Made by a program: the position numbers and the translations under genes
The notes under the pieces: generated by a model
The model's database searches: none
Told to the model about the DNA's origin: nothing
Seen by the model: the letters and a program-made list of their open reading frames with translations, nothing else
Assembly: GCF_002954445.1 (NCBI RefSeq)
Contig: NZ_MQWA01000001.1
Coordinates: 1,599,954 to 1,649,528, forward strand
Direction: 5' to 3'
Source of the DNA: Rubritalea profundi
GTDB taxonomy: Bacteria > Verrucomicrobiota > Verrucomicrobiia > Verrucomicrobiales > Akkermansiaceae
Length of the DNA stretch: 49,575 nucleotides
Shown: piece by piece, positions 1 to 49,575 of the stretch
How positions within the stretch are numbered: position 1 is the first letter of the stretch
Layout: every line of letters begins with the position of its first letter

Positions 1-192
1 AATCCAAACAACGATGTTAAGCTGCAACATCTCCCCCTCGCTGGAGCATGGGAAATCAAGGGTGAAAACAAACTAAAAATTGGTGACACCCTCTTCACGC
101 TCGACCCAGCCAAAGGGTTACTCACAGCCGCTGCGCCAAAAGACTCCGCGTACGACAGCTATGAAATCCAGCTTCAGCGAGTGCTCAACTAA
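1..192 (+). CDS. C-terminal fragment of an unknown protein
   Basis: The first reading frame is open from base 1 to a TAA at 190-192 and encodes the last 63 residues of a protein whose start lies outside the window. The fragment is hydrophilic with alternating short polar and hydrophobic stretches (for example AGAWEIKG and KIGDTLFTLD), which would suit a beta-sandwich C-terminal domain, but I do not recognise a family. A strong terminator follows 24 bases after the stop, which supports this being a real gene end. Confidence 0.6.
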   Translation, partial: NPNNDVKLQHLPLAGAWEIKGENKLKIGDTLFTLDPAKGLLTAAAPKDSAYDSYEIQLQRVLN

Positions 193-215
193 CTGCTACA
201 AAGTATCTCTTCTCA

Positions 216-256
216 TCCCTTGCTAGATTACCTAGCCTCTAGCAAGGGACTTTTTT
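216..256 (+). terminator. Rho-independent terminator
   Basis: A perfect 12-bp stem (216-227 with 238-249) encloses a 10-base loop. It is followed one base later by six T residues (251-256). It ends transcription of the gene whose stop codon is at 190-192. Confidence 0.9.
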
Positions 257-282
257 GTTCCGCAAACCTTCCTAACTCCTCC

Positions 283-618
283 ATGAAAAAAATACTACAA
301 ATCTGCATCACCTTATTACTTAGCGCACTCGTCATCCAAGCCGCTGAAAATAGCGACCAAGAACCCATACGTATAGGAACCATGGTTCAAGAAATCCAGC
401 AGGCTCTCAAAAAATCAGATGAGAAAGCATCGCTCGAAACTATCGCCAAATACGGCACAGACTCACGCTACTATGTGATGATCCGTGGCTGGCTCCATGA
501 GCTCCTCAAAGGAACTCAAAGCCAGTTAGAGGCGGCTAAAAACCCAGAATTGCAAAAAAAGCACAGCCAAAGGGAAGCATTCCTCAAACAAGCAATCCGG
601 CGGATCGACCTCGAGTAG
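283..618 (+). CDS. Small secreted protein of unknown function
   Basis: This encodes 111 residues. I place the start at the ATG at 283 because it begins a clear Sec signal peptide (MKKILQICITLLLSALVIQA, cleavage near AxA-E). The open frame further upstream would run through the terminator stem. The mature part, about 90 residues, is charged and probably alpha-helical, with Lys/Glu-rich stretches such as QALKKSDEKASLETIAKY and a Lys/Arg-rich tail. There are no cysteines or recognisable catalytic motifs in the mature part. It stands alone between a terminator and a long non-coding region. No family recognised. Confidence 0.7.
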   Translation: MKKILQICITLLLSALVIQAAENSDQEPIRIGTMVQEIQQALKKSDEKASLETIAKYGTDSRYYVMIRGWLHELLKGTQSQLEAAKNPELQKKHSQREAFLKQAIRRIDLE

Positions 619-1195
619 AGTCACCGCTTCAATGAATAATGAATAATTCCGTTGGAGAAGTACGATTCGTACTCTTGACGGTGATTCTGCCAATTTTGTA
701 AATTCTGTCTAAAAGCATCTCCCCATCTAGCATTCGTGACAGTATGAAGTTATTCATGCAACTGGCATGGGAGCGCATTTACTAGATATGCTAGTGTTCT
801 CTCGAAACCCGAATGTGCAGCAACACGGAAGGGGTGCTCAAGGTCTATTAGGCTTGAGAATCTCACTGAGATTACTCCTCAAATTCGTGACTGAGCCGAT
901 GCGGAAAGCACTATCGTGGGATCAACTCCCGAATACCTGACTGCAACCTTCCGCTCACTAAACATCCCGCTTTTGCACCCGTGCCAGTCGCTCTTACCTT
1001 AATAAGAAAAATAAGAGACAATATGACTAAAACACACCCCCCGATGAGGCATGGTCCGAAATGGAGACTTACTGCGCGTCAGTCGATATTTCCCAGGATT
1101 GCGCAGCATTCACTTGCGCTACAAAAATGGAGGACAGGATCAATGGAGTTCTTTTTATCATTTTAAATCGGCCGTTAGATTTTCTATCGACTTAC
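619..1195. other. Long intergenic region
   Basis: About 580 bases separate the small secreted protein from the 3-prime end of the opposing sulfatase pseudogene. Near 622-655 there is a degenerate match to the intergenic repeat family seen at 4121-4170 (CGCTTCAATGAATAATGAAT). A short palindrome, AGTACGATTCGTACT, lies near 660-675. The middle holds a potentially structured element (826-953). Two short overlapping open frames at 981-1239 lack start signals and recognisable products. Confidence 0.5.
826..953. ncRNA. Candidate structured RNA or palindromic element
   Basis: A 7-bp outer pairing (826-832 with 947-953) encloses three exact hairpins in sequence order. These are 837-842 with 853-858 (6 bp), 859-864 with 868-873 (6 bp, 3-base loop), and 918-921 with 927-930 (4 bp, 5-base loop). 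The first two sit back to back. This multi-branch layout is what a folded RNA would look like, but no known class matches convincingly and no promoter or terminator is evident. It could also be a degenerate mobile element. Strand is not determined. Confidence 0.3.
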
Positions 1196-2653
1196 TTACT
1201 TTGACTTCTTCTTGGCGTTTTTCTTTGCTTTCTGTTTGAACCTAGAAAGCTTCTCAACATCAATAGCGACATCGTTGTTTTGCGCAGCCCCTACAGTACT
1301 GCGGCCTTGTACTATTTGGTTCTCTAGCAGAGCCCTCAGCTCCTTCACCTTTTCTGGCATTTTTGCGGCTAGATTATTTTGCTCCCCGAGGTCGGCCTCC
1401 ATGTCATAGAGCTGAATCATCGGCTCACCCTTTTTCGCGGCCACCTCAGGACGAGGAGTCAGCAATAATTCCCACTTCCCTTGGCGGATAGAAAAGAACC
1501 CTGAGATCGAATGGTGAATCACATCGCCACGCTGGTGCTCGCCTTTCCCTGTGAGCAGCGGCAGCATCGAGATAGAGTCCACACCCTCGCTCGCTGGTAG
1601 CTCGGCACCGACAACATCCGCAGCAGTCGCCAATAAATCTGTGAGGCAAACAAGTTTATCAGACTTAGAACCGGCCTCCACGTGGCCCTTCCAGCTGACG
1701 ATAAAGGGCACCCGGTGTCCACCGTCCCAGAGGTCGGCCTTTGACCCTCTCAAACCAGCGCTAGGAAAATGCCCTTTCGACTTCAGCTCATCCATATTTG
1801 ATGTCCGAGCCGATGTTCCATTGTCCGCGGAACAGATGACTAGAGTGTTCCCTAACAATCCATTTTCTTTCAGTGCTTTGAAAACCTGGCCGTAGCTATG
1901 GTCCGTTTGCATCACAAAGTCAGCGTGCGCATTTAGGCCGCTCTTCCCTTGCCATTCCTTAGTAGGCACGACTGGAGAATGCGGGGCATTCCACGGCACA
2001 TAGAGAAAAAATGGCTTCTACTTGCCTTTACGGCTCACGATGTATTTGACTGCTGATTCGGTCAGCATTGGCAACATCTGTTCAGCTTCAAGATTCTTTG
2101 TGACTTCTTTATTATCGATCCAAAGGCTCATTTGTCGGGCATGGTGAAAGCCATGAAACTCGTCGAAGCCACCGCGCTCGATAGGCCCCTCACTGACCTT
2201 GGTGCCCACTGGTACTTTTCCACTCACCTTCTTCCCATCGAACAACATACCCAAATGCCACTTCCCCACCATGGCTGTATCGTAACCCTGCTGTTTCAGC
2301 AGCTTTGCTACTGTCAGCAGCTTTGCTACTGTCAGCCGCTCCTCTGCAATCAAAGAATTTCCACCAGTCAACACACCTGACTGCAAGCGAGTACGCCATG
2401 CGTAACGGCCAGTCATCAGACCGTAACGCGTCGGGGTGCAGACAGACGACCCACTATGGCCGTCAGTAAGTACCATCCCACTGGCAGCGATCGCATCTAA
2501 CTCAGGTGTCTTGATTTTCCCCTTTTCAGAGTTGAGGCATGAAAGCTCACCGAAGCCCATATCATCTGCCAAAATGACAACAATGTTAGGTTTTTCAGCA
2601 GCGTGGCCTAACGACACAGCGCTGAGGATAGTTACAAGAGTTCTTTTGAGCAT
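1196..2653 (-). pseudogene. Sulfatase (arylsulfatase A-like) with in-frame TAG
   Basis: The frame is continuous from ATG at 2653 to TAA at 1196, apart from one TAG at 2018-2020. A signal peptide (about residues 1-19) precedes a metal-binding DD pair (30-31), the formylglycine site CTPTR (Cys72) and GKWHLG, all typical of type I sulfatases acting in the periplasm. The stop falls inside the conserved segment KGK-stop-KPFFLYVPWNAPHSP, so the break is within one protein and not between two genes. A CAG-to-TAG change would explain it. An exact 18-bp tandem duplication (2297-2332) adds six residues just before the GYDTAMVGKWHLG motif. Without readthrough the product would lack the C-terminal half, including the ADNG metal ligands, and should be inactive. 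It may have acted with the nearby Gfo/Idh/MocA oxidoreductase, which starts 180 bases away in the divergent direction. Confidence 0.85.
2297..2332. repeat. Exact 18-bp tandem duplication inside sulfatase
   Basis: The unit CAGCAGCTTTGCTACTGT occurs twice head to tail. It duplicates the peptide LTVAKL in the sulfatase pseudogene without shifting the frame. The two copies are identical, so the event looks recent or slippage-prone. Confidence 0.9.
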
Positions 2654-2832
2654 TCAAATTAAGTACCTATTCTAAGTAGCATTCTAACTCAAACAGCAAA
2701 TTAGATTTAAAACACGAGATCCACTTTTAGCAAATAGCTTTGTAAAGACTCAGTCCTCCTATGAATTCTAGCGCTAGACACTTTAGAAAAATTTCATGCT
2801 AGAATGTTCTTACTAGCCGCGTAGATGATCTA

Positions 2833-4122
2833 ATGGACCAGTTACCAAACCTCATCAATCGCCGGCAAGCGCTCGGGAAATTAGCGATACTTGCCACGGT
2901 TTCTATCGTCCCTAGCCGTCTCCTTGGACTCAACGGCCAGACCCCTCCTAGTGAGGAACTCACCCGTGCTATCATCGGCTGTGGCGGCATCTGCTCATCC
3001 CACCTTAGGATGCCCGGCCGTATTCTTGGCCTCTGCGATGTCGACTCTAAGCGACTCGACTCCCGCATGAAACAAGTCCAAGCCAAGGGCAACAACGACG
3101 TCAAAGCCTACCACGACTTCCGCGAGCTTATCGCCCGCGATGACATCGACATCATTCACACCGCCACCCCTCCCCACTGGCACGCCTACATGGCCATTGC
3201 CGCAGCAAAATCCGGTAAAGCGATTTGGGGAGAAAAACCCATGAGCCGTACTATCGGCGAAGGCATTGCCATGAAAAAGGCGATCAAAGACGCGGACGTT
3301 GCTTTCCGCCTCAACACCTGGTTCCGCTTCAAATCTAACTTCTACGGGTCGGGAGTCACCGCGCGCCAAGTCAAAAAAGCGCTCGACGGTGGACTCATCG
3401 GCAAGGGCTCATACAAAGTCACACTCTCAGGCCACACCGGATTCAACTGGAAATTCGGCTGGGTGGGTAAAACCAACCTTGTCGAACAACCGATACCGAA
3501 GCACTTCGACTACGACACATGGCTCGGACCCGCTCCACACAAACCCTACCACGCCCACCGCACCCACGGCACCTTCCGTGGCTACTGGGATTACGATGGT
3601 GGTGGACTAGGTGACATGGGCCAGCACTACCTCGACCCAATCCAGTACATCCTCGGAAAAGACGAGGAACTACCAGTCTCAGTAGAAATCGATGCCGACC
3701 CGCAGGACAAAGACGCCGTAGGTAAGTGGCGCCGGATCACCTACACCTATGCCGATGGCACCCAGATCATTCTGGATGGTGAGAATAAGGACAAAGACGC
3801 GGCCTTCATCGAAGGCGCAGAGGGGAAAATCTTCAAAGGCTTCAAATCTGACGTCGCAGGTTTCGCCGAAAAAGTAAAAAGCCTGCCTGAGCCAGCTCCT
3901 CAGGTCACCGACTTCCACCAAGCGATACGCGAGAAGAAGAAATTCGCCCTCAACGAGGAAAATGGCTTCAACTCCTGCACCTTAGTTAATCTTGGAAAGA
4001 TAGCCCACCGCATCAACAGCAACCTCAAATTCGATCCAAAAACCATGCGCTTCCTCGACAACGATCTCGCTAACAGCCTAATCAGCCAGCCAGATCGTGA
4101 GAAATGGAAGCTGCCGATCTAA
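2833..4122 (+). CDS. Tat-exported Gfo/Idh/MocA family oxidoreductase
   Basis: This encodes 429 residues. The N-terminus has a twin-arginine motif (NRRQALG, Arg10-Arg11) and a hydrophobic stretch ending near residue 33. A dinucleotide-binding fold follows, with the glycine-rich strand RAIIGCGGI at 45-53, and the family EKP motif is at 134-136 (GEKPMSR). The C-terminal half is the usual substrate-binding sheet, with a DYDGGGLGDMGQHYLDP stretch. Tat export suggests the protein carries its NAD(P) when exported, as in the glucose-fructose oxidoreductase family. Verrucomicrobia and Planctomycetes have many such paralogues of unknown substrate. It starts 180 bases from the divergent sulfatase pseudogene and may share its promoter region. 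Substrate is not predictable from sequence. Confidence 0.85.
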   Translation: MDQLPNLINRRQALGKLAILATVSIVPSRLLGLNGQTPPSEELTRAIIGCGGICSSHLRMPGRILGLCDVDSKRLDSRMKQVQAKGNNDVKAYHDFRELIARDDIDIIHTATPPHWHAYMAIAAAKSGKAIWGEKPMSRTIGEGIAMKKAIKDADVAFRLNTWFRFKSNFYGSGVTARQVKKALDGGLIGKGSYKVTLSGHTGFNWKFGWVGKTNLVEQPIPKHFDYDTWLGPAPHKPYHAHRTHGTFRGYWDYDGGGLGDMGQHYLDPIQYILGKDEELPVSVEIDADPQDKDAVGKWRRITYTYADGTQIILDGENKDKDAAFIEGAEGKIFKGFKSDVAGFAEKVKSLPEPAPQVTDFHQAIREKKKFALNEENGFNSCTLVNLGKIAHRINSNLKFDPKTMRFLDNDLANSLISQPDREKWKLPI

Positions 4123-4170
4123 CGTCGCTGCGCTCCAATTAAGAATGAACAATGAACAATTAATAATTCC
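4121..4170. repeat. Dispersed intergenic repeat, family A
   Basis: The core GTCGCTGCGCTCCAATTAAG is followed by AATGAACAATGAACAATTAA. Close relatives are at 5708-5750 (same strand), and at 15848-15905 and 17690-17732 (opposite strand). It begins at the stop codon of the oxidoreductase and runs up to the left end of the insertion element. Confidence 0.7.
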
Positions 4171-4186
4171 AGCAGGATGGTACGGT

Positions 4187-4227
4187 CAGAACATAGGTAA
4201 CACTTTCAGTTCAATACATAGGTTACA
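4187..4227 (+). repeat. Left terminal inverted repeat of the IS
   Basis: It begins CAGAACATAGGTAACA and ends with a second copy of the motif, ACATAGGTTACA. It pairs with 5472-5512. Confidence 0.8.
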
Positions 4228-4243
4228 TTTTCTCGGGTTAGGG

Positions 4244-5433
4244 TTACACTTCTTCGTGCTCTTTGCTAGCGATTCTTAGATTAATTGCTAAGGCGCTAAA
4301 TTGTCGAGTTTCCTGATCTATATGACCCAGCAATTGATGACTAAACCACACCTCGATTTGATCCGACTCTACAGCTTTTAACCCTACTTTCCAGCCACCT
4401 AGCGCGCTGGTGAGTTTGTAGTACTCTCCCTCGAAACTTATTGTTCCAAGTTGCTTATGCACTCGGCGGCTTACCATGTTTTCGTATTCTAGTTCGTCAG
4501 GGGTGCCGGAGTACTTAGATGTACTGGCTGTGTACACTTCGTCTGGGTTTTGTAGCCCTAGCGCTTCATGTGGCCGGAGGTTGTTATATTCATCTTTCCA
4601 TATGTCGAAGGCTGATTGATCCCATCCGATCCCTTCTTTTTGGAGCTCTCGATAAATATCTAAATGCATGCGCTCATGAGCTCCGTTGTCTTGCGGGCAG
4701 CCTGGTCGACTCCTCTCCAAATCGATACCTAGCGCTAGCCACCATGCAGAGAGGCGGCTTAGCCCTAGCAAGGAGTTAGAGCTAGCAAAAGGTGGCCCAT
4801 TATCGCTACGGATAACCTTAGGCATCCCATAACTTTTAAACAAAAGCTCGAATGCGACTCGAACAGATTCAGTCTTAGTGCTCTTCATTAGTCGAACATC
4901 AAGAATCTTACGGCTGTATTCATCTCTGACGGTAAGAGGTTCAACTTTCAATCCATTGGCATCTTTCCACCAACCTTTAAAGTCAATGGTCCAGGTGTCG
5001 TTTGGCGCTTCGGCTTTAATCCCTTTGGCTAGACGTGATGAATTTGTGACCACTCTTGTTCTTTTTCGTTGGATCAGTCCAGCTTTCTTGAAGACTCTCT
5101 TAAAAGTGCTCTCAGAAGGTAAAATGCCTTGGGGGTGCTTGCGACGATACAGCTCTCGGATCTTCACAGGTCCCCATTTGAGGTGAGCACTCTTGAGTAA
5201 TATTATCTCACAGACTACATCCTCACTTAGCGTCGTACTATGACTGTGCGGACGGCGGCTTTGATCTGCCATACCTGAGGAGCCATATGCCTCGTAACGC
5301 TCTTTCCATTTATAACCAGTTTTCCGGCTAATTTCGTATTTTTTGCACAATTCAAGGAAGTTGCTATAGTGTGCAGCGCTTCTTGGGCGAATTTTATTTT
5401 TTGGTCCATTTTTTGGGTATCTTTCCATGGCAT
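4244..5433 (-). pseudogene. IS481-type DDE transposase with N-terminal frameshift
   Basis: The body encodes a helix-turn-helix (YEISRKTGYKWKERYEAYG) followed by an rve integrase core. Its acidic residues sit in DTWTIDFKGWW, RSDNGPPF and PQDNGAHERMH (D, D, E), as in IS481-group transposases. The family-like N-terminus MPWKDTQKMDQKIKFAQEAL starts at 5433 in a different frame from the rest. The join would fall just after the Leu-His codons near 5370, where the sequence reads CTGCACACTAT. An extra AC dinucleotide would account for it. The ATG at 5428 gives an uninterrupted 394-residue frame, but its first roughly 20 residues do not look like the family. So this copy either uses a defective N-terminus or is inactive. 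Confidence 0.75.
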
Positions 5434-5471
5434 GACAGTCTCAGTTTAGAGACATTTTGATCATGCCAAAG

Positions 5472-5512
5472 TGTTACCCATGTATTGACCCTAATCTGTT
5501 ACCTATGTTTTG
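5472..5512 (-). repeat. Right terminal inverted repeat of the IS
   Basis: Read inward from the right, it starts CAAAACATAGGTAACA and contains the second motif ACATGGGTAACA. It is the partner of 4187-4227. Confidence 0.8.
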
Positions 5513-5910
5513 AACCCGGACCTCGGATCGTTCGCGTGTTTCGCGGTGGTGGAAACTCGCTTCAATATGCTGGCTTAGAGCAAAGAGGCTGGAAGCACTC
5601 TTCTACGTGCCGCGCTGGTCAAGTCTACCAAGCTGGGGCTTGGCGCTCACAGGGGGGGGCTCACCGCTTCACCGAACTAGCGATCATTCGTGCGATTAGT
5701 GAAATTCGTGGTAGAAGTCGCTGCGCTTCAATTAGGAATTACGAGTTACTAGTTTTTTCTTTCGTATTGTTCGCGTGTTTCGCGGTAGAAACGCTTCATC
5801 TGGCTGGTCAGGAAAACGGGAAACGCACCCTTGAAAATAGGGTGAGTATAAATCTGCAGCTCCAGATTTTAGTTCACAGCTTAGAAGATTCCCGCTATGT
5901 TGCTTAGTCC
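5513..5910. repeat. Intergenic block of dispersed repeats, families A and B
   Basis: Two family B copies (5529-5575 and 5767-5810) share the pattern TTCGCGTGTTTCGCGGT, then GGAAAC or AGAAAC, then TTCA and a TGCTGG-like end. One family A copy is at 5708-5750. A 140-codon open frame crosses this block, but it is made of repeat sequence and I do not count it as a gene. Confidence 0.7.
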
Positions 5911-6678
5911 ATGAAAGCCTTTTTAAGCATAATGGTGAGTTTCACGCTCACATTCGCAGCCCGTGCGGAAGAGATCATTGTCGCCACAGATGAATGGGAG
6001 GGCTACACATCGAAGGATGAGCGTGGCTATTACATCGACCTACTGAAAGCCATTTTCCCAGCTCCTGCGTACTCACTCAAGTTTGAATTCGTCCCCTTCA
6101 AGCGCTCACTACTGATGTTGAAGTCTGGTAAAGCGGACATCCTATTGGGTGCATATCCCGAGGACGTCCCGGCGGTCTATCTTGCCAAATACCCCACCAA
6201 TACAGACTCTATCAGCGCCGTTCTCAATAAAGATCTGGCTGCCAACTGGAAAGGGCTCGAGTCACTAACGAACAAAGTTGTGGTCGCCAAAAATGCCTAC
6301 GCCTTCGATCGCTACTTCAAAACCCCCATCAAATATTCAGAAAAGAACAACCTAAATTCTATGCTTCTGATGCTTAAAAAAGGTCGAGTCGATGCGGTTC
6401 TTGATTTTAAAAAAGACATCCAGTTCCTATGGAAATCACTTGAGCTCGAGCAAAACTTTGTCATCATCGACGGCGTCATTCTTGAGAATGTTTATACAGG
6501 GTTTGCTCTCAACAAGTCTGAGCTCAAAGAGCACTATGAGAAAGCTTTTCACAATCTCTATGAAAGCGGTGAAGTGCAGAAAATGATGCTCAAACACAAG
6601 CTCTCGGACGCAAGAGCACCAGTAATCAAGGTCGACGGAGAGACCCAACCACCAAAAATAGACGGCCTCAAAAAGTAA
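5911..6678 (+). CDS. Periplasmic solute-binding-like protein (SBP_bac_3 fold)
   Basis: This encodes 255 residues. A Sec signal peptide (MKAFLSIMVSFTLTFAARAE) precedes a sequence typical of family 3 periplasmic binding domains. It begins EEIIVATDEWEGYTSKDERG, has the FKRSLLMLKSGKADILLG segment (residues about 68-87), and a second half ending in a helix with FHNLYESGEVQKMMLKH. Such proteins bind amino acids or other small polar ligands. No permease or ATPase gene lies nearby, so it may act as an orphan binding protein or serve a transporter elsewhere. It precedes the sugar-acid gene run by about 60 bases. Co-transcription is possible but unproven. Confidence 0.75.
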   Translation: MKAFLSIMVSFTLTFAARAEEIIVATDEWEGYTSKDERGYYIDLLKAIFPAPAYSLKFEFVPFKRSLLMLKSGKADILLGAYPEDVPAVYLAKYPTNTDSISAVLNKDLAANWKGLESLTNKVVVAKNAYAFDRYFKTPIKYSEKNNLNSMLLMLKKGRVDAVLDFKKDIQFLWKSLELEQNFVIIDGVILENVYTGFALNKSELKEHYEKAFHNLYESGEVQKMMLKHKLSDARAPVIKVDGETQPPKIDGLKK

Positions 6679-6737
6679 ACCTAAGTGTCGCAAAGTGAAG
6701 TTGTGGTAAATCCATACATACGGCAGGCTGTTTGCAA

Positions 6738-7718
6738 ATGACCATCTACGTATCAGAGATTTCCTACCACAAAGCCCAATCGACCTTTGAGCGCCTCAAT
6801 AGTGAGACTGCCTACAATTTTGTCCCTGTAGCCGAAGACGAAGATTCGCTCTCCGCTGCGATCAAGGACAACCAGATCCAAGCGTTCATTGCTGACATCT
6901 ACCCCTACACCGGAGCTCTCTACAAAGCTCTTCCTAAAGGTGGAATCATCACGCGCTACGGAGTGGGCCACGACAGCATTGATAAAGATCAAGCCAGCGA
7001 GAATGGCATCCACGTAGCCAACACACCAGGAGTTCTGGACAACGCCGTGGCCGAGCACGCCTGCTGGATGATCGGCAGCTCTGCTCGCCACCTTCACACA
7101 GCCCACAAATCTACAGTTGCAGGAGAATGGGCACCGCAAGGTGGTGTTGAACTACGCGGCCGCAAGGTTGCTATCCTCGGCTTTGGAAGAATCGGCCAAG
7201 AACTCTGTAAGAAACTCACCTACGGCTTTGGCATGGATGTGACTGGTGTCGACATCCGTCCAGAGGAAGACTTTGCTGACCTTAAAGAAAGCGTCGGATT
7301 CAGTAAATACACAACCGATCGTGCAGCGGCTCTTGCCGAGGCCGACTACGTCGTTCTCCTGATGGCTGTAGTCCCAGCGACCAAGCACATTGCTAATACC
7401 GAGTTCTTCAAATCAATGAAGTCATCAGCCATTTTAGTCAACTCGGCACGCGGTGCGCTAGTTTGCGAGAATGACCTCTACGACGCACTGCAAGACGGCA
7501 CTATCGCAGGTGCAGCTCTCGATGTGTTCGAGCAAGAACCCTACCAGCCACAAGATGCAGCCAAGGACCTCCGCGGCCTTTCAAACATCCTAGTCACCCC
7601 ACACGTGGGCTCAAACACCGAGGAGTCAAACGCTGCAATGGCGTCAACTGCCGCTCAAAACATCATCACAATCCTTGAGCAAGGTCCTGACGCCTGCGCA
7701 AACATCGTAAACCGATAA
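6738..7718 (+). CDS. D-isomer-specific 2-hydroxyacid dehydrogenase
   Basis: This encodes 326 residues. I chose the ATG at 6738. A TTG two codons upstream is also possible. The NAD-binding Rossmann signature GFGRIG is at 148-153. The catalytic Arg (SARGALV, Arg238), Glu (DVFEQEP, Glu267) and His (TPHVGSN, His289) of the D-lactate/phosphoglycerate dehydrogenase family are all present. It would interconvert a 2-keto acid and a D-2-hydroxy acid with NAD(P)H in the cytoplasm. It is the first of a run with gluconokinase 4 bases downstream, an Ldh-family dehydrogenase and uronate isomerase. A sugar-acid substrate (for example a 2-ketogluconate-type compound) is therefore more likely than serine biosynthesis, but this is inference. 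Confidence 0.85.
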   Translation: MTIYVSEISYHKAQSTFERLNSETAYNFVPVAEDEDSLSAAIKDNQIQAFIADIYPYTGALYKALPKGGIITRYGVGHDSIDKDQASENGIHVANTPGVLDNAVAEHACWMIGSSARHLHTAHKSTVAGEWAPQGGVELRGRKVAILGFGRIGQELCKKLTYGFGMDVTGVDIRPEEDFADLKESVGFSKYTTDRAAALAEADYVVLLMAVVPATKHIANTEFFKSMKSSAILVNSARGALVCENDLYDALQDGTIAGAALDVFEQEPYQPQDAAKDLRGLSNILVTPHVGSNTEESNAAMASTAAQNIITILEQGPDACANIVNR

Positions 7719-7722
7719 TAGC

Positions 7723-8217
7723 ATGCCTGTTCGACTCGTCATCATGGGCGTCTCTGGCTGTGGGAAATCCACCGTTGGTCAGATGATTGCCGATAGTCTT
7801 CACCTCCCATTTCTGGATGGTGATGACTTCCATCCGGCTTCTAACATCCAAAAAATGGCGAGTGGGACAGCTCTCAACGATGACGACCGACAGCCATGGT
7901 TAGAAGAGCTAGCTCGCCAACTCAAGAACCACGAAGACGGGTGCGTGATCGCATGCTCGGCCCTGAAGCTCCGCTATAGGGACACTCTACGGCTAGCTAA
8001 TGGCGTCCGCTTTATCCATCTCTCTGGAGACAAGGCCACTCTCAGTGCTCGGCTCAATGATCGCAGTTCGACCACCGACCACTTCATGAGCGATGCCTTG
8101 CTCGATAGCCAACTAGACACACTCGAAGACCCTAGCGCTGAAGCTGGTGTCATCACTCTCGATATACAACAATCGCCCGCCGCTCTGCTCAAAGACGCGT
8201 TGGCACAACTTTCCTAA
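7723..8217 (+). CDS. gntK: Gluconokinase, GntK/thermoresistant type
   Basis: This encodes 164 residues, the usual length for this family. The Walker A loop GVSGCGKS is at 9-16, followed by the family signatures DGDDFHP and NIQKMASGTALNDDDRQPWL and a central CSALKLRYRDTLR. The enzyme phosphorylates D-gluconate to 6-phosphogluconate with ATP, feeding the pentose phosphate or Entner-Doudoroff route. It starts 4 bases after the 2-hydroxyacid dehydrogenase and ends 7 bases before the next gene, so it is almost certainly part of the same operon. Confidence 0.92.
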   Translation: MPVRLVIMGVSGCGKSTVGQMIADSLHLPFLDGDDFHPASNIQKMASGTALNDDDRQPWLEELARQLKNHEDGCVIACSALKLRYRDTLRLANGVRFIHLSGDKATLSARLNDRSSTTDHFMSDALLDSQLDTLEDPSAEAGVITLDIQQSPAALLKDALAQLS

Positions 8218-8224
8218 CACTTCC

Positions 8225-9310
8225 ATGTCTGAAACATTTTATAAGATCAACGTCACAGAACACAACGAGCTCGTCTCTGCTGCCTATCAGGCAAAAGGAT
8301 ACGATAAACAAGAAGCTGATGAAGCCGCTGAAATGGCAGCCGCAGCGACTTGGCACGGCAACCGCACACACAACGCCCTCAAGGCTCTTCACCTCGACGA
8401 CCTCTTTGGCTCGGCGAAAGGCGGCTGCGTCCCCAAGGCAGAGATCGAGGTGCTCGAGTCTCGTTTCAAAGCGACTGAAGTCTGGAACTCCAACAAAAAA
8501 CTCGGCCAATCAGTGGCAAAACGCGCCTTTGAAAGAGCAATGGAACTCGCTGAGATCTACGGCGTAGGAATCGTATCAGTCGACAACGCCTTCCACTACC
8601 TTTGGGGTGGTGGCTATGTGATCGAGGCAGCTAAGCGCGGCTACATCGCCTACACGAACTGCACGTCCACACTCGCGGAAGTGGTTCCCTTCATGGGCAA
8701 GACCCCAACCCTAGGCACCAACCCTCACAGCTGGGGCTTCCCAACCACAGAAGCTCTAGGATATCCAATCGCCATCGATTGGGCCACCTCCACCTGCGCC
8801 ATGGGCCGCGTCCAGCAGCTCAAACGCGAGGGAGGAACTCTCCCACCTTTGGCAGCAGTAGACTCAGACGGCAACCCAACAACCGACCCTAACAAGGTGC
8901 ACGCCCTACTACCATTTGGCGCACACAAAGGCTACGGCATGTCATTGATCAATGAGCTAACAGCCGCCTACATCGGAGGATCACTGCCACTCCACCGTGG
9001 GCGCACGTCTCCGAGTGCTGACGAAAAATCAACCACCTCCTTCTTCTTCCAGATCATCCACCCCGACGCGCTCTCTGGTGGCGACTTTGCCTGCGGCAGA
9101 GACCAGACGGAGAACATCAAAGCAGTCATCGACAACATCCTCACGGAAGGCAACGAGCGCAGCTTGCTACCAGGTCAGTTAGAAGCTGAAGCTGCGAAAA
9201 GATCCGAAGCCGCTGGTGGCCTGCTCTTCTCATCAGCCGAGATTGACGAGCTCAACGAGATCGCAGAATCCCTAGGATTCCCAGCATTCAAAAAAGAACC
9301 AGTGAGCTAA
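8225..9310 (+). CDS. Ldh family oxidoreductase (malate/lactate/sugar-acid dehydrogenase)
   Basis: This encodes 361 residues. The start ATG at 8225 follows the gluconokinase stop by 7 bases. The longer open frame overlaps gluconokinase and lacks family similarity. The sequence has the hallmarks of the NAD(P)-dependent Ldh2/YlbC/YiaK superfamily: AAEMAAAATWHGNRTHN early, VSVDNAFHYLWGGGY, TNCTSTLAEVVPF and FGAHKGYGMSLINELTAAY. Members oxidise L-malate, L-lactate, ureidoglycolate or 2,3-diketo-L-gulonate. With kinase and uronate isomerase neighbours, a sugar-acid or hydroxyacid substrate is likely. The exact substrate cannot be assigned. Confidence 0.85.
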   Translation: MSETFYKINVTEHNELVSAAYQAKGYDKQEADEAAEMAAAATWHGNRTHNALKALHLDDLFGSAKGGCVPKAEIEVLESRFKATEVWNSNKKLGQSVAKRAFERAMELAEIYGVGIVSVDNAFHYLWGGGYVIEAAKRGYIAYTNCTSTLAEVVPFMGKTPTLGTNPHSWGFPTTEALGYPIAIDWATSTCAMGRVQQLKREGGTLPPLAAVDSDGNPTTDPNKVHALLPFGAHKGYGMSLINELTAAYIGGSLPLHRGRTSPSADEKSTTSFFFQIIHPDALSGGDFACGRDQTENIKAVIDNILTEGNERSLLPGQLEAEAAKRSEAAGGLLFSSAEIDELNEIAESLGFPAFKKEPVS

Positions 9311-9314
9311 TCCC

Positions 9315-10717
9315 ATGACTGAATATCTCCACAAGGACGTCTTCCTCGACACAGCGACAGCACGCACGCTCTACCACGAGACTGCTGCCGAGCTGCCTAT
9401 CATCGATTTCCACACTCATCTTCCCGAAGGTGAAATACTCGACGACCACCGCTTCTCAGACCTCTGGGAGCTCTGGCTCAAGCACGACCACTACAAGTGG
9501 CGGCTGATGCGGGCCTGCGGGATCGATGAAGCCAGAATCACCGGTGAAGCTAGCCCTTGGGAGAAATTCGAAGCCTTCGCCAGCATCATGCCCCTCGCTC
9601 CAGGAAACCCAGTACATCACTGGGCACACTTCGAGCTCAAGCGGGTTTTCAACATCCACCTCACACTCAGTAAGGACACTGCGGAAGAGATCTGGAATAC
9701 AGCGAATCAGCAGCTTCTAAATGACTCCACACTCAGCGTGCGCGGATTGTTAGAAAAGTTCAACGTCGTACGCGTGTGCACCACCGACGACCCGACGCTT
9801 CGCTCGCCCAGCACAAAGATCTAGCAGACAAGTATTCGACAGTCAGCGTGCTTCCGACATTCAGACCAGACACCGCGCACAACGTGCAGGTTCCAGCTGA
9901 ATACAACCAATGGCTTCAAAAGCTGGGGGAACTCACTGGCAATCGCATCGATAGTTTTAAAGATCTTGTCGTCGCCCTACAAGCCAGACACCAGCATTTC
10001 CAAGACCACGGCTGCCGACTCTCCGATCACGGACTTTCATACGCACCGCAACGCGATGCCTCTGAAGCTGAACTAGAAAGTATTTTCAGCAACGCTCTCA
10101 ACGGACAAGCAGCATCTGATGACGAGTGGGAAGCATTCGCCTACGCCATCCTCAAGCACGTGGTAGAATGGAACCATCAAGCCGGATGGACCATGCAGCT
10201 CCACCTCGGCCCACAACGTAATGTCAACTCATCCACCTCTCTAATCACTGGTAGAGATAGCGGATTCGACACTATGGGGAGTAAGCCACAGACAGAAAAG
10301 CTCATCAGCTTTCTCGATGCGCTAAACTCCGCAGGCATCCTCGGCAAGACCATCGTCTACAATCTCAACCCCGTGGAGTCCGAACCGATCTGCTGCGCTC
10401 TGCAGAACTTTCAGAACGAAAAAGCCCAGGGACTACTCCAGTACGGCCCAGCCTGGTGGCACCTCGATCACATCCGCGGAATCCGTGAGCAATTCGACAT
10501 CCTCAGCTCGCTCGGAGCGATTGGCACATCAATCGGCATGCTCACCGACTCACGTTCCTTCACCTCCTACGTCCGCCATGAATACTACCGCAGACTCCTC
10601 TGCCAGTACATTGGTAAGGCGGCAGAGGCTGGGGAAATCCCGTGCGACCCAGCAACACTCAAAACCTTGATTGCTGACATCTGCTACAACAATCCGAAAA
10701 ACTACTTCTCATGGTAG
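9315..10717 (+). pseudogene. uxaC: Uronate isomerase, frameshifted
   Basis: The coding region starts at ATG 9315, four bases after the preceding stop, and would make about 467 residues, the normal UxaC length. The first part has the metal site IIDFHTHLPEGE and FNVVRVCTTDDPT. The reading then has to shift by one base near 9788-9795 to continue as DASLAQHKDLADKYSTVSVLP and on to the C-terminal WWHLDHIRG and YYRRLLCQYIGKAAEAGEIP. In the family the motif reads CTTDDP-x-DSL, so a single missing base in the CCC run (GACGACCCGACG) explains the break. UxaC converts D-glucuronate to D-fructuronate and D-galacturonate to D-tagaturonate. If the shift is real, the pathway is cut at its first step. If it is a base-calling error, the operon is intact. 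Confidence 0.9.
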
Positions 10718-10792
10718 TCTCCTCTTGAGCTGGCTCATCACTAGAAAAACGGCCTTCATCCTCTTCAATAAATACCACACATTATTTTACCT

Positions 10793-11572
10793 ATGCATTT
10801 CTTAGAAAATTTATTCAACCTTCACGGCCAAGTCGCCGTTATCATCGGCGGCACTGGCGAACTCTGTGGCCACATGGCCCTAGGCCTAGCTCAAGCAGGC
10901 GCTAATGTCGTCCTCGTTGGTCGCTCAGAAGCGAAAGCTAAAGACAGAATCCAGCAAATCGAAGCAGCGGGCGGCTCAGCCTACTTCGTCGCAGCCGACG
11001 TGGCTGACAAAGCCTCCATCCAACAAGTGCTAGACTCCGTGTTAGAGCGCTCAGGTAGAGTTGACATCCTGATCAATGGCGCAGGAATCAACTCACCCAC
11101 ACCTGTGTTAGAAATCACCACTGAGGAGTTCAACAACATTCTCAACATCAACCTCACTGCCACACTTCACGGTTGCCAAGTATTTGCTAAGCATTGGTTA
11201 GATAACGAGCAACAAGGAAGCATCATCAACCTGGGATCGATCTCCGGCCTCAATCCACTCTCCCGCGTCTTTTCCTACTCAGCCTCAAAAGCTGCAGTGC
11301 ACAATCTCAGCAAGAACCTCGCACGCGAGTGGGCCGACCAAGGCATCCGCGTCAACACCCTCGTACCTGGATTCTTCCCAGCCGAACAAAACAAAGCAGT
11401 GCTCAATCCGTCCCGAGTCGAGTCGATCATGCAACACACCCCGATGGATCGATTTGGCAGCCCTGACGAACTAACAGGGGCTACCATCTTGCTCGCTTCT
11501 AACAAAGCTGGAAGTTTCATCACCGGCCACGAAATGGTCGTCGACGGCGGCTTCGACTCGATGTCAATCTAG
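10793..11572 (+). CDS. SDR family oxidoreductase, possibly fructuronate reductase or gluconate 5-dehydrogenase type
   Basis: This encodes 259 residues, a classical short-chain dehydrogenase. The cofactor loop GGTGELCG is at 19-26, NGAG at 95-98, the catalytic Tyr-xxx-Lys is SYSASKAAV (Tyr162, Lys166), and the C-terminus is the usual [12 protein letters not shown]. It lies 75 bases after uronate isomerase in the same direction. Several bacteria use an SDR in place of UxuB to reduce D-fructuronate to D-mannonate, and related SDRs interconvert gluconate and 5-ketogluconate. The position next to UxaC favours fructuronate reduction, while the gluconokinase upstream would suit the second role. Family is certain, substrate is inferred. 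Confidence 0.85.
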
Positions 11573-11595
11573 CTATAGATCACCAAGGAGTTTGC

Positions 11596-11626
11596 TTTTC
11601 AGACATCGCGAAACGATGTCTGAAAA
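11596..11626. terminator. Hairpin between convergent genes, likely bidirectional terminator
   Basis: A perfect 13-bp stem (11596-11608 with 11614-11626) has a 5-base loop and T4/A4 at its outer ends. It sits between the SDR stop (11572) and the sulfatase stop (11650). There is no long T tract, so termination is inferred from the stem and its position. Confidence 0.6.
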
Positions 11627-11649
11627 TGCGCTCACGGTAAACAGCCCCT

Positions 11650-13182
11650 CTACTTGGAAAGTCGTGGTGCTGAGTACCCTTGCTGTCGAATTTGAGTGAG
11701 AAGAGCTTGCAGTGTTTTCACTTTCTCTGGGTGCTTTCCAGCTAGATCATGGCGCTGCCCTATGTCATTCTTAATGTTATAGAGTTCATACTCTGATGCG
11801 GAATCTGCGGGGTAGTTATTCTTTTTTTCCCAAGCATTGTTTCGCTTTGAATGGTAGCCACTTTTGGCAGCTACTAACACCCAGTCACCTTGGCGCATGG
11901 CGTAGGCGTTCTTAAAGGTATTGTGCACATGTGCTGTCCTAACCGACTTCTCAGGCGACTTCAAAATTGGCATGATATCATGTGAGTCTTCGGCCGCGTT
12001 TTTATCCGGCAATGCGTATCTAATCACACCCGCGACAGTGGCCATCAGGTCGATCTGAGAAACCAATGAATGGCTCACGGCGCCCGCCTTTGCCACCCCT
12101 GGATACTTGATGATGAACGGAACCCGGTGGCCGCCCTCATAAATATCGCGCTTTAGACCTCTCAAAGGAGCTGCCGACCAATGACCGAATTTTTCATCCC
12201 GCGGATAGGCGTAGTGCTCTGGGCCATTGTCAGCGGTGAAAATAACAATCGTTTCCTGCTCCTGTCCCGAATCCTTCAAGGCCTTGAGCAGTTGCCCCAC
12301 TGAATCATCAGTCTCGACCACAAGGTCACCATAGGCACCCGCTCCGGATTTCCCATCGAAGGCATCATTCGGGATAATTGGAGCGTGCGGTGATGGGTAA
12401 GCAAAGTAGAGAAAGAACGGCTTTTCTTCATTTGCTTGCTGCTTGATAAATTCGACACCCTTAGCGGTGGTGGTAGGGATATTTTCGTATGGGTCCCAGC
12501 CTTTAATCATCGGCCCCTTGCGCATTTCCCATGATCCTTCTTTTATTTTTTTGAACGATTTAGTATCTAGCATCGAATCGGGAGCAACAACTAACTTGTC
12601 ATTCTCGATCCATGCATAGGGAGGAAAATTAATCACAGTGTCTCCGAAATAATAGTCAAAGCCATGCGCTAATGGTCCATTGGGCACTGACTTACTCCAA
12701 TCATAACTACTGAAATGTGTTTTACCCTTGGGAGCCTCCGACTTCTTAATTGCATTCCAATCCCAACCAAGATGCCACTTGCCAATCGCTGCTGTATGGT
12801 AGCCCTTTTCCTGCATCATTTCAGGGAAAGTCAGGCGCTCGGGCTTAAAGACAGAATCGCCCATGGCCTTCACAATACCGTGGAAGTCTCTCCAGTGGTG
12901 ACGCCCGGTGAGTAAGGCGTAGCGCGATGGTGTGCAAATCCCCGATGACGAATGGCCATCGGTGAACCGCATTCCCTCGCTAGCCAAGCGGTCAAGGTTA
13001 GGCGTAGGGATTTTGCTCTCACTCGCGTAGCAAGTGAGGTCGCCATAGCCTAGATCGTCCGCATAAAGGATCAACACATTCGGCTGTGATGCCCCGATAC
13101 AGGTGGTCGCTAAAAATGGTGCTAAAGCGCCCGCTATTGCGGCGCCCACCACAGATCTCATTGAATTGATTGATTTTCTCAT
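11650..13182 (-). CDS. Sulfatase (arylsulfatase A-like, type I)
   Basis: This encodes 510 residues. An N-terminal export signal (about 1-31) is followed by the metal-binding ADDLGYGDL (Asp42, Asp43). The formylglycine motif CTPSR has its modifiable Cys at 83 ([14 protein letters not shown]). Further on are GKWHLGWDW and the second metal site TADNGPEHY. This is a complete type I sulfatase, expected to be matured by a formylglycine-generating enzyme and to remove sulfate esters outside the cytoplasm. It is encoded beside uronate and arabinose catabolic genes, so its natural target may be a sulfated algal polysaccharide or its oligosaccharides. A 12-bp palindrome lies just upstream of the start codon. 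Confidence 0.93.
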
Positions 13183-13188
13183 TAGCTT

Positions 13189-13225
13189 TAAATGTGACTC
13201 GTATTTAGTACGTCACATTTAAAGA
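13189..13225 (-). promoter_or_regulatory. Palindrome directly upstream of sulfatase start
   Basis: The arms 13189-13200 and 13214-13225 form a perfect 12-bp inverted repeat (TTTAAATGTGAC and its complement) separated by 13 bases. The near arm ends 6 bases from the sulfatase ATG. It could be a repressor operator, or an RNA hairpin that controls access to the start codon. Confidence 0.5.
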
Positions 13226-13264
13226 AACCTGTCTTGCACTGACAACTTTATTTCTAGCACATAC

Positions 13265-13960
13265 TCAGCCTTGCCCGTAGTAGGCATTCTTGCCGTGCTT
13301 TCGGAGATAGTGCTGATTGAGTATGTGTTCCGGGATCGGCAGCGCGTCTGGATTGAGCTGATAGGTCATCAGCGCCATCTTTGCACACATTTCTAACGCT
13401 ATACTATTCTCGACAGCTTTGGCTGCGTTCTTCCCCCAGGTGAAAGGAGCATGATGCTTTAGCAACACAGCGGGCACCTCCATAGGATTGAGCTCTAATT
13501 CTGCAAAACGTTCCACGATACTCACTCCAGTAGCGTGTTCGTAATCGCTACTCACCTCCTCAGGTGTTAGGGCGCGGGCAAGGGGTACCTCGCCATAGAA
13601 ATGATCTGCATGCGTAGTTCCCAAGCAAGCAAGCCCAACTCCAGCCTGAGAGAAGGCTGTAGCTGACGGGCTATGGGTGTGAACCACTGCTCCCACGTCC
13701 TTAAAGTTTCGGTAAATCTCTAGGTGGGTTTTGGTGTCTGATGATGCGCGTAGATCTCCTTCCACCACCTCATTGTCGAGATTGAGCACCACAATACTCT
13801 CCGTGGTTAGCTCCTCGTAGGCAACTCCGCTAGGCTTGATGGCGACGAGCCCCGACTCACGGTCGATGGCACTGACATTCCCCCAAGTCAACGCGACCAA
13901 TCCTGAGCTAACAAGTGCTTGATTGGCCTCGACGACCATCTGTTTTAAATCTTCAGTCAT
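13265..13960 (-). CDS. araD: L-ribulose-5-phosphate 4-epimerase
   Basis: This encodes 231 residues, the family length. The zinc ligands are visible as His94 and His96 (VVHTHSPSA) and His169 (LLKHHAPFTWG). Asp75 lies in SSDTKTHLEIY, Asp119 in HADHFYGEVP, and the C-terminal NAYYGQG carries the conserved Tyr. The enzyme epimerises L-ribulose 5-phosphate to D-xylulose 5-phosphate, the last step before the pentose phosphate pathway. It is the second gene of an araB-araD pair on the minus strand, 11 bases after ribulokinase. No araA (arabinose isomerase) is present in the window, so ribulose must come from an isomerase elsewhere. Confidence 0.94.
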   Translation of the reverse strand: MTEDLKQMVVEANQALVSSGLVALTWGNVSAIDRESGLVAIKPSGVAYEELTTESIVVLNLDNEVVEGDLRASSDTKTHLEIYRNFKDVGAVVHTHSPSATAFSQAGVGLACLGTTHADHFYGEVPLARALTPEEVSSDYEHATGVSIVERFAELELNPMEVPAVLLKHHAPFTWGKNAAKAVENSIALEMCAKMALMTYQLNPDALPIPEHILNQHYLRKHGKNAYYGQG

Positions 13961-13971
13961 AAATTTTTCTG

Positions 13972-15648
13972 TTAGTTTCGTTGTTGCTCGCGGATATCCA
14001 TCAGCTCTTTCATTACATTAGCCATCGACCCACGCCACTCCGTGACTCCAAATCCATCATGAAGCTGGCTGTAGAGTTCAAACAATTGGCTATAGACCAC
14101 TTGGTTTTCAGCAATCGGATAATACACCCGATCATGATAACTCACGACTTTCGCTTGCAGTTGAGCCAGCGTTCCATAGCCAGCTGATACAGCACCAAAC
14201 AGGGCAGCACCTAGCGCGCAGGTTTGCTCACTGACTGAGACCTTCATAGGCTTGCCAATCACATCCGCGTATATTTGCATCAAAGTAGGATTCTTTAGCG
14301 AAAGGCCACCAGTGGTGACCACCTCATTGATCTCCACTCCAAACTCCTCCATCCGCTTGATAATCGTGTAGGCTCCAAAGGCTGTGGCTTCAATATAGGC
14401 TCTGTAGATTTCATGGGCTTCGGTGTGCAAGCTTTGTCCTAACATAAGTCCAGAGAGTCTGACATCGGTGAGCACCGACCGGTTGCCATTATTCCAATCC
14501 AACGCTAACAGCCCGCTTTCGCCGGGCTTCATTTTGGAAATTTTTTCTCCCATCGCAGCAAACTTTGCGCCGCTATCAGCACCGTAACTATCAGGAACGA
14601 TGTGGTTCACCAGCCAGAGGAACAAATCCCCAACAGCCGATTGACCAGCCTCCACTCCGATCATGCCAGGTACAACAGACCCATCCACTTGCCCACAGAG
14701 CCCAGGTACATCCGCAATGCCCTTATCAGCCACAGTGATGTCGCAGGTTGAAGTCCCCAGAACTTTGACTAAAGTTCCTTTTTTAACTCCTGATCCTACA
14801 GCCCCCATGTGGCAATCAAATGCACCAACCGCTATCGCGACCCCTTCATCGAGACCCAAGCGATTTGCCCACTGTTTACATAACGTTCCGGCTAGTTGAT
14901 CAGATGCATGGGCATCCTCATAGAGTCGATCCCGAAGCTCGGCTAGAGCTGGATCCAGCGCTGATAGAAACTCCTTATCTGGCAAACCTCCCCACTGGTC
15001 ATTGAACATTGCCTTATGGCCAGCGGCACAGATTGAGCGCTTTAGCGTGAGCGGGTTGGTATCGCCAGCGAGTTCAGCCGTGAGCCAGTCACAGTGCTCG
15101 ACAAACGAGAATGCCGCGTCGAATACTGCGGGGTCGGTCTTGCGGACACGTAGAATTTTTGACCACCACCACTCAGAAGAATACGTGCCACCACATTTTT
15201 CTAGATATTGCGGCCGCATTTCCTGAGCTAATTTAGTAATCTGCTCGGCTTCTCTGAAAGCGGTGTGATCTTTCCAAAGCCATACTTTGGCATTCGGATT
15301 ATCTGCAAATTGAGGGTCAAATGCTAAGGGATTACCTGCAGCGTCTACTGGGATCACAGTAGACCCAGTAGTATCGACACCTATGCTGATGACCTTTGAC
15401 GGTGAAAAGTCTGGATCATTTGCTTGAGCCTGAGCGATTGCGCCACGGATGATCTTCTCACAGCCATCAATATAATCTTGAGGGTTCTGACGAGCCACAT
15501 TGGGATCGTTTGGATCCGTGAGTATCCCTAGTTTTCCTGATGGATAATTGAAAACTTCTGATCCTAGTTCCTTTCCAGAATCCAAATCAATCAATAATGA
15601 TCGACATGAGTTGGTGCCATAATCGAGGCCAATTGAGTACGCTGACAT
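13972..15648 (-). CDS. araB: Ribulokinase
   Basis: This encodes 558 residues of the FGGY kinase family, with the phosphate-1 loop GLDYGTNSCRSLLID at the N-terminus. Other family features are VISIGVDTTGSTVIPVD, the ribulokinase-specific region KVWLWKDHTAFREAEQI, and the C-terminal domain with VVTTGGLSLKNPTLMQIYAD and CALGAALFGAVSAG. It phosphorylates L-ribulose at O5. The length and the WLWKDHTA segment fit AraB better than xylulokinase or glycerol kinase. It heads the araB-araD unit. The 509-base gap upstream separates it from a divergently transcribed hydroxyacid oxidase and must contain both promoters. Confidence 0.93.
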   Translation of the reverse strand: MSAYSIGLDYGTNSCRSLLIDLDSGKELGSEVFNYPSGKLGILTDPNDPNVARQNPQDYIDGCEKIIRGAIAQAQANDPDFSPSKVISIGVDTTGSTVIPVDAAGNPLAFDPQFADNPNAKVWLWKDHTAFREAEQITKLAQEMRPQYLEKCGGTYSSEWWWSKILRVRKTDPAVFDAAFSFVEHCDWLTAELAGDTNPLTLKRSICAAGHKAMFNDQWGGLPDKEFLSALDPALAELRDRLYEDAHASDQLAGTLCKQWANRLGLDEGVAIAVGAFDCHMGAVGSGVKKGTLVKVLGTSTCDITVADKGIADVPGLCGQVDGSVVPGMIGVEAGQSAVGDLFLWLVNHIVPDSYGADSGAKFAAMGEKISKMKPGESGLLALDWNNGNRSVLTDVRLSGLMLGQSLHTEAHEIYRAYIEATAFGAYTIIKRMEEFGVEINEVVTTGGLSLKNPTLMQIYADVIGKPMKVSVSEQTCALGAALFGAVSAGYGTLAQLQAKVVSYHDRVYYPIAENQVVYSQLFELYSQLHDGFGVTEWRGSMANVMKELMDIREQQRN

Positions 15649-16157
15649 AATATTTCTATCGGTACTTTCTACTAATTATGCTCACAGTACACGACAATTT
15701 TTGAGCTTCTATCAAGCCAGAAATAAATCCCATTTCATACGATTTATCACTTAGCTTCTACTCACTTTTGCGAGCCCGTGCGATGAAACTTCCCACTACG
15801 ATAAAACTATCCCACCACGAAAAACGCGAAAAAACGACAGCAAAAACTCCTGATTCGTAACTCCTAATCCTTCATTGAAGCAAAGCGACTTCTACCACGA
15901 AGCCACACAGATCTCACGAATGAGAACAAGCAAGTAAAAGAGCCGCCTATGTTCTAACCGGAACTCTGAATTCCCAATTCCCCTGTCACGATCAATACTT
16001 GCAAATTTTCAACATCAACCTAAACCTGTATTACACATTGACATCAATCTCACAGAGTAAATCTCTCTCTATGCTACGCACTGACGGACAAAATTCTTCA
16101 GAAGAGGAAAAGCCGTCCTTCCCCATTTCCCAACCATTTTTAAGACTAAAATAAATC
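15649..16157. other. Divergent intergenic region with repeats
   Basis: This region lies between araB (minus) and the hydroxyacid oxidase (plus), so both promoters should be here. About 15781-15835 resembles repeat family B on the minus strand (CCACCACGAAAAACGCGAAA). 15848-15905 is a family A copy on the minus strand. A stretch at 15948-15960 (CCTATGTTCTAAC) resembles the complement of the IS end motif. I cannot place individual promoter elements with confidence. Confidence 0.5.
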
Positions 16158-17309
16158 ATGACTGATTATTTCGACTCACGCTTCCCGTCAGTGGAGGCTC
16201 TCCGAGCACAAGCAAAGAAGCGCATGCCAGGCTTCGCCTTCGATTACCTCGATGGCGGTTGCTTCTCTGAGGTCAACCTCGCTCGCAACACGGCTGACAT
16301 CCGCGATGTTCAGCTCAAGCCCTACTACCTCCGCGACTACAAAGGCGCTTCGCAAGAGACTGAACTCTTTGGCGAGACCTATGCCGCTCCATTCGGTATG
16401 GCTCCAGTCGGCCTGCAGGGGCTCATGTGGCCCAATTGTTGCGAGATTCTGGCCAAGGCATCCTTCGACCACAACGTCCCCTTCGTGCTCTCCACGGTCG
16501 GCACCGCGAGTATCGAAAAAGTCGCTGAGATCACAGAGGGCAAATTCTGGTTCCAGCTCTACCACCCAGCCGAAGACGAGCTGCGCGACAAGCTGCTTGA
16601 GCGCGCATGGGCAGCCGGTTGCCGCACATTGGTCATCCTCGCTAACACACCTACTTTTGCCTACCGCCCAAAGGAGATTAAGAATGGTCTTTCCATTCCT
16701 CCACGCATGACAGCACGCAACATCTTCCAGATGTGCACGCATCCTACGTGGTCCTTCAGCCAACTCGCAGCAGGAGCCCCTGAGTTCAAGACCATGAAAG
16801 AGTACATCCCGAAAGGACTCAACATGAAGCACTTGGCTCAGTTCATGAACAAAACGTTCTCAGGCCGTCTCAACGAAGAAAAGATCAAACCAATCCGGGA
16901 CAAGTGGAAGGGCAACATCGTCATCAAAGGCATCGTCAACCCAGAGGACGCCATGACTGCAATCAAGCTCGGCCTCGACGGCATGATCGTCTCCAACCAC
17001 GGTGGCCGTCAGCTCGACTCCGGCCAGTCCACCATCGTCCCACTCACTGAGCTAGCTCAGCAGTTCAAGGGGCAGATCAAGATCATGATGGATTCAGGAA
17101 TTCGCTCAGGTCCAGACATAGCCAACGCTCTAGCTTCTGGAGCAGACTTCACTTTCCTAGGCCGCACACCAATGTACGGAGTTGGCGCCCTCGGCAAAAA
17201 TGGTGGCCACCATACTTTCACCATGCTAAAACGTCAGATTCAGCAGGTGATGGAACAAATCGCTTGTGAAAAAGTGGCTGACTTCCCAAACCATCTTATC
17301 TCTAAATAG
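16158..17309 (+). CDS. FMN-dependent alpha-hydroxy-acid oxidising protein (L-lactate dehydrogenase/glycolate oxidase family)
   Basis: This encodes 383 residues, close to LldD and glycolate oxidase. The N-terminal KRMPGFAFDYLDGG and the PFGMAPVGLQGLMWP substrate region are present. The active-site segment VSNHGGRQLD carries the catalytic His at 281 with Arg284, followed by the FMN phosphate-binding MMDSGIRSGPDI and FTFLGRTPMYG. It would oxidise an L-2-hydroxyacid such as lactate or glycolate, passing electrons to the quinone pool or oxygen. Distances and residues look complete. It is not tightly linked to any neighbour, though it adjoins the sugar-acid island. The physiological acceptor and substrate are not decided by the sequence. 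Confidence 0.88.
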   Translation: MTDYFDSRFPSVEALRAQAKKRMPGFAFDYLDGGCFSEVNLARNTADIRDVQLKPYYLRDYKGASQETELFGETYAAPFGMAPVGLQGLMWPNCCEILAKASFDHNVPFVLSTVGTASIEKVAEITEGKFWFQLYHPAEDELRDKLLERAWAAGCRTLVILANTPTFAYRPKEIKNGLSIPPRMTARNIFQMCTHPTWSFSQLAAGAPEFKTMKEYIPKGLNMKHLAQFMNKTFSGRLNEEKIKPIRDKWKGNIVIKGIVNPEDAMTAIKLGLDGMIVSNHGGRQLDSGQSTIVPLTELAQQFKGQIKIMMDSGIRSGPDIANALASGADFTFLGRTPMYGVGALGKNGGHHTFTMLKRQIQQVMEQIACEKVADFPNHLISK

Positions 17310-17730
17310 CCATCCCTTTTTTATAGACTTGGCGGCCATCTCTGCGACGATGTCAGCTTGTTTCGTCTATACGTTGGAACTCAAACCAGTGACCCCTATG
17401 GCGGTCATGCTCCAGAATGTGTTTTGTGGTGAAGCCGCTTTCTAACAACGAGCATGATCGCTTTTTTTGCCGACACTATGGAAGTCTTTCTACCGCGAAA
17501 AAGACGAAAGCCGCCAGAATGATGAAACGAGTTTCGACTACAGATTAGACTGATTAAACAGATTTGGGTTGGGCTGCTAGACCAATGAAACCCTCTACCA
17601 CGAATCACACCAATCCCACGAATGTTTTGGCTGGGATAGTTTTTCCGAAACGTCAGGAGAGGAAACCTCTGCAGCAGAATTATTAATCCCTAATTCTTAA
17701 TTCCTGATTCCTAATTGGAGCGCAGCGACT
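17310..17730. repeat. Intergenic region of dispersed repeats
   Basis: This is a gap of about 420 bases with family B-like copies on the minus strand at about 17480-17535 and 17585-17600 (CTACCGCGAAAAAGACGAAA). A family A copy on the minus strand is at 17690-17732 (ATTCCTAATTGGAGCGCAGC). No gene found. Confidence 0.65.
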
Positions 17731-18798
17731 CTAGCTCTCAGGTCTGAGACCACTTTCCTCAGCTCGATCTAACGGATCCATCGGCACACGCTGGGCAATA
17801 CCTCGCAACAGGTGTCCAAAAATATCAGCACCGGTGATGATGCGCTTTTGCTCATCCGTCCAGTACAGCACCACGTCCTGGTCGACCACATGGTCATTGC
17901 GGTCGTCTGCTTCTACAACAAATTCCCCTAACACTAGGTCTAGAGTTTCGTCCACATCCTTGACCAAAATAGGCCGATGACAAAAACGGTAGATATCCAC
18001 CTCCCCGTCATAGGCCATATAGCGCGCTAAAAACTCAGGCGTATCCAACACAATTAGAGGCACATCATTCTCATCAGTGATCACCCGCCACTTTGCTGGA
18101 TTTATCTTTAAGCTCGCGAGAAATGCCATTCCCTTGTCGGTACTGAAATCGGCAAACTCTGGGAGATCCATTTTCGTCGGTAACTTGATGATCGTGCTTG
18201 GCTTGATCACACTTCCCTCTTCAGAGATCTTACGGTCGTCGAGCGCTAGGAAGTTGAGCGCACCACGCCCTTCATTAGCGCTGATCTCGCTATCATCTTC
18301 ATCGATGTGCTTCTCAAGGATGATCTCGATATCGCGTTCGCGGTAGAACGAGGGTCCCTCAGGCCCAATCCAACCATCCAGAATCAAGGCACAGGGTTTA
18401 GCCAAGGGGTAGAGAAAAACCTTATAAAATCTAATCACTGGAGTGAGCTTGGCACCCACCTTCAGCGCATTGCGTGAAAAATACGCCTGCGGGATAATCT
18501 CTCCAAAAAAGGTAATTCCCGCTGTTGAGAGCACGAAGCCACCAAAACCTGCCAATATGTTATCAGTAAGCAATGCTAACAATACGTTTACAGAGACATT
18601 TCCCCACAAAATAGTACACAGTAATAAGTTGGAATCCTGCCGTAGATTGAGGATCGATACCGCCGCCTTGTTCCCCTTCTCAGCCTCAGCCTCTAGGCCC
18701 ATTCGGCCCAATGAAAACAGGGCCAAGTTTAGCCCCGAAAACATCGCCGACTGCGACAAACAAAAGGCAATGCCTACCCAAATCCAAATCTGCTCCAT
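17731..18798 (-). CDS. CNNM-domain (DUF21) membrane protein with CBS pair
   Basis: This encodes 355 residues. The N-terminal half has about four hydrophobic segments (IWIWVGIAFCLSQSAMFSG, LLLCTILWGNVSVNVLLALL, ILAGFGGFVLSTAGITFFGE) and the DUF21/CNNM signatures NLALFSL and FFGEIIPQA. The second half, from about residue 200, resembles a pair of CBS modules with alternating short strands and helices (AKWRVITDENDVPLIVLDTP; DVVLYWTDEQKRIITGADIF). CNNM/CorC-type proteins are linked to Mg2+ or Co2+ efflux, and similar genes are often labelled hemolysin. It appears monocistronic. Transport function is inferred from the family. Confidence 0.85.
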   Translation of the reverse strand: MEQIWIWVGIAFCLSQSAMFSGLNLALFSLGRMGLEAEAEKGNKAAVSILNLRQDSNLLLCTILWGNVSVNVLLALLTDNILAGFGGFVLSTAGITFFGEIIPQAYFSRNALKVGAKLTPVIRFYKVFLYPLAKPCALILDGWIGPEGPSFYRERDIEIILEKHIDEDDSEISANEGRGALNFLALDDRKISEEGSVIKPSTIIKLPTKMDLPEFADFSTDKGMAFLASLKINPAKWRVITDENDVPLIVLDTPEFLARYMAYDGEVDIYRFCHRPILVKDVDETLDLVLGEFVVEADDRNDHVVDQDVVLYWTDEQKRIITGADIFGHLLRGIAQRVPMDPLDRAEESGLRPES

Positions 18799-18952
18799 GA
18801 ATATTCTCTAATTTATTCGGCCCTTGCCGTACTTTTACTACAACTAACTAAGCATTTAAGCTGAAAAGCGCCAGTAAAAGTATTCAGTGAATAGCATCTA
18901 GATTGTCACCACTTCGATAATCAAGTGTGTAGAGGGATGTGATACACTCTAG

Positions 18953-19891
18953 TTATTCATTCTCCAGAGGGAAACGATCCAATAATGGCTCTGATGAAAC
19001 TGGAACCAAATGAACTTTAAGCGTCTGATTCAATTTTTCGACTCTATCGTTCTGAATCTGTGCTTTGGCGTTTCCTAGAACGACCAAGTAAACTAGGTTG
19101 TCCGAGGTCCCCGGCTTAGACCATATCTTAATATTCGGATAATAAATTTTATTGAGCTCAGACACTTGAGTGAGATTTTTTGCGAATGCTTGGGCGTCTT
19201 CTTTGGTCTCAAATTTTCCAGCCTGCAGGTAGATTTCCTCCTTCAGCGTCCAATCCAGCAAGCGCTTTGCTTTAGCTGCTGGAATATAAACAACCTTTGA
19301 GCTCATCCCTCCTCCATCATCGCCTCCGTTTGAATAATCGATCGCTAAGGTTAGAAAAACAGCTCCCTTTTCGACGACAATTTGTGAGATGATACCTAGC
19401 AGTTCATCACTTTCCAATTTGTGCTGCTCCAAATCATATTTCTCTTTGAGTTCAGCACTATAAATTGGGGTTACTTCGGCGCTATCATCTAGACGTATAC
19501 CCTGGATTCCCCATTGCAGGCGGCTTCCCCATTCTGGCATAGCCTTAGGAGCCAGCGACACATTGTATTTAGTCCAAATTTCTGCCAATTTAAGCTCTTT
19601 ATTTTCAGGAGTATTCGTCACCGTTACATTTGACGAATCATCAACATCTATAGAAACTCGATGCGTTTTCAGGAGCGTGCTAGCGATTCGTTTACCCGAT
19701 TCCAGACTGTACTCATCGAAATAGGTTTTAGATTCGTCAGCGTAGTAGCTGCCCAATGTGTCATGGTGGGTACGCATGACCGCATATTGCACATCACTTA
19801 CTCCCAAAAACACCTCGGAATCCCAGGTCACGCGAGAGGGAGTGGCTGCACTAACAACAACCAACATAAAAAACAAAAATAGACACTTCAT
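18953..19891 (-). CDS. Secreted protein of unknown function
   Basis: This encodes 312 residues from the ATG at 19891, chosen because it begins a compact signal peptide (MKCLFLFFMLVVVSAATPS). Starts up to 18 codons upstream are possible. The mature protein is rich in beta-type alternation, with no cysteine. Residues about 220-275 (LQAGKFETKEDAQAFAKNL through IWSKPGTSDNLVYLVVLG) resemble a SPOR-type peptidoglycan-binding domain, with an initial LQAGKF strand, a helix and a YLVVLG strand. That similarity is only by eye. It is flanked by a CNNM protein on the same strand and divergent aldolase. Confidence 0.6.
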   Translation of the reverse strand: MKCLFLFFMLVVVSAATPSRVTWDSEVFLGVSDVQYAVMRTHHDTLGSYYADESKTYFDEYSLESGKRIASTLLKTHRVSIDVDDSSNVTVTNTPENKELKLAEIWTKYNVSLAPKAMPEWGSRLQWGIQGIRLDDSAEVTPIYSAELKEKYDLEQHKLESDELLGIISQIVVEKGAVFLTLAIDYSNGGDDGGGMSSKVVYIPAAKAKRLLDWTLKEEIYLQAGKFETKEDAQAFAKNLTQVSELNKIYYPNIKIWSKPGTSDNLVYLVVLGNAKAQIQNDRVEKLNQTLKVHLVPVSSEPLLDRFPLENE

Positions 19892-20066
19892 GGCAATCAT
19901 CTTGGCATAAAAAAATATATCGGCAAGATCGACTAACGCACTCATTATACGTTTTGTACAAAGATGGCAGTCATAAATAGCGCGGTAACTAGTGCCACAG
20001 TAGCATGAAATCTGCTGACTTATCTAAACTCTTGCACATCAGTCAGACATCGGCTAAAGCGGTAAA

Positions 20067-21095
<1,029 letters not shown>

Positions 21096-21160
21096 ATGAG
21101 TTTTCAGTGAGCAGTTTTCAGTTTTCAGACTGAGTTTCTTGCTTCGCAAAAATACTTTCT

Positions 21161-21199
21161 AAGCCCTGCTAGGTGATCATTCACCTAGCAGGGCTTTTT
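21161..21199 (+). terminator. Rho-independent terminator after aldolase
   Basis: A perfect 16-bp stem (21161-21176 with 21181-21196) has a TCAT loop and a T run to 21199. Confidence 0.92.
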
Positions 21200-21539
21200 C
21201 GTACCGTAGAAGATGCTTCCAGCCTCTTTGCAGACGATTGGCAGACCAACCAACACGCTCCAATTGCCAAAAGTCAGAACATCCAAGGTCTAGCCACATC
21301 GCTTGGCCGCGATAGCCCCCCCCCACAAAGTCACCAGACTTTGCTAGCTCGACTTTCAGACCTTCGATGCTCCTCAGTGTCCAAAGTCATAAGGTCCAAA
21401 GTCAGAAAAGATCTGAGTGGCGGCGATCGCTCTATAGCTCAAGTCTTACCCCAACAGTCACTTAACACATTTTACCATTGTTAGGCACCATTCAAACCCT
21501 CTTGACTCTAAAAGGATTATTCTATAATGGTCGAATGTT
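21200..21539. repeat. Intergenic region with dispersed repeat, family C
   Basis: The core (21330-21412) reads AGTCACCAGACTTTGCTAGC, then CGACTTTCAGACCTTCGATG and CCAAAGTCATAAGGTCCAAA. Related copies are at 23925-23996, 33190-33300 and 34060-34170. A 103-codon frame crossing this stretch is repeat sequence and not a convincing gene. Confidence 0.7.
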
Positions 21540-22541
21540 ATGACTCCTGAAAACCCCAACAAGTTAGATCAATCTACCCCAACAAATAATGCCCCCATTG
21601 CTCGCCGAGAATTTCTTGGGAAATCTATCGGAGCCGCCATACTTGGTGGAGCAGTAATAGGAGCCGCCGAGCAAGCCAGCGCCGAAGATGCCGCCAAGGC
21701 TGGAAAATTTAGCACTCCCGACTGGAAAACGCTCAAGCCAGGCGAGAAAGATACAGACCTTTACACGGAAGAAACCGGCTTCGACCCAGACAATTCTGAT
21801 CTTACTTGGTGGAGCGGACGTAACGTCTCAGGCGTGACAATCGGACTAGTTCAGTTTCGTGCCAACCTACCTATGATGCCCGGCAACATGGGCAATGCCA
21901 CCACCTTTGATTTCCCGATGCTCTATCGCGAGATGAACTCGGACAACGTATTGGACGTGATGGCTACCACACCAGTGAAAAACTTTACCGATGGTGTCGT
22001 CGAGGCCGCTAAGTGGCTCGAGCTACAGGGCGTGAGTGCCATCATGGGAAATTGCGGCTTCTTTGGTCACTACCAGAAGGCTGTGCAGGATCAAATCGAC
22101 ACTCCCTTTTTCTCCTCCAGCCTGATGATGCTGCCAATGATCGTGCGCTCCATGCCACGCAACAAGAAGGTTGGCGTGCTTACAGCCAATGGGCCACTAC
22201 TCAGTAGCGGCCCAGCGATGGAAAATTGTGGGTTGAGTGCCGAGGACAAAGCCACGCGCGTTGTGATCGAAGGTTGCGGAGATGATCTAGAATTCGCCGC
22301 AGCGATGGCCTGCACTGGCAAGTACAATGCAGCTAGGTTCGAAGCCGATGTCCTTGCAGGCATCAAGCGACTGCTTAAGAGGGATAAAGACATCGCTGTC
22401 ATTCTACTCGAATGCACGGAACTCTCTCCGCACGCAGTGGCTGTTCAGAAATTAACAAAAATGCCGGTTTGGGACTACACATCTCTAACCGAGTTCATTT
22501 ACCACGGTTGCGTGCGTCGCCCATTTGTCGGTCATATTTAG
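21540..22541 (+). CDS. Tat-exported aspartate/glutamate racemase-like protein
   Basis: This encodes 333 residues. The N-terminus has a twin-arginine motif (ARREFLGKS, Arg22-Arg23) and a hydrophobic stretch ending in EQASAED. The rest resembles the Asp/Glu/hydantoin racemase superfamily: IGLVQFRANLPMMPGN, then the first catalytic Cys in IMGNCGFFGHY (Cys172), a VGVLTANGPL strand, and the second Cys in LLECTELSPHAV (Cys292). Two opposed cysteines are what this racemase fold uses. A Tat signal on such an enzyme is unusual and implies periplasmic action. The porin that follows 69 bases downstream on the same strand suggests a shared operon for uptake and processing of a small ligand. Substrate unknown. 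Confidence 0.8.
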   Translation: MTPENPNKLDQSTPTNNAPIARREFLGKSIGAAILGGAVIGAAEQASAEDAAKAGKFSTPDWKTLKPGEKDTDLYTEETGFDPDNSDLTWWSGRNVSGVTIGLVQFRANLPMMPGNMGNATTFDFPMLYREMNSDNVLDVMATTPVKNFTDGVVEAAKWLELQGVSAIMGNCGFFGHYQKAVQDQIDTPFFSSSLMMLPMIVRSMPRNKKVGVLTANGPLLSSGPAMENCGLSAEDKATRVVIEGCGDDLEFAAAMACTGKYNAARFEADVLAGIKRLLKRDKDIAVILLECTELSPHAVAVQKLTKMPVWDYTSLTEFIYHGCVRRPFVGHI

Positions 22542-22610
22542 CCAGCATAACACACCTAGAACGATCCAATATTGCACCTCCGTTAGAAACGCAAAAACCT
22601 GAGAGATCAC

Positions 22611-23894
22611 ATGAAGAATAAACAATCCAGCAGTTTCATTTTACTGTTCACACTGTCATGCCTTTCCGGAATGGCTGAAGAACCACAAATGGTTGGCCAA
22701 ACCGATACTTCAGTGGATGTAGCTTCATCAACCGGCTTTGGTGGACCAAACTCTGTTCAAAATCAGCAAGACGATGACGCGAGCATTACAGATTCCTTGA
22801 CTGGAGTCGGCGGACTTGAAAGCTATTTCAACTGGAAAGACCAGCTGCGTGAACAACATGGATTTTCCTACACCTTGGACTACACTTCCGGAGCACTTGC
22901 AGCCTCGAGTAGTCTCAGCGGAAGGGATTTCTATGCTAGTGGAGCTCTACGATTTTACGGGTCATGGGATCTCATCGGACGTGAATCTGGTAATACTGGC
23001 ACCTTTATTTGGAAGGCGGAACACCGACATGGCTACACGACTCCAGCCTACAATGGGGCCGCAGCCGACATGGGCTACGCCGGAGCTCTTTTTGGCCCTC
23101 TCAGTGACTCCGGACCTAGGCTCACAAACCTCTATTGGAAGCAGCTTTTTAAGGACGGTCGCGTCGAACTTATAGCAGGCATGATCGACACCACGGATTG
23201 GGTGGATCTCTACGCCCTCGCCTCGCCTTGGAATGGCTTCACCAACTTTAGTTTTGGTACGGGGAGTGCCACTATCGGAGTGCCCGACGATGCGGCCCTA
23301 GGAGCCTACTTCAATGCCATGCTTACGGACAACTTCTACCTAATCACCGGTTTTGCTGACGCCAATGCTGACTCCACCGACCCATTCAATGGCTTCGACA
23401 CCTTTTTTAACGACAACGAATACTTCAAATCCATCGAGCTAGGTTGGACTACCTCACAAGAGCGCTTCTACCTCGACAACGCACACGTCACGCTGTGGCA
23501 TGTCGATGAACGTGATGGCGCGGGAGTGTCTGATGGTTGGGGAGCCAACTTTTCATATTCGCATTCCATTGGCACAAAGTGGATGTACTTCCTCAGAGGC
23601 GGTTACGCCGAGGACGGTGGCAGCCTCTTCCAGAAATCGATTAGCACTGGAACGGCCTATCATCTATCAGACGGAATTAGCCTGGTAGGCCTAGGTCTCA
23701 ATTGGTCCGAACCTAACCAAGACACATTCGGGCCGGCACTGCATGACCAATACGCTCTCGAGCTCTTCACTCGCCTCCGGCTGACGCGGAACCTTGAAGT
23801 CATTCCCAATATCAACCTTATAGGAAACCCTGCGCTCAACCAAGACAAGGACAGTGTTGTATCCTTCGGACTCCGCGCTCGAGTATTCTTCTAA
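22611..23894 (+). CDS. Outer-membrane porin, OprB-like
   Basis: This encodes 427 residues. A signal peptide (MKNKQSSSFILLFTLSCLSG) is followed by a low-complexity linker and a long beta-strand-rich body. It shows repeated aromatic-edge strands (FSYTLDYTSGALAASS, FIWKAEHRHG, RFYLDNAHVTLWHV) and ends in FGLRARVFF, with the terminal Phe typical of outer-membrane barrels. The pattern GGLESYFNWKDQLREQHG near residue 66 is typical of carbohydrate-selective OprB porins. It would let sugars or related solutes cross the outer membrane. It lies 69 bases after the Tat-exported racemase-like gene on the same strand. Confidence 0.85.
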   Translation: MKNKQSSSFILLFTLSCLSGMAEEPQMVGQTDTSVDVASSTGFGGPNSVQNQQDDDASITDSLTGVGGLESYFNWKDQLREQHGFSYTLDYTSGALAASSSLSGRDFYASGALRFYGSWDLIGRESGNTGTFIWKAEHRHGYTTPAYNGAAADMGYAGALFGPLSDSGPRLTNLYWKQLFKDGRVELIAGMIDTTDWVDLYALASPWNGFTNFSFGTGSATIGVPDDAALGAYFNAMLTDNFYLITGFADANADSTDPFNGFDTFFNDNEYFKSIELGWTTSQERFYLDNAHVTLWHVDERDGAGVSDGWGANFSYSHSIGTKWMYFLRGGYAEDGGSLFQKSISTGTAYHLSDGISLVGLGLNWSEPNQDTFGPALHDQYALELFTRLRLTRNLEVIPNINLIGNPALNQDKDSVVSFGLRARVFF

Positions 23895-23924
23895 CCCGGG
23901 AATCAAAGCACCCATACTTTTCTA

Positions 23925-23996
23925 ACTCCACCTTCGACTTTCAGACCTTCGACACTCTCCAATGTCCAAAGTCATAAGGTCAAATGTCCAACCAGA
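23925..23996. repeat. Dispersed repeat, family C
   Basis: This contains CGACTTTCAGACCTTCGACA and CCAATGTCCAAAGTCATAAG followed by GTC. It closely matches 21330-21412, which also has the TTTCAGACCTTCGA and CCAAAGTCATAAGGTC blocks in the same order and strand. Confidence 0.75.
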
Positions 23997-24022
23997 TCGC
24001 GTAATCGCGATAGGAATTCACC

Positions 24023-24673
24023 CTACTCCAAACCTGGAACTAGTAACTTTGCTCCTTCCGGAAGGTCTTTGAAGATGTTCACTTTCCTTCCGTCACGTTC
24101 TTCTAAAACGAGGCCAACTGGCTTATCGGCGGGCGAAATATCCATCGTCTTTACCGAGCCATTGAGTTTCACTACTAACGCCTGCCCCTCCCACACTCGA
24201 GTACTAAATTCCCCCGCAACCTTCTAACTATCAAATAACATGGGTGTGTCGGGTGAATCTTCAGTGGTCAAACCTCGAACATACCCCCAAGCATTCTCAC
24301 CAGCAGTGAGTATGCCGTCGTTATCCGGAGTCTCCGCAGCGACGGTACCGAGAACTATGTTCTTCTTACTCCAAAAAGCTTCTTCATCATCAATCACATC
24401 AGCATTCAATAGCTAAGTAAAACACGCCTCGGCCGTGTCGCCAGGTTCACCAAACTCCGCCATCGCAGTTTGCTCATTCGGGTACATCCCATCGTGGTCT
24501 GACGCATATGAAAACAGAGCAGTGGAGAGCTGTTTCCCATTGTTGATTGCGTATATCCGTGCCCCACCGCCACAAGTCCTCCCGGTTCCAAGAAACAGCA
24601 GAAATGCAAACAAACAAAAAGTCACCCCAAGGGTAACCCACCACGCTTTTCTCGATTTTGGAGGAGACGACAT
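24023..24673 (-). pseudogene. Pseudopilin-like secreted protein gene with two in-frame TAG codons
   Basis: From ATG at 24673 the frame runs to a TAG at 24023, but it is interrupted by TAG codons near 24410-24412 and 24224-24226. The frame stays the same throughout, and the segments join into one plausible protein of about 216 residues. It has an N-terminal membrane segment (WWVTLGVTFCLFAFLLFL) and the motif NGKQLSTALFSYASDHDGMYPN. That motif is common in PVC-group proteins related to type II secretion pseudopilins. It then runs ACFT-stop-LLNADVIDDEEAFW and PMLFDS-stop-KVAGEF before ending GAKLLVPGLE. Each stop would revert to a Gln codon by one base. Most likely a decayed gene. Confidence 0.75.
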
Positions 24674-24798
24674 CACCCACACAAACTACACACATTGGTT
24701 TTATCTAACCAGTCTGAACACTGAACACTTCAAACTATCGCGCAGCGATTCACCACTTCAAACTTGCAACTTATCACTCCTTCAGCCTAGCTGAAGGC

Positions 24799-25149
24799 AT
24801 GTCTGATAATACCTGCCCACTCTGCACAATGGACGACGTTGCAGAGCACTCTGATAAGCTCGAATGCATGGTTTGCGGCCATGAATGGCCAAAAGCTGCC
24901 GTCGCTGAAGAGGAAAAAGCCACTGGGCCACGCGTGGTCAAGGACGCCTTCGGCAACATCCTGCAGACGGGTGACATCGTCCAGATGATCAAAGATAAGA
25001 AGCTCACCGGCACCTCCAATGTCCTAAAAAGTGGCACTAAGTCCAAGCCGATCCGCATCCAGGAAGAAGGCGACCACGAAATCTCCTGCAAAATGGACGG
25101 ACTCTCCATCGGCCTCAAAGCCATGTTCGTCAAAAAGGTGAATCAGTAA
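24799..25149 (+). CDS. PhnA/YjdM-like zinc-ribbon protein
   Basis: This encodes 116 residues. The N-terminal zinc ribbon has CPLC (Cys6, Cys9) and CMVC (Cys23, Cys26). The C-terminal beta domain contains the family features VVKDAFGNILQTGDIVQMIKD, LKSGTK and CKMDGLSIGLKAMFVKKV. Members are historically called alkylphosphonate utilisation protein PhnA, but a direct role in phosphonate use is not supported for the family as a whole. No phosphonate genes are near. It is followed by a terminator at 25235. Confidence 0.9.
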   Translation: MSDNTCPLCTMDDVAEHSDKLECMVCGHEWPKAAVAEEEKATGPRVVKDAFGNILQTGDIVQMIKDKKLTGTSNVLKSGTKSKPIRIQEEGDHEISCKMDGLSIGLKAMFVKKVNQ

Positions 25150-25234
25150 CCTCGGCGTAGCCGAGGAGGGGAAAGTGATAAGGAAAAAGGGGAAAGGCCT
25201 TTGCTTCGCTAACTGCTTGCCTAACAATTTCATA

Positions 25235-25266
25235 AAGCCAAGTGCTCACCAGCGCTTGGCTTTTTT
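25235..25266 (+). terminator. Rho-independent terminator
   Basis: A 12-bp stem (25235-25246 with 25251-25262, one G-T pair) has a CACC loop and a T tract to 25266. It follows the PhnA-like gene. Confidence 0.9.
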
Positions 25267-25363
25267 GTTTTGACGAGAGCGCTTCGCTGAATGGATGAGT
25301 ACTCCGCGCGCCAAAACAAAAACTCCTATGAATAGAAATTGCCTAGCTCTCGTCCAAATCGGT

Positions 25364-26005
25364 ATGAAACCATTCTTCGCCTCCTTACTACTAGGCTTCC
25401 TTTGCTGCTTGACCGTTGCATGCACTACCGCCGACCTTCACTACCATCCGCTCACCAGCCGCCCAAGTGGCAACTGGCAAGGCTCAAGCTCACGTTGGGG
25501 AGGTTACACCGAAACCCGCAAGTCCGCGAACAACTACCAAATCGGGTTCGAGAGCTACAACCGTCCCAGCCCGGAAGCCACGGCCTACTTTTCTCTGGTT
25601 CGTGCCGCAGAGCGTGCAGCCATAGACGGGAAGAAACATTTCTATCTAGAACCAGCCAAAGTAAACAACTCCCAACAAGTGAGCCATTTCACCGGCTACA
25701 CCATCCCCGGCCACTGCCATACCCACGTGGAAACTGTAGAGGAAATCTTACCCTGTGGTGACATCATCTACGTCGATCACGAGATCACCACCCACACACC
25801 TGACACCTTCGTCCCTCCACGTGATGCGTATAACTCCATCTTCAAGGTCTCCCGCCAGCTTAGCTACACCAACAAACTTTCAAATCCATTTAGCAGCTAC
25901 CAAATTCTTAGCGATGCCAGCCGTAACGCACGCGGCTACGGCAGACCAAAACTCGACCCCAGAGCCCACGCCCAGATGAAAACATGGCAGAAACAAACGA
26001 GCTAA
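25364..26005 (+). CDS. Lipoprotein resembling the CC0125/CC1285 family
   Basis: This encodes 213 residues from the ATG at 25364, chosen because it begins a short lipoprotein signal with lipobox LTVAC (Cys20). Open sequence and other ATGs lie upstream (25295, 25328). The mature part has GGYTETRKSANNYQIGFESY and TAYFSLVRAAERAAIDGKKH. This matches the layout of small lipoproteins with GYSET and LLYRAAELT blocks (CC0125/CC1285 family), function unknown. The His-rich region PGHCHTHVET may bind metal, though this is only a possibility. It is likely anchored in a membrane facing the periplasm. Confidence 0.75.
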   Translation: MKPFFASLLLGFLCCLTVACTTADLHYHPLTSRPSGNWQGSSSRWGGYTETRKSANNYQIGFESYNRPSPEATAYFSLVRAAERAAIDGKKHFYLEPAKVNNSQQVSHFTGYTIPGHCHTHVETVEEILPCGDIIYVDHEITTHTPDTFVPPRDAYNSIFKVSRQLSYTNKLSNPFSSYQILSDASRNARGYGRPKLDPRAHAQMKTWQKQTS

Positions 26006-26028
26006 CCACACTCCACACTCCACACTTC

Positions 26029-27234
26029 TCACTTCTTCCTGAAATCCATATCTAACACCGACTTCACAGGCGCTGCAGGTTTGGCCTTCACTGCTGGTGG
26101 GCAGCGGTGGATGAAGGGGAAAACGGCTAGGGCCCAGATGGCACTGACCACCACCCAACAGATCGCAGCATAGGTATGGTGGATGTTGCGTATGGCAGGC
26201 ATGAAGTCGGCGGAGACTCGTGTCGCCATTGCTAACATAAGCAGCGCCACACACGCCACCAGTGGTTTGACCCACCTTTGGAATTTCGCCCCTTGCCCGC
26301 TGTGTCCATAGATTACACGGGTGGCGACAATCATGGTGATCAGCCCAAATCCACCGATGTAGAGCGTGTGCTCTAGTGCTACGCGATGCTGTTCTAACAC
26401 GGCGACAGCAATCATGCCACCGAGCAGACAAACAATACCAGCGCGCAGTGAATGCACCATCACGCCCTTCGTGCCCGTCCTCCTGAGCCAGCCACTTTCC
26501 TTGGTCAGCCAGATGAAACAAATAAGGAATCGCGTCCACGCCATCACGCGTTGTTGCGCGTAAACTTCAACCCAGTAGGTAAGAATAATAAGCGCTCCAA
26601 CAACAAAACTCTCGCCCGCTTTCCTTCTCCAAGCCTGGGTCCCTTTTATCTCCTCCTTCTTCACCCCGAGCACCATCGGAAAGAAGAAGCTTCCCACTCC
26701 CAGTATCGGCAGCAAGATGAACGCTTGATACAGCAATCGCTGTGAAAAAATGCTCACCTGAAAATGCTCTGACGGCATACAAAAGGCCCACCACGCAGCT
26801 CCCAGAATTCCACTCACCATTCCCATCACAGCCAGCACCATTTGCGGACCAACAGCAGATTTCCTCACCTTTACTCGCATTCCGAAACATACTAACATGA
26901 AGCTCAACGTCGCGGCAAAAACTCCATCACCCAGTGGCTGCAATCCACTAGAATGCGCGGCGCAATAGCCAATGTACCCCGCCACCAATGTCATTACCTG
27001 CCACAACTTCAGCGACGGAGCCGTCAGCATTTTAGGCATCGCCGTCCCCAGAAATCCAATCACACAGCCACCGACAAATCCCTGAATCATCAGCCGCGTG
27101 TGCGCCTGAAGCGGGGAGTAATCGAGCATCTGCCAGTAAAACAAAGGCCACAACATCACCCCCACCACCCCAGTCAACAATGCCATAGGAAAGAACAGCC
27201 GATAAGGCTCCGCAGCAACAAGCTTGGTATTCAC
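26029..27234 (-). CDS. nnrS: NnrS family membrane protein
   Basis: This encodes 401 residues with about ten to twelve hydrophobic helices along its whole length. It starts with the family signature PYRLFFPMALLTGVVGVMLW. Later segments include GFVGGCVIGFLGTAMPKML, LTYWVEVYAQQRVMAWTRF and MPAIRNIHHTYAAICWVV, with several His residues in or near helices. NnrS proteins are heme/copper membrane proteins linked to nitric oxide tolerance and denitrification. No denitrification genes lie nearby. It is convergent with the lipoprotein gene and ends 23 bases from it. Its upstream side adjoins a duplicated fragment of another gene. Confidence 0.88.
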   Translation of the reverse strand: MNTKLVAAEPYRLFFPMALLTGVVGVMLWPLFYWQMLDYSPLQAHTRLMIQGFVGGCVIGFLGTAMPKMLTAPSLKLWQVMTLVAGYIGYCAAHSSGLQPLGDGVFAATLSFMLVCFGMRVKVRKSAVGPQMVLAVMGMVSGILGAAWWAFCMPSEHFQVSIFSQRLLYQAFILLPILGVGSFFFPMVLGVKKEEIKGTQAWRRKAGESFVVGALIILTYWVEVYAQQRVMAWTRFLICFIWLTKESGWLRRTGTKGVMVHSLRAGIVCLLGGMIAVAVLEQHRVALEHTLYIGGFGLITMIVATRVIYGHSGQGAKFQRWVKPLVACVALLMLAMATRVSADFMPAIRNIHHTYAAICWVVVSAIWALAVFPFIHRCPPAVKAKPAAPVKSVLDMDFRKK

Positions 27235-27335
27235 ACACCCCTTCTACGCCATCCTCAGCAAGCGAGAAAGGCAATTCAACCCACACGCCTATTTCCTCCC
27301 CCACACCCCAAGAAATGCGCAAGACTACTAATCGA

Positions 27336-27425
27336 TCAGTGAGACAGACTAAATGGTCTGGGGAGAGGACGCTCGTCAGCTGCGGCGACCGTGATGAGAA
27401 GTAAAAAGGAAAATAGGAATTTCAT
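27336..27425 (-). pseudogene. Decapitated copy of the amidohydrolase 5-prime end
   Basis: This 29-codon frame encodes MKFLFSFLLLITVAAADERP and nine more residues before TGA at 27336. Its first 22 residues match the signal peptide of the amidohydrolase at 31783-32715 with only a few changes. Similarity stops abruptly near 27360. It is the coding part of a longer duplication that also covers the upstream region, and looks like a remnant of an old duplication or gene conversion. Confidence 0.8.
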
Positions 27426-27555
27426 GGTAACGCTGACAAACCTAGGAGGCAAATGTGAGGACACCAGAAAATTCCGCCGACTTAATGCCCAATCATCCAT
27501 TGATTCTCTGGCTTTGAAGGCGCACTATCGAATAGATTTCTAATGCTGTGATAAA
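27360..27555 (-). repeat. Duplicated leader region, copy 1
   Basis: Over 27361-27510 it matches 32651-32800 at about 130 of 150 positions by hand count. Similarity then resumes near 27521-27555 with about 32862-32907 after a gap of roughly 55 bases. It includes the remnant signal peptide and what would be the promoter/leader of the amidohydrolase. Confidence 0.8.
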
Positions 27556-27655
27556 ATATCATTTAAAACCCGAAGAATTGAATATAGAAGGGGGAATCAA
27601 ACTGTTATAAATTCTTTTCAGATCCACTTTTCTTACCAATTCTATGACACTCAGT

Positions 27656-28233
27656 ATGCACAGAATCATCCTGACCCTTTTCAGCTGCATGGCGGTTTTC
27701 ACTGCAGCTCTCAGTGCCGCGGAGGCTCCGGATAAATCCGAAGTCGAAGCACTGGTTCGTAAGCTCGGGGATGAGCGTTTCACCATCCGTCAGCAGGCAG
27801 ATAAAGAACTCAAAGAAATGGGCGAGGCTGTGGCTGTACAACTTGGCGCATTTCTCGATGACCCGAATCCCGAGACACGCGCAAGAGTGCGTGGCGTGCT
27901 CGATTATCTGGCCTCCTTAAGCAGAGAACTGCAATGGAACGATCCCGAAAATGTGGAGAATGGCAAGTATCGATCAACCATGGGAGGCGGTACCGTGAAG
28001 CTCACCTTTCGGAACCTTACGAAAAAACCGGTGCGGGTTTTTATTGCAAAACCGACGGCAGCAGGAAAGCGTGGCGTGGCGAGCTCAAACCCGGAGCGAC
28101 TGCCGTCTGCGCCCTATCTTATAGGGGACATGTCTGGTTGATCACTGATGTGGAAAAAAAGCCCCTTGGTTTTTACAAAATCGACATAGATGATCCTATA
28201 ATCGCAGTGCGCGAGAGCGACTGGAAAAATTGA
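27656..28233 (+). pseudogene. Secreted HEAT-like and VHL-beta-like protein, frameshifted
   Basis: A signal peptide (MHRIILTLFSCMAVFTAALS) precedes a helical segment, EVEALVRKLGDERFTIRQQA through VAVQLGAFLDDPNPETRARV, that looks like one or two HEAT-like repeats. The frame then shifts by one base near 28037-28042, in a run of five T residues (GTGCGGGTTTTTATTGC). An added T would join PVRVF to YCKTDGSRKAWRGELKPGAT, then YRGHVWLITDVEKKPLGFY. That second part has the layout of a von Hippel-Lindau beta domain: VRVFY, RxxY/W, LxPG, YxGHxWLxxD. Without the shift the product would be about 192 residues. The first ATG may be 27644. Real disruption and a homopolymer error are both possible. Confidence 0.65.
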
Positions 28234-28274
28234 GAGCCGTCTGGGGCGACGAAGGAGCGAATGTCCGAGTGGAA

Positions 28275-28943
28275 TTATTTACTAAAAGACACCTCTGTTT
28301 TCTTTAAATCTGGCCAGTAGATGAGGGTGACTTCGACTTCGCCTTCGCCTTTGAGTCCCTTAAAGTTGAACGTCTTTGAGCCGTCACTCCAAGAAGAGCC
28401 TTGTCGGTCGAGCTCTTTGCCATTTTGAAGTACCTTCACTTGTTTGATCTTTTTGATGTCACCTTTGACGTGAACTCCTTCCCCGCCAAAAGATCCTTTT
28501 GCTTTACCAGTATTCACTTTGAATGACCCCATCTCGACCACCTTGTCACCGACCTTCATTTTCTGAGTGAGCGTCTTGGTCTCACCACCTGTATAGAGAA
28601 CCACTGAGCCCTCGACCTTGAGGTTGTCTACTTTGCCTAGATAGTTGCCCTTCTTCTGAATCGCGAATGATGCTTGGCTGCCATCGTCACCTACTTTGGG
28701 AAAGGAACCGAGCTTCCAGCCATCAGCCTTCAGTGATTTTTCATCAAAGGAAATCATATTTTCACCCGTCACAAAGAAGTGCAAAGTAACTCCGTATTCA
28801 TAGCCCATCGGCTTTACTTGGAAATCGGCACCTTCTGGCACACCTGCCGCAGCGGTGACACTGACGAGTTTCGCTGATTGGCCAAATATAGGAGTTAGCA
28901 TACTAGCCGCTGTATACACTGATAGAGTAAATGTTTTTAACAT
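28275..28943 (-). CDS. Secreted protein of unknown function
   Basis: This encodes 222 residues. A signal peptide (about MLKTFTLSVYTAASMLTPIFG) is followed by a Lys/Gly-rich mature protein with many short alternating strands. These include VTLHFFVTGENMISFDEKSL, GGEGVHVKGDIKKIKQVKVL and GEGEVEVTLIYWPDLKKTEV, suggesting a beta-sandwich. There is no catalytic motif or lipobox. It is convergent with the VHL-beta-like gene and divergent from the DUF3500-type gene. The family is not recognised. Confidence 0.7.
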   Translation of the reverse strand: MLKTFTLSVYTAASMLTPIFGQSAKLVSVTAAAGVPEGADFQVKPMGYEYGVTLHFFVTGENMISFDEKSLKADGWKLGSFPKVGDDGSQASFAIQKKGNYLGKVDNLKVEGSVVLYTGGETKTLTQKMKVGDKVVEMGSFKVNTGKAKGSFGGEGVHVKGDIKKIKQVKVLQNGKELDRQGSSWSDGSKTFNFKGLKGEGEVEVTLIYWPDLKKTEVSFSK

Positions 28944-29166
28944 CCACTATCTATAAGTACTAACACTACATGCTCGCCATTACAAAAATAAGATCAATTC
29001 CTAACGCTCAGGATGAAAGAAGGAAAAGGTGGTCTCCCCCACCTACTCATGCCAGATGTTTGAGGCAAGGAAGAATGAAGCTGGGGCCTTAGTGCTGAAT
29101 TTTCACATCGCTACGCCTACGAAATCCCATCGACACCCTCCTCATATTTTGACAGTGTCTGACGCC

Positions 29167-30180
29167 ATGAACATCGACCCCGATTCCAATCGCCGTCCGC
29201 AGATCGTAACGCGCCGATCTTTTATCCAGACCGCCGGTCTCGCCGTTGGTGCCATCGGAGCCGGCGGGATCATCCCGTGCAGTGCCGCTAACCTGGCCAA
29301 AGCAAAGCCGACTTCTGACACCCTCGTCAAAACCCTCTACGATAGTCTGAACGAGGAGCAACGAAACAAAATCTGCTTTGCCTACAACAACAAGCTACGC
29401 CTCGAGGTCGATAATAACTGGCACATCACGAAAACGATGGTGAAAGATTTCACCAAAGACCAGCAGGCCATGATCAAGGATATTTTTATGGGACTCCACA
29501 GTGAAGAGTATGCTGATAAAGTCTACAATCAGGTAGTTTCCGACAGTGGTCGAGACGGCTTCGATGGCGGCTCCTCCATCGCGATCTTCGGGGAGCCGGG
29601 CTCAGGGCAATTTGAATTCGTTCTGACTGGGCGCCACTGCACGCGTCGCTGCGATGGTGACTCCATGAAAGGCGCTGCCTTCGGTGGACCCATTTTCTAC
29701 GGTCACGCCGCAGGAGGTTTCCGGGAAGGACCAAAGCACGAAGGCAACGCCTATTGGTATCAAGCCATGAAAGCAAACGAGGTCTATCAGATGCTCGACG
29801 GCAAACAACGCGAGGTCGCATTACTCAACAAGAGCCGTGGTGAGAACGGGCTCAAAACCGTCGCGCTGACCGGCAAGAAAGAAGGTCTCGCTGGTATTCG
29901 CGCATCTGATCTAACACACGATCAAAAAAACCACCTTCGCAAAGTCTTGGGCGACATCCTCGCTCCGTTCCGCAAAGTAGATGCGGAGGAGGCTATGAAA
30001 CACGTAGAAGCTGGCGGAATCGATAATCTCCACCTCTCCTTCTACAAAGGCGAGAACATCGGCGACGATAATGTCTGGGACGTATGGCAAATCGAAGGTC
30101 CTAACATGGTATCCTACTTCCGCGGCAAGCCCCATGTCCATGCTTGGCTGCACATTCGCCAGCCTGAGAACAGAAAATAG
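29167..30180 (+). CDS. Tat-exported DUF3500-type protein
   Basis: This encodes 337 residues from ATG 29167. I chose it because it places a twin-arginine motif (TRRSFIQTAGLAVGAIG) about 16 residues in. Open sequence continues upstream to 29029. The mature part shows the DUF3500 pattern: LYDSLNEEQRNKICFAY, TGRHCTRRCDGD, a GGPIFYGHAAGGF segment, and a C-terminal WQIEGPNMVSYFRGKPHVHAW with paired His. These proteins are widespread in PVC bacteria and of unknown function. The conserved His residues suggest a metal site. It appears monocistronic. Confidence 0.75.
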   Translation: MNIDPDSNRRPQIVTRRSFIQTAGLAVGAIGAGGIIPCSAANLAKAKPTSDTLVKTLYDSLNEEQRNKICFAYNNKLRLEVDNNWHITKTMVKDFTKDQQAMIKDIFMGLHSEEYADKVYNQVVSDSGRDGFDGGSSIAIFGEPGSGQFEFVLTGRHCTRRCDGDSMKGAAFGGPIFYGHAAGGFREGPKHEGNAYWYQAMKANEVYQMLDGKQREVALLNKSRGENGLKTVALTGKKEGLAGIRASDLTHDQKNHLRKVLGDILAPFRKVDAEEAMKHVEAGGIDNLHLSFYKGENIGDDNVWDVWQIEGPNMVSYFRGKPHVHAWLHIRQPENRK

Positions 30181-30757
30181 GTCACCTCCCTCTCCCTACT
30201 CATCATCCCCACCGCCACCTACGCTTAAATATGGGGTGTCAAATCCTGCACATCCAAATCATCTTCGATCTGTGAGATGTGATCTGATGAGACAGCAAAA
30301 CTAAATGATCTTAAATTTGAGCAATCTCTTTTTCTATAAAGGATCTTGAAAAACAATCAGGTTCTATGGAGGGCTATATTAGCCGGGTTTGTGTGGATAT
30401 GACGGGACTGAATGGCACGCGGAAGTTCGCTGGTGGGCTCTGAGCGCTGTGAGTCAGCAGCTTCGCTGGGATTATTTGAGCGACCGAGACGGTCGCGCTA
30501 CGTGGAGAGACCGTCACATTGCGCAAGTATTGTGTGTCTAATCCTGCAGTAATACGCCAAGGCATTGTACTCCATGGCTATTATTCGGCTCCTCTGAGGC
30601 GTGCATGTTTTGCACATGAGACCTATCACAGCGCTCGATGTTAGGTTGAAAATCCCCCGTATTCCCTAGCGTATTTCGCGGTTGAAATTGGGTTTCATCC
30701 TGCTGGCTCTATAAACTGAAGTCTGCCATCTCAACACCTCGTCTCCCACGTACAGCT
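30181..30757. other. Intergenic region with palindrome and repeat
   Basis: About 580 bases with no convincing gene. A perfect 7-bp palindrome with a 3-base loop lies at 30480-30496 (GCGACCG-AGA-CGGTCGC). A family B repeat copy is at 30668-30710 (TATTTCGCGGTTGAAATTGG, then TTTCATCCTGCTGG). Confidence 0.6.
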
Positions 30758-30794
30758 AAAGCCAAGCGCAAGTGAAGACACTTGGCTTTGTATT
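30758..30794 (+). terminator. Terminator-like hairpin
   Basis: A 9-bp stem AAAGCCAAG/CTTGGCTTT (30758-30766 with 30781-30789) is followed by a GTATTTT tract. The stem resembles that of the terminator at 25235-25266. No gene ends immediately upstream, so its role is unclear. Confidence 0.5.
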
Positions 30795-30875
30795 TTCCCA
30801 ACCAGAAAACTCAAAAATTAGCCGGCTTTTGAAAATGAAAATGAATTTTCTCCCGTGGTTCGCGTCTATTCAACT

Positions 30876-31694
30876 ATGAAGACTCCATTCCTGCTCGGTG
30901 CGCTTGGCGCCCTTACCCTCCTGCTACTATCATCCTGCGTCGATCCCAATTATTACGGCGAATCCGTTCATTACGGCAGCGCAAGCTATACCACTCTCCC
31001 CAACGGCCACAACACAGTCTACGTCAGCGGGACGCCATACTACCACCACGGAAGCCAATGGTACCGTCGCAGTAGCGGTCGCTACATCAGCTGCTCACGC
31101 CCCCACGGATACCACGGGTCAATCGGCCATAGTGGTCACCACAGCAGCCACGGCATCAGTCGCCTCCCATACGGATACCGCAGCGTCACCGTCGGTAGCA
31201 GCAGCTACTACAACCACGGCAGCACCTGGTACCGCAAGAGCGGCAGCCGCTATGTGACTTGCCAAAGGCCATCAGGATACTCTAGTCACAACCAGCATAA
31301 GAGCCACGGATACTCAAGCAGCAGCAAACACCACAGGTCCGACTCATACCGTCGACCCAGCAGTCACAGCAGTCACAGCAGTCACAGCAGTCAGAGTAGC
31401 CATAGTAGCCATAGTAGCCATAGTAGCCGCTCCAGCCATGGAACCCACGACAGACAACGCAATAGCTCTGATAGAAAAAAACACGGCAAAGCTACCAAGA
31501 AACACAGCGATCATTCTCAAAGTGTTTCCCCCAAGCGTGGATCATCAACATACGTTTCCACTCGCACCAAGCCGTCCACCAAAACCCGGACTAAAAGCTC
31601 AAGAGTACCCGAGTATAAAAAGAAAAAGCATACCATCTCCAAACAATTGAAGTCCAAGTCGAGCTCCGACAAAGGCAAACGTCGCCTAAGGTAA
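30876..31694 (+). CDS. Lipoprotein with duplicated WYR domain and Ser/His repeats
   Basis: This encodes 272 residues. The lipobox LLSSC places the lipidated Cys at 21. Two copies of a roughly 40-residue module follow: LPNGHNTVYVSGTPYYHHGS with QWYRRSSGRYISCSRP, and LPYGYRSVTVGSSSYYNHGS with TWYRKSGSRYVTCQRP. This is the DUF6515-like YYxHGxxWYR pattern. Next comes a Ser/His tract with SSH triplets made of 9-bp tandem repeats (about 31360-31440). The tail is very basic (KKKKHTISKQLKSKSSSDKG). Expected on the periplasmic face of the outer membrane. The basic tail could bind peptidoglycan or polyanions, but that is speculative. Confidence 0.78.
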   Translation: MKTPFLLGALGALTLLLLSSCVDPNYYGESVHYGSASYTTLPNGHNTVYVSGTPYYHHGSQWYRRSSGRYISCSRPHGYHGSIGHSGHHSSHGISRLPYGYRSVTVGSSSYYNHGSTWYRKSGSRYVTCQRPSGYSSHNQHKSHGYSSSSKHHRSDSYRRPSSHSSHSSHSSQSSHSSHSSHSSRSSHGTHDRQRNSSDRKKHGKATKKHSDHSQSVSPKRGSSTYVSTRTKPSTKTRTKSSRVPEYKKKKHTISKQLKSKSSSDKGKRRLR

Positions 31695-31699
31695 CACTC

Positions 31700-31786
31700 C
31701 ATTCTCTCCGGCCCCTCGATACCCAGCAAACCGAGACCCTTCTGCAACACTCCGCGAATCAGCTCAGTTTTCTCAACGGCGTTCAG
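31700..31786 (-). pseudogene. Fragment resembling the 3-prime end of argS
   Basis: On the minus strand 29 codons read EKTELIRGVLQKGLGLLGIE then GPERM. The ending resembles the C-terminus of arginyl-tRNA synthetase (typically VLxxGLxLLGIExPERM). The usual stop after PERM is missing, and the frame runs on into antisense of the lipoprotein gene. It starts exactly at the stop of the amidohydrolase. There is no other argS sequence nearby, so it is a displaced remnant. Identification rests on one short motif. Confidence 0.5.
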
Positions 31787-32715
31787 TCGACCTTCAGACT
31801 GTAAGCCTCAGCGGCATTCTTCCAGAAGTAGCGTTCGCAGGCTTCCTGCCCTTTGGCGGAAAAGTACTCATTCACCATTTTTACAAAGCTGGTGTAGTCG
31901 CCGCTGTTTTTGGTGCATGGCCAGTTGCTACCGAAGATGAGTCGTTCCGCACCGAGGTTTTTCCACAGCACATCGAGCACGCTGCGGTAGTGGTTGATGT
32001 CATGTGGCGCAGGTTGCTGAACGCTGCGCTGGTAGAGCCCGGAAATTTTGCACCAGACGTTCTTGTTTTTCGCCAGCTTCTCAACCGCAGCAACCCACTC
32101 GGGGTTGGCTGCTTTACCGTCGAAATCATACCCGAGAACATGGTCGACGACGATGCGCAGATGCGGAATCGTCCGAGCCAGTTGATCAACTTGTTTGACA
32201 GCTTCCACCCCTCCACCATTGGCTAGGATGTCAACGCTCAGATTGTTCTTCGCAAGTTCACGCATGCTGGCGAGAAATTTTGGGTCGGAGTAATCGATCT
32301 TCTTTTTCGCACTTCCGTTGCGCGCTCGAATACCGACAAAGCGTGGATCTTTTTTCAACTTGCCTAACTGCTCCGAGAAGTCGTCGGCATAAGGATCGAT
32401 GTTGCCGACGAGGGCGACGAAGTAGTCGTCACCCTTGACTAGATCGAGCACCCATCGGTTGTCCACAAGGCGGTCGCTGGCCTCAACAATGATAACACCC
32501 GTGAGACCCGTGGGTTTTGAGACCCGTTTGAACTCCGCCGGCAGGTGTGGTTTGTAAAGCACCTCGTCCCCCTTCGGTGGCCAGGGAATACCGTCTTCAC
32601 GGGTTGGATCGTAGAGGTGGATGTGGGTATCGATCATGTGCTTCACCTTGGGAAGCGGACGCTGGTCAGCTGCGGCGATCGTGATCAGAAGTAAAAAGGA
32701 GAATAGAAATTTCAT
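31783..32715 (-). CDS. Secreted amidohydrolase 2 family protein (TIM barrel)
   Basis: This encodes 310 residues from ATG 32715, which begins a signal peptide (MKFLFSFLLLITIAAADQ). A longer open frame upstream has no family similarity. The metal site HIHLYDP follows (residues about 31-37), with GIPWPP, then GVIIVEASDRLVDNRWVLDL and VGIRARNG. HLRIVVDHVLGYDF and a C-terminal LIFGSNWPCTK carry the further metal ligands expected of this family. Relatives include L-fuconolactonase and 2-pyrone-4,6-dicarboxylate lactonase. A secreted lactonase or sugar-lactone hydrolase would suit the sugar-acid theme, but the substrate is unknown. Its first codons and leader are duplicated at 27336-27555. Confidence 0.85.
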   Translation of the reverse strand: MKFLFSFLLLITIAAADQRPLPKVKHMIDTHIHLYDPTREDGIPWPPKGDEVLYKPHLPAEFKRVSKPTGLTGVIIVEASDRLVDNRWVLDLVKGDDYFVALVGNIDPYADDFSEQLGKLKKDPRFVGIRARNGSAKKKIDYSDPKFLASMRELAKNNLSVDILANGGGVEAVKQVDQLARTIPHLRIVVDHVLGYDFDGKAANPEWVAAVEKLAKNKNVWCKISGLYQRSVQQPAPHDINHYRSVLDVLWKNLGAERLIFGSNWPCTKNSGDYTSFVKMVNEYFSAKGQEACERYFWKNAAEAYSLKVD

Positions 32716-32907
32716 GGTAACACCGACAACCCTAGGAGGCAGCTGTGATGACACCAGAAAATTCCACCGACTTAACGTCCAATGATCGACTGACTCTCTG
32801 GTTTGTCTCCGTAGCCGTGGGCTGGCCGAGGCATCGAAAATCGTTGTTCTTGGTTTGATAGGAACACTGCCGAATCGATTGCTAACCCAAGTGCTGTAAG
32901 AATACAC
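32650..32907 (-). repeat. Duplicated leader region, copy 2
   Basis: This is the 5-prime coding end and upstream region of the intact amidohydrolase, partner of 27360-27555. It retains about 55 bases (roughly 32807-32862) that copy 1 lacks. Confidence 0.8.
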
Positions 32908-33496
32908 TTCTTGTTAGAACCCATCGACTATAGATCAAGACGAAATTCGAAGAACTGAGGCTATGCATGTTGGCCTAAATGCCGGAATTTCGCCACCCGC
33001 TCTTTAGACTATTAATTGAACAACGGAACGATAACTGACGCATCTTGGAAACCACGGGAAAGGTCCGCTAAAGCCTAATTCTTTGTGTATAAGTCAGTAT
33101 TGCCTCTCTACCAGTTACGGTCACAAGGTCTGCCCATTCAGTATCGACCACGCCACTAGGTGGAGGCATCACTCTGAGTTGTCGTCTTGGATCGGGCTGT
33201 CGAAAGTCGCGATAAGCTTGGGTCAAAGTCACCAGACTTTACTAGCTCGACCTTAGACCTCCCGATCTTCGACACATTGTCGGGAGAGTAGCGAGTCGGT
33301 AGCATTCGCAATTCGAATGGTACTGCTCCATCATTCCAAGGTTTCATCGTACAGCTCTGAAAACTGAAAACCGAGCACTCATTCTCCAAACATACTGTCG
33401 CCTTCCGCATTTTCCTGGTAGTCAGACCCTACCAAAAACCTCGACCGAAAGATAAAAAGCATTGCTCGTGAGCTCTGGATCTGAACACTCGTACTT
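32908..33496. other. Intergenic region with family C repeat
   Basis: A family C-like stretch at 33190-33300 has GTCAAAGTCACCAGACTTTA and CTAGCTCGACC. At 33352-33380 TGAAAACTGAAAACC matches, on the opposite strand, the GTTTTCAG repeats after the aldolase gene (21100-21130). No gene is seen. Confidence 0.6.
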
Positions 33497-34021
33497 GTGA
33501 CTCTCGATAAGTTCATCAGCCTAGCCCAACCACTCTCGCTCACCGCGCGCGCCTGTATCTCCCTGCACATTACCGAGGCCTACTTCCGCAAGATTGGCCT
33601 CAAGCATGCTTTGGTCGATGAGTTTTTTGACCACCTGTGGGACCATCCACTGCAGGGTGAACCAAAAGAATTTTCAGCCTGGGAGGCGAAACGTGGCGAT
33701 CTCGTCGACTTCGGCCTCACCGATGATCTCCCCGACGACCTAGACGAAATAATGCCGCAGCTACCAATCGATGAGGCAGAACTCTTCGCAGTCTGCGAGG
33801 CTCCGGTGGAAATCCTCTGGGGGAATTTCTTCCGCACTGCCGATGACGAAACCTCCTTCGACTACCTCAAATTTTCGCTCAACCTAGCCGAACGTGAGAG
33901 CCTCATTTTCCCAAAAATCGCTCTCTATCAAGATTCCCTATTCGCAGAAAATAATGGCTGGGGCAAACCAATCAGCCAGCCCACCCGCGATGCTTGGCGA
34001 GCAGAAGGAAAAGTCCACTGA
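33497..34021 (+). CDS. Cytoplasmic protein of unknown function
   Basis: This encodes 174 residues from a GTG at 33497; no ATG is available near the start of similarity-like composition. The protein is acidic and soluble, with no signal peptide or membrane segment. It has Trp-rich and Asp-rich stretches: VDEFFDHLWDHP, LTDDLPDDLDEIMP, VEILWGNFFRTADDETSFDY and GWGKPISQPTRDAW. It may be an immunity- or SMI1-like small protein by composition, but I see no defining motif. It is bounded by repeats on both sides. Confidence 0.65.
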   Translation: MTLDKFISLAQPLSLTARACISLHITEAYFRKIGLKHALVDEFFDHLWDHPLQGEPKEFSAWEAKRGDLVDFGLTDDLPDDLDEIMPQLPIDEAELFAVCEAPVEILWGNFFRTADDETSFDYLKFSLNLAERESLIFPKIALYQDSLFAENNGWGKPISQPTRDAWRAEGKVH

Positions 34022-34225
34022 GGAGAAGTAGGCAGTTGCCAGCATGCAAGGCTGATCCCTCTGCTCAGACTGTCCAATGTCTGAAAGTCGAAGGTGAGGT
34101 GAGATCGCGTGGTCACGATAAGAAAGGATCCAAGCCACCAGACTTTGCAAACCAGAACATTCGACTTTTCCGAGCTTAGACAGCTACAACAGATCACTGA
34201 ATAAAAGCTAATGCTATCATCCCTC
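34022..34225. repeat. Dispersed repeat, family C
   Basis: 34060-34170 contains ACTGTCCAATGTCTGAAAGTCGAA, split here as ACTGTCCAATGTCTGAAAG and TCGAAGG, plus CACCAGACTTTGCAAACC and CATTCGACTTTTCCGAGC. It shares blocks with 21330-21412, 23925-23996 and 33190-33300. Confidence 0.55.
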
Positions 34226-35344
34226 TTAGGCTCCAGAGCATTTCCTGAATTTTGAAAAAGTCAGGAATCCTAACAAAACTAATGGGATGCTACAGAGCCA
34301 GAGCAGCGTGCTCGACGGCTTATCAACCAATTCAGTACTAGATTGCTCCGAGGCGGCACTCAGGAATGCTCTCACCTTGCTGATGTGCTCGATACTCATT
34401 TCCTGCTGTTGCTGGGTAAATACGCTACTTACGGCGCCCGCTGATTGCCATTGTCGCCACGCTTGTAAGTCATCGATCCTCTTTGAGAGCTGCTCGGGGA
34501 AGCGCTTTAGCGCGACCGCATACATCTCTGCAATGGCTGGCTGCTTATCCGTGTGAATGGTGGCGTACGCTGACAGGGCGTCCAGCACCGCACTGACCTC
34601 ATTCTCTTCATGAACTAAGTCCTCGAAGTAATCCGTACGGATCTGTGGCAGAGCAGCAGCATCAGTCTCTAGATAGGCTAGAGCCCAAGCAGCAGCTTGC
34701 AGCGAGATGCTATAGACTTCGTTGAGTTTGTAGCGTTTTCCTATCAGATCTTGATCGTTCTTCTCGCCACTCTGAGCGAGTAATAAAATGTAAAGCCCGT
34801 GCCACTCTAGCATCCTTGAATCCCCAAGAAACCGTCTTACCTCAGAAAAATCCAGTACCGGACCCAGCGTGCGGATGACCGCGTAAGGGGCACGCGCTAC
34901 CTCCAAGTGAGCCATCCGCTGGAGCTGGAGGTCTGCTGAGTTCAGATATTCGACAAAAAATTGTGCTCGCTGTGTACGATCTTCAGCCCAAGAATTCGCT
35001 AGCAAAAGTGGTAGTACTGCTTCCATTTCTTTTGTCTGAACCGCAAGGTTCTGCCAATCGCCCGAGCTCCATCCGCACAGCAGAGAACGCTCAGGGTAAA
35101 CATCTAACATCCTACGTGTGCTACTAGGAAGAAAGAGCTCTAGCTCGGGAACGTCAGGCGAGGCACGTAAGATCCGAATGGTCGACAAACTATAAGCTTT
35201 GTCTGGATTCTCCCTCGCTAACACCAAACTCTCCGATGCATTGATTCGATCCAGCAGGCTGTCTTTCGGATAGGGTAAACAAATCTGACAAGCGATTGCC
35301 GAGCACCAGCTCAGCAATACTGCCGCTAGAAGATAAGCTCTCAT
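34226..35344 (-). CDS. Secreted alpha-helical protein with C-terminal membrane anchor
   Basis: This encodes 372 residues. A signal peptide (MRAYLLAAVLLSWCSAIACQ) is followed by a CxxC (CQIC) and a long helical region with TPR/HEAT-like character (LQRMAHLEVARAPYAVIRTL; AVLDALSAYATIHTDKQPAI). A C-terminal membrane segment (LLWLCSIPLVLLGFLTF) ends in a basic tail. The start codon overlaps the stop of the upstream HupE-like gene by 4 bases, so it is translationally coupled. It is the last gene of the DUF3604/PPIase/HupE unit. I do not recognise the family. The topology suggests a periplasmic domain held at the inner membrane. Confidence 0.75.
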   Translation of the reverse strand: MRAYLLAAVLLSWCSAIACQICLPYPKDSLLDRINASESLVLARENPDKAYSLSTIRILRASPDVPELELFLPSSTRRMLDVYPERSLLCGWSSGDWQNLAVQTKEMEAVLPLLLANSWAEDRTQRAQFFVEYLNSADLQLQRMAHLEVARAPYAVIRTLGPVLDFSEVRRFLGDSRMLEWHGLYILLLAQSGEKNDQDLIGKRYKLNEVYSISLQAAAWALAYLETDAAALPQIRTDYFEDLVHEENEVSAVLDALSAYATIHTDKQPAIAEMYAVALKRFPEQLSKRIDDLQAWRQWQSAGAVSSVFTQQQQEMSIEHISKVRAFLSAASEQSSTELVDKPSSTLLWLCSIPLVLLGFLTFSKFRKCSGA

Positions 35345-36333
35345 TGCCAGAATGCTAGAACCCGCTCAACCACCCAAAATACAGCCACTGAGCCGATCGC
35401 ATAGGGAGCTACTAACCGTGACCATTGCGGTAGCTTCAGAGGGACACGTTTCACGGTTTGGTACACCAGCACCAGAGTCAAAACAAAGGCTAACTGACCG
35501 AGTTCGACTCCTACGTTGAAGCTCAATAGGACCATTGGTATTGCGCTCTGCGGCAGACCAATTTCGCTCAAGGCTCCAGCAAACCCGAATCCATGGAGTA
35601 GCCCAAAACTGAAAGCCACGATCCAAGGTGCCCGCTGAGTAATCCCTGGATTTCCGCGGTACGAGCGGACTATTTCAGCGGCGACAAAGACAATGCTCAG
35701 AGCTATAATCGCCTCGACTGGTGCACCAGGAACAGAGACGAAACCTAAGCTGGCAAGGCCTAGTGTGATACTGTGGGCAATAGTGAAAGCTGTGATAGTT
35801 CCGAACAATAACTTCCAGCTGCGCACCACTAACAGCAGGGCTAGTACAAAGAGCAGGTGATCAATTCCCAAAAGAATATGCTCCACACCAAGAACAAGAT
35901 AAGTCCAGAGGACTTCCCATTGGCTCGGCTCAGTCGCAAAAATATAGCTCGCGCTTTCGGGAGAAATTCGAGTGGTTAGATGGTTTCCGTTGGCGTACTC
36001 GACTCGGCAGAGAACATCCGTCATCGTTTTATCAAGTCCATCAATGTGTAGCTCAGTCCCTGCTAACCCACCCTCACGCTGCACCCGTAGCCGTTGCACA
36101 TGTGCCCCATTGAGGAAACCCGACACCGGTTCGCCTATTGTTTTCACATCGTCAGAAAAGCGTAAATATAAGCCTAATCGCTGGTCCGCACCGCGCGCAG
36201 GAACCTTCCACAATACATCAAATTTCCCTGCTCCAGTCTCCTTAAGCTCCAAGTATGCTGGACGCATCTCATGCGCTTGGAGACTACCCAGCTGCCCAAA
36301 AATGAAGCAACAAAGAAGCAACCATAGTCTCAT
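35341..36333 (-). CDS. HupE/UreJ-like membrane protein
   Basis: This encodes 330 residues. A signal peptide ends before HEMRPAYLELKE, and residues about 20-150 form an extracytoplasmic domain. The C-terminal half has about six membrane helices with the HupE/UreJ_2 motif GVEHILLGIDHLLF, then TAFTIAHSITLGLA and GFGFAGALSEIGL. HupE/UreJ proteins are linked to nickel or cobalt handling, and His and Asp in HxLLGIDH could form a metal path. This long form with a periplasmic N-terminal domain is distinct from classic HupE. It overlaps both neighbours by 4 bases. The metal is not determined. Confidence 0.85.
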   Translation of the reverse strand: MRLWLLLCCFIFGQLGSLQAHEMRPAYLELKETGAGKFDVLWKVPARGADQRLGLYLRFSDDVKTIGEPVSGFLNGAHVQRLRVQREGGLAGTELHIDGLDKTMTDVLCRVEYANGNHLTTRISPESASYIFATEPSQWEVLWTYLVLGVEHILLGIDHLLFVLALLLVVRSWKLLFGTITAFTIAHSITLGLASLGFVSVPGAPVEAIIALSIVFVAAEIVRSYRGNPGITQRAPWIVAFSFGLLHGFGFAGALSEIGLPQSAIPMVLLSFNVGVELGQLAFVLTLVLVYQTVKRVPLKLPQWSRLVAPYAIGSVAVFWVVERVLAFWQ

Positions 36334-37169
36334 GCGTCGGTGTCCTCCTCAGGCCACTCAATCACGATGTCGTATTGTTCAACAAATTTTTCATTGAAGG
36401 CGCTGCGCTTCTCTACTTTTTTGGCATGGAGCCATTCGCGTTCGACCCTCTGACGCACATCAACTAGCGCAGGTAGCGATCCCGCAGTGCGCTCAGACAA
36501 ACGGACAAAGTGGACACCAAGTCCAGAGCGCAATGGTTCGCTCCAGTCAGCTAACACCAGTCCATCGAGCTTTTTAGCAAAGCCAGCACCATAATCGCGA
36601 TCCACCTTCCACGCGGGCGTTTGCATATTTTTTGGGGGGAGGAAGTACGAATCACTCGTAACGATTTCTCCAGCCTTAAGCTTAGCCCTGACACTAGCCA
36701 GATAACCCTCTAGATCGTCTCTATGACGCTGAGGGTTGATGAATATTTGCTCAAAACTATAGAGCCCGTCTTTGCTGAACTTTTCTGGGTGTGCATGGAG
36801 GAATTTCGACAGATCCTCGTCATTGGCATCAGTACCTAACATCACATCATCGGTGAGAAATTCTAACTTCTGACGCATTCGGCGGCGGATGATGGTATCG
36901 TCTTGGTCGATTCCCATCGCTACTGCCTGGCGGTAGTAGATCTCTTCCAGCACATAGTCATCGATCAATGACTTTAGTTCATCCTGACTCGGCGGGTGCT
37001 GCCAAGTTTTCTCATAAATGCTGATAAACTGGGCAATTCGCCCTTCAGTGATGACAATTTTTTCACGATCGCCATCTTGGTTAGCCTCTGGATTTACCCA
37101 GCCATAAAGAGCAAACAGCCCCGCTCCTATCAACATGAAATGAAGCAATGGCTCCTTCAGAAATTTCAT
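36330..37169 (-). CDS. Membrane-anchored peptidyl-prolyl isomerase-like protein (parvulin/SurA type)
   Basis: This encodes 279 residues. An N-terminal membrane anchor (PLLHFMLIGAGLFALYGWV) is followed by a SurA-like helical chaperone segment (DDYVLEEIYYRQAVAMGIDQ, then RRRMRQKLEFLTDD). A parvulin-like region follows, with FSFEQIF-type YSFEQIFINPQ and ADWSEPLRSGLGVHFVRLSE. It would assist folding of exported proteins on the periplasmic side. It starts 6 bases after the DUF3604 gene and overlaps the HupE-like gene by 4 bases. It probably serves the products of this operon in particular. Confidence 0.85.
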   Translation of the reverse strand: MKFLKEPLLHFMLIGAGLFALYGWVNPEANQDGDREKIVITEGRIAQFISIYEKTWQHPPSQDELKSLIDDYVLEEIYYRQAVAMGIDQDDTIIRRRMRQKLEFLTDDVMLGTDANDEDLSKFLHAHPEKFSKDGLYSFEQIFINPQRHRDDLEGYLASVRAKLKAGEIVTSDSYFLPPKNMQTPAWKVDRDYGAGFAKKLDGLVLADWSEPLRSGLGVHFVRLSERTAGSLPALVDVRQRVEREWLHAKKVEKRSAFNEKFVEQYDIVIEWPEEDTDA

Positions 37170-37175
37170 CCTTGG

Positions 37176-39086
37176 TTACTTACTAGGTGAGTACCAAATC
37201 GGAGATGTGTACGCGCGTTCTTGGCCGATGAGTTGGGCATTTTTTGGCAACTCAACACCGAAGCGAAGCTTGTCGTATACAACCCAGCGAGGAGTCGGGA
37301 TTTCTAACACGCGCACATAGTAGAAGGATGATTCAGTGGCATCGAAATCTGGATCCGTCCAGACAGTGCCTAGATCAGTAGAGCCAATGGTGTTAGACCA
37401 AGTTGCCTTTTCTAAGTCCACTGTGTTTCCAACAGCAGCCTTACAGACGCCGTTAGAGTCAATTTTTCGGTCACCGGAGACGGCGATGTCGTAGACCTTT
37501 TCGTGAAGCTTGCTATCAGCATCTATCCAGCCTTTAACGATTTGTACACGGTCGAGGTTTGCTCCAACAGCATCGCGCAAAGCGGACACCATGAATGTAG
37601 GAGCCTTTTTAGCGTCAGCTTGAGCTTTCAGATCTCCGCCCATTGGCACACCTTTTTGGTAGCCCAGAGTCGTGGAGTTTGGCGCGTTTAGATCAGCGTC
37701 TGTGTAGTCCCAGCCACCGAAGAAGCGTACCTTCATACGTGGTCCAGTGGTTCCGTATGTTTCCCGACGAATGAATGCGTCAAAGAGTGCTGCGCGGGTA
37801 TTGTCCTCTGCCCAGACACCTGTGTATCCAGAAGCCACCAATGTGTGGCCTTCGATCTTGCCTAGTTTTGATTCGATGAATGGATGGTTCACCCGACCTG
37901 CCGATGGTTCAGCAGAAGCAGACTTTCCGAAGAAGTTGTCTTCATCCGCAGTTGCTAAAGTAGTGTGACTATCAGTCGCACCACCGAATCCAAACTTGTA
38001 GGGGTTCACCCCAAATTTCTTTTCAAGGAGAAGTCCTTGCTTGAGAGCTTCACGTGCGTATTCGCCTTTGAGCATCTCTGGCTTTTTCAGCTGGGTGAGA
38101 TCGAGGTTACCCACGTCCCAGTTTTCATAATCAGCAAACGGATCATTTGGCGAAAGCACAGGATGCGCCTCGCCATCACCTTTGATCTGAGTGATTTCGT
38201 ATTGCGGTTCCCACTTCGCGCGGAGCTTCACGTAGTTGGCATCCACTTTGCCACCAGCATAGGTGTCTTCTGTTGGGAACATCCATCCGTTAGACAGGTT
38301 GCCATTGTGTGCTAGACAAAATGCCTTGCCACCAGTTTTGCTCTCGTACTCTTCCAACCATTTATAAAGATCTAATGGATCCGTACTGCCCATTGGTGGC
38401 TGTGTTGTTGGCGGCACTACCTGCATCGCTTTGTCTCCATTATCTCGGAGAATCACGTTGCGGTGGAGGTTGAACCCCTTCGGCACTGAGGTCCACTCGA
38501 AGCCGATAAAGGCGGTGAACTTCCCTGGATCATTGTGGGTTTCTGCTGCTCCAACAATTTTAGACCAAACGCTTTTGAATTCCGGAGCACCGGGGCTGTA
38601 CGCTTTGACAAATTCTGGTGGCAGTTTCATTTGAGCAAAATGGGTGATCAAATCAAAGGCTGCAACTCCAGCAGCGTCTCCCCCTTTTTTGTAACCGTCA
38701 TACCATTCTTTGCCCTTTGCATTGGCTAAAATGTGAGGCTTACCCGCCTGTAGGTCGGTTGCAAACCCCATCAAATCTGTATGGTCACTCACTACTAACC
38801 AGTCCAAAGGACGAGCAAGTTTTACAGGAACTCCAGTCGCTGACGTAAGCTTCTCACCTTTTGCAAAACGATAAGCTTCCTCCACACCCAGTGTGTTGCC
38901 AAACAACCCAGCATCCAGCGAAAGAGCTGTGTGCACGTGGGTGTCACCCCAGTAGACTTCGCTCGGGTACGTCTTCCCGACATAGGGTGAAAAGTTATCT
39001 TTCTGTTCTTGGGCCGTGACAGCCTCGGCATGGAGCGCTGAGACCGATGCCATCGAAATGATGGTTGTAAGGAATGGGTATTTCAT
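37176..39086 (-). CDS. DUF3604 family secreted protein (PHP-like fold)
   Basis: This encodes 636 residues from ATG 39086, which begins a signal peptide ([20 protein letters not shown]). A longer start at 39116 is possible. The sequence has the DUF3604 metal motif [16 protein letters not shown], then [14 protein letters not shown] and [15 protein letters not shown] with [10 protein letters not shown]. Later it has [28 protein letters not shown] and a C-terminal beta domain ([11 protein letters not shown]-type ending, here YTSPIWYSP). The His/Asp pattern suggests a PHP-type metallohydrolase. Substrate is unknown. It is first in the four-gene unit followed by the PPIase-like and HupE-like genes. 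Confidence 0.88.
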
Positions 39087-39238
39087 AGCAGTTTTTGTGT
39101 TAGATCGTGTCGACAAAAAATCGGAAGAGTTACTTCATACTACGATAACGGCTGTGGGGTCAAGCACACTCAGCGATCACTGAGGTAACCACCCTTCGGA
39201 GCGGTCATCTAATAGTTAGAATAGCCGAAGTAAATTTC

Positions 39239-40246
39239 CTACAACTGCAACTGCCCGATATAGGCGAGACAGAGTTCTATAGTCGCTTCCACGCCCTTCT
39301 TGTGGGTGCGCTCAGTGCTGTGTGACGAGGCTACCCCTGGGCCAATGAGCCCCACTCTAAAATCATTGCCAGCAGCACGAGCAGCGGAGCCATCTGATCC
39401 ATAGAAGGGATAAACATCCTGCTTATGTGCAATACCTTTGTCGCGCGCCAATTCAACCAACGTTTTACGCATCTGATAATCGTATGGACCTGTCGAGTCT
39501 TTGACGCAGATCGAACACGCGGTCTCAACACCTTCGCAAGCATCACCTAACACGCCCATATCGATCACTAACAATTCCTCGATACCATCAGAGTAGCCAC
39601 AAGTTCCACCGTGGCCTACTTCCTCGTAATTTGAGAAAAATAGTTCTACCGGCACGTCTTGCCCTTTAAGGCGCTTCGCTAGCTCGAACAAAACAAAGCA
39701 GCCCGCCTTGTTGTCCATGAAGCGTGATTTGATGTAGCCACTCGGCAACTCCTCATAGTTCGGGTAGAGACAAATGATGTCGCCGATACAGATTCCAAGA
39801 CTCTCCACATTGGACTTATTCGCCACTTCCTCGTCTAGTCGCACGTGCATGCTCTTGATCGTTCTCGCCGTAGCCTCGCGCCCATTGTTGGTGTGCGATG
39901 AAGGATCATTGAGCAAAATGGTTCCGGTAAAGACCTTACCTTCGAGCGTACGAATCCGCACGTATTCGCCTTCGGCCCCAGTCAACGACAAACCACCAAT
40001 CGGTGAGAACTTCAGCGTGCCATCGTGATTGATACCAGAAACGATCGCCCCTAAAGTATCAACGTGTGCCGCAATCGCCAGCTTTGGCTTCTGCCCGAGC
40101 GAGCAGCGCACAGCGCCCTTCACAGTGGTTAATGGCGACAGCTCTTCGGCTACAAGCAACTGGACGATGAAATCACAGGCATCGTGGGTAAAACCCGAAG
40201 GTGAGTCGATGTTGATCAGCTCTCTTAGTGTGGAATAGTCGGTCAT
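39239..40246 (-). CDS. M42 family metallopeptidase
   Basis: This encodes 335 residues. Family ligands are visible: His61 and Asp63 (AAHVDTLGA), Asp178 (RFMDNKAGC), Glu208-Glu209 (NYEEVGHGG), a later DMG Asp and the C-terminal SSHSTERTHKKG His. These are the two-metal aminopeptidase residues of M42 (glutamyl aminopeptidase/cellulase-like). There is no signal peptide, so it is cytoplasmic. It lies 9 bases after the DUF4105 gene on the same strand and is probably in one operon with it and the lipase. Peptide specificity cannot be read from sequence. Confidence 0.9.
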   Translation of the reverse strand: MTDYSTLRELINIDSPSGFTHDACDFIVQLLVAEELSPLTTVKGAVRCSLGQKPKLAIAAHVDTLGAIVSGINHDGTLKFSPIGGLSLTGAEGEYVRIRTLEGKVFTGTILLNDPSSHTNNGREATARTIKSMHVRLDEEVANKSNVESLGICIGDIICLYPNYEELPSGYIKSRFMDNKAGCFVLFELAKRLKGQDVPVELFFSNYEEVGHGGTCGYSDGIEELLVIDMGVLGDACEGVETACSICVKDSTGPYDYQMRKTLVELARDKGIAHKQDVYPFYGSDGSAARAAGNDFRVGLIGPGVASSHSTERTHKKGVEATIELCLAYIGQLQL

Positions 40247-40255
40247 GGTGATTTT

Positions 40256-41281
40256 TTACTCCTGCCCCGGTCTGCCTTCGCGGACGCGTTTGGAGAATTC
40301 TGGGTCGTCGTGGGCGACTTGAGCTGCCTTGTCGATTTGGCATCGATCTCGTAGCTCCTTATAGCTCAGACCCTGGCTGACAATACTTCCTTTTTCGTAT
40401 AAGTATTTGTCTAACAAACCATTCACTAACATACGGATATCGAAGGGTGATTGACGGTCTTTAGGGATTTGATTTCGAATGCTAGTGGTGCAATTGGCAT
40501 TGATCACATTGTAGAACTGGGGTTTCACGAGTAGCTCATTCTGCACTTTTACCGAGCTAATAAACAACTCACGAACTTCATCGATATTTACTGCTGATTT
40601 ATAGAGGAAGACCGGTTCTTTACGAATATTAGTACGCACGCGAACAATATCTTCTTCAGAGGCAAAAATATACTGCAGCTCAAAGACCTTATACAGACCA
40701 GCCACTGGAGTGAATTTCTCCCCCACCTCACGGCGGGTCTCAATGCTGAGGCAAATATGGCCGTCGTCACCAAAATCATAGGAGAGGATAGGATGCGCCA
40801 TCAGGTTTCCTAGGAACCTATCATGAAAAATGTCCATCCCCTTGAGTTTTGAAAGATGGACTTGCCGGCTTGTCCATACAGGGTTAACGACTCCCTCTTT
40901 GGTGTAATCGAAGTCGCGGAAGTTATGGAAAGTGACGAGGTCACCTTCGATGGTCACATGGCCCGTTTTCTCAAAGCCCTGCGCCCATTGCTTGTCGTTC
41001 GACGGTTGGATAAAGCTCCATGGGATGATGACTACGAGCGATAGAGCAAACACGCTCACTACTTGTTGCCATCTTAGCTGGAGCTTACGCCATGCTAGCG
41101 CCATTGCCGTCAGCCAGACAATGGCCAACAAAGCATTCCACAGATTCGCTTGGCCAAATGGTCCATCATAAAACACTGCTCCACACCAATAGAGGATAAA
41201 TACATTCAGACCCGTATTGCCTATGACACGAAGAATTTTCTTTAGCCATTTTTGCCAATCGAATGAAAAATAGTACATCAT
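40256..41281 (-). CDS. DUF4105 (Lnb N-terminal-like) membrane protein
   Basis: This encodes 341 residues. Three hydrophobic N-terminal segments (VIGNTGLNVFILYWCGAVFY, LWNALLAIVWLTAMALAW, VVSVFALSLVVIIPWSF) are followed by a periplasmic domain. That domain has HNFRDFDYTKEG, SYDFGDDGHICLSIETRREV and the NANCTTSIRNQI segment. The Cys in NxNCTT with the His after DDG match the papain-like catalytic pair proposed for the DUF4105/Lnb N-terminal domain. Its physiological substrate is unknown. It starts 3 bases after the lipase-like gene. Confidence 0.85.
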   Translation of the reverse strand: MMYYFSFDWQKWLKKILRVIGNTGLNVFILYWCGAVFYDGPFGQANLWNALLAIVWLTAMALAWRKLQLRWQQVVSVFALSLVVIIPWSFIQPSNDKQWAQGFEKTGHVTIEGDLVTFHNFRDFDYTKEGVVNPVWTSRQVHLSKLKGMDIFHDRFLGNLMAHPILSYDFGDDGHICLSIETRREVGEKFTPVAGLYKVFELQYIFASEEDIVRVRTNIRKEPVFLYKSAVNIDEVRELFISSVKVQNELLVKPQFYNVINANCTTSIRNQIPKDRQSPFDIRMLVNGLLDKYLYEKGSIVSQGLSYKELRDRCQIDKAAQVAHDDPEFSKRVREGRPGQE

Positions 41282-41284
41282 ATT

Positions 41285-42982
41285 CTAAGGGTTCTCTTTA
41301 AGGTGTTTTAGTAAAATACGTTGTAGCTCTTTGACTGCTGCGGGGTCGTGGTGCGAGCTGTGCCCAGAGGGGACAATCACCTCAGACTCGGCACCTTCTA
41401 TGTGTGAACTGGCATAGGGAACCACTCCATCTGAGCTATTCGGAGTGTCCCCTTTACCTCTATCCCCTATGATCGAGTGGTACGGTACTCTGGGTAAGAT
41501 AGGTCTATCAGCTACCATCTCCAGTGCTGGATTTCCTGTGCGCAAGGTCACCATGCTATTCATTGGGCCATCTTGGTTGAACACACTTTTGCCTAAATCT
41601 GTCATCGATTGAGCTGCCCCAACAAAATCTAACACAAGTAAGTTATTAGGAATTTTGATCAATGTCGCGACAAAGCTACCATACCAAGTATTTGCTTTAT
41701 TACTTCCACGGTGAGGGGTGGAGATGAATACCGCACGTTTTATTCCAGACGGTTGCGGCTTCTCGAAAATTGTTTTAAAATCCTCCTTCACCAAATCTGA
41801 CATTCTGAGTGCATCAATCGGTTCGTTAGAAAGTTTCGACCACGTTGTTTCGTTAAGTTCACGTATATTGAGCGAAGTCAGTAGCCCTCCCATACTGTGT
41901 CCAAAGATGATCATCTTATCGGCATTCTCAGCCGCCCCTTGGCTCCGAGCGTAGGCCTCTAACCTTAGCAGGTCTTCTTTCAACTTTGCCCCAGTCATTC
42001 GTACAGGAAACCCCGTAGGGTAGTAATACGTATAAGCTTGGTAGTTCGCCCGGATTTTTGGGTCAGACAGCATTTCATTCATCGGGTCAGCCCAAGTCAT
42101 TGGGCTAGAAACTAGACCATGCACTAAGATCAATGGTATCTTATCTGGATCGAATCTAGATTCCAAATAGAGCCCCATACGACCGGAATACTTCATCGGC
42201 CTAAATACCCCCATGATTCGGGAAGCTCCGCCACCTTCGCTTTTACGCTTCGCTAGCATATAATAGCCTGCGGTGAGATTGACGTTCATGTCTTGCTGCC
42301 GACCCCAAAAACTTATCGTGCTCACTTTGGTCACATCATAGAAGCGAAAGACGGCTTTACCTTTTTGACTGAAATCTACCAATAGGGTTGTATTGAAATC
42401 TCCACCAATCGGGCTGATAAAAGGATTTTCCTTTTCCCCATCCACTCCATGCATGACCACCAAAGGAGCTCCCACACCCGCTTGGCTCACCTCCGTGCGT
42501 AAGCCCTTCCTCTCCAAGCAGTCTACAGGGACAATATCCTCAAACCCTGATTCGGAAAAAGTCGCTGATTGACTACTATCAAACTGAACTTGGTAGCTAT
42601 TCGAACTCGTCTGATAGACTCCATTATTTCGCAGTCCACGCTGCTGGATCAGATCCGCAGCCTGACCAATCGCGTGGTTGTAGAGCGGTATGAAGCCATC
42701 TTCTTTCGACCTCCAAACGGCCTCAGCGACCTGCAGGTAAATCGCGACAGCTAAGTCCGGCTTCCTATTCTCGTGTTTTCTGGCGACAATGATTTGCTCG
42801 TAGATCCCATCGTAAAGCAGTTCTTGTTGGCTACTGATCGAGTCAATCGACTGCTTGTAGTCCATCAGATCGACGACAGGATTCTCCTTTTCATGGACGT
42901 AAATATGGCTGCACTGCGAGCAAAGCATGAGTGCTGAACCAAGGGCAAACAAACGAAGGAGTGAGGAAGATGAGAGCGGCAT
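41285..42982 (-). CDS. Secreted alpha/beta hydrolase (lipase/esterase-like)
   Basis: This encodes 565 residues. An N-terminal signal (MPLSSSSLLRLFALGSALML) is followed by Cys21 and Cys24, which may allow lipidation, although no classical lipobox is clear. Residues about 40-260 form a separate N-terminal domain. The hydrolase fold begins at ILVHGLVSSPMTWADP (oxyanion His-Gly at 288-289), with nucleophile Ser363 in GHSMGG, Asp in a GDTPNSSDGVVPY-type turn, and late His residues in PSGHSSHHDP. It is the first of three closely spaced genes with DUF4105 and M42. The substrate is unknown. Confidence 0.85.
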   Translation of the reverse strand: MPLSSSSLLRLFALGSALMLCSQCSHIYVHEKENPVVDLMDYKQSIDSISSQQELLYDGIYEQIIVARKHENRKPDLAVAIYLQVAEAVWRSKEDGFIPLYNHAIGQAADLIQQRGLRNNGVYQTSSNSYQVQFDSSQSATFSESGFEDIVPVDCLERKGLRTEVSQAGVGAPLVVMHGVDGEKENPFISPIGGDFNTTLLVDFSQKGKAVFRFYDVTKVSTISFWGRQQDMNVNLTAGYYMLAKRKSEGGGASRIMGVFRPMKYSGRMGLYLESRFDPDKIPLILVHGLVSSPMTWADPMNEMLSDPKIRANYQAYTYYYPTGFPVRMTGAKLKEDLLRLEAYARSQGAAENADKMIIFGHSMGGLLTSLNIRELNETTWSKLSNEPIDALRMSDLVKEDFKTIFEKPQPSGIKRAVFISTPHRGSNKANTWYGSFVATLIKIPNNLLVLDFVGAAQSMTDLGKSVFNQDGPMNSMVTLRTGNPALEMVADRPILPRVPYHSIIGDRGKGDTPNSSDGVVPYASSHIEGAESEVIVPSGHSSHHDPAAVKELQRILLKHLKENP

Positions 42983-43071
42983 AAACTAACGGTCATTTAG
43001 AGAGTTCATCCTCATCCGTCAACCTCCCATCGAGGCTGCTAGTTTCCGCCCCTCACTCAGCTGCGGATTTC

Positions 43072-44136
43072 TCAATCGAGAAATGGATAGTCGGTGTAGC
43101 CCACTCGGCCCTCACCGTAGAAAGTATTTGGGTTTGGATCATTTAAATCTGCACCGACCTCACAGCGTCGCACCAAATCTGGGTTTGCTATAAATTGCTG
43201 CCCCCAGGAAATAGCATCCGCTTCTCCTGCTGCGATCATCTCCTCGCCATCGGCTATGCTTAATTGCTGGTTGGCGATGAATACCCCACCAAATTCCTTC
43301 TTCAACATCGGTCCTAGATAAGGATCACCCTTGCCTTCGCGAGCAAACAAGAAAGCAATCTTACGTTTCCCCATTTCGCGAACAACATAGGTAAAGGTCG
43401 TCGCTAGATCCGAGTCGCCCATATCATGAGCATCACCACGTGGTGCGATGTGCAATCCCACTCGGTCAGCCCCCCAGACAGAAATAGCTGCATCCACAGC
43501 CTCTAACATCAGACGGGAACGATTCTCGATAGCCCCGCCGTACACATCGCTTCGTTGGTTCGTGCTGTCTTGTAAGAATTGATCTAGCAAGTAGCCATTC
43601 GCTCCGTGTAGTTCGACACCGTCAAATCCAGCTTTCTTGGCATTCTCAGCCCCCTTACGGTAGGCTTCGACAATCGCTGGGATCTCATCTAACTCCAGCG
43701 CTCGTGGAGTCTCGAATGCCTTCTCGGGACGCACCAAACTGACATGACCCTTAGCAGCAATCGCGCTAGGAGCCACTGGCGATGCACCATCTAGGTAGGA
43801 CGAGTCAGAGATCCTCCCCACGTGCCAGAGCTGTAGCACAATACGTCCACCAGCTTGGTGCACGGCATCCGTCACTAGTTTCCACCCCTCCACCTGATCG
43901 TCCGACCAAATCCCCGGAGTGTTGGGATAGCCCACACCCATTGGGCAAACCGAAGTAGCCTCAGAAATAATCAATCCCGCCGTAGCACGCTGAGCGTAGT
44001 ACTCGGCCATCATGGCATTGGGCACGCGCCCTTCACTAGCGCGGCAACGTGTCAAAGGAGCCATAATCATTCGGTTAGGTAATTCCAAAGCACCCATAGA
44101 GATCGGAGAAAGAAGAGCAGTTGATTGATTGGCCAT
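43072..44136 (-). CDS. Old-yellow-enzyme family NADH:flavin oxidoreductase (alkene reductase)
   Basis: This encodes 354 residues. The FMN-binding N-terminus LPNRMIMAPLTRCRA, LQLWHVGRISDSSY, and the catalytic His/Asn in FDGVELHGANGYLLDQFLQ are present. The sequence ends FYGEGRVGYTDYPFLD as in NemA-like enzymes. It reduces activated C=C bonds or nitro compounds with NAD(P)H. It is separated by about 200 bases of repeat from the LysR gene on the same strand. OYE enzymes frequently sit next to LysR, pirin and DoxX genes in electrophile or redox stress clusters, which is the arrangement here. Confidence 0.93.
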   Translation of the reverse strand: MANQSTALLSPISMGALELPNRMIMAPLTRCRASEGRVPNAMMAEYYAQRATAGLIISEATSVCPMGVGYPNTPGIWSDDQVEGWKLVTDAVHQAGGRIVLQLWHVGRISDSSYLDGASPVAPSAIAAKGHVSLVRPEKAFETPRALELDEIPAIVEAYRKGAENAKKAGFDGVELHGANGYLLDQFLQDSTNQRSDVYGGAIENRSRLMLEAVDAAISVWGADRVGLHIAPRGDAHDMGDSDLATTFTYVVREMGKRKIAFLFAREGKGDPYLGPMLKKEFGGVFIANQQLSIADGEEMIAAGEADAISWGQQFIANPDLVRRCEVGADLNDPNPNTFYGEGRVGYTDYPFLD

Positions 44137-44333
44137 ATTGAGCCGATCATAATCCTACTTTCTCTCCCGTCAACAAGAGGCAGACATACTTCTTTCCCGC
44201 AGTGAGGTCAGAACATAGGTGGCGCTTTACTAACTTGCTACTATTCGTGGTAGAGGTGTTTCATCGTGCTGGCCTTTTAGCGCCTTTCGTCTTTTTCGCA
44301 GTAGAAAATTTTCATCGTGCTAGGACTGAGCAC
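44137..44333. repeat. Repeat block including a solo IS-end-like motif
   Basis: GGTCAGAACATAGGT at 44206-44220 is identical to the left end of the IS at 4184-4198. Two family B copies follow (about 44242-44272 and 44293-44323), sharing TCGTGGTAGAGG or TCGCAGTAGAAA and TTCATCGTGCT. Confidence 0.7.
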
Positions 44334-45206
44334 TTAAGCCCGTGCAGCTTGTCTTAGTTCTTCAACGAATGCGGCGGTCATCGAATCGAGCGCCCGATCT
44401 CCGCGCCACCCTACAGCTACTTCCACTGGACTTGCAGTTGGCTTGATTTTTAGCAGGTTTATATCCGGTCCCACCGATGACCCCTCTGCCACGAGTGCGA
44501 TGCCAATACCTGCCTCCAATGCGACGCGGAGGCTTTCAATCCCATCGAACTCACCCGCAACCTTCGCATTGATCCCCAACTCACGAAAAAATTTACTCAC
44601 TCCCTGGAAATACTCTGGGTACTCGTGACGAGAAAGAAGTAAGACCCTCCTCCCATCTAACAACTCACTAGAAATCGAGCGCTTTTTCCCCCACTCGTGT
44701 TGTTTGGGCAACGCTAGACAGAGGTGCTTTTCTAACAAAACCTCCCATTCCATGTCACTCGAGTCTGATTTGGCTCCCACCATGAGATCGATTTCTCCTG
44801 TCTGGATTTTTTTACGCATTTCTTCTGAACTCGAATCGACCAGATCAATCCGTACCGTCGGATGACGCTGGATGTAGCAACCCATCGCTTTTTTCAGCAA
44901 ATTGCCCCCGAGGCTCGGAGCATATCCAATACGGATCACTCCGCCCTCAATCTCCCTCTGCATCCGAGCGAGCCCCTGATCCATCGCATCCACCATGGTC
45001 AGTCCTTCTTTCACCACCACCTGGCCGGCACGGGTGAGGCGGATCGATTTAGCTCCACGATCGAGCAAGCTCCAGCCAGACTCATCTTCAAAGGCGCGGA
45101 TCTGTCGGCTCAATGCGGGTTGGGTCATTCTCAGCTCTTTCGCTGCTGCCGTGATACTCCCCATTTCAGCGACCTTGATGAAGTAACGAAGTTGTCTAAT
45201 TTGCAT
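44334..45206 (-). CDS. LysR family transcriptional regulator
   Basis: This encodes 290 residues. I place the start at ATG 45206 (MQIRQLRYFIKVAEMGSITA), the usual LysR N-terminus. An upstream extension to 45242 lacks similarity. The winged helix-turn-helix has SITAAAKELRMTQPALSRQI (residues about 17-36). The effector domain begins near GGVIRIGYAPSLGG and contains RIDLVDSSSEEM. It is divergent from the pirin gene, with an operator-like repeat in the 110-base gap. LysR proteins normally control the divergent operon and themselves, so pirin-yceI-doxX and possibly the OYE gene are likely targets. Confidence 0.93.
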   Translation of the reverse strand: MQIRQLRYFIKVAEMGSITAAAKELRMTQPALSRQIRAFEDESGWSLLDRGAKSIRLTRAGQVVVKEGLTMVDAMDQGLARMQREIEGGVIRIGYAPSLGGNLLKKAMGCYIQRHPTVRIDLVDSSSEEMRKKIQTGEIDLMVGAKSDSSDMEWEVLLEKHLCLALPKQHEWGKKRSISSELLDGRRVLLLSRHEYPEYFQGVSKFFRELGINAKVAGEFDGIESLRVALEAGIGIALVAEGSSVGPDINLLKIKPTASPVEVAVGWRGDRALDSMTAAFVEELRQAARA

Positions 45207-45224
45207 GGCACCACTTCTAGCACT

Positions 45225-45259
45225 CCCATTAGGCATAATCAAGCATACCCATTAGGCAT
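45225..45259. promoter_or_regulatory. Direct repeat between LysR gene and pirin gene
   Basis: CCCATTAGGCAT occurs exactly twice, at 45225-45236 and 45248-45259, with a 23-base period (about two helical turns). This is a plausible LysR binding site controlling both directions. Confidence 0.6.
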
Positions 45260-45316
45260 GCCATGAGTTCACTCTCAACATGAGACAAACGGAGATTTAT
45301 TTGGCAAGGTGTAGCC

Positions 45317-46036
45317 ATGACAACGCAAGCAATACCCACAGTACAAATTCTCAAATCTGACGACCGAGGACAAGCCGACCACGGTTGGCTCAAAGCTCGT
45401 CACAGCTTTTCCTTTGCCAACTACTACAACCCAGAGCAAATGGGATTCCGCAGCCTGCGGGTGATCAACCAAGACAGGATCGCTGGCGGTGGTGGCTTCC
45501 CGACCCACCCGCACCGCGACATGGAGATTTTCACCTATGTCCTCAGTGGTGCCCTCAATCATAAAGACAGCATGGGTAATGAAGGCTGCATCCGCCCTGG
45601 CCAGATCCAACTGATGTCCGCCGGCTCAGGAGTGACTCATTCCGAGTTCAACGGTTCCAGCGAAGAGGAAGCTTCTCTACTGCAAATCTGGATCACCCCA
45701 GAGCGCCAAGGGCTCACACCCAGCTACACCGACTGGACTCCCAATGCTCAACAGCGCAACGATAAAATGGCCCTACTCATCTCCCCCGACGGCCGTGACC
45801 AATCAGCCACCATCCACCAAGACGCTTATATCTACCGTATCAAACTCGAGGCTGGGGAGAGTGTTAGCCACGATCTAAAAGAAGGCCGCGGCGCTTGGGT
45901 TCAGCTCATCAAAGGTAAGCTCCGAGTCAATAATGCAGAAATTTCTGTGGGTGATGCCGCTTTTATGGAAGAAAATGGCTCGATCTCCCTCACAGCTATA
46001 GAGCATACTGAAGCGCTCTTTTTCGATCTCAAATAA
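45317..46036 (+). CDS. Pirin family protein
   Basis: This encodes 239 residues, the YhhW/pirin length. The metal-binding cupin signature FPTHPHRDMEIFTYVLSG is near residues 56-73, followed by SAGSGVTHSEFN with the third His and Glu. The second cupin lies in the C-terminal half (AGESVSHDLKEGRGAWVQLI). Pirins bind iron, and some oxidise quercetin-like phenolics or sense redox. It is first of pirin-yceI-doxX and divergent from LysR. The spacing to yceI is 43 bases. Confidence 0.93.
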   Translation: MTTQAIPTVQILKSDDRGQADHGWLKARHSFSFANYYNPEQMGFRSLRVINQDRIAGGGGFPTHPHRDMEIFTYVLSGALNHKDSMGNEGCIRPGQIQLMSAGSGVTHSEFNGSSEEEASLLQIWITPERQGLTPSYTDWTPNAQQRNDKMALLISPDGRDQSATIHQDAYIYRIKLEAGESVSHDLKEGRGAWVQLIKGKLRVNNAEISVGDAAFMEENGSISLTAIEHTEALFFDLK

Positions 46037-46079
46037 ATACCAAATCAAACCTAACTAATACTAACAAAATAATAATACT

Positions 46080-46721
46080 ATGAAAACAACACTATTCACA
46101 CTCGCCGGAGCCACCACATTACTACTCGTATCCTGTGAAAACCCAGCCGACAACTCCACAGAAGCGACCGTCTCTGAAGCCAAAGAAGTCTCCACAGCAG
46201 CAGCCACTGGCCAGAAATGGAGCTTCACTGATAATTCAGCTATCACCTTCGTTGGCTCCAAAGTCACAGGAAGCCACGAAGGTGGATTCAAAGAATTCTC
46301 AGGACATTTCTACGTCGATGGCGACACACTTTCCGCTAGTGGCCATGAAGTAGTCATCGATATGACCAGCACCTTCGCAGATGACCCAAAGCTCCAAGGC
46401 CACCTAATCTCTGCTGACTTCTTCAATGTGGAAGCCATCCCTACCAGCACCTTCACCGTCACTGCTCTCGAAGCCAAAACAGGAGCAAAGGGTGAGACCC
46501 ACCTGCTCACAGGAAACTTCAATTTCCACGGCGTCACCAAGTCGATCGACATTCCTGTCACCGTCACACAATCCGCTGAATCCATCAACCTGAAGGCAGA
46601 CTTTTTCATCAATCGTTTCGACTTCGATGTGAAATACCCAGGCATGCAAGACGACCTCATCAACGAAGAAGTAGTCATCCGCTTTGACCTCAACGCAAAA
46701 CCAACAGCGACAGAAGGCTAA
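46080..46721 (+). CDS. YceI family lipoprotein
   Basis: This encodes 213 residues. The lipobox LVSC gives Cys19 as the lipidation site. A short linker precedes the YceI lipocalin-like barrel: WSFTDNSAITFVGSKVTG, VDGDTLSASGHEVVIDMTST, LISADFFNVEAIPTSTFTVT and a C-terminal FDVKYPG. YceI proteins bind isoprenoid or amphiphilic ligands in the periplasm. It is the middle gene of pirin-yceI-doxX. The start uses ATG at 46080, directly at the signal peptide. Confidence 0.92.
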   Translation: MKTTLFTLAGATTLLLVSCENPADNSTEATVSEAKEVSTAAATGQKWSFTDNSAITFVGSKVTGSHEGGFKEFSGHFYVDGDTLSASGHEVVIDMTSTFADDPKLQGHLISADFFNVEAIPTSTFTVTALEAKTGAKGETHLLTGNFNFHGVTKSIDIPVTVTQSAESINLKADFFINRFDFDVKYPGMQDDLINEEVVIRFDLNAKPTATEG

Positions 46722-46792
46722 ATCTAGCATATATCCAATTCTGGGACGTGTTTTAGATAAACGCGTCCCAGATTGAACAACCCTATATTATC

Positions 46793-47182
46793 ATGAAAAA
46801 ACTACCTAGCACCGCCGCAGTCCTCCTCGGTCTCGGCTTCATCACCTTTGGCCTCAACCATTTTCTAAACTTCATGCCAGCGGGCGGACCAACGGAAGAA
46901 GGCTCGGCTAAAGCCATGTTCTTCGGCGCCATTGTTCCTACAGGATTTTTGACCTTTGTTAAGATCTTCGAAATCACAGGTGGTCTCCTCGTTGCCATTC
47001 CCAAGACGCGCAATATTGGACTGCTGATACTCGGTCCTATCATTATCAACATCCTCGCCATCAACATCCTCATCATCGGTGGTGGTGCGGTCTTCCAACC
47101 ACCCGTCATTGTGATCTCAGTCCTCTCTGCCTATTTACTGTTCGCAGCCAAGAACAAGTTCCTCGGCCTACTCGGTGACTAG
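46793..47182 (+). CDS. DoxX-like small membrane protein
   Basis: This encodes 129 residues with four hydrophobic helices: AAVLLGLGFITFGLNHFLNF, then VPTGFLTFVKIFEITGGLL, the long Ile/Leu-rich GLLILGPIIINILAINILII and VIVISVLSAYLLFAA. The motif FKIFEITGGLLLA-type (here VKIFEITGGLLVA) and NHF are typical of DoxX/DUF417-like proteins. It lies 71 bases after yceI and precedes a terminator, so it ends this operon. DoxX relatives join membrane thiol-redox complexes. Confidence 0.88.
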   Translation: MKKLPSTAAVLLGLGFITFGLNHFLNFMPAGGPTEEGSAKAMFFGAIVPTGFLTFVKIFEITGGLLVAIPKTRNIGLLILGPIIINILAINILIIGGGAVFQPPVIVISVLSAYLLFAAKNKFLGLLGD

Positions 47183-47217
47183 TTCCCAGCACAAGAACAT
47201 TACCTAACAAACTATTG

Positions 47218-47245
47218 AAGCCCTAGCAATGCTAGGGCTTTTTTT
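47218..47245 (+). terminator. Rho-independent terminator after doxX
   Basis: A 10-bp stem (47218-47227 with 47231-47240), a loop of three bases and seven T residues (47239-47245). Confidence 0.92.
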
Positions 47246-47441
47246 GTGCTCTTATCCATCCATGAACCGAATACATCTAAACCATCAACCAGAGGCATTT
47301 ACCCGCTAGATCTAGTTGCTAGATGAGTACAATTTGTACTTAAAATAAAGAACCATTCATCTAAAATAACGGACAGCAAAAATTTCCATTTTTTTAGCGT
47401 CAACCAATGAAAATGGCACAACGAATGCTGTGCGCTATTGC

Positions 47442-48293
47442 ATGGCTACAACAGTTCAAAAATACGAAAAAGTAGGTTTCCTTCTCGATATGGATGGAGT
47501 TATCTACAAAGGCAAGGACCTCATCGAAGGCTCAGCAGCTTTTCTTAAGAAACTTCGGCAGTTAGAAATACCCTACCTCTTTCTTACTAACAACAGTCAA
47601 CGCACTCGGCGTGACATGGCTCTCAGACTCAACCGCCTCGGTATCCCAGCAGCACCAAAAGACATCTTCACCTGCGGCATCTCCACCGCACGTTTTCTCG
47701 CCGAGAAAAAGCCAAACGCCACCGCCTACGTCATCGGCGAAAATGGACTAGGCTCCGCCCTCCACGAGAATGGTATCTCAGTGGTCGACGATGATGCGGA
47801 CTTCGTCGTTATCGGTGAAGGTCGAACCATGAATTTTGAAAATATAGAGAAAGCTGTTAGACTCGTCTATAATGGTGCTTCCTTAATAGCAACCAACCTC
47901 GACACCACCTGCCCGACCGACCAAGGAATCCGCCCAGGCTGTGGAGCCATCGTAGCAATGATCGAGGCAGCCACCGGGAAAAAAGCCTTTTCTCTAGGCA
48001 AGCCATCGCCAGTCATGATGCGCATGGCACGCAAGACGCTAGGCCTGCGCACTGATGAAACAATCATGGTCGGCGACACGATGTACACCGACGTGCTGGG
48101 TGCTGTAGAAATGGGATACCGCTCAGCTCTGGTACTCAGCGGCCACACCACCGAAAATGATGTCGCTCATTACGCGTACAGACCAGACATCATAGCACCC
48201 TGTTTAAATGATCTTCCAGAATCGTTCTTCCTAAAACCATTATCAGGTCAGACTGCTGAGCCAGCCCTCCCTGAAATGGCCAATGCTTCTTAA
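47442..48293 (+). CDS. HAD-IIA family hydrolase (NagD-like phosphatase)
   Basis: This encodes 283 residues from ATG 47442; a GTG at 47430 is an alternative. Motif I is LLDMDGVIY (Asp16, Asp18), motif II is FLTNNSQRTRRD, motif III Lys is in LGKPSPVMM, and motif IV is MVGDTMYTD. The cap region and the spacing fit the HAD-IIA group of sugar or nucleotide phosphatases such as NagD. It would hydrolyse a phosphomonoester in the cytoplasm with Mg2+. It is monocistronic, with an A/T-rich promoter region and the palindrome GTACAATTTGTAC at about 47326-47338. Confidence 0.92.
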   Translation: MATTVQKYEKVGFLLDMDGVIYKGKDLIEGSAAFLKKLRQLEIPYLFLTNNSQRTRRDMALRLNRLGIPAAPKDIFTCGISTARFLAEKKPNATAYVIGENGLGSALHENGISVVDDDADFVVIGEGRTMNFENIEKAVRLVYNGASLIATNLDTTCPTDQGIRPGCGAIVAMIEAATGKKAFSLGKPSPVMMRMARKTLGLRTDETIMVGDTMYTDVLGAVEMGYRSALVLSGHTTENDVAHYAYRPDIIAPCLNDLPESFFLKPLSGQTAEPALPEMANAS

Positions 48294-48488
48294 TGCACGC
48301 TTGTACTAGATCTATACCTCAATGGCACGTAGTTAAGCTAAATATGACATGAGCTTATACCGCTTAGAGTTCCAAAAGAGACTAATGCCGGAGTGATTTC
48401 TCGATAAATCAAGGCTCGACGAAGGAATGGCATAAGAGCAGATCTCTTGAGTTCCCATCATTCATATCTGCCCATCTTTTCTGTTCTA
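48294..48488. other. Intergenic region
   Basis: Nothing recognised in this stretch, which precedes the palindromic element. Confidence 0.5.
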
Positions 48489-48694
48489 ATACCATTTTCA
48501 CAGTTACCTTGGAGTAATGATTGGTTTTGAGTTGGTGATTTGTCAGCCAAGCTGAATTCTTATATAACGCTGAATCTTTCCCATTCTAGCGGCGTTCTTC
48601 GTCAGTCACATAGCTCGCTATGCTCTTTCCTTGAGCCTTGCTAGAATAGAAAACCTTCAGTGTCATTACCCCAATCTAACCATTCAAATGGTAT
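48489..48694. mobile_element. MITE-like palindromic element, 206 bp
   Basis: The outer 32 bases (48489-48520 and 48663-48694) are inverted repeats matching at 25 of 32 positions, with outer ATACCATTT and inner GTAATGA blocks. Inside, ATTCTAGC/GCTAGAAT (48583-48590 and 48640-48647) and a perfect CATAGC/GCTATG hairpin (48609-48622) continue the symmetry. No coding sequence is inside. It lies 61 bases upstream of the toxin-antitoxin pair and could affect its expression. No known family is assigned. Confidence 0.65.
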
Positions 48695-48755
48695 AAATCA
48701 TTGAGTCATAAAATAAAAGTTTGCTGAAGCGCACGTTATAGCGCACGCTAGCTAC

Positions 48756-48998
48756 ATGAAGACGATCACCGCAACATCAGCCCGCTCCGATCTATATAGA
48801 CTAATCGACTCCGCTCAGTCCACGCATGAGCCAGTGCAGATCACAGGCAAGCGGGGAAATGTGGTATTGGTCGCTGAAGACGATTGGCGCGCGATTCAAG
48901 AGACGCTTTATCTACTGGGTATTCCCGGCATGAGAGATTCAATCGTCAAGGGGATGGCTGAGCCGATTGAAGATTGTGCAGAGGAGATTGATTTGTGA
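48756..48998 (+). CDS. Antitoxin, Phd/YefM family
   Basis: This encodes 80 residues with the YefM N-terminal DNA-binding pattern MKTITATSARSDLYRLIDSA and ITGKRGNVVLVAEDDWRAIQ. The C-terminal half (QETLYLLGIPGMRDSIVKGM) wraps the toxin in this family. It overlaps the toxin gene by 4 bases. The pair should be autoregulated by antitoxin binding at its own promoter, in the region just downstream of the palindromic element. Confidence 0.92.
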   Translation: MKTITATSARSDLYRLIDSAQSTHEPVQITGKRGNVVLVAEDDWRAIQETLYLLGIPGMRDSIVKGMAEPIEDCAEEIDL

Positions 48999-49258
48999 GT
49001 TACACATTAGTCTATACTCAGCAAGCTCGGAAGGACGCAAAGAAGCTCAAGGGTTCGCACTTGTCCGAGAAGGCGAAAGAGCTCCTCGAGATTATAAAAG
49101 AAGACCCCTATGCTGATCCACCTCCGTTTGAAGCATTAGTAGGTGATCTTAAGGGCGCGTATTCTAGGCGTATTAATATCCAGCACAGATTGGTGTATAT
49201 GGTTTCAGATGGCGATCCAGTGATCAAGGTGTTACGCTTGTGGAGTCACTACGAATAA
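48995..49258 (+). CDS. Toxin, YoeB/Txe family mRNA interferase
   Basis: This encodes 87 residues starting with GTG at 48995, overlapping the antitoxin stop by 4 bases. The RelE/YoeB fold residues include Lys-rich YTQQARKDAKKLKGS, EDPYADPPPFEALVGDLKGA and the C-terminal YSRRINIQHRLVYMV and SHYE. The Arg, His and Tyr near the end are those used in ribosome-dependent mRNA cleavage. A complete toxin-antitoxin module. Confidence 0.92.
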   Translation: MSYTLVYTQQARKDAKKLKGSHLSEKAKELLEIIKEDPYADPPPFEALVGDLKGAYSRRINIQHRLVYMVSDGDPVIKVLRLWSHYE

Positions 49259-49332
49259 AGCAAACCCAAAGCTAGCTCCACATCAGAGTGATAGTGGAAC
49301 GTGAGAGTTTTATACATGGGTCAGAATAAATT

Positions 49333-49569
49333 ATGCATATTTTAAACTTAGAGGAAGCACCCTCTCGTATCGAGCAACTTGCGCAGTGGCATCACAGCGA
49401 GTGGTCACATTTAAGTAGCGATGGTCGTCTTGAAACTCGTATCCATAAAATGACATCCTATCTTGGCGATGATTTTATACCCACCACCTACATCGGTGAG
49501 AAAGAAGGCGAATTAGTTGGCTCCGCAGCCATAAAAACAAAAAAAGACAGACTAATAAAAATAATATAA
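49333..49569 (+). CDS. GNAT acetyltransferase N-terminal fragment
   Basis: This encodes 78 residues. The start MHILNLEEAPSRIEQLAQWH and the segment DDFIPTTYIGEKEGELVGSA match the beginning of a GNAT-type acetyltransferase. The acetyl-CoA binding motif, expected downstream, is absent. The frame breaks into a Lys/Ile-rich end encoded by A-rich sequence from about 49527. The tail may be a contig-end artefact or a genuine truncation. Confidence 0.6.
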   Translation: MHILNLEEAPSRIEQLAQWHHSEWSHLSSDGRLETRIHKMTSYLGDDFIPTTYIGEKEGELVGSAAIKTKKDRLIKII

Positions 49570-49575
49570 AAAAAG

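Follow-up and report, generated by a model that had tools for sequence, protein, structure and literature searches.

DUF3604, PPIase and long HupE/UreJ_2 genes recur together in many bacterial phyla and may include a shared maturation pair for exported PHP-fold hydrolases

The window analysed here is the whole stretch of 49,575 nucleotides from Rubritalea profundi (Verrucomicrobiota; GCF_002954445.1, contig NZ_MQWA01000001.1, positions 1,599,954 to 1,649,528). At 39086-34226 it holds a unit of four minus-strand open reading frames, in the order DUF3604, PPIase, HupE/UreJ_2 and helical protein:

37176 to 39086, minus strand: DUF3604 gene, 636 aa (PF12228, 793.9 bits)
36330 to 37169, minus strand: SurA/PrsA-like (parvulin-type) PPIase gene, 279 aa (PF13145, 33.6 bits; cut-off 27)
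35341 to 36333, minus strand: long HupE/UreJ_2 gene, 330 aa (PF13795, 164.3 bits; cut-off 24.5)
34226 to 35344, minus strand: fourth gene, encoding a helical protein, 372 aa (no Pfam family above cut-off)

Re-measurement bore out the tight spacing given in an earlier note on this DNA, with a gap of 6 bases followed by two overlaps of 4 bases each; likewise, the exported or membrane character ascribed there to all four products agrees with N-termini that, judged by eye, resemble Sec signals or membrane anchors. Between 33900 and 39500, scans returned 2 promoter-like sites, both on the plus strand, against 5.0 in shuffled sequences, and 9 terminator-like sites against 4.8. Of the latter, one is on the minus strand, at 34274-34260, where the coding sequence of the last gene approaches its 3' end.

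According to an AF2 model (mean pLDDT 87.2, pTM 0.88), the DUF3604 protein consists of a PHP part (approximately residues 42-450) and a C-terminal beta-sandwich (approximately 450-636). The PHP fold is common to it and to the predicted phosphoesterases TM0559 (2anu), BVU_3505 (3e38) and PsfC (7rty): the model scores Z 16.6 against 2anu (VIA; 213 aligned, rmsd 3.6), 16.2 against 3e38 and 12.8 against 7rty (VIA), compared with about 7 for unrelated entries. The entry 3e38 is even titled a two-domain protein, like the two-part DUF3604, but identity to the three proteins is only 14-17%, and DUF3604 is longer than these and exported. Ten residues (H50, H52, D58, D101, H102, E197, H208, H260, D372 and H374) are invariant in 42 of 42 DUF3604 sequences, among them H50/H52, D101/H102, H260 and D372/H374, which we take to be the PHP metal-ligand motifs HxH, DH, H and DxH. 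DUF3604 is thus an exported PHP-fold protein and probably, as the earlier note had suspected, a metallohydrolase, and it likely carries a metal site, which appears intact in its sequence. Foldseek found no match to the model at E≤0.001, and PDB sequence searches with DUF3604, as a single sequence or as a profile, gave nothing useful. An identity as CehA/McbA metallohydrolase (NCBIfam NF038032) was rejected at 12.3 bits and E 0.083, against a cut-off of 80 bits. DUF3604 is scarcely present in the literature searched, where the term occurs in the mutant table of one paper.

The PPIase exceeds the PF13145 cut-off and thereby falls into a parvulin-type family. While the single sequence had no match in the PDB, its family profile (A4) succeeded and matches the parvulin region of the SurA/PrsA/HP_0175 periplasmic foldases (SurA, 8.2e-10; HP_0175, 2.2e-9), with the match to HP_0175 starting already in the N-terminal part. 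Unlike these foldases, the PPIase has a single parvulin domain, an N-terminal membrane anchor (by eye), a gene that is paired with a permease gene, and a Gln in the column that HMMER aligns to the first (strand-1) parvulin His of SurA. A simple pattern read this position as Gln in 41 and as His in 14 of 71 PPIase relatives, with 16 unread. Because this His has a catalytic role and is mostly replaced by Gln, isomerase activity of the window-type PPIase appears doubtful.

The long HupE comprises an N-terminal domain in the periplasm, about 120 aa long, and a membrane permease domain with an HX5DH motif, which is found in 65 of 65 full-length long HupE proteins, the window's included. At the likely mature N-terminus, as read from the sequence (A|H in the window), 60 of the 65 have His and 5 have Asp; A20-H21, H152, D158 and H159 are invariant in 13 of 13. 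These features uphold the earlier description of a metal-linked membrane protein, and the long HupE is likely a metal-catching permease. Its His-first architecture, with signal peptide, mature N-terminal His domain and PF13795 permease domain, resembles that of the published anglerases Ang-1 and Ang-2, which are fused to HupE/UreJ-2 and of which Ang-1 is reported in bacteria, Pseudomonadota in particular (PMC12537917); the anglerase linker, however, lies at residues 176-184 (PMC12537917), beyond the roughly 120 aa of the N-terminal domain here. RbAng-1a was measured to bind Cu and Ni at nM levels, a model of metal capture followed by uptake was proposed, and known HupE/UreJ proteins are taken to import nickel (PMC12537917). 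The HupE profile (A3) matches no PDB chain at E≤10 and thus gives no sequence support for a common origin with the 9GCE Ang-1 domain. The main text of the anglerase paper names DUF4198, IndA, PfkB and 'proteins of unknown function' as neighbours and contains neither 'DUF3604' nor 'isomerase', although the neighbourhoods drawn in its Fig. 4 may include them (PMC12537917).

The fourth protein belongs to an undescribed family that is optional in the unit. It has a CxxC at its likely mature N-terminus, an N-terminal domain of low model confidence and an alpha-solenoid (mean pLDDT 69.9); a C-terminal hydrophobic segment was seen by eye in the window and in locus L110 only. Its structural neighbours are helical repeats, with a best Z of 9.0 that is below the tool's telling level for such repeats, and Foldseek found none at E≤0.001. 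An NTR/TIMP-like OB fold of the N-terminal domain is not claimed, the model confidence there being about 40-65. Homologs occur in L110, L109 and L101 (E 3e-57 to 3e-38) and elsewhere. Within 10 kb of a long HupE gene, the family is found at 10 loci, of which L123, L125, L127 and L128 were fetched via the fourth protein itself and the window, L031, L101, L109, L110 and L175 were not. It also occurs without the unit in three plasmid stretches (L121, L122 and L124). The DUF3604 and fourth genes of L128 are each in two pieces, and the HupE gene of L126 is split. Seven long-HupE loci have another fourth-gene family, exported and with a CGY motif.

For the wider survey, loci were fetched via DUF3604, HupE or the fourth protein, and the contig scan of genomes used the best 80 of 596 matches. 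The first three genes were seen together in many phyla, where the earlier note had spoken of other marine bacteria, and because they recur jointly in this way, their arrangement is not due to chance; the fourth, which that note counted as part of the same set, accompanies them in some units only. In an alphaproteobacterial sample of 240 genomes, 21 encode a long HupE and 25 DUF3604, and in a gammaproteobacterial sample of 203 genomes, 11 encode a long HupE and 15 DUF3604 (partial matches in G476 and G489, E about 1e-51 to 1e-55). In both samples, every genome with a long HupE also encodes DUF3604, with Fisher values of 1.6e-26 and 3.0e-15 that ignore shared ancestry and come from samples with many incomplete genomes. 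Across these 443 genomes, DUF3604 is therefore present in 32 of 32 with a long HupE, or in 30 of 30 when the sample centres G194 and G197, picked for carrying DUF3604, are left out, and it lies within 1.6 kb of the long HupE gene in 27 of the 32 (20/21 alpha, 7/11 gamma). Conversely, in 8 of 40 DUF3604 genomes no long HupE reached the threshold chosen. A re-search of these found a long HupE beside DUF3604 just below threshold in G476, a HupE fragment at a contig edge in G544, partial HupE matches in G386 and G414, and nothing in G264, G336, G462 and G629.

The genes of the unit are linked to different degrees. All 66 long HupE genes have a PPIase gene nearby on the same strand, at no more than 400 bases for 64 of them and no more than 520 for the remaining two. 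Over 46 loci, the distance correlation is 0.61 for PPIase-HupE, 0.39 for DUF3604-PPIase and 0.35 for DUF3604-HupE, which indicates a tight PPIase-HupE pair and more exchangeable enzymes. All 19 DUF3604-bearing genomes searched have a long HupE, in 14 of them with none at the originating DUF3604 locus, and the ratios of DUF3604 to long HupE copies in ten genomes are 17:1, 9:2, 8:2, 6:1, 4:1, 2:1, 2:2 and, three times, 1:1. The 'dedicated' folding helper of the earlier note does not survive the first of these ratios, that of HTCC2148, which has one PPIase-HupE pair for its 17 DUF3604 genes. What that note regarded as one envelope system has PPIase and HupE as its tight core, with DUF3604 often present in more than one copy and often encoded apart, and with the fourth gene optional.

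In 194 genomes of the window's own phylum, DUF3604 matches at E≤1e-3 occur in 22 (21 above the Pfam cut-off), but we counted only the 3 long matches of at least 387 bits, since the remaining genomes have at best incomplete matches of no more than 44.6 bits. HupE matches at E≤1e-20 occur in 18 genomes, of which 4 were counted as nearly full-length (at least 397 bits), and PPIase matches at E≤1e-10 in 72, with at least 132 bits in the same 4 genomes. Only 2 of these 4 encode DUF3604. The other two, G035 and G159, belong to one genus, and their PPIase-like gene is without a parvulin domain. In turn, a long DUF3604 match in the absence of the pair occurs in G186 alone, whose DUF3604 gene has an internal stop and is missing the C-terminal domain. 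Both the parvulin loss and the broken gene represent single lineages.

We infer, at a probability of roughly 45%, that the PPIase and the long HupE are a shared foldase and metal-supply pair for the maturation of exported DUF3604 PHP hydrolases. DUF3604 would leave the cytoplasm unfolded and metal-free, to be held and folded on the periplasmic side by the membrane-anchored PPIase, as its SurA-like family suggests. By analogy with the anglerase domains of the same architecture, the N-terminal His domain of HupE may catch a periplasmic transition metal, which the membrane part would move, in a direction that is likewise presumed, or store such that it becomes available to the PHP site. Going by the copy numbers, one such pair could serve many DUF3604 enzymes, and the CxxC-solenoid protein, where present, might be an accessory scaffold or a thiol- or metal-binding partner. 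Maturation by the pair is favoured by the co-occurrence in alpha- and gammaproteobacteria, the 19 of 19 genomes, the copy numbers, the proximity of the PPIase gene and the distance correlations, and also by the parvulin loss in the absence of DUF3604 and the broken DUF3604 gene in the absence of the pair. It is weakened by the Gln in place of the first parvulin His, the five Asp-first HupE proteins, the 8 DUF3604 genomes without a long HupE and the co-presence in just 2 of 4 genomes of the phylum. Furthermore, nickel import would lower rather than raise periplasmic metal, and a shared transporter explains the copy-number excess equally well.

A more specific form of this idea, which we put forward tentatively and hold to be possible rather than probable, is a metallation platform, in which foldase and metal catcher would insert the metal into a large class of exported PHP hydrolases, with up to 17 members per genome here, and with the CxxC-solenoid protein as an optional scaffold. 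To our knowledge, no maturation machine has been described for such enzymes. The formylglycine-generating enzyme (FGE) is one maturation factor for many paralogous exported sulfatases, and the platform would work like it in this respect only, the proteins being unrelated.

Alternatively, though this is rather unlikely, the unit could serve scavenging: DUF3604 would degrade external organics, the His-domain HupE would import a transition metal, set free or required in the cytoplasm, and the PPIase would do no more than maintain the fold or activity of HupE or its domain. This explanation fits with the linkage being tightest between PPIase and HupE, and with the retention of a pair in G035 and G159, which have no DUF3604. 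Among PPIases, SlyD is of the FKBP type. In H. pylori, it acts on the Niu nickel transporter and activates the permease NiuD (PMC7840056), which provides a precedent for a PPIase acting on a metal permease, even though SlyD, unlike the window's PPIase, is cytoplasmic and Niu, unlike HupE, is an ABC transporter (PMC7840056). The nM binding of Cu and Ni by RbAng-1a and the capture and uptake model for anglerases also agree with import (PMC12537917). Scavenging alone, however, leaves unexplained why DUF3604 is present in all 32 alpha- and gammaproteobacterial genomes with a long HupE, and why, in one lineage, the parvulin domain is absent together with DUF3604.

It is improbable that the pair and the CxxC protein instead control periplasmic metal in metal handling or detoxification, with DUF3604 as a co-regulated, stress-related hydrolase that they do not mature. 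Some neighbours point in this direction: two CobW-type GTPases and DUF1826 adjoin the unit of Rhodobacteraceae SC52, a P-type ATPase and a cupredoxin lie near that of Pseudoalteromonas, and relatives of the CxxC protein in M382 and Alisedimentitalea adjoin a MacB/FtsX-type ABC exporter with DUF3299, a set that presumably resembles the zinc-starvation operon PA4063-PA4066 of Pseudomonas. Yet each of these was read in one or two loci only, and neighbours that recur around DUF3604 in 91 clustered loci are sulfatases (12), outer-membrane-barrel-like proteins (13) and DUF1254 (6). Near some DUF3604 genes, sulfatases or FGE were seen. For the phosphorus role that the earlier note considered, there is no pointer among the results of this analysis. 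Lastly, a horizontal cassette, whose genes travel jointly on plasmids or islands without functional coupling, is very improbable. It would fit the DUF3604 matches in 79 plasmid records, which in 77 of them span at least 80% of the query and which include Rhizobium and Sinorhizobium plasmids that contradict a purely marine association, and it would fit the confinement of long matches to 3 of the 194 phylum genomes, but the partners remain constant while gene order and orientation change (DUF-PPI-HUP, PPI-HUP-X-DUF, convergent), and co-presence persists where the genes lie far apart.

None of the literature matches listed connects DUF3604 with PPIase and HupE, and DUF3604 itself is near-absent from the literature despite its 17 copies in the marine HTCC2148 and its 79 plasmid records. 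If the PPIase-HupE pair is indeed a common source of maturation or metal, a single deletion would disable the whole DUF3604 class of a strain, and the metal and substrate of this class would become identifiable. The long HupE would then gain a likely client, and its metal delivery would be set apart from the nickel import for hydrogenase and urease.

The reading frames of the window bear out the coordinates that the earlier note had given for the unit, whose four genes are arranged as follows:

39086-37176, minus strand: DUF3604, first gene of the unit
37169-36330, minus strand: PPIase, second gene
36333-35341, minus strand: long HupE/UreJ_2, third gene
35344-34226, minus strand: helical protein (the fourth protein), last gene

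Along the unit, a 6-base gap is followed by two overlaps of 4 bases each. An M42 peptidase gene (PF05343) precedes DUF3604 on the same strand, ending 152 bases upstream of it, and the next long frame downstream of the unit (33497-34021) is convergent. Elsewhere in the window, a plus-strand open frame (30855-31694) encodes a lipoprotein-like sequence with very high serine, histidine and tyrosine content and a lysine-rich tail.

The association seen in the unit is real, widely conserved and undescribed within the literature searched; it comprises the known families DUF3604, PPIase and HupE and one family without a Pfam model. When genome contigs were scanned with the DUF3604 alignment, the best 80 of at least 596 related loci came from Alpha-, Beta-, Gamma- and Deltaproteobacteria, Acidobacteria, Gemmatimonadetes, Myxococcota, Krumholzibacteriia and Verrucomicrobia, and also from genera such as Carboxylicivirga and Robiginitalea (Bacteroidota). 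Among these best 80, many of which end at contig edges, 35 contain the long HupE and 40 the PPIase, which is present in all 35 loci with HupE. In samples of two proteobacterial classes (thresholds E<=1e-50 for DUF3604 and E<=1e-60 for the long HupE), DUF3604 was found in 25/240 alpha- and 15/203 gammaproteobacterial genomes and the long HupE in 21/240 and 11/203; every HupE genome also has DUF3604 (21/21 and 11/11), by the printed coordinates within 1.6 kb of HupE in 20/21 and 7/11. With ancestry ignored, Fisher's test for co-presence gives 1.6e-26 for the alphaproteobacterial sample, 3.0e-15 for the gammaproteobacterial one and 1.3e-41 for both together. Eight DUF3604 genomes of these samples, without long HupE at threshold, were searched a second time: in G476, a long HupE adjoins DUF3604 (1.9e-57), G544 has a HupE fragment at a contig edge, G386 and G414 have partial matches, and G264, G336, G462 and G629 gave no HupE match. 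Among 194 genomes of the window's phylum, a long DUF3604 match occurs in three, the long HupE in four and both in two (Fisher 0.00095, ancestry again ignored). DUF3604, PPIase and HupE recur together across many phyla; the fourth gene is not universal, and other units have a different one.

The PPIase and the HupE form the core of the unit. Across all loci, a same-strand PPIase lies within 400 bases of 64/66 long HupE genes; the distance is 515 in locus L098 and 493 bases in genome G177 (locus L031), where an AhpD-like CMD-family gene lies in between. This gene (PF02627, with a CxxC; L031 5864-6598, minus strand) overlaps HupE by 4 bases and belongs to the second unit in the window's phylum. 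All 19 DUF3604-bearing genomes searched contain a long HupE (E<=2.3e-92), including 14 with no HupE at the DUF3604 locus that brought the genome in, and in 18 stretches around HupE matches, the PPIase is beside HupE in 18/18 and DUF3604 present in 6/18. In ten genomes, the ratio of DUF3604 to long HupE copies is 17:1 (HTCC2148), 9:2, 8:2, 6:1, 4:1, 2:1, 2:2 and, three times, 1:1; HTCC2148 (G197, source of locus L049) carries its 17 DUF3604 genes within 4.3 Mb. Pairwise-distance correlations over the 46 loci with all three genes are 0.61 for PPIase-HupE, 0.39 for DUF3604-PPIase and 0.35 for DUF3604-HupE, all above chance (Mantel p 0.001 or less). Two phylum-sample genomes of one genus (G035 and G159) keep the pair without DUF3604; their PPIase-like protein resembles the profile strongly over just the first 135-137 of its 293 positions, and Pfam detects no rotamase domain in it. 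Loci L147 (6595-8188) and L148 (6947-8538), from genomes without DUF3604, pair the long HupE with a PPIase-like gene lacking a parvulin domain. Only one of the 194 genomes (G186) has a long DUF3604 match without the pair, and this DUF3604 has an internal stop and misses its C-terminal domain. Judged by identities rather than a tree, the window DUF3604 is closest to an alphaproteobacterial MAG (73%) and Colwellia (69.5%), and HupE and PPIase are closest, by narrow margins, to Verrucomicrobia or Prosthecobacter MAGs (HupE 55.1% versus 52.3% for the first other, PPIase 39.9 versus 37.6%). These identities hint at an exchange of the enzyme against a resident pair.

The predicted structure of DUF3604, built from 42 sequences, is confident (mean pLDDT 87.2, pTM 0.88). 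Its best VIA match is 2anu (Z 16.6, rmsd 3.6, 213 aligned); 3e38 (Z 16.2, 264 aligned) and PsfC 7rty (Z 12.8, 214 aligned) likewise lie well above unrelated rows at about 7, and Foldseek alone returned no match at E<=0.001. Given these VIA matches and ten ligand-type residues that are unchanged in 42/42 sequences, DUF3604 is a PHP-fold protein with a C-terminal β-sandwich, whose putative metal site looks complete. Membership in CehA/McbA was rejected, the score being far under the family cut-off. The PPIase is a relative of the parvulin-type foldases, its profile matching SurA (8.2e-10) and HP_0175 (2.2e-9). The window protein has glutamine in the column that HMMER aligns to the first parvulin histidine of SurA, and in 71 relatives a simple pattern reads Gln in 41 and His in 14 (16 unread). 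As this histidine is mostly glutamine, chaperone action would seem likelier than catalysis.

In the window HupE (PF13795), an N-terminal periplasmic domain of ~120 residues begins with a histidine directly after the signal-like stretch. HX5DH is found in 65/65 full-length members, and the likely mature residue 1 is His in 60/65 (49 A|H by pattern, 11 S|H or G|H by eye) and Asp in 5/65. A 2025 paper describes 'anglerase' domains with this HupE architecture, one of which binds Cu (Kd 73.6 nM) and Ni (Kd 220 nM), and proposes that they fish for metal for uptake (PMC12537917). Because their commonest neighbours are proteins of unknown function, DUF3604 might be among these; 'DUF3604' and 'isomerase' are absent from its main text (PMC12537917). 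Both groups have a His-first domain before the permease domain; the N-terminal domain here may, but need not, be Ang-1 itself, as the sequence profile of this HupE family matched no PDB chain.

The fourth protein has a CxxC at its likely mature N-terminus, followed by an α-solenoid, and matched no Pfam family. Both cysteines occur in 10/11 aligned members (L121 retains the first only), and a hydrophobic segment at the C-terminus was recognised by eye in just two members, that of the window and that of Haloferula rosea (L110). In Rhizobium tibeticum (L101) and Mesorhizobium muleiense (L109), the gene of a relative separates HupE from DUF3604, and in Rhizobium sp. Pop5 it separates DUF3604 from the PPIase; in Shimia (L175) it comes immediately after HupE, and in H. 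rosea it lies ~6.5 kb from DUF3604. In the phylum sample, it occurs in 2/194 genomes, the window's own and, in short form, G177, the two with the entire unit. A second exported family (CGY motif) takes the fourth-gene place near HupE in L085, L092, L093, L120, L036, L034 and L182, in several of them between HupE and DUF3604; its L085 member has no Pfam match. In L121 (2214-8020) and L122 (2200-8005), stretches without a DUF3604 unit, fourth-protein relatives end a MacB/FtsX-type exporter set with DUF3299, near an arylsulfatase. The unit of Rhodobacteraceae SC52 (L123, 6333-14375) has a shortened DUF3604 (206 aa); genes for two CobW-type GTPases and for DUF1826 come after the unit and suggest a metal-starvation context.

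In 91 loci clustered by single linkage, with neighbours counted at any distance within the locus and named from one sequence each, DUF3604 is accompanied by sulfatases (12), outer-membrane-barrel-like proteins (13; called by eye, the sequence checked having no Pfam match), DUF1254 (6) and FGE (5). None of these is near universal, and nothing found indicates phosphorus.

We propose a shared maturation service, in which the PPIase would hold the exported DUF3604 enzyme, HupE would catch metal and supply it to the enzyme, and the fourth protein may assist. This builds on the gene association, the PHP fold, the invariant ligand-type residues, the conservation of His1 and the pairing of PPIase and HupE. 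Its main rival is metal uptake, the role proposed for the anglerases, in which case the PPIase would act on the permease; such a contact has a precedent in SlyD and NiuD of H. pylori (PMC7840056), and the excess of DUF3604 copies alone does not separate uptake from maturation. Shared maturation agrees with the pattern of one foldase-permease pair and many enzymes, and as a function for the unit it is a testable proposal.
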